The notes under the pieces: model-generated
What the model was told of the DNA's origin: nothing
Database searches by the model: none
The model's input: only the letters and a program-made list of their open reading frames with translations
Source of the DNA: Agelas oroides
Lineage: Eukaryota > Porifera > Demospongiae > Agelasida > Agelasidae
DNA: 64,000 bases
Assembly: GCA_949130485.1 (NCBI GenBank)
Contig: OX422184.1
Span: 16,640,324 to 16,704,323, forward strand
Direction: 5' to 3'
Part shown: piece by piece, positions 1 to 64,000 of the stretch
Position numbering within the stretch: the first letter of the stretch is position 1
Layout: each line of letters opens with the position of its first letter
Made by a program: the position numbers and the translations under genes

Positions 1-221
1 TTTAATTGCCCCAAGGTATATGTGTCCACCAACAGTAATTGTAAATGTAACACTTTGGTTATGAGTACACACTCATATTCTTCATGTTAACTGATGACTT
101 AGAGTCCATACTGTCATAAGCAGATGATGAGTAAAACGGCACAAATCACAACTGTCTAAATAACCGGCTATTGTCATAAGTAGATGCCAATGGCACAATA
201 TTACAATTGCCTACATAACTA

Positions 222-702
222 TTATATATATATTTTGCGGCTCGTGAAAATACGACCGCACACTCGTGCAATATCCAGCCATATTGCCCTCTCACACATC
301 AAATAATAGATTTATTATATACTACTGTGATTTAGCAACACCTAGAAGATAGACAGCTACTGCGCATGCGCAGTACAAAGGTCGCTGCTGCATGCATATT
401 TAATAAGCTTCAGGCTGCTGGCCTGTTTCTAGCTTTGGACGCCACCAGCACGCGTATCGATCGCTCTACCAGTGGAAGAAAGTACCGTAAGTCTGTGAAT
501 AATTCCGTTTTCATCCGTAATGAAAGCTTATTCGTTGTTTCAGCAGCGGCTACGAGTGCATTCCAATTAAAGCACACGCCGCGGTTGCTACGCAGCATAT
601 GCCCTGAGGGCTATGAAATACGGACTATCGAATATGGGAAAATATTAGTCATGTTGCTCTATGGGAAATACTATTGGCGCGTATACTAGGTATATAATAA
701 AT
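222..702. mobile_element. Copy-1-specific insertion of about 480 bp
   Basis: Copy 2 runs straight through the matching point at about 15515-15525, where copy 1 has these extra bases, so this is an insertion or a deletion in the other copies. It contains an open frame of 107 codons at 366-689 that matches no family I recognise and has no clear splice or promoter context. The edges are AT-rich (TATATA), and I could not find convincing terminal inverted repeats. It is probably a non-autonomous repeat. Confidence 0.5.
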
Positions 703-1149
703 AGACATTACGTGAATTATCTTTTAGTAATAAAGATACTTCTGTGTGTTACTAGGTATGTGGAAATGTACCCAATAATTCTGACCATACACATCTCCTT
801 GTAAACTACTTGTTCTAGTCTGGGGATATCTAATTTCTCCATTGCTAAATCTAATCAGAGACTAAAATTCACAACAGAGCCACTAAAAGCTGGCATGCAC
901 AATTGAATATGAATAGAATTTCAAATACAAAACACAAGCTAGCAAAGTTACATACAAGTGGCCAGAGAAACTACTTCACTGGAGGAGTGTGGCTTTTCTC
1001 TTGACGCCCTTTCTTTGTTTATGGTTGTATAATTAATATATACAGTTATACGTTAATGACTTGTAAGAAATCTGGGTGTGGGGCCAGGGAGCCCTAACCT
1101 TTAATCCTGTATGAAACTAGGACAAGTCCAATTTCAGGAATTCACATAC

Positions 1150-1416
1150 CTTGTGGTGGCAAGTATTGTTTCACCATTGTTGCTGCTCTCTCCTCTCCAC
1201 TCTCGTAAAGTGCTGTGCCTAACTGCCCCCATGAAGGACCGGGGTGAGTGTTGACCCAATATCTTCCAAGTTCGAGGCGCTTTTCCATCTCAGTGGATGA
1301 CTGCTCCTTGATCTCCTGTCGCTTGGAGGATGGAACATTGAGCCAATCTCCCACCATCCTCCACTCCTGCACCTTCCCCATCACCTCCAACACCCTGTCT
1401 ACTGTCAAGGAAGGGT
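1150..1416 (-). CDS. Death-domain exon (copy 1)
   Basis: Single exon of 267 bp on the minus strand encoding about 89 residues with the pattern of a Death domain. It begins DPSLTVDRVLEVMGKV, continues with an EWRMVGDWL-type helix 1-2 region and a Lys/Glu-rich middle, then the LGRYW and WGQLG helix motifs typical of the fold, and ends MVKQYLPPQG. The acceptor is a good pyrimidine tract ending CAG next to 1416, and the donor is GTATGTGA next to 1150. Both flanking introns are phase 1, so the exon is a symmetrical module that can be duplicated or skipped without a frameshift. Death domains mediate homotypic interactions in innate immunity and cell-death signalling; the partner here is unknown. 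It has a sister exon at 15977-16243, from which it differs at about 17 residues, and a more distant relative at 36076-36354. The gene probably continues to the left of the window. Confidence 0.75.
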
Positions 1417-2239
1417 CTGAGGGAGAGACACAAGCAGAAGGGGAGAACAGTGAAGAGTATACAACATTCATTCCAGTCAATCAGGTCCTCAACTTCATGC
1501 TAACTGAGCAGGAACACACTGTGATCTGAATCCTGATGTACACTGATGACATTGAAATGCACTGTCACACACTCATCTTGGACTTGTACGCTTAATCGCA
1601 CAATGTCTTTGACTAATGAAGTTACTCAAATCATGTCATGTGACAACGTGCTACAACAGTAGAACCCTAATTATCCACTGAGACATTCTAACACAATCTC
1701 CACTCCCAATTTATCTTCCCATAAAATAGTAATGGCAATGTACTCTACTTAATTGTATCCTAGAGCCTGTAATGTGTGCTTTATGAGAACATGAAGGTGT
1801 GCTGCACACAGTAAGGTAGGCATGGACATGGCTACTTTCTTGAGAGACTGGTACTAATTGTTATCAAACTTTAGGGTGCCTCTGGCTTTCTTGGGGCAGA
1901 GGGAGAGGGGGTATAATACACTATTTCCTCCCACTTAGTAGCCTCGTTACTAGGTTAATTTCCTCTTTCAGCAGGAAGAGCCTGGTAACATCTATAATGC
2001 AAAGCCTGGGTACGAGGTTTGTACAACACTTGCTGCCCACTGGGAGACTGAGGGAAGGGGGGAGTGAGGGGTGGGGTGGAGGGGAGAGGGAGGACATATA
2101 CACTAGGAGACTGAGAGGAGGCGACTTACTTAGTTGCTATAGTGACTCATGTTGACAGTACAAATTGGAAATTACATGTGACAATGGCTTACAATTCATT
2201 TACACAACAACAATGAACAGGCACCTGTGTGTGAGTATG

Positions 2240-4270
2240 ATAATGACCTTTTGCAAAAAGACATGGCTAACACTTATGGTGTGGTTATGTGGCATTTTGA
2301 TAGCCTAAACAACTTAATATGGGAGTCTTCAGCAAATACTAAACAGCTCTGTCAGTTTGCAAGTTTCTTCATGTACGTGTAACCACATACCATGGAAATT
2401 TTGGTGTAGTCATGTTATGCAGTGATTAATGCATGGTGAAACATTAGCTATAAGAATTATTGTGTCAGTTTAATAGTTTTATTCCCTAGCTAATGTATGT
2501 AGTACCAATCAATCAGAAACTAGACTCGCATGTTTAATCACATGATATCAGCCTTGAGCCAATAATTACATCACATGACATCAGCCTTCAGCCAATGGGG
2601 TTCTCACATGGGATCATGTGACAGCATACTAAAAGAGTAGCTGCCCAATTCAATTCTAATATCAATTTCTCTGCCCCAATTTTTAGTCTTGTGCCCAGCC
2701 TGCGCGCACTTCCCTGCGAGAAACAGTCTGGTGACCAAAGCCAAATTTCTTGGGCTTATTCCCAAAAAGTGGTTGGTAAGGACCAATGAGATTGCAAAGT
2801 TTGTAACTATCACTTACTTTCCTAACAACATGTAAAATAATTTTATCTCTATTCGAGCATCTGTAATTTTTCTTGAGTGGGTTGGGCGCAAAAAGTTTTG
2901 AACATTGTTACACTGTCGCAAGAGCATGTGCTAGCCCAAGAAGTTCGACTTGGTTCACCAGACCATTTTTCCTCTTGAGGGGGTGGGATCTGGGGACGAG
3001 ATTTTTTCTCAAATATATATAGTGTGATGAAGGCAAGGAATGCACACTTAGTTATCTAATACACCGAGTGCACCATAAAATGATGAGGCTGTTTTGTTGA
3101 TACAAAAGCTGACAAGTACATTCATAAGCAGATGTTAATGTTAACACGCTTAACTGAGCATGCGTTTAGTTCATTGGCATCCTTGGAGGGAAGCCATAGG
3201 ATGAGGTTCACTACTTCGATCTACTTAGCTGCTACTAGCCTTGCTCCCAGGTGACGTCCTGGCTGTCCAGTTTTTGGTTGCTTGAAATACGCAAAAAGGA
3301 AGGGGATGAAGCCTTGGAGCATCTACGTACCATATAATTTCTAATAATTCATACTAATTTCAATTTTAGCTATATGATTTGGTTAAAGAACGAAAATCAC
3401 CAAATATTCGGAGAAAGAGGGGGTATATGAATAGAGCATTTGTACAATAGTGACCCTTTCAAAACGACATGGCTAATAATTATGGTTACACCAATTTTAT
3501 GTGGCATTTTGATAGCCTACAGAACTTAATATGGGGCCCTGAGCAGACAGTATTCCTAAAGTATGGAGTCTATGATGGGTGCTATATTGTACCCATTCCC
3601 ATAAAAGCACTCCTACCCTACACTAAACAGCTCGGGCATTTTGCGAGTTTCTTAACCGCACACCATGCACATTTTGGTGTAGTCATGCTGTGTGGTGATT
3701 CATGCATGGTGAATTAATGTCTTTTTCATGGTTTTATCACCTAGCACAGTAGTAGCAATCACTCAGAAACTAGACTTGCATGTTTAATCACATGACATCA
3801 GCCTTCAGTCAATAATCACACCACATGACATCAGCCTTCAGCCAATGAGGCTTCTTACACGAGGCCATGTAACAGCATATGTAGTAAAAGAGGAGTAGCT
3901 GGCTGCGTAATTACATTCCAATATCATCTTCTCTACCCTAAAATCTCCCACAAAGATAGTGTGATGAAGGCAAGGAGTACACACTAACAGTTAACCAATA
4001 CACTGAGTGCAGCATAAGATGATGAGGCTGTAAAGCAGACAAGTACATTCATAAGCAGATGTTACTAATAACACACTTAACTGAGCATGCATCTAAGTTC
4101 ATTGGCTTCCTTGGGGGAAAGCCATAGGGTGAGGCCCACTACTTTCTCCTACTTATATCTGTTACTAGCCTCTCCCAGACATTCTCACTGTCCAGGTTGT
4201 GGTTACTTGTAGTACGTATGCAAAAATGAAGGGGGAAGGCCTGGGAGCATTTATCATGTGAATGACATCA
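2240..4270. repeat. Internal duplication within copy 1 (about 1.2 kb period)
   Basis: The stretch from about 2245 reappears at about 3455: GACATGGCTAA followed by the GTGGCATTTTGATAGCC motif, then the CATGACATCAGCCTTCAG motif. The stretch near 3000-3300 reappears at about 3950-4230 (AGTGTGATGAAGGCAAGGA). The same internal duplication is present in copy 2 (about 17090-19070). Copy 3 has only one version (about 30190-30930). No gene is apparent. Confidence 0.6.
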
Positions 4271-4599
4271 GTGTCTATCCCTACAGGGTTGTAGGTACAC
4301 AGAAGGGGGGAGGGGCCTTCGAATGAAAAAGCATGTTGAGGCCTTTTCTTGCAGTATTGATCTGTGTGTTGGAGTTCTGAGTGTTCGTGAAGTGAAAGAG
4401 TTGCCGCTTGTGGTACAGCACGAAGAGTGTGAGCGCGAAATGCACTCTTTTCTTCAGGGGCCCCTCCCGCCTCTGTCTACCTAGGTAGACACAGCAAGCA
4501 TCAAAAACTGCTACAGTGACTCATGCTGATAGTGCAATGTACATTTGGCTTCTGCAAAGTTATGTTCACATTACAGTGAGCAGTGCACAGATAGTGGTC

Positions 4600-4832
4600 A
4601 TACATACATACATACATACATACATAATAACCTTGTTGTGTGTAGACCAGATGCTTTCAGTTTCAAGTTATGTTCACATTACAGTGAGCAGATAGTGGTG
4701 ACAAAATCCATACATACATACATACACACATACATACATACATACATACATACACGCATACATCCATCCATACATACACACACACACACATACATCCATC
4801 CATACATACATACATAAATACATAATATCTTT
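4600..4832. repeat. CATA microsatellite (copy 1)
   Basis: Tetranucleotide (CATA)n runs at about 4604-4626 and 4712-4825, the second with CATC and CACA interruptions. A short duplicated stretch (TGTTCACATTACAGTGAGCAG) separates the runs. The long open frames through it are artefacts of the simple repeat. Confidence 0.9.
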
Positions 4833-5623
4833 GTTGTGTGTTGACCAGTTGCTTTCATCAGGGTAATAATACAATACTACAAGAAAGCACCTCATTTAAA
4901 GCCATTCACACATGCACATACTGACATGTCCCGTACAGTTCACTGCTGCCAACAGTGAGAACCATTGTACATGCTCCTACATGTTAAATGACAGTAGGAA
5001 ATTTGACTGCAGAAACTAGTCTCCAGGTGAGTGATAATGCACGTAAGCTCACAACCTAATTATACAAACTGAATTTAAAATTCACATGCTCACAAGCTCA
5101 CAATTCATGTACACAACAATAACCAACATGTGACATGTACATGAGTACAATGATGACCTTTTGTGAAAAGGCATGGCTATAAGAATTAGTAAATGTTACT
5201 ATGGTAACACCAGTCTTATATGACAACTTTCACAGCCTATACACAACTTAGAGGCCTCATTTGGGAGGGAGGGAGCTACGTAAGGGGACATTCACCCCCA
5301 CTTGCTATAATTATGTCACCCTTTGAAATTTGCAACCCAAGTGCCAGAGGGTCTAAAATTTCTTGGGGTCGAGTCCCTAGACCCTGTGTACAGTTTGTAT
5401 GCAACACATAACAATATAGTCAAGAGTCAATAGTTAGATCATCCTCCACAGTACCATGGGTTTTGGACAACATATTGAGTGCCCTTATCTTGTTCCCAGG
5501 CCTGACACAGCATTACAAAATGTCACAGTGCAAGCAACACTATGTGAGATCTGTGAACAAGACTAGCGATGGCCCCACAAACAAATCTTTTTACAGTCAA
5601 CTTGCACCCCCTCTTGACAAAAA

Positions 5624-6150
5624 TACCGTATAGCGAGAAATTTCGCAAGCATAAATTTTCGTGAATCACCAACACGGCAGGAAAAAAAATTTTTTTCCCA
5701 CTTTTTAATTTAATGCCTAGGTCATGATCCATGACCATGTCCCCTAATATTTTGTGCATGAAATGGCGACCCTCCCTAGGAAATCAAGCTTGCACTACAA
5801 CATTGAAGTGATTGCAAGAGGCTACCACACTTATCAAACCGTGTGGGTAGCTGTTAGTGATAAACTGCCATGCCAAAGGGAACAAGCTAACTCCGAAGAT
5901 CTATTTGCTGGTGCGGTGACGAAACGCGAGTTGATCTTAGGTTGCTTTCCAAAAAAATTTTCTGCAGTTTGCTCAGTGCTTCTATGATGAAGTGGGGTCA
6001 ACTCTGTCTCTGGATACGAGGCTCTATGGAAATGCACTTAGCTTTCTCAACTTGTCAGGAAAAAATTTTTGCAGGAAGAAATTTTCGCGGGAAGAAATTT
6101 TCGCGACTTGGCATTCCATTGCGAAAATTGCGAAACTTCCCACTCAGTAC
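5624..6150. mobile_element. TIR element with HIRAN-like remnant (copy 1)
   Basis: The left end reads TACCGTATAGCGAGAAATTT. The right end, best preserved in copy 2, is the inverted version, so this is a non-autonomous DNA transposon. Its interior (about 5754-6060, plus strand) encodes a recognisable but decayed segment: RGYHTYQTVWVAV, then CQREQANSEDLFAGAV, then a KKFSAVCSVLL stretch. That order (Y-x-x-Y-x-x-x-W, a C-x-RE-x-x-N-x-x-D-x-[FY]-AVAV core, then a PKKISxVCSLFL-like tail) resembles HIRAN-like domains in invertebrate genomes. The frame ends in stops at 5985, so it is not functional as read. The HIRAN assignment is from memory of the motif. Confidence 0.6.
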
Positions 6151-6911
6151 GAAAATCATGAGGCTTACGGCCAATAGTAATACTTAAGTATGGGGTTCAT
6201 GATTGGTTACCATATTGCACCCACCTCCTGCAAGCAACCACCCTTCAACTTTGTTACGAGGGTCAGACATGTAACTGCACACCATGCATGGTAAAACATT
6301 AGCTATGTGAATCATTAGCTACATGAATTGCAAGTTAGATTGAAGGTTTTATCATTATTGCTGTCAAGCTCATGTACAGTATGTAGCCAATCAAGTCAGG
6401 CACCATACGTTCTGGCAGGTTTGCATGCACTAGTTCATTTGTTTCTTTATCTTGCACATACAGTGGAACCCCTCTTAAAGAAAACTCTTGAAATATTGGA
6501 CACCTGGTTAATCAGAACACTTGACTGAGTCCCACCTTTATATGTAATTATTCTGCCCCTAAAATAAGGACACCTCACTGACCAGGACAATTATTTCGGT
6601 CTAAAGGGTGTGTGTATTAGAGAGTTTCCACTGCTGCGCTTACCTTTCTCCACCACTGCATGAGCTTGATACACATATTTACTGACTCTACCTTCATTGT
6701 TGTTAGGTTGTGGCAATCAAAACCTCAAGAATCAGAGAATCATGTCCAAAAGTTGGGGGCAGGTGCTGGTACAAATATGTTCACGCACTTCCTCTGTCAA
6801 AGTGCCACCCCCAATTTCCTTTTTTACTTTGGACTAAAGTGTGAGTGCCCATAGGTACCTACCTACGTAGTACAATACAATGGTGACTTTATCACCTACA
6901 ATACAGCTCTG

Positions 6912-7479
6912 TAGTCTCGTGCACAGCCGTCCACGCCCCTGGGCAGAGAACGTCGGGTGGCTTGATTCAAATTTGTTGTCATGAAGGCATGTCCAGCAAA
7001 TGCATAATTATTGTGCGAAGAATGCAATTACCAGACCTGTTCTCCGTTTGCTGTTCTATTCGTTGTGTACTACGCCTTACCTTCAATTAGTCAGCAACAT
7101 TCCTAACAATTGAAGCATCAGTCGCTAGTGAAAGGAGTGGCAAACTTCCTGATTTTGGTCGTCAACCTTGAGTTAAAAGACTACATCTTTCCCTCACGCA
7201 AACTCGCAACCCGCCTGAGTAGGTTTGCTGCAGCCTAGTCCTTAAAAGAACAGAGCACTGATGCACAGACTTCTCTCTTTTGCACAAAGATTGCAAACCT
7301 CGGAATAAAATCATTCACAGACATTTGTACATTGATGACATAGCCACATTTACTTGTGTGCCCTGTGGTTTCATTGTTCATCTCACATTCCAGATGAGAA
7401 AGGTGTCGGTGACAGGAAATGTAAATCAAACCACTAGACGTTCTTCACCAGGGGTTGTGGATGGCTGGGCACGAGACTA
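6912..7479. mobile_element. MITE inserted in copy 1, hAT-like target duplication
   Basis: The terminal inverted repeats begin TAGTCTCGTGCACAGCC on the left and the inverted TAGTCTCGTGCCCAGCC on the right. The flanks carry a near-perfect direct repeat of about 8-9 bp (ACAGCTCTG on the left, AGAGCTCTG on the right), as hAT elements produce. The matching position in copy 2 (about 22945) lacks the element. The 568 bp encode no transposase that I can see. Confidence 0.75.
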
Positions 7480-9158
7480 AGAGCTCTGTACTAATGATCC
7501 TTTTTTTGTTTAAATCAACTGTAAGGCCTTCTATACTATTATTCCAGATTTTAGTTACTACAACTATATTGGAAATTGAATGTGATTTGTCTAAATTGAA
7601 TGTTGCAGTTAAGATGAAGCTTACATGTAGCAGCTGAAAATTAAAGTTGAGAGTTTAGTGCTACGTACTTCGTACATGTAGCTAAACACTGAGGAGAAGT
7701 CTACTACACACCATGCACACCTGTTACTGTGTGTGACATACGGTATGAGCATACCCAATGCTCACAAAATTATGCACATACCAGCAAATGCTGCAATCTC
7801 GTCACCTAAATATATTCATATTAATATACTGTCAACTGGGGAGAAAAGTACCCATCAGTTACAAAGTACCCTATGAACATATCAAAACAGTTGCTATCAG
7901 TCTCCTGAATAGTAGCACCCATGCGAACATAAGCACCTATGAATACTAGAACCAATCAGCTCATAAAATGTGACTGGTCTGGGGGCGGAGTTTCATCGAA
8001 GACTAAACGTAGCCAGCTGTTCCACAGTAGACAAGCAGTCCACTCTAGCAGCAGCTTTGTTGGTACTGCAGCATCCCAACAACTGTTTTTGCAGTGCTGT
8101 GTATTTAGCCCCGTGGTATGATAGCCCATGAGTACCCTACGTGATCGGTACTGCAAAAATGTGTAATCTTGAAATAGAAGTACCAGTAATTATGCTCCCG
8201 AGTTTACAGTACACTATTTGGGTATCAAAATTATCATACAAATCTTGCACCACCACAGCTATTTCTTAGCCACGCCTTTATGCTATTAGTGAGTGTGCAA
8301 ACATAAGGGGAAGAGGTCAGGTATAATCAATCATCACACACGTGGCACTATGATGTTCACTAAGTGACAGATGGGAATTCTTGATCGTACGTAGTTTGCA
8401 AATAAAATGTGATGACTGGCATTGATTGTTTGGGGTTGTGTGTACTAAGTACTTGAGTGGGTATGGCTCATTGGCTTCTGGTGGGGGAAGCCATAGGGTG
8501 TGGTACACTATTTCCTCTTAGTTGTTACAGTGACCCATGGTGACAGTACAATGTATACAAAACGTTGGCTAATGACAGTTTACTGTGACAACACTGACAT
8601 CTTCCTACCTACTTTAAGCCTACGTACCTACATGCGGTTCCTACAGCAACGAGGGCTAAGTGTCGGTGAATATTTTATAGCGTCCTGAATTTATTATGCT
8701 CACTAACACACCTCCCACTTTCTACGCTAGATTCAGTCTAAAGTGGGAGGAGGGTTTACTCAATTAGTCCCACTATATACCCCAAACAGAGGTGCTACAT
8801 AAACTATAGAACCTTCTGGATTCTGTTGGTACTTCCAAAAAAAGCATGTATACGATACTTGGTAGGAACAGGAAAGGATTCAATCCTAGAAAGGTGGTAT
8901 GTATGCTGGGGGGAAGGCTAACACTCAAAGGGCGTTTACTAGCCAAGTGTCAATGGTTATAGTACACTCAGCAGCGGTATAATGCCTTATACCACACTAC
9001 ATCACTTTCTACATATTTCGTTGGACGAACAGCAGAGTATAACGAGTCATATACTCCTATTATGTGTAAATAATAGTACTTGTACCAGAATAGTTTACAT
9101 GTTGTACCAGAATAGTTTGCACATGTCGTACGAGAATAATTTACACAAATTGAGATAC

Positions 9159-9282
9159 AGTATTGGATACACTACCTATACTCAGAGTATAAACACAATA
9201 TACTCCGCTAGATTGTTTACCCTCGGCTGCGCCTCGGGTAAACCGTCTAGTGGAGTATATGTGTGTTAATATATCCAATACT
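9159..9282. repeat. Imperfect palindrome in copy 1
   Basis: The left arm starts AGTATTGGATA and the right arm ends TATCCAATACT. Inside, CGCTAGATTGTTTACCC faces GGGTAAACCGTCTAGTGG across a GC-rich loop (CGGCTGCGCCTC). Copy 2 keeps a shorter form at about 24830-24930. It would form a stem-loop; it is probably a miniature transposon. Confidence 0.6.
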
Positions 9283-9402
9283 TAAGACATTGTACAGTGC
9301 ACTGATGCCTATAGTCACAATCACCAACTCCTACATGCTATAAGGATTTTTGACTGCTGACGCTATAGTTCTCAAGTGAGACAAAGTCAGCAAGTGTTTG
9401 CA

Positions 9403-11600
9403 TACAGTAAAACCTTTAATAACAGACCCTCTGAAAAGTGGACTACCTCTGAACAGCGGACATATCACTTGCCTCCAATTGATTTTACCATAGAACTAAT
9501 ACATTTTTAATCTCAGAGAAGCGGACACCTCTCAACTCTGTACAACGGACACCGATCAGCCCCAGACTTACCTTAGTCAATACCAAATTACCTCCAAGAT
9601 GGACAGTGAAACTACACCCACCAATGGTTTTGTACGATAGTTTGTACTGTCACCGGAATTTTGGTCCTAGAAAGTTTGGTCCCCCGGACCAAACTCTTCA
9701 CAGAATAAGATGGTCTGCCCCTTGAAAAACCAATCCAAGTTGAAGGTGCACATTTTAGGCCTTTTTAGGCAAACAAAAACGAGGCCATTACACTAGCATG
9801 CCGACTCTGCTATGCTGTTGTTCTAACTAAAGCACACCACCCACTACTTTGACTCACACCTTCTTTTGCTTACCAAACTATTTCTTCAGGTTTTATGATA
9901 TTATACAGACACTTTCACACAAACGTAAAGTAGCTATCTGTGCTTGGACCATTTGATGTGCGGTCCAAAATTTTCAGAAAATAATTTCCGTGACAGTACA
10001 TAATGTGAACATTTGTGGACTGCTTTCGTGAGATTGTGTACCAACATCACTGGATTCAAAGATCGGGCATTACATCAGTGAAAATTGCTTTCTAGATCTT
10101 TCCTGGTACACAAACTTGCCTCCACGAGCTTCACAGGGCCAGCACTCAAACGAACCTGCACGACTTTCATAGGACATCTCAGTGTGCTTTCTGGAGCTTT
10201 ACTGGCACTGAAAGACACATGCTCGAGCTTCACAGGACCTCCACAGTGGTCAAAACTGCTTTCTAGATCTTTCTTAGGACACCACTACGTGTCCAAATAC
10301 GGAGGTATTTGTTATGGGTATTCCGTATATGCACTTCCAGTGGGCATACGTAGCAATGTATGCTCAGACAGTTGAGTACAATGAGGTCACATTTTCAGAC
10401 CTCTCCATTGCTGTGCCATATGGCGAGAAGTTCTAGCACGATAGCAACAATCCTTACTCACAGCAACAAATAACAATCGAGTGTTTATTTAGTTACTGTA
10501 TAATCGTATAGTCATAATTGTAACCATTATACATTTTATTTTGGCACTTCGTAATTGAAAATAATACTACTATAATACATTTCAGAGACTTTAAGTGTTA
10601 ATTTTTATCTTCATGAAGTTTCCAATAGGTTTAAGAGAAAACTTCTGAAGTGGTCAACCTCGCCAATGTGTCCTTTGTTCAAAGGTTTTACTGTAGTCTT
10701 ATTCCAAGCCCTTGCCACTGTCACTTACAATAGGCAAAAAGATGAGAGACTTATAACATGCTATACTCACCATAAGAGTGATGACAATATCCTACAGTGC
10801 CAGACTACAAAGCAACCATGGCCCAGCACATATGTGTACTCCATGCAAGAAGCCTGTGAGCCTCAGTGAAAACTGTCACGTTTGGCAAACTCAGTTATGA
10901 GCCACATTTAGTAAATGACTACCTAGTGCTATAGCAACATACATAGCCTCTACTGTTCATTACGATCAAGATTGGAAAGCAATAATAAAGATTTACCACC
11001 AACAATAAACTGACAACAACCAATTGCACCGAACAGAGTAGTCATATGACTGCATGTTTACATACACTAATTATAGTCAGTTTAGTCACCACTTACATAC
11101 ATGTTGTCATAGGTATGTAGCAAGTGACTAAACTCTGCGTATAATTAGCAGTTAATATTTCATGAATGCAAGTCTGTATTGTGACAGAACTGATAACTAG
11201 GTTGTTGCATGCATGGTGCTCTTACATGTTGTTATCGGTATGTATGTATAATTACATGTTGTTATGGGTATGTAACAAGTGACTGTCTGTATTGTGAATG
11301 ACATAACTGATATCTGTTGTTAATGTGGTCTGACTATATAGCTCAGTCAGTTTCACACTCTGGTTTGGTTAATCAAAAATATCCAGCTTGAACTATGATA
11401 TCATACATTTGAGTTATGGTGGCGGTTCAACCTTCTGGACTGACAACTAGTCGTAAGAAGTGCATTTTTGCACACCCAACCTATTCTTCCGCGCAATAGT
11501 GGCATTGTTTTATAGCTTTAGGATTGCTCTTTGTGACCATCTAGATAATTGTTATTCAAGAAGCAGCAGTAAGCAGAAAAAGTTTTAAAACTTTGCTTGT
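9403..11600. other. Non-coding stretch, copy 1
   Basis: No gene is visible. It starts with CAGTAAAACCTTTAATAACA, which resembles pogo/Tigger-type transposon ends, followed by several GGACA-rich segments of the same kind. Copy 2 matches it in blocks (24947-26590) with several deletions. Short open frames here show no family resemblance. Confidence 0.4.
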
Positions 11601-12066
11601 ACTGTAGTCTCGTGAAAGAACGCCCATGGGCAGAGCACCTTATAAGTCTGCCAAAGAGGGGGGTGGGTACTCTTTTGAGTATTTGGCATTTAACCACGAA
11701 AGAGCGCTCATGTCATGTTTACATGCCCTTGAAGCAAATAATTGGACAAACAATAACCTACGATGGAACCACCAGCGGCTTCGAACTGACAGCACACAAC
11801 ACTCTGAACGGCACCATGTCACCGTGAGCATGGTGTAACTCACGGTGTGCACCACATTAGCTACGTCCAATCTAAGCAAAGATTCCTTGTACTAACCTCG
11901 GTGAAGTATTACACGAAGTTTATTACCTCATATACGCATAGGGCTTGAGGCTGTGCTTCTCAAACTGCACACGAAGCTCGCTCCAGGGTGGGCGCTCATT
12001 CGAGGGGCCAAAAGTAGGGGGTGGGCATTCTTTCGTGAGTGGGTGCTCTTTTGCGAGACTACGATA
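11600..12066. mobile_element. MITE of the TACCGTAGTCTCG family (copy 1)
   Basis: It begins ACTGTAGTCTCGTGAAAGA and ends with the inverted TTTTGCGAGACTACGATA. The same family occurs at 26594-26893 (shortened, copy 2) and, with well-kept ends, at 42596-43123 inside an annexin intron. It encodes no transposase. Confidence 0.65.
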
Positions 12067-12179
12067 TATGGATGTTACGTGTATTCCAAATAAAATATTT
12101 TACTTGAATTTCAGAAAAAAAGGGGAAAAAAACGCATAAAAATTGTTTATATTGTTCCCTTTGCGGCACCGTATGCTCG

Positions 12180-14090
12180 AGCGCTTGCAGTAAAGACTTG
12201 GGGCCATCTTACAGTAACAGATACCAGCTAACTTTGCAGTTAGTTTGGGGTCTTAATGTGCAGGACATGTCAGACCTTTTGGACGACACGCTACAATATC
12301 ATGTGTAAATCTGTACCAAGGATTCCCTCTCCCACCTTTCATATTGAAAAAAATGGTTTGGGAAGATAGGAATGAGGCTAACTAATTACCGGTACAAGTA
12401 AAACCCAGTAGAAAACAATCATGTCCCATTTTGCGCTCACAACAGGTACTGTTGTTACTCATGAAGTTTACATGTTGCTTGTGGAATTATTCTGTAACAT
12501 TCCTTAGCTGTGATTATGATCCACGAATGTACACAGGTAAAGGAATGCTACAGAAAGTCTCTGCTGTTGTAAACACTGCTGTTAAGTGCAGATTACTACT
12601 ACAAGTAGCACTGGTGTTATTTTGGTGTAACTATCAAGGCTACTGATGTCGCTGTTGAGGTTTCTACTATCCAGATGACTATTGAAGTTTGGCAATGGAT
12701 ATCAGCAAGTGTAGTGATTACCTAAACTAACTGAGTGTTATATCTGTGTATAGGTCATTCCTTCAAACATTTCTGAACTTGTCAATGCTCTTGAACCTCA
12801 CTACCATAATTCTGGAGAATAGTGCACTATCTTAAGAATGTAAACTTTGTGAGACATTTTGCACATGCATTATTAAAAAGGCACTAGTTTACAGCAGCTA
12901 AATATTTTCTTACCCATAAATAAATTACTACTGGTACGCTGCACATATCTTATGCATAAACACTCTCATCCGTGGCTCTCATAACACCACCTTCAATTCC
13001 AACACGTGCAGTGTACCAGAAGTAATTTAAAGTTAAGACGGCAGATGTGCTGAAATATTTCACATCAGAAAGCTTTCCGACAGACCTTTTTTAAGCAGAA
13101 GGTACAAAGAGAAAGTACATGCACTTTACTTCAGAACAGAGAACACATAGGATGATATACTGCCTAGTGTAGTATGTGTGGTGGTACTGATCTTACAATA
13201 GTAAACACATTAATTTGTACTAATAGCATTGATAATCTAAAGATCAAGTCTGTATTGTACTATGGTAATTGCTTGGAAGCCTTACTAATGTTGCCTGTGT
13301 ACATTATACCATACACACGTCATTTGATTGACATGTTTACATGCCTCTCCATAAAATCCTCTGCTTCTTGAGTTATGCAACTCAGCAATGAGTGAGATTA
13401 GCTTGCAAAGTGAACAGTATTTGTCACACACTATACAGCCAGGTGCCCTTGCTGAATGGGTCGTAACACCAACCATACTGTATGGAGCTCCTTACTCATA
13501 TTAACCTCACCAATTGAAACATCCATACATGTATCAGTCTCCCCAGCTACAATGGCCATATCAACCACCTCAATGGAAGGCTCTACATGCAACTGCCCTC
13601 TCAGACGCTACCAATCAGCAAAAAAGAAGGTAAAGGATGTGCAGGACAGCTGCTCTTTCTATAAGTAAAATTTACTTCATTATTGTACAAGGTGATGCTA
13701 ATCCCATGTTACAAATGTTTCATATATCAGGAGAGGGATTGTGCTATCAAACATGGTACAACTATAGACTTGACTAGGATAGCCTCCAATGTTAGTCCTG
13801 TTGAGAATCACTAGCACTGCCATTAACACTACAACTCTCGAGGCTACTGATGCTACTGCTACTATTACCAGATGACTATTGTCAATAATAGAATCTTTAT
13901 GGATATCAGCTGTAGCACTGAACTACCTGTGTGTAGTTACTCCTCCCAACTCTTGTTCAGACCTCTCGAAACTCCTTATTAGCTACAAGATTAGTTGCTA
14001 GGAAACCAGTGTAAGTACAATTGGGTTTACATGTTTACATGTATTTCCTTGATCCTCTGCTTTCCTGGTGATTGAAGGAAAGCAGCAAGT
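12180..14090. other. Segment present only in copy 1
   Basis: Copy 2 jumps from the equivalent of 12175 directly to the equivalent of 14090 (junction near 27266), so about 1.9 kb was lost there or gained here. I see no gene. Short direct repeats around 14015-14060 and 14165-14225 (GGGTTTACATGTTTACATGT) show local duplication. Confidence 0.5.
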
Positions 14091-14389
14091 GGTTCTAGTC
14101 TCGTTCCATGGCCGGGGCTTGGAATGAGGTTGCAAGCAATACAAGATAGCCAACAAGCAATTCTAAACCTTTGTAAGTATAATTGGGTTTACATGTTTAC
14201 ATGTACTTTCTGTTTACATGTATTTAGACAACTATTGGAGAGCAAAGTCCTGATGATTGAAGCAAAGCAGCAAGTGATTCTAGCCTCATTCCCAGGCCGG
14301 ACCTGGGAAAGAGGCTACAAGCAATACAAGATAACCAACAAGCATTTGTCACTAGACTTGCAGCAACTGAACAGTATTTGTCATACAGC

Positions 14390-15190
14390 CTCAGCTGAAT
14401 GGGTTGCAACTAACCACCCTACATGTATCCATTGTGCAACCCCAACAATATCTATTTATGTCTCAGTCACATCAGCCACATTAGCCCTATCAACCACCTC
14501 CAATGAGTAGCTACCCCCCAAGTGCAACAGACCTACCAGATGCCACCAAGTCCATCAGTGTTCAGTCCAGCAGCTAACCTTAGACCAGAACCAACTCCAT
14601 CAAGAAAGCCAGCAATGTGTTGCTATTGTCAGTCATCAATAAATAAAATTGAAGGTACATGTACCAGTAACACCCAAAGGTACAAGGTGATAGCAAAGAC
14701 AGAACACTAGCTGTCAAGCTGGCACAAGAAGACATTTTTGTGCTCACACACCGGTGGTAGTGGAGAGCTTTGTGCCTTATCCATAGTGATGAGATAAACC
14801 TTCAAATGGAAGAAAATATCGACAAGTTCTTGCAGTACTAGTTCATCCCTGTTGAGGTTGAGGCAGTGTCTGTTTCAATGCCGTGGGGCAAGTGACTTCA
14901 GAAAGCATAAGACAACTATATTAGCTGTATTCATGTACTATTTCACAATTCCAACTCCTATACACAAAAATGCCACCAGATATTTGTCCTAATTAAGGCT
15001 CATGAATGTTCTGAAAGGAGCGGAGGATAGCGAAGTCATCTTGGCTGGAAGTGACTCAAGTCACACTCCAGTTTCCTGCTCCCAGAAGCTAGCTAGGCAA
15101 GAGCGAGTATGGAAGCGGAATCAGTTACTTGGAAGATGTACGGAAAATCACACAACTCATTAGGACACTACCACATGAGATTGTGTTAAA
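14390..15190 (+). pseudogene. Decayed coding-like segment, unidentified (copy 1)
   Basis: Fragments of plausible coding sequence lie in changing frames: a Pro/Ser/Tyr-rich part (PPMSSYPPSATDLP type), then a segment reading like AVKLAxEx, then a part with KITQLIRTL. Stops and frame changes separate them. Copy 2 has the same series at 27380-28182, where the proline-rich part is open for 72 codons. It may be the remnant of a gene or of a transposon-encoded protein. I do not recognise the family. Confidence 0.3.
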
Positions 15191-15976
15191 AGAGAGCCTC
15201 CCCTAAATAAACAGCAGAATGGAAAAGATAAATGGCAGAATTTAATATGGCAGTATGCTCAAAAGCCACCAATGCAACAAATTTAATTGCCCCAAGGTAT
15301 ATGTGTCCACCAACACCTCACACAGTAGTATTTGTAAATGTAACACTTTGGTTATGAGTACACACTCATATTCTTCATGTTAACTGATGACTTAGAACCC
15401 ATACTGTCATAAGTAGATGATGACTAAAATGGCACAAATCACAACTGTCTAAATAACCGGCTATTGTAATAAGTTAGATGCCAATGGCACAATATTACAA
15501 TTGTCTACATAACTATTATATAGACATTACGTGATTATCTTTTAGTAATAAAGATACTTCTGTGTGTTACTAGGTATGTGGAAATGTACCCAACAATTCT
15601 GACCATACACATCTACTTGTAAACTACTTGTTCTAGTCTGGGGATATCTAATTTCTCCATTGCTAAATCTAATCAGAGACTAAAATTCACGACAGAGCCA
15701 CTAAAAGCTGGCATACACAATTGAATATGAATAGAATTTCAAATACAAAACACAAGCTAGCAAGGCTACATACAAGTGGCCGGAGAAACTACTTCATTGG
15801 AGGAGTGTGGCTTTTCTCTTGACGCTCTTTCTTTGTTTATGGTTGCATAATTAATACACACGGTTACACATTAATGAATGTAACTTCTTGTAAGAAATCT
15901 GGGTGTGGGGCCAGGGAGCCCTAACCTTTAATCCTGGTCGAAATGCTGGCAAGTTTAATTTCAGGAATTAACATAC

Positions 15977-16243
15977 CTTGTGGTGGCAAGTATTGTTTCA
16001 CCATCATTGCTGCTCTCTCCTCTCTTGTCCCGTAAAATACTCTGCCTAACTGCTCCAATGAAGGATCAGGGTGAGTGTTGACCCAATATCTTCCAAGTTC
16101 GAGGCACTTTTCCATCTCAGTGGATGACTGCTCCTCGATCTCATCTAGCTTTGAACTTGGGACAACAAGCTCCTCTCCCACCATCCTCCACTCCTGTACC
16201 TTCCCCATCACCTCCAGCACCCTGTCTACTGTCAAGGAAGGGT
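15977..16243 (-). CDS. Death-domain exon (copy 2)
   Basis: A 267-bp minus-strand exon with the same length, intron phases (1-1) and splice signals as its sister at 1150-1416. It starts DPSLTVDRVLEVMGKV, has WRMVGEELVVPSSK in place of WRMVGDWLNVPSSK, and then EQLGRVFYGTREERAA in place of GQLGTALYESGEERAA. Conserved residues are those expected in the helical core (LGRYW, QLG). Changed residues are clustered and often charge-altering. About 30 of 267 bases differ from copy 1, whereas the intron on the acceptor side is nearly identical. It is probably an exon of a minus-strand gene that also uses the exons at 36076-36354 and 1150-1416, or of a separate tandem paralogue. No in-frame stop interrupts it. 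Confidence 0.75.
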
Positions 16244-19200
16244 CTGAGGGAGAGACACAAGCAGAAGGGGAGAACAGTGAAGGGTAAACAACATTGTATT
16301 CATTCCAGTCAATCAGGTCCTCAACTTCATGCTAACTGAGCAGGAACACACTGTGATCTGAATCCTGATGTACACTGATGACATTGAAATGCACTGTCAC
16401 ACACTCATCTTGGACTTGTACGCTTAATCGCACAATGTCTTTGACTAATGAAGTTACTCAAATCATGTCATGTGACAGCGTGCTACAACAGTAGAACCCT
16501 AATTATCCACTGAGACATTCTAACACAATCTCCACTCCCAATTTATCTTCCCATAAAATAGTAATGGCAATGTACTCTACTTAATTGTATCCTAGAGCCT
16601 GTAATGTGTGCTTTATGAGAACATGAAGGTGTGCTGCACACAGTAAGGTAGGCATGGACATGGCTACTTTCTTGAGAGACTGGTACTAATTGTTATCAAA
16701 CTTTAGGGTGCCTCGGGCTTTTTTGGGGCAGAGGGAGAGGGGGTGTAATACACTATTTCCTCCCACTTAGTAGCCTCGTTACTAGGTTAATTTCCTCTTT
16801 CAGCAGGAAGAGGCTGGTAACATCTATAATACAAAGCCTGGGTACGAGGTTTGTACCACACTTGCTGCCCACTGGGAGACTGAGGGAAGGGGGGAGTGAG
16901 GGGTGGGGTGGAGGGGAGAGGGAGGACATATACACTAGGAGACTGAGAGGAGGCGACTTACTTAGTTGCTATAGTGACTCATGTTGACAGTGTAAATGTA
17001 CACAAATTGGAAATTACATGTGACAATGGCTTACAATTCATTTACACAACAATAATGAACAGGCACCTGTGCGTGAGTACGATAATGACCTTTTGCAAAA
17101 AGACATGGCTAACACTTATTATGGTGTGGTTATGTGGGATTTTGATAGCCTAAACAACTTAATATGGGAGTCTTCAGCAAATACTAAACAGCTCTGTCAG
17201 TTTGCGAGTTTCTTCATGTACGTGTAACCACATACCATGGAAATTTTGGTGTAGTCATGTTATGCAGTGATTCATGCATGGTGAAACATTAGCTATAAGA
17301 ATTATTGTGTCAGTTTAATAGTTTTACTCCCTAGCTAATGTATGTAGTACCAATCAATCAGAAACTAGACTCGCATGTTTAATCACATGATATCAGCCTT
17401 GAGCCAATAATTACATCACATGACATCAGCCTTCAGCCAATGGGGTTCTCACATGGGATCATGTGACAGCATACTAAAAGAGTAGCTGCCCAATTCAATT
17501 CTAATATCAATTTCTCTGCACCAATTTTTAGTCTTGTGCCCAGCCTGCGCGCACTTCCCTGCGAGAAACAGTCTGGTGACCAAAGCCAAATTTCTTGGGC
17601 TTATTCCCAAAAAGTGGTTGGTAAGGACCAATGAGATTGCAAGGTTTGTAACTATCACTTACTTTCCTAACAACATGTAAAATAATTTTATCTCTATTCG
17701 AGCATCTGTAATTTTTCTTGAGTGGGTTGGGCGCAAAGAGTTTTGAACATTGTTACACTGTCGCAAGAGCATGTGCTAGCCCAAGAAGTTCGACTTGGTT
17801 CACCAGACCATTTTTCCTCGTGAGGGGGTGGGATCTGGGGACGAGATTTTTTCTCAAATATATAGTGTGATGAAGGCAAGGAATGCACACTTAGTTATCT
17901 AATACACCGAGTGCACCATAAAATGATGAGGCTGTTTTGTTGATACAAAAGCTGACAAGTACGTACATTCATAAGCAGATGCTAATGTTAACAAGCTTAA
18001 CTGAGCATGTGTTTAGTTCATTGGCATTCTTGGAGGGAAGCCATAGGATGAGGTTCACTACCTCTATCTACTTAGCTGCTACTAGCCTTGCTCCCAGGTG
18101 ACGTCCTTGCTGTCCAGTTTTTGGGTGCTTGAAATATGCAAAAAGGAAGGGGATGAAGCCTTGGAGCATCTACGTACCATATAATTTCTAATAATTCATA
18201 CTAATTTCAATTTTAGCTATATGATTTGGTTAAAGAACGAAAATTACCAAATATTCCGAGAAAAAGGGGGTATATGAATAGAGCATTTGTACAATAGTGA
18301 CCCTTTCAAAACGACATGGCTAATAATTATGGTTACACCAATTTTATGTGGCATTTTGATAGCCTAAAGAACTTAATATGGGGCCCTGAGCAGACAGTAT
18401 TCCTAAAGTATGGAGTCTATGATGGGTGCTATATTGCACCCATTCCAATAAAAGCACTCATACCCTACACTAAACAGCTCGGTCATTTTGCGAGTTTCTT
18501 AACCGCACACCATGCAAATTTTGGTGTAGTCATGCTGTGTGGTGATTCATGCATGGTGAATTAATGTCTTTTTCATGGTTTTATCCCCTAGCACAGTAGT
18601 AGCAATCACTCAGAAACTAGACTTGCATCTTTAATCACATGACATCAGCCTTCAGCCAATGAGGCTTCTTACATGAGGCCATGTAACAGCATATGTAGTA
18701 AAAGAGGAGTAGCTGGTTGCGTAATTACATTCCAATATCATCTTCTCTACCCTAAAATCTCCCACAAAGATAGTGTGATGATGGCAAGGAGTACACACTA
18801 ACAGTTAACCAATACACTGAGTGCAGCATAAGATGATGAGGCTGTAAAGCAGACAAGTACATTCATAAGCAGATGTTACTAATGACACACTTAACTGAGC
18901 ATGCATCTACGTTCATTGGCTTCCTTCCTTGGGGGAAGCCATAGGGTGAGGTCCACTACTTTCTCCTACCTATATCTGTTATTAGCCTCTCCCAGGAATT
19001 CTCACTGTCCATGTTTTGGTTACTTGTAGTACGTATGCAAAAATAAAGGGGGAAGGCCTGGGAGCATTTATCATGTCAATGACATCAGTGTCTACCTACA
19101 GGGTTGTAGGTACACAGAAGGGGAGAGGGGCCTTTGAATGAAAAAGCACGTTGAGGCCTTTTCTTGCAGTATTGATCTGTGGGTTGGAGTTCTGAGTGTT

Positions 19201-19380
19201 CGTGAAGTGAAAGAGTTGCCGCTTGCTGTACAGGACGAACAGCGTGAGCGTGAAATGCACTCGTTCCTTCAGGGGTCCCTCCCACCTTCTGTCTACCTAG
19301 GTAGATGCAGCAAGCATCAAAAACTGCTACAGTGACTCATGCTGATAGTGCAATGTACATTTGGCTTCTGCAAAGTTATG

Positions 19381-19548
19381 TTCACATCCATACATCCATA
19401 CATACATACATACGCACATACATACATACATACATACATTCATACATACATACATACATATATACATACATACATACATATATACATACATATATACATA
19501 CATCCATACATACATACGTACGTACATACATACATACATACATACGTA
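19381..19548. repeat. CATA microsatellite (copy 2)
   Basis: A long (CATA)n tract with TATA, CGTA and CATC interruptions, at the position of the 4604-4825 tract in copy 1 and the shorter tract in copy 3. The open frames on both strands (Thr-Tyr-Ile-His and Met-Tyr-Val-Cys patterns) come from the simple repeat only. Confidence 0.9.
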
Positions 19549-20342
19549 ATAACCTTGTTGTGTGTTGACCAGATGCTTTCATCAGGGTAATAATACCATA
19601 CTATATACAAGAAAGCACCTTATTTAAAGCCATTCACACATGCACATACCGACATGCTCTGTACAGTTCACTGCCGCCAACAGTGAGAACCATTGTACAA
19701 GCTCCTACATGTTAAATGACAGTAGGAAATTTGACTACAGAAACTAGTCTCCAGGTGAGTGATAATGCACGTAAGCTCGCAACATAACTATACAAAATGA
19801 ATTTAAAATTCACATGCTCACAAGCTCACAATTCATGTACACAACAATAGCCAACATGTGACATGTACATGAATACAATGATGACCTTTTGTGAAAAGGC
19901 ATGGCTATAAGAATTAGTAAATGTTACTATGGTAACACCAATCTTATATGACACCTTTGACAGCATAACACAACTTAGAGGTTTCATTTGGGAGGGATGG
20001 AGCTACGTAAGGGGAGATTCACCCCCAATTGCTATATCTCACCCATTGAAATTTGCAACCCAAGTGCCAGAGGGTCTAACATTTCCTGGGGTTTGAGTCT
20101 CTAGACCCTGTGTACAGTTTGTATGCAACACATACCAATATAGTCAATAGTCAATAGTTAGATCATCCTCCACAGTACCATGGGTTTCGGACAACATATT
20201 GAGTGTCCTTATCTTGTTCCCAGGCCTCACACAGCATTACAAAATGTCACAGTGCAAGCAACACTATGTGAGGTCTGTGAACAAGACTAGTGATGGCCCC
20301 CCAAACACAGTCAACTTTCACCCACTTGACAATTTTTCTAAA

Positions 20343-20843
20343 TACTGTATAGCTAGAAATTTTCGCGAGCATAAATTTTCGTGAATCACCAACACGCCAG
20401 GAAAAAATTTTTGCGATTTTTCATTTCGCGCCTAGCTTGCGATCCATGACCATGTCCCATACTATTTTGTGCGTGAAATGGCGACCCTCCCTAGGAAATC
20501 AAGCTTGCACTACAACGTTGAAGTGATTGCAAGAGGCTAACACACTTATCAAAGCGTGTGGGTAGCTGTTGGCGATAAACTGCCATGACAAAAAGAACAA
20601 GCTAACTCCGAAGATCTATTCGCAGCTGCGGTGACGAAAGGTGAGTTGATCTTAGGTCGCTTTCCAAAAAAAATTTCCGCAGTTTGCTCGGTACTTCTAC
20701 GACGAAGTGGGGTCAACTCTGTCTCTGGATACGAGGCTCTACAGAAATGAACTTAGCTTTCTCAAACTTGTCAGGAAAAAATTTTCGGAGAAGAAATTTT
20801 CGCAACTTTGCATTCCATCGCGAAACTTTCCCACTATACGGTA
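20343..20843. mobile_element. TIR element with HIRAN-like remnant (copy 2)
   Basis: Best-preserved copy of the family. The left end is TACTGTATAGCTAGAAATTT and the right end reads CCCACTATACGGTA, its inverse. The interior (about 20475-20770) can be read with a continuous tail GRFPKKISAVCSVLLRRSG, better than in copies 1 and 3. An in-frame TAA replaces the second Tyr codon of the YHTY motif upstream, so this copy too is a pseudogene. Confidence 0.65.
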
Positions 20844-21181
20844 AAACCCTGAACTCAGTATGAAAATCATGAGGCTTATGGCCAATAGTAATACTTAAGT
20901 ATGGGGTTCATGATTGGTTACTATATTGCACCCACCCCCTGCAAGCAACCACCCTTCAACTTTTTTACGAGGGTCAAGACATGTAACTGCACACCATGCA
21001 TGGTAAAACATGTGAATCATTAGCTACATGAATTGCAAGTTAGATTGAAGGTTTTATCATTACTGTTGCCAAGCTCATGTACAGTATGTAGCCAATTCAG
21101 CCACTGTAAGTTCTCTGGCAGGTTTGCATGTACTAGTCCATTTGTTTCTTTATCATGCACATACAGTGGAACCCCTCTTAA

Positions 21182-21688
21182 CTCTTTAACAACCGTAGGC
21201 TAGTTACTGGAAGTATTTATTAGGCTATGGATACCTTCCATGGTCCGTATTTTCACTACTGCTTGGAGCTAGCACTGGAAACTTGACTCAAAGCTTTATT
21301 GACACATTCTCTGTAGGTTCGTGACCTTGGACACACCCACTCATTAGCGAGCGTTCAATAGTCAGGGCCCTCCAACTAGAGAACGCTCCTACGGACTAAA
21401 AGCTGCCTAAAATGCCAGAAATGGAGTCCCTACAAGGTGAAAGGAGCGTTTTCTACACCCGTTTGTTCAAGAAAGCAGACAAATGGCCCACCCGGCATTG
21501 ACCAAGGCTTTTCTACAGGCAGCTGCAACCGCCGCCATGCACTGTCAGCCAGAGCGGTGCACCCACCCACCTCCCCCTGTCCCACCCTTTCTGCTAGCGC
21601 AGAGCCTATCTTCAAAACGGATTGCGCCAACTGATAACATGCGGCCAAAATCTGACGACGCCATATGGCGTCATTGGTTGGTAAAGGG
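21182..21688. mobile_element. TTAA-flanked piggyBac-like MITE, copy A
   Basis: The 507-bp element is bounded on both sides by TTAA (21178-21181 and 21689-21692). The ends are inverted repeats: CTCTTTAACAACC on the left and, inverted from the right end, CCCTTTACCAACC. TTAA target sites and CCC-type ends are the signature of piggyBac-superfamily elements. No transposase is encoded. Copy 1 of the large duplication has an empty TTAA at the matching place (about 6475). Confidence 0.8.
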
Positions 21689-22025
21689 TTAATCAGAGAA
21701 CAAAACCGTCCATAAAGCAGCCATTTAATGATATTCATGAGAACTGTGGGGACAGGTAAGGTCAGGCTGCGTCAAGTAAAGACCTACTGCACAGACTTCG
21801 CTGTCACCAGTCTTTGCATGGCTGTTAATGGCATTCATGACCAACAAATATGCCCAAACATAAAGCTAAAGGACTTTTAATGAGATTCATAGCTTTATGA
21901 TGACATCATGACACACCTGACACGGGTTACAGTCAGTGAAGGGTTAGACAGAGGCCTAAGGCTAAATTCAAGTTTAGCCTGCCAGCTACTTCAAAACTTC
22001 TGACTCCAAATTTCGGCTCACTTAA
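21689..22025. other. Spacer between two identical MITEs
   Basis: About 330 bp bounded by TTAA on both sides, lying between two nearly identical 507-bp elements. I find no counterpart of it in copy 1 of the duplication. It could be carried DNA moved together with the two elements, or part of an earlier insertion. Confidence 0.5.
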
Positions 22026-22532
22026 CTCTTTAACAACCGTAGGCTAGTTACTGGAAGTATTTATTAGGCTATGGATACCTTCCATGGTCCGTATTTTCAC
22101 TACTGCTTGGAGCTAGCACTGGAAACTTGACTCAAAGCTTTATTGACACATTCTCTGTAGGTTCGTGACCTTGGACACACCCACTCATTAGCGAGCGTTC
22201 AATAGTCAGGGCCCTCCAACCAGAGAACGCTCCTACGGACTAAAAGCTGCCTAAAATGCCAGAAATGGAGTCCCTACAAGGTGAAAGGAGCGTTTTCTAC
22301 ACCCGTTTGTGCAAGAAAGCAGACAAATGGCCCACCCGGCATTGACCAAGGCTTTTCTACAGGCAGCCGCAACCGCCGCCATGCACTGTCAGCCAGAGCG
22401 GTGCACCCACCCACCTCCCCCTGTCCCACCCTTTCTGCTAGCGCAGAGCCTATCTTCAAAACGGATTGCGCCAACTGATAACATGCGGCCAAAATCTGAC
22501 GACGCCATATGGCGTCATTGGTTGGTAAAGGG
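22026..22532. mobile_element. TTAA-flanked piggyBac-like MITE, copy B
   Basis: Same length (507 bp), same orientation and same ends as copy A, bounded by TTAA at 22022-22025 and 22533-22536. I count only about three substitutions between the two, so they duplicated very recently or were homogenised. Confidence 0.8.
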
Positions 22533-23773
22533 TTAAACGAAACTCTTGAAATATTGGACACCTGGTTAATCAAGAACACTTGACCGAGTCCCACCTTCAT
22601 ATGTAATTACACATAATATTCTGCCCCTAAAACATGGACACCTCACTAATCAGGACAACTACTTTGGTCCCAACGGTGTGTGTATTAGAGAGTTTCCACT
22701 GCATAACTTTCTCCACCACTGTATGAGCTTGACGTGCATATTTTCTGACTCTGCCTTCATTTCGGTCAGGTCGTGGCAATTAAAACTTCAAGAAACAGAG
22801 AATCAACATCATACACATATCTGGAAGTTGGGTGCAGGTGCTGGCACAAAGATGTTCAGGCACTTCTTCTGTGGAAGTGCCACTATTTTGGTTCTTTGGA
22901 CTAAACTGAGAGTGCCCATGGGTACTTGCCTAGTACAATACAATGGCACCCTCCGTACTTATGAAATAAACTTTTTTTCTCAATCAACTGTAAGGCCCAA
23001 GACTTCTATATTATTAATCCAGATTTTAGTTGCCACAGCTGCTACATGTAAGCTTCATCTTAACGGCAACATTCAATTTAGACAAATCACATTCTGCACT
23101 CAATTTAAGGTCCAAGACTTCTATACTAGATTTTAGTTACCATAATTATATTGCAGAATGTGATTTCTCTAAATTGAATGTTGCAGTTTAGATGAAGCTT
23201 ACATGTAGCAGCTGAAAATTAAAGTTGAGAGATTAGTGCTACATACTTCATACATGTAGCTAAACACTGAGGAGAAGTCTACTACTACTACACACCTTGC
23301 ACACCTGTTACTGTATGTGACATGCGGTATGAGTATACCCACGTAAAATCAATGCTCACAAAATTATGCACATACCAGCAAATGTTGCAATCCCATCACC
23401 TAAATATATTCATATTAATATACTGTCAACTGGCGAGAAAAGTACCCATCAGTTACAAAGTACCCTATGAACATATCAAAACAGTTGCTATCAATCTCCT
23501 GAATAGTAGCACCCATGCGAACATAAGCACCTATGAATACTAGAACCAATCAGCTCATAAAACGTGACTGGTCTGTGGGTGGAGTTTCAACGAAGACTAA
23601 ACATAGCTAGCTGTTCCAGAGTAGACAAGCAGTCCACTCTAGCAGCAGCTCTGTTGGTACTGCGGCATCGCAACAACTGTCTTTGCAGTGCTGTGTATTT
23701 AGCCCCATGGTATGATAGCCCATGATTATAAGTACCCTATGTGATCGGTACTGCAAAAATGCGCATTCTTGAA

Positions 23774-24060
23774 ATAGAAGTACCAGTACTTATGCTCCCG
23801 AGTTTACAGTACACTATTTGGGTAACAAAACTGTCATTCACCACACACCACAGCTATTTCTTATAGTGATGCCAGTTTACATTATACACTATAGAAGTAC
23901 CAGTACTTATGCTCCCGAGTTTACAGTACACTATTTGGGTAACAAAATTGTCATTCACCACACACCACAGCTATTTCTTATAGTGATGCCAGTTTACATT
24001 ATACACTATAGAAGTACCAGTACTTTTGCTCCTGAGTTTACAGTACACTATTTGGGTATC
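23774..24060. repeat. 117-bp tandem repeat in copy 2
   Basis: The motif ATAGAAGTACCAGTACTT starts at 23774, 23891 and 24008, giving an exact 117-bp period with two full units and a partial third. Copy 1 has a single unit (about 8176-8290). Because 117 is a multiple of three, the repeat keeps a 101-codon open frame with two identical blocks, which should not be taken for a gene. Confidence 0.85.
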
Positions 24061-26593
24061 AAAATTATCATACAAAATTTGTACCACCACAGCTATTTCT
24101 TAGCCACGCCTTTATGCTATTAGTGAGTGTGCAAACATAAGGGGAAGAGGTCAGGTATAATCAATCATTACACACGTGGCACTATGATGTTCACTAAGTG
24201 ACAGATGGGAATTCTTGATTGTACTTTGCAAATAAAATGTGATGACTGGCATTGATTGTTTGGGGTTGTGTGTACTAAGTACTTGAGTGGGTATGGCTCA
24301 TTGGCTTCTGGTGGGGGAAGCCATAGGGTGTGGTACACTATTTCCTCTTAGTTGCTATAGTGACCCATGGTGACAGTACAATGTATACAAAACTTTGGCT
24401 AATGCCAGTTTACTGTGACAACACTGACATCTTCCTACCTACTTTAAGCCTACGTATACTTACATGCGGTTCCTACAGCAATGAGGGCTAAGTGTTGGTG
24501 AATATTTTATAGCATCCTTAATTTATTATGCTCACTAACACACCTCCCATTTTCTACGCTAGATGGAGTCTAAAGTGGGAGGGGGGTTTACTCAATTAGT
24601 CCCACTATATACCCCAAACACAGGTGCTACATAAACTATAGAACCTTCTGGATTCTGTTGGTACTTCCAAAAAAAGCATGTATACAATACTTGGTAGGAA
24701 CAGGAAAGGATTCAATCCTAGAAAGGTGGTATGAATGCTGGGGGGAAGACTAACACTCAAAGGGCATCTACTAGCCAAGTGTCAATGGTTATAGTACACT
24801 CAGCAGCGGTATAATTCTGCCTAGATATAGTATTGGATACACTACCTATACCCGGAGTATAAACACAATATACTCTGCTACATTGTTTATCCTCAGCTGC
24901 GCCTCGGATAAACCGTCTAGTGGAGTATATCGGTGTTTATATAGGTAAACGGACACCGATCAGCCCCAGACTTACCTTAGTCAATACAAAATTACCTCCA
25001 AGACAGACAGTGAAACTACACCCACCAATGGTTTTGTACGATGGTTTGTCCCTCAGACCAACATTTTCACGGAATAATATGGTCTATTCCTTGAAAAATC
25101 AGTCCGAGTTGAAGGTGCACATTTTAGGCCCTTTTTCTCAAACATGAGAATATAACATGACTGCCAATCAACGAGGGGTAAGCCTAGGCAACTCTCAATG
25201 TACTTGGAGAAGTCACAAACAAAAACTAGGCTGTTACACGAGCATGCCGACTCTGCTACACCATTGTTCTAACTAAAGCACACCACCCACTACTTTGCAT
25301 GAGTAGCGGGTGGTGTATGCAAACACTTGCTGACTCACACCTTCTTTTGCTTACCAAACTATTTCTTCAGGTTTTATGATATTATACAGACACTTCCACA
25401 CATTACTACACCTACTGGAAGTGCATAATTATACGGAATGCCCACAACGGATACCTCCGTATTTGGACACGTAGTGGTGTCCTTACTTATAAATGATGAG
25501 ACATTTCAGCAACAAATAACAATCGAGTGTTTATTTAGTTACTGTATAATTATATAAGTCGTAATTGCAACCATTGTATACAACTTCGCAATTGAAAAAA
25601 CCAACAAAATAATACTACAATAATACATTTCAGAGACTAATTACTTTTTATCTTCATGAAGTTTCCAATAGTTTTAAGAGAAAACTTCTGAAGCGGTGAA
25701 CCTCTCCAAATGTGTCCCTTGTTCAAAGGTTTTACTGTAGTCTCACTCCCAGCCCTTGCCACTGTCACTTACAATAGGCAAAAAGATGAGAGACTTATAA
25801 CATGCTATACTCATCTTAAGAGTGATGACAATATCCTACAGTGCCAGACTACACAGCTACCATGGCCCAGCACATATGTGTACTCCATGCAAGAAGCCTC
25901 TGAGCCTCAGTGAAAACTATCACGTGGGGCAATTAAGCTCAGTTGTGAGCCACATTTAGTAAATGACTACCTAGTGCTATAGCAACATACGTACATAGCC
26001 TCTACTGTCAACTCCCTGTAAGATTTTCAACCAACAATAAAATGACAACAACCAATTGCACTAACGGAGTAGTCATATGACTGCATGTTTACATACACTA
26101 ATTATAGTCAGTACAGTCACCACTTACATACATGTTGTCAAGGGTATGTAACAAGTGACTAAACTAATGTCTCATGAATGCAAGTCTGTATTGTAACAGA
26201 ACTGATATCTAGGCTGTTGCATGCATGGTGCTCTTACATGTTGTTATGGGTATGTATGTATATTACATGTTGTTATGGGTATGTAACAAGTGACTGTCTG
26301 TATTGTGAATGACATAACTGATATATGTTGTTAACGTGGACTGACTATAGCTCAGTCAGTTTCACAATCTGGTGAGGGTTAATAAAAAAAAATCAAGCTT
26401 GAACTAAGTATGATACCTAAATTTGAGTTAAGGTAGCGGTTCAACCTTCTGGACTGACAACTAGTCATAAAAAGCGTATTTTTTCCACACCCAACCTACG
26501 GTTCCGTGGCAATAGTGGCATCGATTTAAAGCTTTAGGACTGCTCTTTGTGATAGTTATTCAAGAAGCAGCAGTTAGCAGAAAACTTTGCTTG

Positions 26594-26893
26594 TACCAGT
26601 CTCATGAAAGAGTGCCCATGGGCGGAGCACCTTACAAGTCTGCCATGAGCATGGTGTAACTCACGGTGTGGACCGCATTAGCTACGTGCATCTAAGCAAA
26701 GATTCCTTGTACTAACCTCGGTGAAGTATTACACAAAGTTTATTACCTCAGATACGCATAGGGCTTGAGGCTGGGCTTCTCAAACTCTGTGCGAAGCTCT
26801 CTCCAGGGTGGGCGCTCATTCGAGGTAAACTTTGACCCTATACAGGAAATTGGGCCAAAAGTAGGGGGTTGGCGCTTTTGCGAGACTACGGTA
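26594..26893. mobile_element. MITE of the TACCGTAGTCTCG family (copy 2, shortened)
   Basis: Counterpart of 11600-12066. It begins CAGTCTCATGAAAGAG and ends TTTTGCGAGACTACGGTATA, with much of the interior deleted. A further end fragment (GAGACTACGGTATACGGATG) follows at about 27155-27176. Confidence 0.5.
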
Positions 26894-27379
26894 TACGGAT
26901 GTTCCAAATATTCTCCAAAGTAAATAAGAAAAGGTTATGTGTAAGCTGATAGTGAAATTGTAGCTACTCTTTAGCCAAAAATGACCTGTCACTTCTTGAT
27001 TGTAGGAACTATGTTTCCTGGATAGGTAGGAATAATGTTTCCCGCACTGTAGTATCATAAATGTATGGTAACTTGAGACAGCTTGAGCCTTTTGATGTTG
27101 CGTGTAGGAAGCTTTCCCACATTTTGGTTTTGTGTAGGGGTGGGCACTCTTTTGAGAGACTACGGTATACGGATGTTACAAATATTTGACTTGATTGTCT
27201 GAAAAAAAGGGGAAAAAATGCATAAAAATTGTTTATATTGTTCCCTTTGCGGCACCGTATGCTCAAGTGATTCTAGTCTCGTTCCATGGCCGGGGCTTGG
27301 AATGAGGTTGCAAGTAATTCAAGATAACCAACAAGCATTTGTTACTAGACTTGCAGCAACTGAACAGTATTTGTCATAC

Positions 27380-28182
27380 AGCCTCAGCTGAATGGGTTGC
27401 AACTAACCACCCTACATGTATCCATTGTATCAACCCCAACAACATCTATTTATGTCTCAGTCACATCAGCCACATCAGCCCTATCAACCACCTCCAATGA
27501 GTAGCTACCCCCCAAGTGCAACAGACCTGCCACCAGGTCCATCAGTGTTCAGTCCAGCAATTAACCTTAGACCAGAACCAATTCCAGTCAAGAAAGCCAC
27601 CAATGTGTTGCTATTGTCAGTCATCAATAAATAAAATTGAAGGTACATGTACCAGTAACACCCAAAGCTATGTGGTGATAGCAAAGACAGAACACTAGCT
27701 GTCAAGCTGGCACGAGAAGCCATCACAGGGACTACCGGTGGTAGTGGAGAGCTTCGTGTCTTACCTAATGATGAGTTAAACCTTCAAAGGAAGAAATAAT
27801 CAAACAGTTCTTGCAGTACTGGTCTGACCCTGTGGTGTTTGAAGCCGTGTCTGTTTCAATGTCATGGGGCAAGTGACATCAGAAAGCTGTACTTACACTC
27901 ATGTACTATTTCACAATTCCAACTCCTGTACACAAAAAATGCCACCAGATCTTTGTCCTAAGGCTGACGAGTGTTCTGAAAGAGGGGGATGATAGCCAGG
28001 TCATCTTAGCTGAAAGTGACTCAAGCCATACTCCTGTCTTCTGCTCCCACAAGCTAGCTAGGCAAGAGCCATCATGGAAGCGGAATCAGTTACTTGATGT
28101 ACAGAAAATCACACAACTCATTAGGACATTATCACATGAGATTGGGTTAAAAGAGAGCCTCCCCCAAATAAAATGGAAATGA
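27380..28182 (+). pseudogene. Decayed coding-like segment, unidentified (copy 2)
   Basis: Counterpart of 14390-15190. The proline-rich part (HQPHQPYQPPPMSSYPPSAT) is open for about 70 codons. After a stop, another frame reads AVKLAREAITGTTGGSG, and the final part (27901-28182) reads VQKITQLIRTLSHEIGLK. It looks like one protein broken by frameshifts and stops. I cannot name it. Confidence 0.3.
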
Positions 28183-28599
28183 TGAATGGAAGAATTTAAT
28201 ATAGCAGTATGCTCAAAAGCCACCAATGCAACAAATTTAATTGCCCCAACTTATTTCTGGGTATATGTATACCATTGACAAGTGGGTCCACCAACACCAA
28301 ACACAGTAGTAATTCTCCCTAGATGAGCTATATAGCTGGGCGTAACACTTGGGTTATGAGTGCAGACTCGTGTTCTTCATATTAATTAGAATCCGCATTA
28401 TCATAAGCAGATGATGACTAAAATGGCACAAATATTAGATACAAATTCTCTTTTAGTAGTACGCGGAGACTTCTGTGTGTTACCTAATCAGAGCCTAATA
28501 TTCACGACAAGACATTGCAAGTTGGCATGCACAATTTCAATATAAATAGTATTGATATGAATAAAATACAAACTCAGGGGCATTAAGGACTGGGTCCAT

Positions 28600-29336
28600 G
28601 GCTTTTGAGAGTATATTTCGGCAAAATTTTATGACACGTGAAGAAGCTTGAATTGTTTACATGTAGTCCCATCCTTAATGTTTACTGTGACATCATTTCA
28701 GGCCACGGCCATAAACAGCTTAGCTGTACCAAGCCCCTCCCTCAGGGTATATTAGTACAATAAACTTGATACGAGGAATTTTTGCTAACAAAATGTCATT
28801 GTTTCTATACCATTACGTTCTATTTCACCTAGCTCAACTTTTTATCCGTGGGAATAGTGAATATCTCTTTCCAAAGCACTGGAACTGGCAAATATGCCAC
28901 ACCCACTGGGTATTTAAACTTCCACTTTGCACCTTTAGTGGTAAGCTACAAACTTTTTCTATGGTGATATCACAGATAATTGAATTTCTTTTTGACCGAA
29001 CCCAACAGTAAACTCACTCCTCTGGTTTACTTCTGGACTAAGTACAAAGGTAGCTTGCATGTCCTACCCTACACGGTGCACATGATTCTACTTGTGTGCT
29101 CTTTGAAAATTGTTGGAAGTGCCTGGTAGAATGACTTCTAGCATTACAAATGTGCGTCTCACATCACGCTTTAGTCGAATGAGGTAAGGACAAGACTGAG
29201 TGTTGTTGCTAGAAATGGTACAAGCCTAAAACAATCTCTCAGTACCGTGATGGCCAAAAGGCTTAGTTGCATTCCAAGGCATTGTTTACATAGATACAAC
29301 TGGCTTCCTGTTTGTGGTGAGATAACACCCACCCCA
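28600..29336. other. Unique segment replacing the Death-domain exon in copy 3
   Basis: In copies 1 and 2 the Death-domain exon and its donor-side flank occupy this position. Here an unrelated stretch of about 740 bp intervenes, then homology resumes with GGGAGAGACAAGTAGACACAAGC, just inside the former acceptor-side intron. No gene or inverted repeat ends were found in it. Confidence 0.55.
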
Positions 29337-30989
29337 GGGAGAGACAAGTAGACACAAGCAGAAGGAGGACAGTGAGGAGTAAACAACATCATATTCATTC
29401 CAGTCAATCAGGTCCTCAACTTCATGCTAACTGAGCAGGAACACACTGCGATCTGAATCCTGATGTACACTGATGACATTGAAATGCACTGTCACACACT
29501 CATCTTGGACTTGTACGCTTAATCACACAATGTCTTTGACTAATGAAGTTACTCAAATCATGTCATGTGACAGCGTGCTACAACAGTAGAACCCTAAATC
29601 TCTACTGAGATATTCTAACACAATCTCCACTCCATATTTCTAACTTCCATAAAATATGTAGTTAATGTGAATGTACTCTACTTGTATCCTTGAGCCTATA
29701 AAGTGTGCATATGAGAGCATGAAGGTGTGCTGCTCACAGTAAGGTAGGCAAGGTTACTTTCTTGAGAGACTGGTACTAATTGTCATCACACTTGAGAATG
29801 CCTCTGGTTTCCTTACACTACTTCCTCCCACTTAGTAGCCTCGTTCCCAAGCTCATTTCCTCTTTCAGCGTGCAGGAAGACGTGGGATTCAAACTGTTGA
29901 CCCGACTGTTACCAGGTTCGTTCCTCTATGAGAGAGAGCATGGGTATGAGGCTCGTACCACACTTCCTGCCCACTAGGAGACTGAGGGAAGAGGAGGTGG
30001 AGGGGTGGGGTGGAGGGGAGAGGGAGGACATACGTACACACTAGGAGACTGAGAGGAGGCCCCTTACTTAGTTGCTATAGTGACTGCTGACAGTGTAAAG
30101 GTATAAACACAAAATCGGATATTACATGTGACAATGGCTCACAATTTATGTACACAACAATAATAAACAGGCAACCTGCACATGAGTACAATAGTGACCC
30201 TTTCAAAACGACATGGCTAATAATTATGGTGATACCAATTTTATGTGGCATTTTGATAGCCTAAAGAACTAAATATGGGAGCCCTGAGCAAATAGTAATC
30301 CTAGAGTATTGAGTCTATGATGGGTGCTATATTGTACCCATTCACATGAAAGCACTCACAGCCCACACTAAACAGCTCGGTCATTTTGTGAGTTTCTCCG
30401 CATATGTGTAACCGTACACCATGCAATTTTTGGTGTAGTCATGCTGTGTGGTGATTCATGCATGGTGAATTAATGTCTTTTTCATGGTTTTATCCCCTAG
30501 CACAGTAGTAGCAATCAATTTAATCACATGACATCAGCCTTCAGCCAATAATCACACCACATGACATCAGCCTTCAGTCAATGAGGCTGCCTAATTACAT
30601 TCCAATATCATCTTCTCTACCCTAAAATCTCCCACAAAGATAGTGTGATGAAGGCAAGGAATACACACTAACAGTTAACCAACACACTGAATGCAGCATA
30701 AGATGATGAGGCTGTAAAGCAGACAAGTACATTCATAAGCAGATGTTACTAATAACACACTTAACTGAGCATGCATCTAAGTTCATTGGCTTCCTTGGGG
30801 TGAAGCCATAGGGTGAGGCCCACTACTTTCTCCTACTTATATCTGTTACTAGCCTCTCCTAGGCATTCTCACTGTCCATGTTTTGGCTACTTGTAGTATG
30901 TATGCAAAAATGAAGGGGGAAGGCCTGGGAGCATGTATCATGTGAATGACATCAGTGTCTACCCCTACAGGGTTGTAGGTACACAAGGG

Positions 30990-31170
30990 GGGAGGGGCCT
31001 TCGAATGAAAAAGCATGTTGAGGCCTTTTCTTGCAGTATTGATCTGTGTGTTGGAGTTCTGAGTGTTCGTGAAGTGAAAAAGTTGCCGCTTAATGTACAG
31101 GAAGAAGAGTGTGAGCGCGAAATGCACTCTTTCCTTCAGGGGCCCCTCCCACCTTCTGTCTACCTAGGTA
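30990..31170 (+). other. Short frame kept open in all three unit copies
   Basis: A stretch encoding SIDLCVGVLSVREVK and ECEREMHSFLQG is preserved at about 4340-4480, 19160-19300 and here. It is preceded by a possible acceptor (TTTTCTTGCAG) and followed by a possible donor (CTAG then GTAGAC). The copies differ at clustered codons (VVQH, AVQD, NVQE), and copy 1 has a one-base deletion near the end. It could be a small exon of an unknown gene or chance. Confidence 0.25.
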
Positions 31171-31288
31171 GACAATGCAAGCATCAAAAACTGCTACAGT
31201 GACTCATGCTGATAGTGCAATGTACATTTGGCTTCTGCAAAGTTATGTTCACATTACAGTGAGCAGTGCACAGATAGTGGTGGCAAAA

Positions 31289-31369
31289 TCCATCCATCCA
31301 TCCATCCATCCATACATACATCCATCCATACATACATACAAACATACATACATACATACATACATACGT
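31289..31369. repeat. CATC/CATA microsatellite (copy 3)
   Basis: (CATC)n followed by (CATA)n, much shorter than in copies 1 and 2 at the same position in the unit. Confidence 0.85.
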
Positions 31370-32161
31370 AATAACCTTGTTGTGTGTCGACCAGATGCTT
31401 TCATCTGGGTAATAATACAATACTACAGAAAGCACCTCCTTTAAAGCCATTCACACATGCACATACCAACTGTCCCGTACAGTTCACTGCTGCCAACAGT
31501 GAGAACCATTGTACAAGCTCCTACATGTTAAATGACGGTAGGAAATTTGACTGCAGAAACTAGTCTCCAGGTGAGTGATAATGCATGTAAGCTCACAACA
31601 TAATTATACAAACTGAATTTAAAATTCACATGCTCACAAGCTCACAATTCATGTACACAACAATAGCCAACATGTGACATGTACATGAGTACAATGATGA
31701 CCTTTTGTGAAAAGAGTTAGTAAATGTTACTATGGTAACACCAATTATATATGGCAACTTTGACAGCATAACACAACTTAGAGGCTTCATTTGGGAGGGA
31801 GGGAGCTATGTAAGGGGACATTCACCCCCACTTGCTATAATATTATGTCACCCTTTGAAATTTGCAACCCAAGTGCCAGAGGGTCTAAAATTTCCTAGGG
31901 TCGAGTCCCTAGACCCCGTGTACAGTTTGCGTGCAACACATAACAATATAGTCAATAGTCAATAGTTAGATCATCCTCCACAGTACCATGGGTTTCGGAC
32001 AACATATGGAGTGCCCTTATCTTGTTCCCAGGCCTCACACAGCATTACAAAATGTCACAGTGCAAGCAACACTATGTGAGATCTGTGAACAAGATTAGTG
32101 ATGGCCCCAAACAAGTCTTTTTATACAGTCAACTTTCACCCCATCTTGACAATTTTCTAAA

Positions 32162-32640
32162 TACCGTATAGCGAGAAATTTTCGCGAGCATAAATTTTCG
32201 TGAATCACCAACACGGCAGGAAAAAAATTTTCTGCGATTTTTAATTTCACGCCTAGGTCGTGATCCATGACCATGTCCCCTACTATTTTGTGCGTGAAAT
32301 GGTGACCCTCCATAGAAAATCAAGCTTGCACTACAACGTTGAAGAGATTGCAAGAGGCTACCACACTTATCAAACCGTGTGGGTAGCTGTTGGCGATAAA
32401 CTGCCATGCCAAAGGGAACAAGCTAACTCCGAAGATCCATTTGCAGTTGCAGTGACGAAACACAAGTTGATCTTACGTAGGTCACTTTCCAAAAAAATTT
32501 TCCGCAGTTTGCTCAGTGCTTCTATGATGAAGTGGGGTCAACTCTGTCTCTGGATACGAGGCTCTATGAAAATGCACTTAGCTTTTCAGTGGAGGAAGAA
32601 ATTTTCGCGGGAAGAAATTTTCACAACTTGGCATTCCATC
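32162..32640. mobile_element. TIR element with HIRAN-like remnant (copy 3, 3' truncated)
   Basis: The left end TACCGTATAGCGAGAAATTT is intact; the right end is lost at the rearrangement point near 32640. The interior (about 32290-32590) gives the cleanest central motif of the three copies: GYHTYQTVWVAVGDKLPCQR followed by EQANSEDPFAVAVTK. The frame then shifts. Confidence 0.6.
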
Positions 32641-33780
32641 AATAGGGTTTGATACACTATGGCCAACTTGCATGATAGGATCACATCATACAGCTGAGGG
32701 ACAGGGTCCGCGCAATCACCATAGCGTATGTATGGAGAGTGCAGACAGCATGGTACAAAGCCAGCTGTATGTAGTTCGTGATCGAGACGATGGATGGAAC
32801 TCAGACCTTTTGTGGCTGTTCTATTGAGGATTACCTATGACCTTGAACACTATATGAGCCAATCTTGGGATGCAGCCGACTCAGGTGAGCTGAAAGCCAT
32901 GATAAAGTTGGCTACTAGCTTTGTGTACACGCCATTAATGGGTAGGTACAGGGAGATGAAGCCAGTTCCAGCTGCTGTACAAATATCTCTTCAAATCCAG
33001 CTAGGCATTAAAGTTTCTGTGTGGAGTCATCTGCAAGAAAATGATTCCCCACTGCATGTTACTTTATAGACATCATTGTGTCTATGTAGGTGCACTGATT
33101 TCCTGATGAAACAGGCTTATCATCTGAGCGGACAGTGCAGCAACTAACCATCCATGAATGGGTTGCAAAGATCACAGACATGAGTTATATTCGGACGCTC
33201 CAGCTTCTGTGGACCACTTGGTGTATTGCAAGAAGAAGTACTTGTATGTACTGTTTTCAGGCACCATGATGCTTTTTCCAGCCTCTCTTGCTGTACTTAG
33301 CTTGACTCTGGGTTGTGCATGTGTGTGAAGTTGTGTTGGCATGAGAATTTCATATTGTGTGTTATTAAAATTTGAGGGTGGGGCTATGGTGGTTACGGTT
33401 CTGCGACAGTACTTTCATCTCAGGAACTGAGTGCTCTGCTGTGCAATGAAGCCCTGGGAACATCATCTTCGCTAGCTGTACGTAGGTTGGTTTTTAGTTG
33501 GTTTAGCCGATGTTCCACAATCTTGTCAACAGAATTTGCCATATTTGTGCCGGGTATGAAGCGCTTTGACACATTAGCTATATACTGTGGCAAAGCTTAG
33601 AGTATCCACACTAGATAATCTCAAAACGATGGATGGAGGACACGCTGTGCATGAGTGGCAAGCTACTTCATTGACCACGGTGATCATTTCCCATATATTT
33701 TGTATGGAGAACAAGAAGCAGCTGACCCCAGAGGGGCGTACCAATAATCATGTGATTCTATCATGCAAGTCAGCCGTTTC
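32641..33780. other. Unique segment within copy 3
   Basis: This is not present in copies 1 or 2. It contains an open frame of about 90 codons (32794-33069) and further coding-like stretches near 33120-33240 (HEWVAKITDMSYIRTLQLLW), broken by stops. I do not recognise a family; it may be a degraded transposon gene. Confidence 0.35.
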
Positions 33781-36075
33781 TTCTTAGTTGCTACAGTGAC
33801 TCATGGAGACAGTGCAATGTGTACAAAACTTTGGCTAATGACAGTTTACATATGACAACACTGACATCTTTATACCTACTTTAAGCCTATGTAGTTGCTA
33901 CAATTTTTAGCATGCATAATATATGTTCACTAATATGCTCCCCATTTTCTACACTAGATGGAGTCTAAAGTGGGAGGGGGTTTACTCAAATTGTCCCAGT
34001 ACACACCCGAAACACAGGTGCTACATAAACTAATGAAACTTCCAGAAGCTGTTGGTATACTTCCCAACAAAGGAAAAAAAAATAAGCATGTATGATACTT
34101 GGCAAGCACAGGAGAGGATTCAATGCTAGACGGGTGGTCTATGTGGCGGGGGGAAGGCTAACACTTTAAAAAGGGAGTTTACTAGCCAAGCCTCATTCAC
34201 GGCCTTCGCCACCCCCAGTATTTCCGTGCTGACATACTATCAGGCAAATACAGGGACAGTGAGGCCTGGAAATGAGGCTATCGTACCCAGGCACTTGTGT
34301 AATCTAGGGCCTGGGTATGAAGCCATCATTTGCTTCACATACTGCAAGCGATCAAAACTGGAAGTGGGGGAAGGTCTGGTAATGAGGCTGTAAGAGTAGG
34401 AACACTGGCCAAGTGAAAGTATTCTCATAGTCTCGTGCCCAGATCCTCTCACACGAGAACCAGACCAGATTGCAAGATTGCTTGCCACAAGAGTACCAGT
34501 CAATCACACTGTATCTAATCACAAAGCACAATACAAGAGGCAAAGCACATGACTCATAAAGCCAGTTATATGACCATCAAGGGAACAATACAAGAGTAAT
34601 CACAGAGCATACTTGTCATAAGCCAGTGAAGAAGACACCACACAGGTGCATTTTTGTTTCAATTTTTTTTCATTTTCCGTTTTATTTTTGTTTTTATTTT
34701 CCAGTTTCCATTTCACTTCATTTCCTGCTTTTCCATATGCCCACAAAGGTGCTACATATAAACTACAGAAACTTCCAGAATCTGTTGGTACTTTCCAAGA
34801 AAGGAAAAAAAAAACAGAATGTTTGATACTTGGTAGGGACAAGAGAAGATTCAATCCCAGACAGGTGGTCTATATGGTGGGGGGAAGGCTAACACTCAAA
34901 AGGTGTTTACTAGCCAAAATGTCAACGTTATAGTACACTTAGCACTCTGCTTTATGACATTGTACAGTATACTGATGCCAAGAGTCAGAATGACACTAGT
35001 CCTCAGGTGAGTACAAAGTGTTTGTATAGTCTCACTCCCAGAGCTTGCCACTTGGCAAAAATAAGAGACTGTTATACTCATCATTGTCACTGCCACTTAC
35101 ATACAATAGGCAAAAATGAGAGACTTATAACATGATATACTCATTGTGATGACAATGTCTTGCATTGCCAGACAACAAACCTACCATAGCCAGCACATAT
35201 GTGCACTTCACGCAAGAAGCCTCGAGCCTTAGTGCTATTTAGTAACAAGCTGGTAACATATACATAGTATAAGTGTAGGAAGCAAATTGGAAGTGTAGAG
35301 GCCATGTTGTGCTGTGCAAAGCACAGTGGAAAAATTTTTAGATGACGATTTCACCACACATGGTGCGGCAGCAAATTTTTCAAAAGTGTGTACCTTTCAA
35401 CTGCAAAATAAAGCCTTTCTGAAGGGTATGTAATATTCTAGCCTGTTTCTCAGACCTTCACAACAGCTCTGTAATATTCAATTTACGTGGAAAGCAATAA
35501 GATTATAAATTCCTTGTCATTCCCTGGAAACTGCCCAGCTTTTCATCACTTGCAGTGGTGGTCAATGTTCATTTGATTGAAGTACATTAGCCCCGTGTTA
35601 AGGCAGTCCCACCGGCAAGATTTTGACAGTGTACTTTAAGTGGAAATGTACGCACGTAACTGTGTACAAGACTACTGCAAAAAAAGTGGCTGCTGTATAA
35701 GTAACTCACATATAGCGGGTTATGAATATTAATTTAAGGGCTGAAAAGTGTAGTAGTCAAAGCCATTATGGCTACTATACGGTTCCTACGCCACTCTACT
35801 GTCCATTAATTGATGATGAAAATATTGGAGGGCAATATTAATTGCTCTGCAAGACTTTCCAATTGCACTGAATGAGAGCAGTCATACGACTGTTTACATA
35901 CACTGATTATAGTCAGTATAGTTGCTGCTTACATACATGTTGTCATATGTAACAAGTGACTAAACTCTGTGTGTCATGATTTCATGAAACTATGAATTTG
36001 AGATAAATACTATAAACACTGAAACTTGTACTACACTGGCTAATTAACACAATGTGATGGTGTCACATGACTCAC

Positions 36076-36354
36076 CTGAGACAGGTTCAGTAAAGTTTCT
36101 AATCTTGTCAGCAATTTTGGTCTCCTCTGCCCAGTCTAGGTTGTATATCAGTGCCCTCCACGATGGTTCTTCATCCCCCTCACCCTGCAGCCAACGATCT
36201 ATCAGAGCACGTAGACGTTCATCATCAGATTGGTATTGTCCTTCAATCTCATTCCGGAAGTCGCTTGGCTGCTTATAGAAAAGCCACTCCCCCAGGTTCC
36301 TCCAGGCTACTCCCTGCACAGCTGTCAGGATGTTCTCCACTGTCAGGGGTGGAG
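36076..36354 (-). CDS. Death-domain exon outside the duplication
   Basis: A 279-bp minus-strand exon, phase 1 at both ends like the two exons in the tandem units. The acceptor is CTCTCCACTCTAG next to 36354 and the donor GTGAGTCA next to 36076. It encodes about 93 residues: PPLTVENILTAVQG, then WRNLGEWLFYKQPSDFRNEI, then RLRALIDRWLQG and a final SWRALIYNLDWAEETKIADK. The order W-x-x-LG-x-WL, the helix ending in LIDRWL, and SWRALI followed by a last helix fit the Death-domain fold. Identity to the other two exons is low, so this module split off long before the tandem duplication. It may be the first Death-domain exon of the minus-strand gene whose start could be near 39243. Confidence 0.75.
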
Positions 36355-38143
36355 CTAGAGTGGAGAGGAAAAGAGGAACAGCATACAACAACCATCATTT
36401 AACTTAGTGCAAAACTGTAAAGCACTAAAACAGTGAGTAACGTGGTGTGACCAAGATGCAGGAACCTACCCTCTGGTTTAAATAAAACTAAATAACTGAA
36501 ATGTGAGCAAGATATCTGGAAAACTAGAGATGACTTGTCTGCTTTTTTCTCAAAAAAAGAAGACTCATCCCGAAGTCGAAATATTGAGATTAAGTTTATT
36601 TACACCACTCGGCTGTCTACTGTTAAAGTGTCTACCGCGAATGTGGACCGCCCGCAGCAACGATGGACATGCCAACTACTTCGCGGAAGCGCCCTGCTTC
36701 CTCGCCCCTCAACACTGAAGCTCGCCAGCCTCCCGCTAGCATCGGGAGCATCTCTCCGCCTCGCGCTTCACGCTCACCCCCCCCCCCAACTAAATGACTA
36801 TTATAAAATGTGGATTTGAACTCTGAACAATGACCCTCTAAAATGACTGAGTTAGATGGTTCCTATGTAACGACCTATACATACAACATTCACAGTGTAC
36901 CAGAATGACTGGAGAATACTATGAAAATTACTTGCACAAGTAAGGCTGGCAAATGTTGAAATAAAATTTACAAGCTTAACGAGCTTTTTAAAAAGACATA
37001 GTTATGTTGCTACTCTAAAAAGTATGTCTGTTATACTCAAAATTGCTTGCCTTCTTGTTTGGTGCTCACTGTCATAATGTCCCAAAAACAGTTCACAGAA
37101 CAATCACTCACCACAGTCTCATGAGGAAAAGTGTCTGGTGACAATTAGTGATTTCTTACGTGTGCTGAGTCAGCAGTTTGAATTTGAACAAGCCACAAGA
37201 TTACAGAGCAAGACAGCAGAGTGTACTCACAGAGTACCAATTAACCATTCGCTACTACAGAGTATGACAGAGCACCCCAGACTTCATGATTGTCACAAGA
37301 TTAATTCTTATTAGACTATCTTCTCTAGTACTTGGAAGTATACGCCCACATTCCACACTACTGTGCTGACTTACTGTAACGTGTACTGTACTGGTGTTGC
37401 ATAGCCATCAAGTATGAAATTGGTCATTGTGTAATTTATGCCACTTATGTGATTTGTGTATGTGGGCATGTATAGAGTGGGGGGTTTGTTCTAAAATATT
37501 AGGAACACGTGTTTGTGTAAACTATATCTTTGAGTGTATTGTGTTGCTAACATTAACAGCAGCTCTCTACATTTCTAGTCTCATTTTTTGAACAACTTTT
37601 TCATGGTTGTCCTCTCACAACGTTACCTGATAAAAGCAAAAATTTGACTGTTAGATTCCAAGCATGACAGCGGTCATGTGACAGTTGCCAGCCTCCTCTG
37701 TGCTGGTTTGAAAATGGAAATAAAGGCAAGTTAGCCTCGTTCCCAGGCTCTCCCCGCGTACAAACGAATTTTCCATGCTGCAAGTGACGGAAAGCTGGGC
37801 GGGGCCTGGGAACGAGGCTAAAAGCAATTAGTAGAGCAAGGAGTCATAAAAATACACACAGTGACTGCTATGAGACGTCAATGAAAGTTCAACTTCCAGA
37901 TACTTCCTAGCCTCGTTCCCAGGCCCCCGTGGTTTGTGTAAAGCGGAAGAGGCTAGGTACTTCCACAAACGTTTGCAGCAATAATGCCAGGCAATTTTCA
38001 AGAAACCAGGCTGTTTCACCGCAAGTGAGAAGCTAACATGCTACAGTTTTAAATGCCTTTGTGTTAGTTGCTTGGGCCGGTGAAACAACAGCAGTCAGCT
38101 TGAAGTGAGCTATTACCTTTGTTTGTCTAACTTTGACAGTTTT
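36355..38143. other. Non-coding, with GC-rich and palindromic repeats
   Basis: No gene recognised. A GC-rich patch at 36630-36790 (ending in a C-run and containing CGCTTCACGCTCA) has an inverted relative near 51725-51790. Two elements of the TAGCCTCG palindromic family lie at 37732-37820 and 37908-37955. Confidence 0.4.
37732..37820. mobile_element. Palindromic TAGCCTCG mini-element
   Basis: It starts TAGCCTCGTTCCCAGGC and ends with the exact inverse CCTGGGAACGAGGCTA. This is one of many such snap-back elements in the window. Confidence 0.75.
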
Positions 38144-38689
38144 CAGTGGAACCCCATTTAACGGACACCCCTCAACAGCACACACACACACGATATAACA
38201 GACAATCCAAAAGCCCAACTGCACAAACAATACTTAATGATCTTGATTTAGAAGACACTCGTTGATCTTTTCAGCAAGATTGTCCACCATCGCTGCTGGA
38301 GTTAACAACCTGACATTAGATATGTGTTGTCACTCACAGTACTAGCTAGCGTCTGGTTGGCCTTCTCCGCCGGAGTACAGCAAGGAGGTTATAATAGTCT
38401 GAATCCCAAACAACCGGTCTTTCAGGCCAAGGATTGAGCGGGTCTGTTAACAGTCAAACTTCATTAAACTTTGCAACGTTTCGTTCCCGAGGACCTTCTT
38501 CAGGCAAGTACAAATCTCAAAGACACATGCAATGTACAGTGTACAGCAAAGAAAAGCTGTGAAAATGTAGCCACATTGTGCTCAACAGCCAGATTAAGCA
38601 GTACCACGCTTACCGGAAATTTGAAGGAACCGCGATATAAGGGACAAATGCTGATTCCCAATGTGCCCGCTAAAGAGGGGTTCCACGTA
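38144..38689. mobile_element. pogo/Tigger-like MITE
   Basis: The left end reads CAGTGGAACCCCATTTAACG. The right end, inverted, reads GTGGAACCCCTCTTTAGCGG. Ends of the form CAGTGGAACC are typical of pogo-like elements. Related single ends occur at 6460 and 9403. No transposase was found. Confidence 0.55.
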
Positions 38690-39218
38690 GTATTTAAAGC
38701 TCTCCCTTATGCCATGCAGATACAGTGGGTTGAGTTCTTACCAAGGTATTTAAAAATGTAACTCTATGGGCGTGGCTTGATCAAATGATGATGTCAATAG
38801 TTGCATGTAAACAGCAGCTATGTTCAGCTCGATATTACACTGAGCTGGCGTTCTGTACAGCCATGACAAGTAAAAAGGTACCAGCAGAGAGCCATACCAA
38901 GTGCATATAACATCAACCGTAGGATACTGTTAGCTAATCTATTACCTTAGTGTTGTGTCCACTGACATTTTGCTTCAATAATGTACATTTACAAATTTCT
39001 GGCCACCCAGGTCACTCCCCATAGCTGTCCTACTCATGACATGGCCTTAGCTACAGTACATCTACACTGTGGGTGTGGCAACTCAGTTTGACCTGGTTTG
39101 CAAGACTCATAGGTCCATGGGATCGTAGTGTGGAAGTTTTGGGCATTAAAACATGGGCGTGTCCCACTAAACAACAGGTGAAGTACACAATCTGTGAATT
39201 TAACTGACTCCAACTTAC

Positions 39219-39243
39219 TTTCGGTCGCTTTTTTAGCCGCCAT
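39219..39243 (-). CDS. Candidate first coding exon of the minus-strand Death-domain gene
   Basis: Reading leftward, a well-placed ATG in a CCATGG context at 39243 is followed by codons for MAAKKATE and then a consensus donor GTAAGT (39213-39218). The exon ends in phase 1, exactly the phase needed to join the Death-domain exon at 36354-36076. The joining is inference from phase and position only. The short coding length makes a chance match possible. Confidence 0.3.
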
Positions 39244-39339
39244 GGATTGCTTCACATGGTCGCTTGGACGTGGCTGTCAAATTGGAGGCTAATAAAGCTG
39301 GAATAACGCTGTCAACAAAATGGTCGCTTAGGAAGTCCC

Positions 39340-39402
39340 AATATTGAGCCCCGCCCACTCATTTCACGGAATGCGGAAGCATTACGTCTCAGGCCTATAT
39401 AG
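39340..39402. promoter_or_regulatory. Candidate promoter, possibly bidirectional
   Basis: A GC box (CCCCGCCCA, 39349-39357) is followed by a TATA-like TATATA at 39396-39401, with a GC-rich downstream patch. On the plus side it would feed a non-coding exon ending AAAG at 39486 before a consensus GTGAGT donor, suitable for the annexin gene, whose ATG exon begins right at an acceptor. On the minus side the candidate ATG at 39243 lies about 100 bp away. Confidence 0.4.
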
Positions 39403-39424
39403 GGTGGGGCCATGCCAGTCGATA

Positions 39425-39486
39425 CGTAGAGCCCTAGGCCCTGTTATTGTTATTGTCTGTACTTGCAGTGTGTGGCTGAGATAAAG
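39425..39486 (+). other. Candidate 5' untranslated exon of the annexin gene
   Basis: It lies about 25-30 bp below the TATA-like site and ends in AAAG followed by GTGAGT. The annexin start codon at 41734 immediately follows a splice acceptor, so at least one upstream non-coding exon must exist; this is the best one I can see. The start position is only an estimate. Confidence 0.35.
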
Positions 39487-39730
39487 GTGAGTTGCACACG
39501 GTTGAAAATGCTTAGAGGTCCGCAGTGGCCGAGATATAAATGGTACCTAACTACCAAAAGTACGAAGAAGTGGGGGGTAATGTGGAAAGGGATGAAGTGG
39601 GTTTAATAGGTCATACCAGACACGGTAAGTTAGTTTCTGGACATGGCTTGTTACCCTTGGTATTCTTTGTATCAAATTACCGACCTAGTCGAAAATTATG
39701 TCATAAATTACACTGTGTCTAAAGTACCAA

Positions 39731-40658
39731 TAAGGTAAAACGGGGTAATTCCGGTCACTCTGACTCTTACAAGTTTACTTGAACACAGTGTCAAAAGTAC
39801 ACAATGAAGAGCTTGCTAATCAGTGGTCGCTGACACTACTAAGTATGTACCACTTGCTGCAAACAACTCGCTTCAATCGGTGGTTCACGTACATGAGGAA
39901 ATTGTTTTTTAAAAGTTGTGTTCAAAAATATGAGAAAATACAATTAATGGGGTATTTCCGGTCACCTTTGATAATCATGCTGAACACGGTGAAATGTATT
40001 ATGGCGGTGCTCGTTCGTCGTTTTTACGACGTTTGCAAGTATAAGGCATCCTGGGGACAGCTAAGCGATCAAGCCGGATTAATGGCACCGTGAAATTACT
40101 GGGGGTATACCCACGCGAGGTTTAGGGTTAGGTTAGGGCCAGGGTTAACTTTTTTCTTGCCCCGGAGCATTGCGCTACATTTAGCTTTGCAAAACTCCCG
40201 CCGGGAATTGGCTTGGGCAATGTTGCAATGTTTTGAATCGCTTGCGCGTTATTCATCCGCCACCCACGCAAGTAGGCCTTGAAAGGAGTTAGCGCCTCAC
40301 GGCATAGTGCAAGTGCTGAGCTGCTAGTAGTGTACTGTTGCTTTTGATAATAGTTGATGTTTATGTCTGCACAGTTTTGACTGTGCGCCCTCCCTTCGCT
40401 TAAGAGTAAGGAAAGGAGTTCTGAAGTTTTGACAGGTCAAACTGGCGCCATTTCACTTACAGCAACTACAAGTGACGCCAGATCTGCGCAAAGGAAGTAA
40501 GGTCTCCACTTTGCTGACAGGTATGTTGTAGCTAAGTGTTGCCACTATATGTACAGCACCGTAGTTTTGGCTGAGAGCGTAGCTGTTAGAATAGAGAAGT
40601 CCTTCTCTACTAAGTGACCGGAAATACCCCGTGACCGAAATTACCCTGATTTACCTTA
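39731..40658. mobile_element. Non-autonomous TIR element in annexin intron 1
   Basis: The left end is TAAGGTAAAACGGGGTAATT. The right end, inverted, is TAAGGTAAATCAGGGTAATT, followed by CGGTCAC on both sides. A third internal copy of part of the end (GGGGTATTTCCGGTCACC) lies at about 39949. It is 928 bp long with no recognisable transposase. A telomere-like run TTTAGGGTTAGGTTAGGG sits at about 40121. Confidence 0.7.
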
Positions 40659-41009
40659 ATGAAAACTGGATAGGAGAGGAGTTAAATTCAGTCCCCTTTT
40701 TTTTCTCAACGCTCCAATTCTAAATTATGTACTACACTTTAATTCTGAAAAGAAAATGTAGATAACTGTCTTGAGGAATGTCACATTATTATGTAGCTGC
40801 AGTGTGGTGGTATTCAGGGATAGACACAACATCTCAGATTCTTTACATTTCAGCAATTACAAGTTCCAATGTGTAACATACACTAATAGATAGAAGGCAA
40901 AAGGACCTACAAGGTGATACCCATTATATTACCAAGATGTTTAGTACATACTGTAGCATGTCAATTCACTTTGCAATATCTTAACCTACTGGTACCAGAA
41001 CTTCAAGTG

Positions 41010-41085
41010 TCCGGCTGTCGCGGCTCAGTGGCAGAGCACAGGCGGCTCAAGCCAGAGGTGTCCTGGGTTCGACTGCCGGCCTTTT
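41010..41085 (+). repeat. tRNA-derived sequence (SINE head or tRNA pseudogene)
   Basis: GCGGCTCAGTGGCAGAGC gives a perfect D-arm stem (GCTC/GAGC), and GGGTTCGACTGCC resembles a B box. The outer ends CCGGCTG and CTGCCGG pair with one mismatch. The T-stem and anticodon stem are imperfect, so it is not a functional tRNA by my reading. Confidence 0.35.
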
Positions 41086-41733
41086 CACTTTCCTCTATTT
41101 TCGCCTCATAACATCTAAATTTCTTTATAACATAAGGCACACCCAAACGAAATGGCTATCATATAGTACCTCTTTTAAAGCTCTATCTACTGATACTAGT
41201 TGCATGTCTGTTTGGAACTACTCAGCTACAAACCAGCTAAAATACAATAAGTATGTCTCCTTCTCAAAAACGTTTGAGTGCTCACGTACCCCACAGGTGT
41301 TACATTTCGTACTTCTTTGAAAGGGGGTGTGGCCTCTTGAGTCCAGGAGCTGAACTTTCATTGCTGTATAATATGAGACACTAATATGCAACAAATAGTG
41401 GCCTAACCTAGATAAAGATTGAGACATTGCTCTTGGGATAGAATGGACAAGGATCAAAAATTGCACAATGTGGGAAGGGTTTAAATGAGGCTGTTTATAA
41501 ACAACAACTAACTGGCCAGTGGTTTGTGAGGAAGGTGTATGACCTCGTGCGCATCTTGTCTTAGCTACCAGCAGATGTTGCGCTCTTGCATAGCCCACAA
41601 TGTACTTAAAGTTAAGAGGTACAAACAAGGTCCAACTTAAGGTTCATCTTGTGCTATGTTTTAGGAGCTCCTGGTGATCATTCACTGTCGTAGCAGTGAA
41701 TCTATACACTTGTCTTCCTGCCTTCTGTTGCAG

Positions 41734-44700
41734 ATGTCCTATCCCCCTGCTGGAGGCTACCCACTTGGACCGGGAGGCTACCCCCCTCAGCAGCCCCCCG
41801 GCTACCCCCCACCACCTGGAGGTGTGCCATATCCAGGAGGACCACCACCACCACAAGTATGTATGAATCAAATTATGGAGTGAAACCATAAGGCTTACAG
41901 ACAGGAATTGTGACAGGAAATGCAATGTTACATGACTGTTACCGCTGGACTGATTTCGATGAGAAACATCTCCAGTATCTACAGAGCTGTGTCCATGCAT
42001 CATGACACATACCTGAACCACTTGTGAATGGAATTGCATACTGCTGAAATTTGTTTGAAATTGTGTGACATACACTCCATTTCCTCCCTTTCTCCCTTCT
42101 TTCTTCCCTCTCACTTCCCTTGCTTCCCACCCCGCTCCTCTCTCCTTGTTCTCACTGTTCTCCTTTTCCTCATTCCTTCGCTCTCTCCTTCCTTCATTTC
42201 CTTTCCTTTCATTTTCATTCCATTTGTTTCACTTCTTCCCTTTCACCTTGCTTTTTGCCCTTTCTCATTTCTCCTTCCTGCACTTTTCCCCCATCTCCTC
42301 CTCCTTCATTTACTCCCCGCTCACCTTCCCTCTCCCACCACAGAGTGGTCCCTGGATTCCCGGTGTTCCCACTGCTGGTCTCCCTCCCCCACAGCCTGGT
42401 GGCTATGGTATGCCATCTCCTGGAGGTATTGGTTTAAGTACATGCTAGTAGCACAAGTGTATCAACCACATTTTAAATCTGCCTTTGTATCTCAGTCCTG
42501 GAATAACTTGGGAACTTGGTTGTTATACCAATGACTAGCTTTTAGTGTGCACTTGTCCACAACGAACACTTTCCCCAACCATGTTATATACCATGTACCG
42601 TAGTCTCGCAAAGGGCACCCATGGGTGGAGCACCTTACAAGTCTGTCAAAGAGGGTGTAGGCACTCTTTCAAGTGTTTCTGCATGTAACCATGAAAGAGT
42701 GCCCATGTCATATATCCAGCGACTTGACGCCTTCAAACACAAACAGTAAGGTACAATGGAACTGGTGGCGGCTTTGAAGTCAAGTCCTGACGGCACACAA
42801 CACTCTGAACGACAACATATCGCCCGGTGAGCATGGCCAGTGTAGCTAGCGGAAAGTGACCGCATTAGGTATGTTGGCGTCTACGCAAGCAACTGTGTAA
42901 TATACCTTCAATGAAGTCTATAACACAAAGTTTCTTACCTCAGATATGCATAGCACTAAAGGCTGCGCTTCTCAGACTCCACAAGTACTCTTCATTGGCC
43001 ATGCGAAGCTCACTCTGGTTGGGCGCTCATTTGAGTAAACTTTGACCCTATACAGGAAATTGGGCCAAAAGCAGGGGGTGGGGGCTCTTTTGAGGGTGGG
43101 CGCTCTTTCCCGAGACAACGGTAATAGCAAATACTGGTGCCACCAGTTGACCACCAGTGCCAGTTATCAACAACTGATACCTGCCCATACATTACCGAAC
43201 AGCTAGTGAGGATAAGGATCACTCGCTGGTACACATAGCTGGTAGGATGTTGCTGGGCCTCAGAGCTCCTGTCAAATTACTAGAGAACAGCATTCCTTCA
43301 TAAATCAGAAACACATGCCTGTATCTTGCAGACACACTCACAATATTGACTCTGTCATGGTACAATAAATTAAAAAAGCAAATTGTCCTCTACATATGTA
43401 AGCAGCCTACCCTAGCCTCGTTCCCAGGCCTTCCCTGGCTCCAGTTTTTGGTCGCCTCCATTTTTGCATACTGCAAGCGATCATAAACTGGAGCCGGGGA
43501 AGGCCTGGGAACAAGGCTAGCCTACCCCACATTCACATTTGTGTTCTCCTTGGTCATCACTTGGTGACTTGCACTACTAAGTACTTTAGATTGAGACATT
43601 TTTCAACATCATGCAGTTGATAATCAGCCCACCTGCTTTCCCCAGGCATAGGGTTTGATACCGGACCCCCTGGCCCTACGCCCTACCCTACTGCACCCTC
43701 CCAGGGGTACCCTCCTCCTCCTCAAACTCAAGGCTACCCCCCAACTCAGGGTTACCCCCCTCCTGCTCCAACTCAGGGTTACCCCCCTCCTCCCTCTCAA
43801 GGCTACCCCCCTCCCCCGTCCCAAGGTTACCCTCCTCCTCCTGGTGCAGGGTACCCCATGGCTCCACCCACTCACCACACCCAACAAACACCAGGGGGAT
43901 ACAGTGTAAGTTCACCTGCGCACTTCAGTACCTCTTACCTATCTCACCATAATCTCCCGAAAATAAGCCCACCCTCGAAAATACGCCCACCCCCCTTTTT
44001 TGAATGAAGTTGTTGCAAAGGGTGCTTTTCTCTCGAAAGTTCACCCACCTATTTATGCAGCAGTACATGCTGTTATGTTAAGCAAGAAGCACAGAAGAAG
44101 CAGCACTGTGCAAGAGGAGGGACTAACAAATGCAGGCAGACACCATTTGTTGTTATTGCCTAAGCAAGCGCATGACAAAAGAGGTATTGCAGAGCGCTCA
44201 TAACAAGGGCTAGAGGTGGGCGTATTTTTGAGAGAAATATCACAACTCTCGAAAATACACCCATCCCCCTCTTTTAGGAGGCACTTAAGTTCATCGCCCA
44301 TGGCCATATTTTCGAACTAGAGATTATGGTATTTATCTTAGGTAGATCAGCATGTTTCAATGTAACATGTGGCAGCCTATGAATATTGTTCCATCAAGTG
44401 CTTCACCACATTAAAAGCACTGTATCGCTGAATGTCTATTACTCGTTCCCTAGCCTCTTTCCCAGGCCATTAACTAGTTCGTAGTCAACAGCCTGGATAA
44501 GAGGCTACCCGTTCCCAGGCTCTCCCCACTAAGGAGGGGGAGAACAGACACGACTTAGTGACAAGGGGGTGGACCAAAGTCGGCACCCATGCACATTCAA
44601 GCATAAGCACTTTCAAGACTACTACAATCTTTACATTAGATATGACATTAGTGCTACATACCTTTGCCTTTGTAGTTTGTTGTCCACGTAAAAGTAGTCA

Positions 44701-45704
44701 ATTTCTTGAGTCAGTGTCACCAACTTGGTCAATTACAACACTAGCTTACAACATACAGAAGATCACAAAAATTTGTTGCCCTTAAGCCCATCAGGTGCCA
44801 TATCTTCTGACACATTGAGAATCTACATTAGTCTACCATGCGATTTACGGCTGCAGTAGCCAATAATTTTGTGCTATCACATGTGTGTACTTGCCACAAG
44901 CATGGGCTCTGAGCTACGGTTGGCGGACTACCGTGAGTGCCCATGCACAATTAAGTTGTGTCTACCTCATGTCTACCCTTGACATGGTATATGTACATCT
45001 ATGAAGCGTGGGTGTTTCCTGCCCTTACTGTGATACCTCCTTTCTACCCACTCAAGTACCTTCCACATCTCTCTTCACCCCCACCTCCCTGTAACTACAT
45101 CCCTTTTCCCTCACCCCCACACTCTCTCCAACTCTTCCAGACTGCCCCTCCTCCTGTCCCAACTTCTCACACTCATGACTCCAGTGTGCATCGTGTGACC
45201 CACAAGATGGCAGCCACTAGCATCACCAAGGAACATCCACCAAAGGTGAGTTATTACGGTCCATGAACCAATGAATATCATTAGCTCAGGCTCTCCATTT
45301 ATTTTTGTCCTGTTTTTAGCAGTTTTCCAGTTCTTGTGTTTCCACGTCTTTCAGTTGTCGTTGTAATAGTGACAGTCTACCATTTGTGTCTATGTCAGGA
45401 ACCTCCCACAGAAGGCACAGTGAAGCCATATCCTTCTTTCAATGCTGAGGCAGATGCCAAGACTCTCAGAACTGCCATGAAGGGATTTGGTATGCTGATA
45501 ACTATTGATAATTCAACGTATTTGTGTGTGTATACATAGCTATCAACTCTATGTACACACATACGCACATAATCTCCCGAAAACACACACACACACATAC
45601 ACACATAATCGCCCGAAAAAACACACACACACACACATGCACGCACGCACGCACGCATGCATGCACACACACACGCACATGCACTCACAAACACACATGC
45701 TCAC

Positions 45705-45740
<36 letters not shown>

Positions 45741-45882
45741 GCACATAATCTCCCGAAAACACACACACACACATACACACATAATCGCCCGAAAACACAC
45801 ACACACACACACACATGCACGCACGCACGCATGCATGCACACACGCACGCACATGCACACACACACACACATGCTCACATAT

Positions 45883-45927
<45 letters not shown>

Positions 45928-45978
45928 CACACACACACACACACACACACATGCACACACACACACACACACACACAT

Positions 45979-46013
<35 letters not shown>

Positions 46014-47914
46014 CACTGATGAGAAGGCCATCATCAGTGTTCTTGCATACCGGTCCAATGCCCAACGACAAGAGATCAAAGTCAAGTTCAAGACTTTGTA
46101 TGGAAAGGTCAGTGCATAGGGCCTCTTCACTGCCCCTATCCTGAGTGCTTGGCAGATACACAGTAGGCCAGTGAAGCCAGGCCATACTGTCTTTGCATGT
46201 AGTCTTCCGACATGGTAACTTTTCTAGAGTGTTCAAATGCTGTGAAAGCTGGGACATTGATAAGTTTTATCCATTTTCAGTACTCTTACATCCTTTGTTT
46301 CTTTGATGGTGGACCATTAGCGCAATCTTCTTGGCCACATGCATACAAACATTGGCACAGCTTGTTATGTGGATGTTTTGTCTGGCTAAATCCAATTTGT
46401 CCAGACGTGTACAATTGGAGCCATGCATGCCTTGCTGTCTGTAGGACCCCGGAATATGCTGATGGAACTAACACGCAAATCCGTACGGGTTTCAGCTGAA
46501 TTTAGGGTTGAACTAACACTCAGCTTAATTTTGCTGGGAACTAACACACAAATCCGTACATCAAGAAAAAAAATAACATGCAAAATCTGCACGTTAGTAG
46601 CAATTGTAAGTAAGTAACACTCTAACCATACGAGATATGGTGTCCACACGTGCCGCACCTAGTCGAATTACGGTAATCAGACCATGTGTATTGCTGTTTG
46701 CCGCAGCATGCCATGCCGGGACTGTCTCTAGATGTCTTCTGACTGGGAGTAACTATCGAATTTTAAGAATGAAGTGCATAGCGTCGATCAGAAGGCGATT
46801 GTGAAGACGTCTTGGTGCATTCCAGTAACACTCAATTCTGTACAAGATATATACTATAGCTAACAACTAACACTCTAAATTGTACAAAAATGGTGCAAAA
46901 GACGGTACAAGATAGGCCTATTTTGGGAAATGTTTGAGTGTTAGTTCCGTCAGCATATTCCGGGGTCCTCCGTCTGTGCAGTGATCCTGCATGATAGCTT
47001 TTCTGATGTGTTCAAGCACTGCATCTTGACAAAGCTGACTATGAACTAACATAAACTTGGTATGCAGACACATCATGATCTGGCTAAATGTAAATTCAAA
47101 CACATACAATAAGTTTCTCAGTTACTAGAACATTGTACATATTGTACAAACCTGGGCTACCCACAATGAAGAGCACTGAAGTGCTTAACCCTCGGCGCGT
47201 AGTATTAACGCAGAGTCACAGGACATAGCTAAATAGGCGAAGGAAATTCATGTGGTATGATGGTACACTAGATAGCTAGCGAAACAAAGTCGTACAGGAT
47301 AACAGTGTCCCAAGTTGTCCTAGTAGTAGTATCCCTTTATCTTGCCCCAACAACCCCCTCCCTAATGTAGTGAGCATGTGTAGTGAGTAGGGAATGTGTG
47401 GGACATTCCCCGGTACTCCTGGATATGTACCATGCCTGTACCGTCATACATATTGTACCATGCCTGTTACATACATATTGTAGCAGTATTGACCATGCAT
47501 GTACATACATATTGTAACAGTATTGACCATATATGCTTCAAACCGAACGAGGACCGATTTCGCCAAAAACGTTTTGTTCAAGAGTTACGCTGCGATTCGT
47601 TTGCCACGGTGAGCGCTATTCGGCCATATTCTAGTCTGAGAACAAGTTCACGCGCCATGGTCTAGTCTGGGATCCCGGGGAGTACTGCGGCGCTGCGCTG
47701 CACTCCCGGGATCCCAGACCAGGGCGCGTGAACTCATTCTCGGACTAGAATATGGCCGAATAGCGCTCGCCGTGGCAAACGAATCGCAGCGTAACTCTTG
47801 AACAAAACGTTCTTGGCGAAATCGGCTCAATTTAAACACATCCTCGTTCGGTTTGAAGCCTATCTGTGTCCAAACTTCAGAGATTTAGCCGCCAGGTGAG
47901 CCAAGCTAGTTGTA

Positions 47915-47949
<35 letters not shown>

Positions 47950-50900
47950 AACGAAGTACTGTAACCCTCGCTGCGCATGCGCGCCGAGGGTTAACTACTG
48001 TGTTGTACCCAACCATTTCTCTTTATGGTGATGTTCACGTAAGTACACACTGGGCTACCTACTACCTAAAATATTCATAGCTCTGTGAATTCCAACAGAG
48101 AGCTGGGCTCCTCACTCAAAGCAAGCCTTAGGCGGGGAGTGGTCCCGCCCTTTCTGTAGTAGGCCACAGGTCGGGAGTTCAAAGGGACCAAAACCCGTGG
48201 TCATGCATTTCTTTTGGTCCTCTTTATACATAGCTATACACTGGGCTACCTACTATTTTGTACCAAACTAATAATGCTAGTACACCAAATTTTGACATAC
48301 CCTTCACGTACCCTTGCAGGATCTGATCAGGGAACTAAAGAGTGAGTTGAGTCGTCACTTTGAGGATGTGGTCATGGCCCTAATGATGACCCCCACTGAA
48401 TATGAATGTTACGAGCTCAGGGAGTCCATGCAGGTATTGTTGTTTTAAGCTATGCTCAGTTTACAGGATAACTATATTTTCTGCCATGAATCTTTATTTT
48501 AGACAATGGAACTTTATTTCAGATGTGCTTGGTAATACTGTAATCTCCCGAAAATAAGCCTACCCTCGAAAATACGTCCACCCCCCTTTTTTTAATTGAA
48601 TTTGTTGCAAAGGGTGCTTTTCTCGAGAAGTACGCCCACCTATTTATGCCGCAGTACATGCTGTTATGTTAAGCAAGATGCACAGAAGAAGCAGCACTGT
48701 GCAAGTGCAGGCAGACACCATTTGCTGTTATTGCATAAGACAGAGCATGACGTATTGCAGAATCACTGCATGCTCGTAACAAGGGCTAGACTAACTGCGT
48801 GTGAGGTGGGCATATTTCGAGAGAAATATCACAACTCTCGAAAATACGCTCACCCCCCTCTTTTAGGAGCTGTTTAAGTTCATCGCCCATGGGCATATTT
48901 TACGGTAATGCAGTATTTTGTGATAGTGGTAGCCTCGTTCCCAGGCCCCACCCAGCTTTCCATCACTTGCAGTACGGAAAAGCGATTGTTTGTTCGTGTG
49001 CGGGGAGAGCCTGGGAACGAGGCTATCATAGTGCAGTGTTTGTGTACCGCATGTTCTAGAAAATCGTTAGCTTGCAAGTACATGGCCAATACTTTTTTTC
49101 CAGTTTACTAGGCACATTCGTGCGGAAAGTGTCACGAAAACAGGCCCACTATTTTGTTGTAAACTGAATGTACCAAACACTCAGTAACAGACTGAACTAT
49201 CTGACAGTCCTTGAACAGCATTGTAGCAACTGTCCGCTAGTTTTTTTTACCAGCTCTAATACATGTATATAGTTTGCTATCTCACTTAGACATTACTGTT
49301 TCTATTGTCAACGACGCTTCACTGCATTCCTCTGTTGCATGTAGACATGTGTGAAGTTCTGTCCTGTCACAGGGTCTTGGTACAGCTGAAGGTGTGCTGA
49401 TTGAGATCCTCTGCACTCGAACCAACGAGGAGATAACTGCCATAAGACAGGAGTACAAACGCAGTGAGCATTGCCTGCACTTATTAACTACACACTTTTT
49501 CTACACTTGCAACTTGCAGATGTTAATTATTAAGTGCTAGCGGCCAACATGAATTGACGCTCTTTTCCTCCTCCATTCTCCAGAATTTGGTCGTGACATT
49601 GAAAAGGATGTCATTTCAGAAACCTCTGGTCACTTCAAAAGACTCCTAGTCTCCATGCTCACTGTGAGATCCCCATAGATAAACTCCTCTTTAGTTTCTG
49701 TTTAGGTCATGTTCCAGTACACATTAGGTGGTAGCATGTGCTGATCATCTGAAGTGGCTAGAGGTCAAGGACTAGTGTGTACTACGTACGTAATCCCTTT
49801 CTTTGTGTTTTGGTGACACCGACGATCAGTTTCAGAAGACTCGAATCCCAACTGGATCCCAGAATTTTTTCCCGTGATTTATTTCTCACTCTCAGCAAAA
49901 TATCATCATATTCAGTTTCAATAGCCTCAGACTTTTTACATTTGTGTAAGGGGAACTTTGGAACCCCTCCAAACCACAAGTTATGATTAGTACCTTGTTC
50001 ATATGTACATTCACAAAGGAGGTCCGGCATAGTCATGTGGCATGGATACATATGTAGTTGAATGAGAGATCTGTGTAACCTCTTTCCCAGGCTCTCCCCT
50101 CCTTGGCAGGGAGATCCTAGGAACAAGGCTAAGTTCTGTGCCAAAAGCACTTCCTCAACAGTGCTTAGACATGACTTGGTTTTCGGTTTATGACAAGCAA
50201 CCTTCATACTGCTTTATTATTGGATTGGTAAATGTTCAGTATGTCAGACTATTGGACCTTTGACGTTAGATGAGTCTGTGGTAAATGTACCATAAATATC
50301 ATTATAATATTTAGTTGCATTTCTAGATTTGGATCTCCCTGATTTGCATGTCCTAAATTCTGTTACAGGGTTCTCGTGATGCAGATGGGCCAGTCAACGA
50401 AGACAAGGCCATGCTTGATGCTCAGGTATATGGCACCTCAACACCAACACACTGTATGGCACCGCACTGCTGCTATCTCTCCTCTTTTACCACTTTCCCT
50501 CATGCCCTCTCTCCATCACACATACACACTCATGCATACCATCACAATTACACATGCTGGATAGGCATTGTACCAAGCTGGAGAGGCAAGATGGGGAACA
50601 GATGAATCCAAGTAATGCATACGTAGCTAGTGGTCATATCTAGAGAAATACAGGGAGGAAAACTACTAGCCTCGTTCCCAGGCCCTCACCCAGCTTCCTG
50701 TCGCTTGCAGTACGGTTACTGCAAGCGACAGGAGGCTGGGCGAGGGCCTGGGAACGAGGCTAGGAAGCTACTATACAGCAGTTTTTATTGTCATTGAAGT
50801 AATAGATCTATGATATAGCTTGCAAGCGGGAAAATAATGGCAGTATAGGGACACATTGTGCCACAGATAGTAACAGAACCCATTTGCCTCTATTAGTTAA

Positions 50901-53057
50901 TCAGTAAGACCAGGGCTATAATTATGTATTGGTGAGGAAGTCTGGTCCAGTTTTGATCATTGGGTGGCTTTTATTGTATGTGTTGCTGTCCACAACTGTA
51001 GATTTAACCAGATTCTTGCTTCAAGAAGCTTCTCCCACTTGCGTGCTGTCTTTCAAGAGTACTCCAAGGTAATACTGCATTTAGTCAAGGATAGAGCTTA
51101 CACGTATTCAATAGTAATTTGCATTGATTTTGAAACTATTGCTTCTCCAGCTATGCAAGTATGACATTGAACAGTCTATTTCACGTGAAATGTCTGGAGA
51201 CTTGAAGACAGGAATGCTCACCATTGGTTGGTTCTGTAGTTTGAATAAGAACATTAAATTTAGTTATTCTTGCCTGTTTAGTCTTCTGGAAATTGCAAGT
51301 GCATTGCATTTCGGCTTTATGATATAAATGCAAATTAAGTTTACAAATGTCTGTAGCAGCTACTGTTTTTACTCCAACAGTTGTCTCGTAATTGCCTCAT
51401 TCCATGCCCTACTCAGCTTGCAGGATGGGAAATCTGTTTACCATATTTCTTCGAATAGACGCCACCCTCAAATAGTCGCCACCTTTGAATAGTAACCAGC
51501 ATTGAATAGTAGCCGCACAAAACTGAGCAGTGAAAAAAATAGTAGCTGCGGTGTATGTATGGGTAGTCTTGTGATCAGTGAGTTAGTGTGTGTGATATTC
51601 TCTATTCTCCAAAGTGAAATGTGTTCGTGACAAGACAGGCTATTTTGCTGAGAGATTGTATACATCCATGAAGGTACATATTTATATTATATAGGTACTT
51701 GTCATTATGTGAGTGTGGGACTTGGAAGTGGGCTGGGAGGGGGGTGGGGGCTGAGCGTGAAGCGTGAGGCGTCGCCGAGCGTAGAACACAGAGGTGATTA
51801 CGTAGTAATTGGAGGCATGTTTGGGAACTTTTACAAGTTCACCAGACATTTTCTTGCCATAGTAATTAACTACTATAGTACATATCATTTTTCTATGAGG
51901 TTGACAGTTTCAACTCAAAGATGATACTTTTCACACACACAGGGTCTTGGTACGGATGATCACACTCTCATTCGAGTGATGGTGTCACGCTGTGAAGTGG
52001 ACATGGTGCAGATCAAGAAGAAGTTCTATCAGAGATACAACGAATCTCTTGGGTCTTTTATCAAGGTAGGACTGAGGGAGGGCGGTTGACTCAGATGATT
52101 ACTTGCACTAGCTTTATTTTCAATTCTCCACCTTTATTCTCAACTTGGTCATACAAGGATGTAGCGGATCAATCTAAAAACATTGGGATGGTCTTCCATT
52201 TGAGCACACTGTATTGCACCAGACAAGTGCCTGCATGTTGTTGTTCACAGGTTAAGAAAGAACGTTTGGATGCTTGCATGAAGGACAGTTTAACTAATTC
52301 TGTGCATGTGCCCACCTCCAACTTCCAGATCCACAAAGCAGTGACTAGCCACATTGTCAGCATCACAATCTTGAATTGCTGTGCCACAGGCTACAAAACC
52401 AGGAAGTCCAGCTCAAAAAGTATATATCCTTTCATTAGCCTCATTCTCAGGTGATGCCCTGCTTTCCATTGTTTGTGCATGAGGAGAGTCTGGGAACACG
52501 GCTACTATTTTTCAGTCAAGTGCATCAAAATGAAAGCCCCAACACTTTTGAATTTGGATGTACTTTGTGCACAAAAACAAGAAGTGGCAAATAGCTCACT
52601 TTATTGCAAATGTTCCTGATACATAGCTATAACAGAATTGTTTGGGTATGTGTGGATCCTACCCATGCTTCAGCTTTATGGATAGTCTCATGCCCAGAGT
52701 CCCAGACCCCATTCTCATATGAGGAAAAGAGTCTGGTCAGCAGTCTTGATTTTTTTGAACAAGCCAATGATTACATCTCTACGACATAGCACTCTTTCAT
52801 TGGCTAGCAAAGAACGCTTGTGTGACATAGTGCTATTTCATTGGCAATCAAGTCGTGTAACCTGGCACAACCAAGAAGGTACTCAATAGTCACAACACCC
52901 TTTTCTTGAGCCTAGAATTTTTCAACTACTATTTTTGTCTGGTTGTGATACTTCTATTAATAAGGCACATTGTGTACATGTATCTTAATTGCCACAGGGT
53001 GACACAAGTGGAGACTACCGCCGAATCCTGATGGCACTAGCGAGGGAAGACTATTGA
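41734..53057 (+). CDS. Annexin with PGY-rich N-terminus (A7/A11-like), 16 coding exons
   Basis: Calcium-dependent phospholipid-binding protein of 509 residues. Exons: 41734-41856, 42344-42425, 43646-43905, 45141-45245, 45399-45489, 46013-46107, 48320-48433, 49373-49463, 49584-49663, 50369-50425, 50565-50611, 51002-51068, 51151-51226, 51615-51673, 51943-52065, 52998-53057; all join in frame through GT-AG introns. Residues 1-190 are a Pro/Gly/Tyr/Gln-rich tail starting MSYPPAGGYPLGPGG with several QGYPPPP-type repeats, as in annexins A7 and A11, where such tails bind EF-hand partners and support membrane or RNA-granule association. Residues from about 204 form four annexin repeats with calcium-loop motifs GFGTDE (219), GLGTAE (291), RWGTDE (375) and GLGTDD (450). 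It ends RRILMALAREDY. In repeat 2 the usual Asp is Ala. Size and repeat spacing match animal annexin A11. It acts at membranes in the cytosol; no signal peptide. Confidence 0.92.
42076..42343 (+). repeat. Long polypyrimidine tract in annexin intron 2
   Basis: About 270 bp of nearly pure C and T (TTTCTCCCTTCTTTCTTCCC and similar) running to the acceptor of the exon at 42344. It is far longer than a normal splicing tract. The overlapping open frames (Ser/Phe/Leu/Pro-rich) are by-products. Confidence 0.85.
42596..43123. mobile_element. MITE of the TACCGTAGTCTCG family, well-kept ends
   Basis: It begins TACCGTAGTCTCGCAAAG and ends CTTTCCCGAGACAACGGTA, an inverted pair. It lies in the intron between annexin exons 42344-42425 and 43646-43905. 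The interior matches the elements at 11600-12066 and 26594-26893. Confidence 0.7.
43413..43519. mobile_element. Palindromic TAGCCTCG mini-element
   Basis: TAGCCTCGTTCCCAGGCCTT pairs with AAGGCCTGGGAACAAGGCTA. The inner parts CTGGCTCCAGTTTTTGGTCG and CGATCATAAACTGGAGCCGG also pair, giving a long hairpin within an annexin intron. Confidence 0.8.
43947..44330. mobile_element. MITE of the ATAATCTCCCGAAAATA family, copy 1
   Basis: It begins CCATAATCTCCCGAAAATA and ends TATTTTCGAACTAGAGATTATGG, an imperfect inverted pair. A clearly related copy in the same orientation lies at 48541-48907, also in an annexin intron. Confidence 0.65.
44451..44507. mobile_element. Short palindromic TAGCCTC element
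   Basis: TAGCCTCTTTCCCAGGC faces GCCTGGATAAGAGGCTA. It is a small snap-back element in an annexin intron. Confidence 0.6.
45550..46012 (+). repeat. CA microsatellite filling an annexin intron
   Basis: Almost the whole intron 45490-46012 is (CA)n with ATGC and GCAC interruptions, and the run continues right up to the acceptor AG of the exon at 46013. Two larger blocks (about 45560-45740 and 45740-45890) repeat each other. Each contains short copies of ATAATCTCCCGAAAA or ATAATCGCCCGAAAA, which match the end of the MITE at 43947. Long open frames (His-Thr or Cys-Val rich) on both strands are not genes. Confidence 0.92.
46443..46969. mobile_element. TIR element with 32-bp ends in an annexin intron
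   Basis: The left end AGGACCCCGGAATATGCTGA (46443-46474) and the right end (46938-46969) are inverted repeats matching at 31 of 32 positions by my count. The motif AACTAACAC recurs inside. GTCTGT flanks both sides within a few bases and may be the target duplication. No transposase. Confidence 0.75.
47189..47990. mobile_element. TTAA-flanked piggyBac-like element with a large internal hairpin
   Basis: The 802 bp are bounded by TTAA at 47185-47188 and 47991-47994. The ends are CCCTCGGCGCG and its exact inverse CGCGCCGAGGG. Inside, 47536-47690 and 47700-47858 are near-perfect inverted arms centred on GGCGCTGCGCTGC. A short CAGA tract follows at 47925-47950. No transposase frame is apparent. 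Confidence 0.75.
48541..48907. mobile_element. MITE of the ATAATCTCCCGAAAATA family, copy 2
   Basis: It begins TAATCTCCCGAAAATAAGCC and is alignable over its length with 43947-44330. The right end is partly lost (TATTTTACGGTA). Same orientation as copy 1. Confidence 0.65.
48930..49025. mobile_element. Palindromic TAGCCTCG mini-element
   Basis: TAGCCTCGTTCCCAGGC on the left and GCCTGGGAACGAGGCTA on the right are exact inverses. It lies in the intron before annexin exon 49373-49463. Confidence 0.8.
50076..50131. mobile_element. Degenerate palindromic TAGCCTCG element
   Basis: TAACCTCTTTCCCAGGC faces CCTAGGAACAAGGCTA. It lies in the intron before exon 50369-50425. Confidence 0.5.
50667..50762. 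mobile_element. Near-perfect 96-bp palindrome of the TAGCCTCG family
   Basis: Each 48-bp half starts TAGCCTCGTTCCCAGGCCCT and mirrors the other with only about three to four mismatches, with almost no loop. It lies in an annexin intron only about 55 bp past the exon at 50565-50611. Confidence 0.85.
52446..52504. mobile_element. Palindromic TAGCCTCA mini-element
   Basis: TAGCCTCATTCTCAGG faces TCTGGGAACACGGCTA. A degenerate member of the same snap-back family, in the last annexin intron. Confidence 0.5.
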
Positions 53058-53199
53058 ATTGACACTGTTGTTGGTATATTCGTTGCTGATATTATCTTAA
53101 ATTGTTGTTTTAATAACTATTACTACTGCATGGTTTTAATAGCAAGTTGTTTATTTGGCTATCTTTGTGGATCAGTGAAATACAACGAACCTGTGTTGG

Positions 53200-53205
53200 A
53201 ATAAA
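53200..53205 (+). terminator. Polyadenylation signal of the annexin gene
   Basis: AATAAA about 140 bp after the annexin stop codon at 53057, followed by a GT-rich stretch. Confidence 0.65.
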
Positions 53206-53718
53206 ATTATGCCGGCTCTCGTTGTTTACTGCAAACTGATCAGCTACATTTTTCTGCTAACACACACTGCTGTTACGAAAGCTGAGGCAGGACTGTAGCC
53301 AGGATTTTTAGAAGGGGGGTTAGATGGATGTCAGACGTGTATATACGTATGCTTGCATAAGCATGCAAGACTAGGGGGTCTTGGGGCATGCTCCCTGTCC
53401 ACGTATGCATTTGCTAAGCCAGCTGACTTCGAATTCCAAGAGAGAAGGTATACTAAGGTTGGCAGAACAGCAGGTGGGGTGACATCACTAGGAAGACACT
53501 GAACTGGTGTACTCTCGAGCGCCTGAAATATTTACGCACGTATTTACGCGCGTCCTTTCGTAGCGCGTTCCGCGCTGGTTCTCCATGAACAAACTCGCAT
53601 ACCTGCAACCAGGCTTGTTTTGAGGGCGATGCAGCGAGGCTATATAGTGGACCAATTTCAAACGGTAGGGCACTTAAAATGTATAGTTAATAAGCGGTGC
53701 CCCTGCCTGCATGGCCTG

Positions 53719-53767
53719 TAGTCTCGTGCCCGGACCCCACAGAGGGTGGGGTCTGGGCACGAGACTA
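53719..53767. mobile_element. Perfect palindrome nested in a second inverted repeat
   Basis: TAGTCTCGTGCCCGGACCCC faces GGGGTCTGGGCACGAGACTA. It is itself flanked by perfect inverted repeats CCCCTGCCTGCATGGCC (53700-53716) and GGCCATGCAGGCAGGGG (53771-53787). Confidence 0.8.
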
Positions 53768-53831
53768 ACGGGCCATGCAGGCAGGGGAGGTTGGAAGCTA
53801 GTAATTAGCGACGCACGCAATGACGCGAAGG

Positions 53832-54250
53832 TAGCAATTAGGTTCCTGTTAGGTACAGGCCGAATGCCGCATCCGGTGGGTGGAGCTATGGGCGTGACCT
53901 TGCCTCACCGCCGCGAAAACCCGCTTTGACATCATCTCATTAAATATTCATAAGACAACTTCGCGGCGCGGCTGGAAGTCTTGCGCGCAAGACTACGTAT
54001 TTGCATGGCTGTTGTACTTTGACCTCGACTGCTGACTTTTGCTTGCTTAGCAAGGTACCCAGCCAACTGTTCTACAGCTCTTCCTAAGGTATTCAGTAGA
54101 TTTACAAGTGTGCCAATGCATCAGAATTGATAAGTTGACGTAAAACTCAGCAGTAGTCCATGTGGGTTGCATAAATTATAGCCTACTCTGGTATATGTAC
54201 ACATAGCTACTGAAGTTCTTTAGACTCCACCCTGGGGTAACAGGCCTACA
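53832..54250. repeat. Left arm of a long inverted repeat (foldback-like)
   Basis: This stretch reappears inverted at about 56423-56819. Shared landmarks include GCCGAATGCCGCATCCGGTG, AAATATTCATAAGACAACTT and CATGTGGGTTGCATAAATTA, in reverse order and orientation on the other side. The two arms enclose about 2.2 kb. Confidence 0.8.
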
Positions 54251-56422
54251 AGTAGTGATGTCAGTCTCCAGTGCTTCTCCACAATGTCTGACCTCTTGGT
54301 GGTTTGATTCAATGTTACTGTCATTAGGATGCTTTCCAACTGGAATATCGGATGGCCAACAAAATCAAAGAGTGTACAAATAGGGAACTGTATGCATCAG
54401 TGCTCCATTCCTGTTTTGCTAGACATGCTTTCTTGACTATAGGAATTTGAATCAATCCACCAGAAATTTTTCATTGGGAGGCCTGGATGGCTCGATCGCT
54501 TCATTGGGGGGCCTGGATGGCTCGACATAAGACTATTTGCTGCTGCCTTGATCAAGAATACATGCACGTTTTTCATAATTTCCAACAAGTTGGAAGTACT
54601 AAGTGAACTAGATAATCCTATTTATGATGGCAAAATTTCACAAGGAAATACCATTTCTGCATAAAAATGATTTACTCAATGGTATAGTACAGGTTTCTGA
54701 ATGGAACTTTGACCTGACATCTGTAAATCTGAGGGTGGCCTGAGAACAAGGGAACATAAAGTTATATGTAGCCACTGGAACTGGTATGGCTTGTCAGACC
54801 ATGGCCAGATTTTTTTCCAGCCAACTTGCCCAACTTGGTGCGATTTATGCGCATATTATGGTTCCCGGACTAAATTCGGGTAGATTAGCTGTATATAGTT
54901 GTGATCATGTAAAACAGTACATGGGAACCTTCAGGTTTGAAGTACCTATCTTGCAGTGTAGCTACCTGTTTTAAGTTCAATGAGCATTTCCTGACTGCTA
55001 AAATGTAGGTCTAAAAGTCAGTTTTCCCCATGCATTTTACCCAACAGCCTCATACTCCTCAACTTTCTTCTAGTGGCCCTGTATTGGTACGTTTTCTATG
55101 CATACAAGTAACTATCCAGGCTGGACGGGGAGATATTTACCATAGTACAAGTTCTCAACCCTTCGGTGTATCATCATGTACACTTTGACAGTGTAGTTTG
55201 TTTAGAACGTACATTCATCAGTCAGGACACTAAGTTGTTTCCAGGCAGTGGCTGAGTGTTTTCATCAGCACAGTTGGTTGCTAGAACCCAGTCTTTTTCA
55301 TCTGGCAAGTTTGAGTGCTGCAGTGCATTTTGACCTAGTCTCGCAGGCCCGACCCACTTCTGCTAGAGAAGAGAGAGGGTCTGGTGAACAGCGTATACAA
55401 GCCATGTTCCACCGCACTGTACAGTGCGGTACAATCAGATTGCAGTATTTTGCCACATGATGCATTACGTCACTGTTTGAGTAGCAATAGCTGTCTTGAA
55501 AACGGTGAACATGAGCTAGGGCATCTTTTCTGCTACTGCAGAAGCTGTAAAAACACTTCGACTTTACTTCTCGGGGAGCGTGCTTACTCCGCAACAGGTA
55601 ATTCAAAAGTGCATTATTCTGGTTACGTCATCCAACTAATTGCATTCCGGTGGGACACGGCTTGTATACGCAGTTCACCAGACCCTTCCCTTCTTTTGAC
55701 CTCAACGAACTTGGCAAGGTGCCCAGCTAACCATTAGCATTTGTCTCACAAGGTTGGGTGCTTGTACTAAGGTAAAAATGTAGATGACAGGTATTTATCA
55801 AGTGAGTCAGTGGCGTAGGAACCGTAGCGGCCGTAGCGGCTTTGGCCGCTACACTTTTTAGGCCGTAAATTAATATTCATAACGTAGCCTCGTTCTCTGG
55901 GAGCGAGGCTATAAGGTCAAGCAGCCTCTTCGTTGCATCAGTGTCATATGCAGTTACATGCGTACATTTCCGATTATAAGGTGATCGAAATCTTGGCAGT
56001 GAGATGGCTCGGCACGAAGTTAATGCAGATTTTTCAAAGGCTATAAGCGACGAAAGCTAGCCTGGTGGTGGTCTGCTTGGAACGACGACGAAGTCAATAA
56101 TCTGTTTTCCACATAAATTGAATATTGTACTGGAGGGTTGGTAAGGTCTGTGAACGAAGCTAGAATATTATACACCGTTGGAAAAAAGGACTTTATTTTG
56201 CAGTCTAAAGGTGCACACTTTGAAAAATTTCGCCGCCGCGCTACGCGCGGCGAAATTACTTTGCGTTTTCTAGCGGCGCTTCGCGCGGCTCAGCATGGCC
56301 TCTACACTTCAAATTTGCTTCCTACGCCTATGTGAGTGAAACCTCAGTAACCTGGTTGTGGAGATGCAAACGTTACCAATATCTTCAAGCAACTTTTAGA
56401 ATACACATGCCACTCCAACACA
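54251..56422. other. Interior of the foldback-like structure
   Basis: No transposase or other gene recognised. It contains short open frames (for example 55384-55737) without family resemblance, and a nested TIR element at 55809-56332. Confidence 0.4.
55809..56332. mobile_element. TIR element with CAGTGGCGTAGGAA ends
   Basis: The left end is CAGTGGCGTAGGAACCGTAG and the right end is TTCCTACGCCTATG, inverted. It contains a GC-rich hairpin (CGCCGCGCTACGCGCGGCG) at about 56232. A piece of the same family lies inverted at about 35710-35815. Confidence 0.6.
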
Positions 56423-56819
56423 GGCCTGTCGCCCCAGGATGGAGAATCTAAAGAACTTCACGTACATGTAACCAGAGTAGCCCATAATTTATGCTACCCA
56501 CATGGACTACTGCTGAGTTTTACATCAACTTATGAGTTCTGATGCATTGGCACACTTGTAAATCTCTACTGAATACCTTAGGAAGAGCTGTAGAACAGTT
56601 GGCTGGGTGCCTTGCCAAGCAAGCAAAAGTCAGCAGACGAGGTCAAAGTACAACAGGCATGCAAATACCTGTGCGAAGTTGTCTTATGAATATTTAATGA
56701 GATGACGTCAAAAGCGGGGTATCCCTTTTAATTTTCACGGCAGTGCGACAAGGTCACGCCCATAGCTCCACCCACCGGATGCGGCATTCGGCCTGTACCA
56801 AACAGGAACCTAGCAATTA
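56423..56819. repeat. Right arm of the long inverted repeat
   Basis: Inverse counterpart of 53832-54250. It joins directly to further repeats (56811-56955) in which AGCAATTATTGCTACGTGAA occurs twice. Confidence 0.8.
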
Positions 56820-56884
56820 TTGCTACGTGAATGACGTAATCATGCGTAGATCGACCGCTATAGCTCTTCCTGATACGCGAAGTA

Positions 56885-57331
56885 TTGGAAGCTGGTATTT
56901 AGTGGTACGCGCGAGGTAGCAATTATTGCTACGTGAATGACGTAATCATACGAGCTGCCATTGAGGCCCATAGTGAAAGGTGAAATCGATTTACACAAAC
57001 AGCTCTCGTTTGTTTGGGACGAAACTCACTCAGTAGATGCTGCCAGGTGAGCTCTAGATCGACCGCTATAGCTCTTCCTGATACGCGAAGTATTTGAATG
57101 TTTCCTTGGGAATCCCCGTGGAAAATTTTGCGCGCCGTAAAATGCCATAGCTGTCGATCCAGAGCTCACCTGGTAGTATCCACTGAGCAAGTTTCGTCCC
57201 AAACAAACGAGAGCTGTTTGTGTAAATCGATTTCACCTTTCACTATGGGCCTCAATGGCAGCTCGTATGATTACGTCATTCAAGTAGCAATAATTGCTAC
57301 CTCGCGCGTACCACTAAATACCAGCTTCCAA
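56885..57331. repeat. Inverted repeat with about 170-bp arms
   Basis: Arms 56885-57055 (TTGGAAGCTGGTATTTAGTG to GCCAGGTGAGCTC) and 57162-57331 (GAGCTCACCTGGTAG to CCAGCTTCCAA) are close inverses around a loop of about 106 bp. A 40-bp segment beginning TAGATCGACCGCTATAGCTC occurs directly repeated at 56847 and 57056. Confidence 0.8.
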
Positions 57332-60300
57332 CGTCCTCTGGGCCTGTGAGGTGTATGCCCAACAAGCCACGCCCTTGTTAACAGCACAGTGACGTTAATT
57401 ATTTGTATCGCTGGTATCAGCCCGCCCAATCAGGCAATTTGCTTGAAGGGGCGTAAGTCTTTGCTGTGACTTTGTTGTCTAAAGATAGATACGTGCACAG
57501 CGTATATAGTTCAAGGTTGCAAGGTATGTCTGTCAGTCTTGCGTAGCCAAACCCAGTTGGATCGGGCCACGCGAGATATATCATGGCTGTAGCCTTCATG
57601 TTCATGTTACAATAATTTATACAAGCACCACGATCATGAGAAATTCAAAGGCTTCTTAAAATTATGTTGTAGTCTTGTCTATTGTTACCATAGGAGATAC
57701 TTCAGATTTGGGGGGGCCGGTTGTGGGTGGGGGTGGGGGGCTGGTGATGGTGCGTGCTTAAGAAAACTTTTTTGAAAGCATGTCCTCAGAGATTCCTTCT
57801 GAGGCCACTTTCTGTCCTAAACAGCCACCTGAAAAGGTCTTTCAGTACAGCATTCACAGATTCACAGCCAGACAAGAGCATACAAGCCAGGCCAAGCATA
57901 AACATCGCATTTTATCAACCCCAAATTTGGTAGTCTACACTCCACGGGTAGCTACGTCAAACAATTGCAAACTTGAACGATGCCAGCCGATGGCTAATTC
58001 TGTGATGCAAGTCAAAAAGGTAGCTCTATACATGGATATATTATACCGTTATAAGAGCAAATATTGGGTGAGCTGAGCCCCTCCTGTGCTAGGATTGGGG
58101 GAGGCAGGGCTATAGCCCCTTAGCCCCCTAGCCCCCAGTTCCCACACCTATGCAGGCCCCAGCCCCCATTCAATAAAAATGACGTTATCTTCAAGCCTAG
58201 AAACATATTTACATCAGACAGTGCAACTGTCACGGTCAACGCTGTGTTAGCACTCGCGCAATTCTTACCAGTAACTTAGTTGACTTATCTCAGTAAATAC
58301 ACCCTACAGCTCGTTTATGTCTGGGAATGTGTCTGCAATACCACGCCTTCTTTTTTAGATGTTATGGCACTCGGCCGCTGAGTTTGTGCAGATGCTAATT
58401 TTTACATTTTTTTCTTGCTATCTTCCTCACTGGCTGCCCCACTTCAAAAGAGCTGGTACAGGCCCTGCTATACACCAGACAGATGACTAGTATGCATGTC
58501 GTAAATGCATACGTAGGAAGCAGACGCGGTGACTGTTATTTGCATATCCAGAGTTTGAAGGGGGGGGACATAAAGTAGAGATTGGTGCACATGTACAAAG
58601 AGAGCCAACTTTGTAACTTTGTAGTATGTAAGATTTTCCTCTTTGTTCAAGAAAGTATACAAGAGTGGTCCATTTTGAGTGTATGAAAGAGGAAAACAAG
58701 CACTTGTACAGCTTTGTGTCACTATAGCTTCACTTAGTGAACTGATTTGGTAAAGTGCAAGTATATTGCCCTGTAGCCATAGTCTTGTTCCAAGGCGCAC
58801 TCCCAGATTTTATCTCGCAGCTGTGGCGAAAATTTTTCTCCTGCGAGATAAAATCTGGGAGTGACCTGGGGACTAGGCTACTGCAGCCATAGTAACTTAA
58901 TAAAAAAACCCGCATCAACTATACAGTGCTGGAAATTCTGCATCTGTAATCTACCTGTGCTCTAATTAGACCCAGGACTCTCTTCATTTTCTGATTCTTT
59001 CCTTCCTACACATTTATGACAATATGAGGACTGTAAGACTATCTTAAAGTCCACAAAATCTTCATTATTTTATGCAATATTATGCCTTTTGTACTCTGTA
59101 TTATGACAGCCACAGTCATATGGCACTTGATGACATAGTGATCGCAACAGTTAGCAGCAGAGATTTTGAGTCATCTTGAGCCATTCTTAACTCAATAGTC
59201 ACATCACTTGTTGGAGCAAGAGTGCATAAGAACGGACTGCTTGAGTATAAGAGCATGTAATTCCAATAGAAGGCCATAGTCCAGTGAAAATTATTGAACC
59301 GTACTAAAAATAGAATACCCTGTCACATGCTTAGCAACACTGGCTTATGTCTACACACAGTGCAGTACATGTTACTATTTTTACTGATGGTAATTTTCGA
59401 CCGGTTTCAAATTTTACAGAGTTACACATGCCGTCCATCCTTATATGCTCTGAGGCAACTCACAGTAGTGTGTTACAGTGTATTATTGCTGAGTGGAACA
59501 GACACCTAAATTGGAAACAGATGTTAAAACATGGCTAGTTTGAAAACTAGACATCCATTGTCACCAATTTCACGGTAGTATTGTTGTCAATTTCACAAAC
59601 ATAGCAGTGATCCTTCTGATGCATTTTGAAGTGCCGTGATATCTGGCAAGGTTTGCACACACTATTCCTTTGCATGTTATATTCGCATTCCAGCCACGTT
59701 TTGTAAAGTGCTTTTTATGTTTTACGGCAAATGTGTTTTCTAACTGTTGTAGCTGATTGTTGTTGTACTAGTATTGTTGTTATCATAATTTTATGTTGTT
59801 ATTATTACCGTTGTTCTTGCTTGATTGTTGTACTTGTCTTGTTTATTAGTGGGGAGTGCAAAAAAGTATGTCTTGCTTGCTCAGTTACTGTACAAGTGAA
59901 GGAGTTGTAATCGCTGGCTAGAGCAGTACTGCAACTGATTGAACTGCAAATCATTGGTGTATGCAGTTCACTAGACAACTTCATATTTCTGACCCCAAGA
60001 CCCTATAACACTAGTATATCTCTAGAAATATGGATCCCAGATTTTGGAGGTACCCATATCACATGGACATATGTAGTCGGGGTTGGGCAAATGCAAGCAA
60101 GTGCTCATCCCCATTTTATTTCCTTGGGGCAATAGGATAAGTTAATGTTTAATATTGGGTTCTCCTTGAACCTGGTTTTAACTAAGTAAACTGCTATGTG
60201 AAGATGGTCATTGAAGCATATTTCATTGATTAAACCAAGTTGCATAATTACAAAAAATGTATGTCCAATTTTACACCACTGCACTGCATATCCAATTATC

Positions 60301-60538
60301 CATAGCCTTCAATAACTCTTAGTACAACTAAACTATTTCCATCACATACTTTCAGAGTCTCAACATGCAATCGCATGCTGGTAATTACCTACTGCATGCA
60401 AAGTCCTGGTGACTCAGTATGATTTTCTCCATGCTTGAGTCTGTCTTGCCTCTTCTGAATTTCTACCCATCCAAGAAATTATTTATTTGGTGGGTCAAAT
60501 GATTGCCATCTATTTTTGTCAGCAGATCAGTCTTTACA
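57332..60538. other. Intergenic region
   Basis: No gene recognised. A G-rich patch lies at 57704-57750, an open frame of 98 codons at 57780-58076 has no family resemblance, a CCCCTAGCCCC-rich patch lies at 58115-58170, and a strong hairpin at 58780-58880. The last part, before 60562, should hold the promoter of the downstream gene, but no TATA or other element stands out. Confidence 0.4.
58780..58880. mobile_element. Palindromic TAGTCTTG hairpin element
   Basis: The inner arms ACTCCCAGATTTTATCTCGC and GCGAGATAAAATCTGGGAGT are perfect inverses. The outer ends TAGTCTTGTTCC and GGGGACTAGGCTA pair imperfectly. Related to the TAGCCTCG family. Confidence 0.8.
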
Positions 60539-60561
60539 GGATGTGATATAGGTGACAAGCA

Positions 60562-63500
60562 ATGATGGCTAGCTTGTCAGCAGAAAAACTGGAGCAGACA
60601 ATTTCTGACTTCTACAGAATAGCAAATGTGCTTGAGTCTTCACCAGAGACGTTGCAAGCACTTCCAGTTAGTCTGATCCAGCAAGCGTGTTCTCTATTGG
60701 ACATCATTACTTCTCATATGCCAATTCCATCTACCCTGGATGCGTCAGTACCTCACACTGAACTCACACAATGCAGCAATGCCAAACAATTAGAGTGTGT
60801 TCTCTCTCTGATGCTTAAGATTGTTTCAGGTAAGGAAACCTTTGCTAGCATTAGGATCATATGGATATGTGAATTGTTGTCACTAAAATCAGGTGTGATT
60901 GTGTCTGACACGATTTTGAACTGACTACATGCACAAATTGTCAACTGTTTTGGAATACAATCTAACCAAGTCAGTCCTCTTAGTGTGTCCAGGAAGCTAT
61001 ATGTATTTCCATAAAGTACAGATCATTTCTGGCTTTGTAGTGCAAGTGGTGCAAAGCTGGGCAGTAGTCTGGAAATATGTTTAGACTCTTTTAACAGAGA
61101 ACTTGTTCTCTGTTTTTATGGTGACAGTTACACTTCAATAGAAAATGTAGTATTGCTATGCATTTTAACAAAATTGTAGCTAGCATATGTGATTCATGCA
61201 GAGTATCAAGACTGCGTTTTGTGATTGTTTATTGCAGTATTCCCATTACTGGATGACAAAGACCGACAATATTGGTGCTGGAAACTTTTGGAGTCAGCTT
61301 ACCAGTGTTTTAAAGTGTTACGAGTTCATAAACTGTTGCGACTCACTGATGTTTACTCACACGATATACTGCAGTGTTTATCAGGTTGTCTGGCCCAGCT
61401 GCAAACAAAATCAACTAATGTGGTAAGCTGGTAGTGTCTTCCACTCACAGGAAGTACTAGGGTTTAACCCCTGGTCTCACACTTTCGCTTGTTGCGTCTG
61501 TACTGCAAGTGGTGTGGAAAGCTATAGGTCGGGCATGGAAATGATACTGGCTGAATTATAGTTTGTGGTACATGCAAGCTGTCTAGTCGTACATAGCAGA
61601 TGAATACAAGCCTTATACCAGGGCCCTAAACCCATATTTGCAGAGCCAATAATTAAATGGCCATGGAAGTATGCCCAGTGACACCCCTAGAATCTGAAGG
61701 TGTAGCACACTTCTAAAGATTTCTTTTTCAGTTTCTTTACAATTCCAACAGCTGAGTGTCAGCAAGTAAATTTGAACTGACTACAATAGTGCCGTCAACA
61801 TTCACTCCTCTAGATGTCTAAATATGAATATGTCATTGTACTTGAAAGTTTACCAGGCCTTCTTGCACTGAAGTATTGCGGTTCAATAGATTAAGGCCTG
61901 CTTGGCCAGTCAATGAATTAAGTCACCAAGACCACTTCAGTGCATTACGAACAGAATTTAAAATAGTGTAAATAACTTAAAAGCCAGTGTTAGTCCCAAA
62001 GTTTGATTGGATGTTGACAAGCAGGGATGATAGCTTGAGTTTCTTTTAATCTGGATTATGTTTTTGTCTCTCTCTTGTATTTACCTATTTAGCCAATGCT
62101 GCTTCTGCTTCTTCGAATTGTCTATGCTTTCACATCACAACACTTACCTCAATCATTGGATGTCACCTTTTTAGCCAATTCATTGGTACCATATTTTAGA
62201 CATTCTGACAGGGATGTGCGTGTTGCTGCAAGGAATGCAGGACAGTCCATCATTTCTGTTATCAGTGAGACAGAGCAGCAAATGTTCATTCTTGATGCTA
62301 TTGATGTACATGATATAGTCTGTTCCTTTGGCAAGCAGATGCCTATTAGCTCCTCGCTACGACTGATACTCTCCTTTTGTCAGTTAGCTGAAAACCGCAG
62401 GCTTATTCTAAACGAAGGCATTCTCCTGCTTGCGGTAAGTACAGCCGTTTTATCAAGAAGACCTTTAGAAAAGAACTTAGCTTTTCAAGTAATAAAGATT
62501 TTATGTATGGAATGGAACACTCAGAAAACTGAATCAAGGAGCGATTGTAAAGTTTCACATTGTGAATCACCTGTGTTAAAGGGCACAATTGCCACGCAAG
62601 CTAATAACATTGACCAAATGTCATCACAAGTGGGACCTATTAATGGATCTGCACATTCCAGTCCTAACAGCTTTCCTTTATCAAATAAATTGTCATCATC
62701 AATTGAATCAGACAATACTAACCCACCTGACCCACCTGCACAAGAGGAGGCTGATTCTAAGCTGTCTTCACAAGAGAAATCGAGAGAATTGCTTCCACAG
62801 GACAGGGAACAGGTGATTGGAAATTTGCCCTCACAACACTCAAACAGTAAGGATTCTTCTTTTGACAAGACATTCAATGACTCGGAGAATTTATTTTCAG
62901 CGGCACAAGTGGTAAACTTGCCTTCAAATGAGCAAGCATGTACACAACAACAAACTATTAACTTGTCACAACAGAAATCCAGTCGAACACACACTCATAA
63001 GGAAGCCAGTGTTGATGACCTTGGGCAGGAAATTGATACATCAGAGGCTGCAGCGCAGATTTTACTTGCTCAGAAATATCTAACACCACTGGCTGAATGT
63101 GCTGATAACTTTAAAGCTGTTGTCTTCCTGAGAGATATAGCCAACAGGGACTCATTCACAAGGCTCAAAGATGCTCTGGATAAAGTTCAAGACGTTTCTG
63201 TACGTTCACAACTTTGTTCTCACTCTGAGGTTTTCCAGCGACTCTCCAATTTGCTTTTGAATATCGTATGTAACTTCCTGCAAGGTGAGTATGGAATCTC
63301 ATTGTGCTTGGATCTAATGACTTGCGCTAAGAACTTTTTATTTGTGTCAATTATGCAGCACTGATGGTGACAGATGAAAAGCAACACCAAAAATGGTGTA
63401 ATTATATTTTGCTTACATCATGGGATTGTTTAAAAGTTTCGGATAAGGAGTCCTTCTCTGAACATCAAGCCTTAACCATCCTTGATGGAGCACTTGAGAC

Positions 63501-64000
63501 AGTTACTAAAATAGGGAGAATGAAGAGAATTGATCAGGTATGTCCTTCAAGAAAGATTTTATGTTACTGACAGTTGTTATGAATCTGTTGTCCACTGTAC
63601 AGGTCCTTGAGAGAAGTCTCCAGTTCTGCCTTGGAGTGCTAGAGGATCTTCTGTATTCTGATCTTGGTGCTTCATTAACCCAACAACCATTAATGGCTGT
63701 TAGAGAAACCCTACTGGATGGTCAAGTGCTACTTGTGCCATCTTGTAAACCAAAAGCACAAATGATTTTAAGTTACTTTGTTAATAATGATGATGAAGTG
63801 GCTAAACACTTGTGCATTAGTCCAAGCATCGTGTCAAAGTATTTAAAGCCCAGGCTCACTTCCGATGACGCAAGGGAAGTGGTGATGACTTTAAAACAAG
63901 TAAAAGCTCTTGCAAATGTTTTTAGAAACCGACAACTGCTCAGACAGTGTGAAATACTACAGCTGTTGGAGGATCTTGCAGAGAAATTTACCAATTCTGT
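60562..64000 (+). CDS. Large helical protein, unidentified; 5' part of gene
   Basis: Five exons join in frame: 60562-60829, 61238-61422, 62093-63284, 63359-63537 and 63603 to beyond the window end, each with clean GT-AG sites (for example CAG then GTAAGG at 60829). They give about 740 residues. The start MMASLSAEKLEQTISDFYR is chosen as the first ATG; the second ATG three bases on is equally possible. Residues about 1-290 are leucine-rich and look all-helical, like HEAT or armadillo solenoids (PMLLLLLRIVYAFTSQHL, HSDRDVRVAARNAGQSI). About 300-460 is a Ser/Gln/Asn/Glu-rich, probably disordered linker (NTNPPDPPAQEEADSKLSSQ). Helices resume after that (EAAAQILLAQKYLTPLAECA onward). No signal peptide or membrane segment. 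I do not recognise the family, so no function is assigned. Confidence 0.75.

Follow-up and report, generated by a model that had tools for sequence, protein, structure and literature searches.

Rows of Death exons on C2 and C8

The window, i.e., the whole stretch of 64,000 nucleotides under study (C2:16640324-16704323), stems from the sponge Agelas oroides and carries on its minus strand two related exons, here termed Death B exons copy 1 (1150..1416) and copy 2 (15977..16243). Copy 1 is read from 1416 to 1150 and comprises 267 bp in phase 1-1 with an intact frame, an acceptor AG at 1417-1418, and a donor GT at 1148-1149; copy 2 likewise has its splice sites and frame. The Pfam Death domain is matched with 26.3 bits (E 8e-6) by copy 2 and with 17.4 bits, i.e., below the cut-off of 22.6 bits, by copy 1, and two of five other B exons score above this value (29.0 and 26.0) and three below it (12.9, 18.9, and 17.2). 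An AlphaFold model computed from three window sequences has the six-helix Death fold, a single-sequence run being poor (pLDDT 63). The intron block on the acceptor side of copy 1 (1417..4400, minus strand) is near-identical to positions ~16244-19215 in the next unit, and comparison of the units revealed a third one (29340..29811, minus strand) in which the B exon is deleted and the acceptor-side intron retained. The domain part of a Death A exon, at 17.2 bits again below the Pfam cut-off, lies at the upstream end of the row (36080..36352, minus strand).

The earlier note on this DNA had spoken of tandem copies. Searches for Death A and Death C place the B exons between these two, in an order A-B(n)-C that is plain from the assembled sequence, and the copies are therefore probably repeated exons of one gene. 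Contig C2 harbors five such rows, all on the minus strand, with four, one, three, one, and two B exons, and C8 several compact A-B-C rows with one or two. Row I is the one in the window (A at ~36 kb, the exon-less unit at ~29 kb, and B exons at ~16 and ~1.2 kb). Order, strand, and phase suggest that one row represents one gene, whose exons would be spliced into one protein.

The whole analysis is based on the sequence of one genome assembly (259 Mb, 141 contigs). The searches located 11 close B exons in the same orientation at 16.197-16.656 Mb of C2, where two units without a B exon were also found, and a second subfamily, mainly on C8 with further members on C2, C5, C22, and C117. The 30 loci considered were the top-ranking ones among 77 matches to copy 1, and because only these were cut out, the second subfamily was picked by its similarity to that copy. 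After exclusion of L011 (the same exon as L010), L021 (stop), and L029 and L030 (stop and frameshift), 26 distinct intact exons of the two subfamilies were used (10 and 16), all of which retain the frame and the splice sites at a length of 264 to 273 bp.

The identical B exons L011 (C2:16325689) and L010 (C2:16546590) are separated by 220,901 bp, and each has its A and C exons at a similar offset; this reflects either a segmental duplication of recent date or a haplotype that was not purged from the assembly. Three near-identical A-B-C rows at 12.95, 13.61, and 14.20 Mb of C2 (L029, L030, and L051-L053) are distant from the main cluster, and at least two of their B exons carry a stop and a frameshift. 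The B exon was lost by deletion in L042 (C2:16669673, ~29350 of the window) and L043 (C2:16429373), one each in rows I and III; relative to L038 the deletion spans ~520 bp, with one end near the acceptor.

One C8 gene continues after Death C with a 742-aa exon, which contains a P-loop and the motif DTGGQ, and then with a further Death exon (Pfam E 9e-7). The 742-aa exon matches Roc with E 0.005 and COR-A with E 0.003, and an exon of C2 row II matches COR-A with E 8e-4 and Roc with E 0.017, all below the Pfam cut-offs. This GTPase-like exon is present downstream of Death C in rows II-V of C2, the row IV copy containing one stop. In row I, the window's own, the 26 kb past Death C yielded neither the ROC-COR-like nor the last Death exon; for the former, tblastn gave no match with E<1e-3 in C2:16558700-16585000, and none is among the 60 of 268 candidates scored. 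The gene of row I may hence be damaged or read into the next. At the expected site of its GTPase-like exon lie frames that we take to resemble a reverse transcriptase and a recombinase (L063-L065, C2:16567338-16578791). The ROC-COR-like exon has at least 69 matches on C3, C7, C8, C11, C15, and other contigs, with 60 of 268 candidates scored, and these constitute a large GTPase-like family. The last Death domain, compared between two C8 genes only, differs at 4 of ~98 residues. Additional coding exons were sought in the units through comparison across copies and through Pfam (10 open frames), but no clear domain emerged.

The exons as a divergence peak

Between copies 1 and 2 there are 31 differences in 267 bases and 17 in 88 residues, close to the hand counts of the earlier note (~30 of 267 and ~17 of 89), and its estimate of about 1% for the acceptor-side intron agrees with 3 differences in 450 bp at 1417-1866 (35 of 2,182 at 1417-3600). 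The clustering in two patches is reproduced, with 11 differences at 1195-1244 and 13 at 1295-1344, as is the elevated divergence beyond the donor, where 12 of 100 positions at 1050-1149 differ in addition to a 9-base indel; at 695-1049 on this side, 16 of 354 differ. The exon excess of this pair is one-sided, i.e., it runs on beyond the donor and ends at the acceptor. When the ~14.8-kb units were aligned, 1401-4400 was the most uniform stretch (0.5 to 5.5% per 200 bp); most other alignable segments diverge by 2 to 20%, with a few exceeding this range, and a second low stretch is 7601-9000 (2 to 6.5%). Silent divergence of the exon pair amounts to 8 of 56.7 sites (dS 0.156; dN 0.120), which is the upper end of the range along the unit and not beyond it. 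The unit alignment and the silent sites of the exon thus leave two things to explain, a near-identical intron block and a clustered amino acid change.

The peak recurs in other copies. Among the eight core copies of C2 (28 pairs, 25-bp bins), divergence reaches 21 to 27% in patch 1 and 12 to 15% in patch 2, and it is 5 to 6% in the first 50 bp of the intron and mostly 0 to 4% in the following kilobase. The same patches are variable in the 17 loci of the second subfamily. There, 105 of 136 pairs have an intron divergence of at most 4.5% (~150 bp), and in 102 of these 105 the exons are 8.3 to 14.2% apart, the remaining three being near-identical throughout; in the 31 pairs that include L054 or L057, intron divergence is 6.5 to 17%. 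A low flank thus adjoins a high target, as in a divergence peak, whose donor side extends over ~80 bp in subfamily 1.

The stretch of intron with low divergence covers ~3 kb in subfamily 1 and is confined to ~120 bp in subfamily 2. In the acceptor-side intron at 1417-1536, divergence is 1 to 4% within the subfamilies (1% in subfamily 2) and 13% between them. Between subfamilies, these ~120 bp of the window and their counterpart in L044-L060 are more conserved than the silent sites of the framework. Purifying selection on an intronic element, acting in place of homogenization, would fit the narrow extent in subfamily 2 as well as the between-subfamily figures (13% for the 120 bp before the acceptor and 6% for the nearest 40 bp, with a framework pS of 0.43), and since the acceptor-adjacent 120 bp are kept even across subfamilies, constraint contributes there. 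As the cause of the low intron divergence altogether it is unlikely, because the block of subfamily 1 is ~3 kb long and because, within subfamily 2, the 120 bp are 1% apart, i.e., ten times below the between-subfamily figure.

Diversified codons and exchange between copies

The exons of each subfamily have a common framework, and ~14 codons differ among the 26 exons. In copy 1, these lie in hypervariable patch 1 (1307..1366; residues 17-36, before H2, H2, and H3), in a lone variable codon in H4 (1277..1279; residue 46), and in hypervariable patch 2 (1199..1216; residues 67-72, end of H5 and H5-H6 loop); in copy 2, variability and codon site models delimit patch 1 at 16134..16193 and patch 2 at 16026..16043 (all on the minus strand). 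When the subfamilies were ranked separately, their top variable codons overlapped at 8 of 10, 10 of 12, 12 of 14, and 14 of 16 positions (87 columns), with hypergeometric p values from 3e-8 to 2.5e-12 (14 of 16) and a Spearman coefficient of 0.56. Each of the 26 exons has its own string of 14 variable residues.

For the two window exons, dN/dS is 0.77, and this pair by itself lends no support to the diversifying selection proposed in the earlier note; the pairwise value is misleading, since most codons belong to the framework. Across the 26 exons, by contrast, diversifying selection is strongly supported by the codon overlap, by dN/dS, and by site models. Over the whole exon, subfamilies 1 and 2 have dN/dS values of 0.66 and 1.53; at codons picked in the other subfamily the ratio rises to 2.4-3.9 and 2.4-2.9, with framework values of 0.23-0.36 and 0.73-1.09, respectively. 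Comparison of M2a with M1a gave 2dlnL values of 51.6 and 170.1 (107 and 267 on star trees) and of M8 with M8a 51.1 and 169.9, with omega of 7 and 10 for 13% and 20% of the codons. These models were run with a home-made program on fixed tree shapes, and null simulations with three recombined blocks yielded M2a-M1a maxima of 15.4 (36 runs) and 18.3 (12 runs). At the 14 codons, pN is 0.47 and 0.49 within the subfamilies and 0.57 between them, and the framework has 0.04-0.05 within versus 0.21 between subfamilies. B exons of one C8 gene (five pairs) differ at the 14 codons as much (pN 0.45) as exons taken from different genes do (0.49). The exons show positive selection at fixed positions, as do immune repeat modules with concerted and diversifying evolution. 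At the sequence level the B exons are hypervariable, and the same codons have a dN/dS well in excess of 1 in both subfamilies. Distances in patches 1 and 2 are correlated in subfamily 1 (Mantel r 0.42, p 0.03; when two of three near-identical copies are left out, r 0.11, p 0.28) and hardly so in subfamily 2 (r 0.05, p 0.36).

Targeted hypermutation of the patches, germline or somatic, would also pack change into two short patches in both subfamilies, and in subfamily 2 the pS of 0.19 at the 14 codons is above the 0.07 of the framework. We regard it as extremely improbable in place of selection, because third positions change least at these codons (0.21-0.28, compared with 0.47-0.54 at positions 1 and 2), because the pS of subfamily 1 is 0.12 there and 0.18 in the framework, and because codons interspersed among the variable ones stay constant.

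Diversifying selection acting alone on young duplicates, without exchange, would account for dN/dS above 1 at the variable codons. It is a very improbable explanation of the whole pattern, since silent sites of the exon diverge ~10 times as much as the adjoining intron (dS 0.156 in the pair versus <1%) and since silent and intron divergence are unequal across the exons of a gene. Between six C8 genes, the ROC-COR-like exon (500 shared columns; one of the six used only up to its first stop) has a dN/dS of 0.25 and a pS of 0.257, but the B framework a pS of only 0.057 (41 pairs), which is 4.5 times lower. The simplest reading of these sequences is that B exons were copied between the C8 genes while the variable codons stayed different. 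Given the tenfold contrast between silent exon sites and intron, exchange probably homogenized intron and framework, and selection held the variable codons apart. In subfamily 1, the framework pS is 0.15-0.18 and that of the ROC-COR-like exon of three rows 0.072; the framework is thus older than the ROC-COR-like exon, and exchange is visible in the intron and not in the framework. As judged from the alignments, the surroundings of the variable exons are far more alike than the remainder of the genes, and this homogenizing would be due to exchange rather than to another process.

A different role of exchange had been favored in the earlier note, i.e., a conversion tract from another Death paralogue that overwrote one of the window exons. 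Copy 1 indeed looks mosaic, its first part resembling the exon at C2:16604762 and the remainder that at C2:16413130 (permutation p 5.7e-5; 0.02 after multiplication by 339 triplets), and the divergence that continues beyond the donor also speaks for such a tract. In the triplet scan, p<0.05 was obtained for 25 of 339 triplets in subfamily 1 and 76 of 1,680 in subfamily 2, which is about the chance rate. When the eight best triplets were re-run with 400,000 permutations, two remained below 0.05 after correction, both with copy 1 as the mosaic, and the best triplets of subfamily 2 gave no corrected signal. Four PHI tests for recombination found no significant signal (p 0.10-0.84). A donor of the whole exon was not found among the exons located, the nearest paralogues being 15 bases off copy 1 and 18 off copy 2. 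Moreover, a peak that most pairs of both subfamilies have at identical codons cannot come from one event, which also leaves dN/dS above 1 unexplained, so that a single tract is already insufficient as the sole cause and very unlikely as the explanation. The main effect of exchange seems to be the reverse of overwriting, in that intron and framework were made alike.

It is probable that the B exons represent a family with a shared framework and ~14 diversified codons, in which exchange between paralogues homogenizes the rest. Death B exons would accordingly evolve like antibody or LRR modules: strong diversifying selection would act on ~14 codons, which lie within or next to H2, H3, and the H5 end and in one case in H4, and exchange between paralogues, by gene conversion or unequal crossing-over, would hold intron and framework alike. 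Exchanges that erase the variable codons would be disfavored by selection, which would leave the divergence peak on the exon.

Variable faces and comparable systems

On the AlphaFold model, the 14 codons are located in H2 and H3 (four each), in H5 (three), and before H2, in H4, and in the H5-H6 loop (one each), and none is in H1 or H6. In Death assemblies, one half of the type I contact is built from H2 together with H3, H3 also supplies one half of the type III contact, and the H5-H6 loop takes part in type II (PMC7054835, PMC8403095). The selected codons may make up such a binding surface. The variable faces would bind a partner, either another Death domain or a foreign/non-self ligand, with a specificity of its own for each copy, and the ROC-COR-like GTPase and the further Death domain of related genes would relay the signal.

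Death domains, which normally serve cell-death signaling, are usually treated as conserved adaptors, and for the variable part of an immune receptor one would expect an LRR, WD40, Ig, or similar module. In clustered protocadherins, gene conversion partly homogenizes the arrays and the residues of specificity are diversified, in extracellular adhesion domains that are unlike Death. For exon 5 of the red/green opsins, a review describes homogenized introns and an exon with selected differences, i.e., a divergence peak (PMC3924837). B exons likewise stand out over a probably homogenized intron, but the opsin case as described concerns one gene pair and two residues, whereas A. oroides has an exon family with ~14 codons that are different in every copy. 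The Podospora NWD family and other fungal NLR repeats are portrayed in the cited text as near-identical units that evolve in concert, a few sites on the interaction surface being under diversifying selection (PMC4986451). The B exons share the near-identical units, the probable concerted evolution, and the few diversified positions; the modules of the fungal NLRs in that text are WD, TPR, and ANK repeats, whereas here it is the Death domain, normally a signaling part. In brown algal LRR-ROC-COR genes, one exon of constant phase encodes each N-terminal unit and has few diversified sites (PMC11378527). Constant-phase exon units with few diversified sites, ahead of a ROC-COR module or, in related rows here, a ROC-COR-like one, are common to both systems, but the algal LRR exons given there measure 72 bp in phase 2 and the Death exons 264-273 bp in phase 1, and unlike those of the algal genes described, the ROC-COR matches of the Death genes are below the Pfam cut-offs. 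Amphimedon proteins with one to three N-terminal Death-like domains followed by TRADD-N have been reported (PMC8195603), which resemble the present genes in their lineage-specific expansion and in having several Death-like domains in series; the section on these proteins speaks of C-termini that evolve fast, and hypervariable Death domains are not mentioned in it. Among the titles and abstract openings listed by full-text searches of an open library, a scope outside which closed journals lie, none announces such domains.

A wiring code between paralogues and the recognition of foreign or non-self ligands are both compatible with the variable faces. Recognition is the bolder and attractive choice because of its fit to what the cited texts describe for brown algal LRR-ROC-COR exons (PMC11378527) and fungal NLR repeats (PMC4986451). 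Tentatively, and as a possibility rather than an expectation, the genes might be a receptor repertoire in which the Death domain is the variable module that selects the partner or ligand, serving either pathogen/non-self recognition or a private wiring code. Such receptors would consist of a Death row (A, one to four B, and C), the ROC-COR-like switch, and the conserved last Death domain, and every A, B, and C domain would possess its own hypervariable H2-H3 face and B in addition an H5-H6 face. B exons might be used in different combinations. Selection here diversifies the Death domain itself, and in the neighboring A and C exons H2-H3 varies both in sequence and in length. If the faces read foreign or non-self ligands or code the choice of partners, this would be a recognition system that is testable in the living animal.

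In the A and C exons (9 and 8 sequences), variation is greatest at H2-H3. The A set is without L030, with the A exon of the window uncounted and L029 kept, and the C set is without L020 (cut off), L029 (broken), and L051 (near-copy of L030), with the L021 and L030 rows kept (B exon broken). For Death C of L014 versus L015 and L021, the H2-H3 stretch is up to 17 residues longer, with the rest nearly invariant.

Three features of the window lie apart from the Death exons. The second unit contains a 516-bp direct repeat (21177-21692 and 22021-22536), 99.4% identical and 844 bp apart. A proline-rich open frame followed by what we take to be an annexin-repeat-like stretch adjoins the Death row on the plus strand (43624-46119), and the 447 bp at 56885-57331 match their own reverse complement at 88%.
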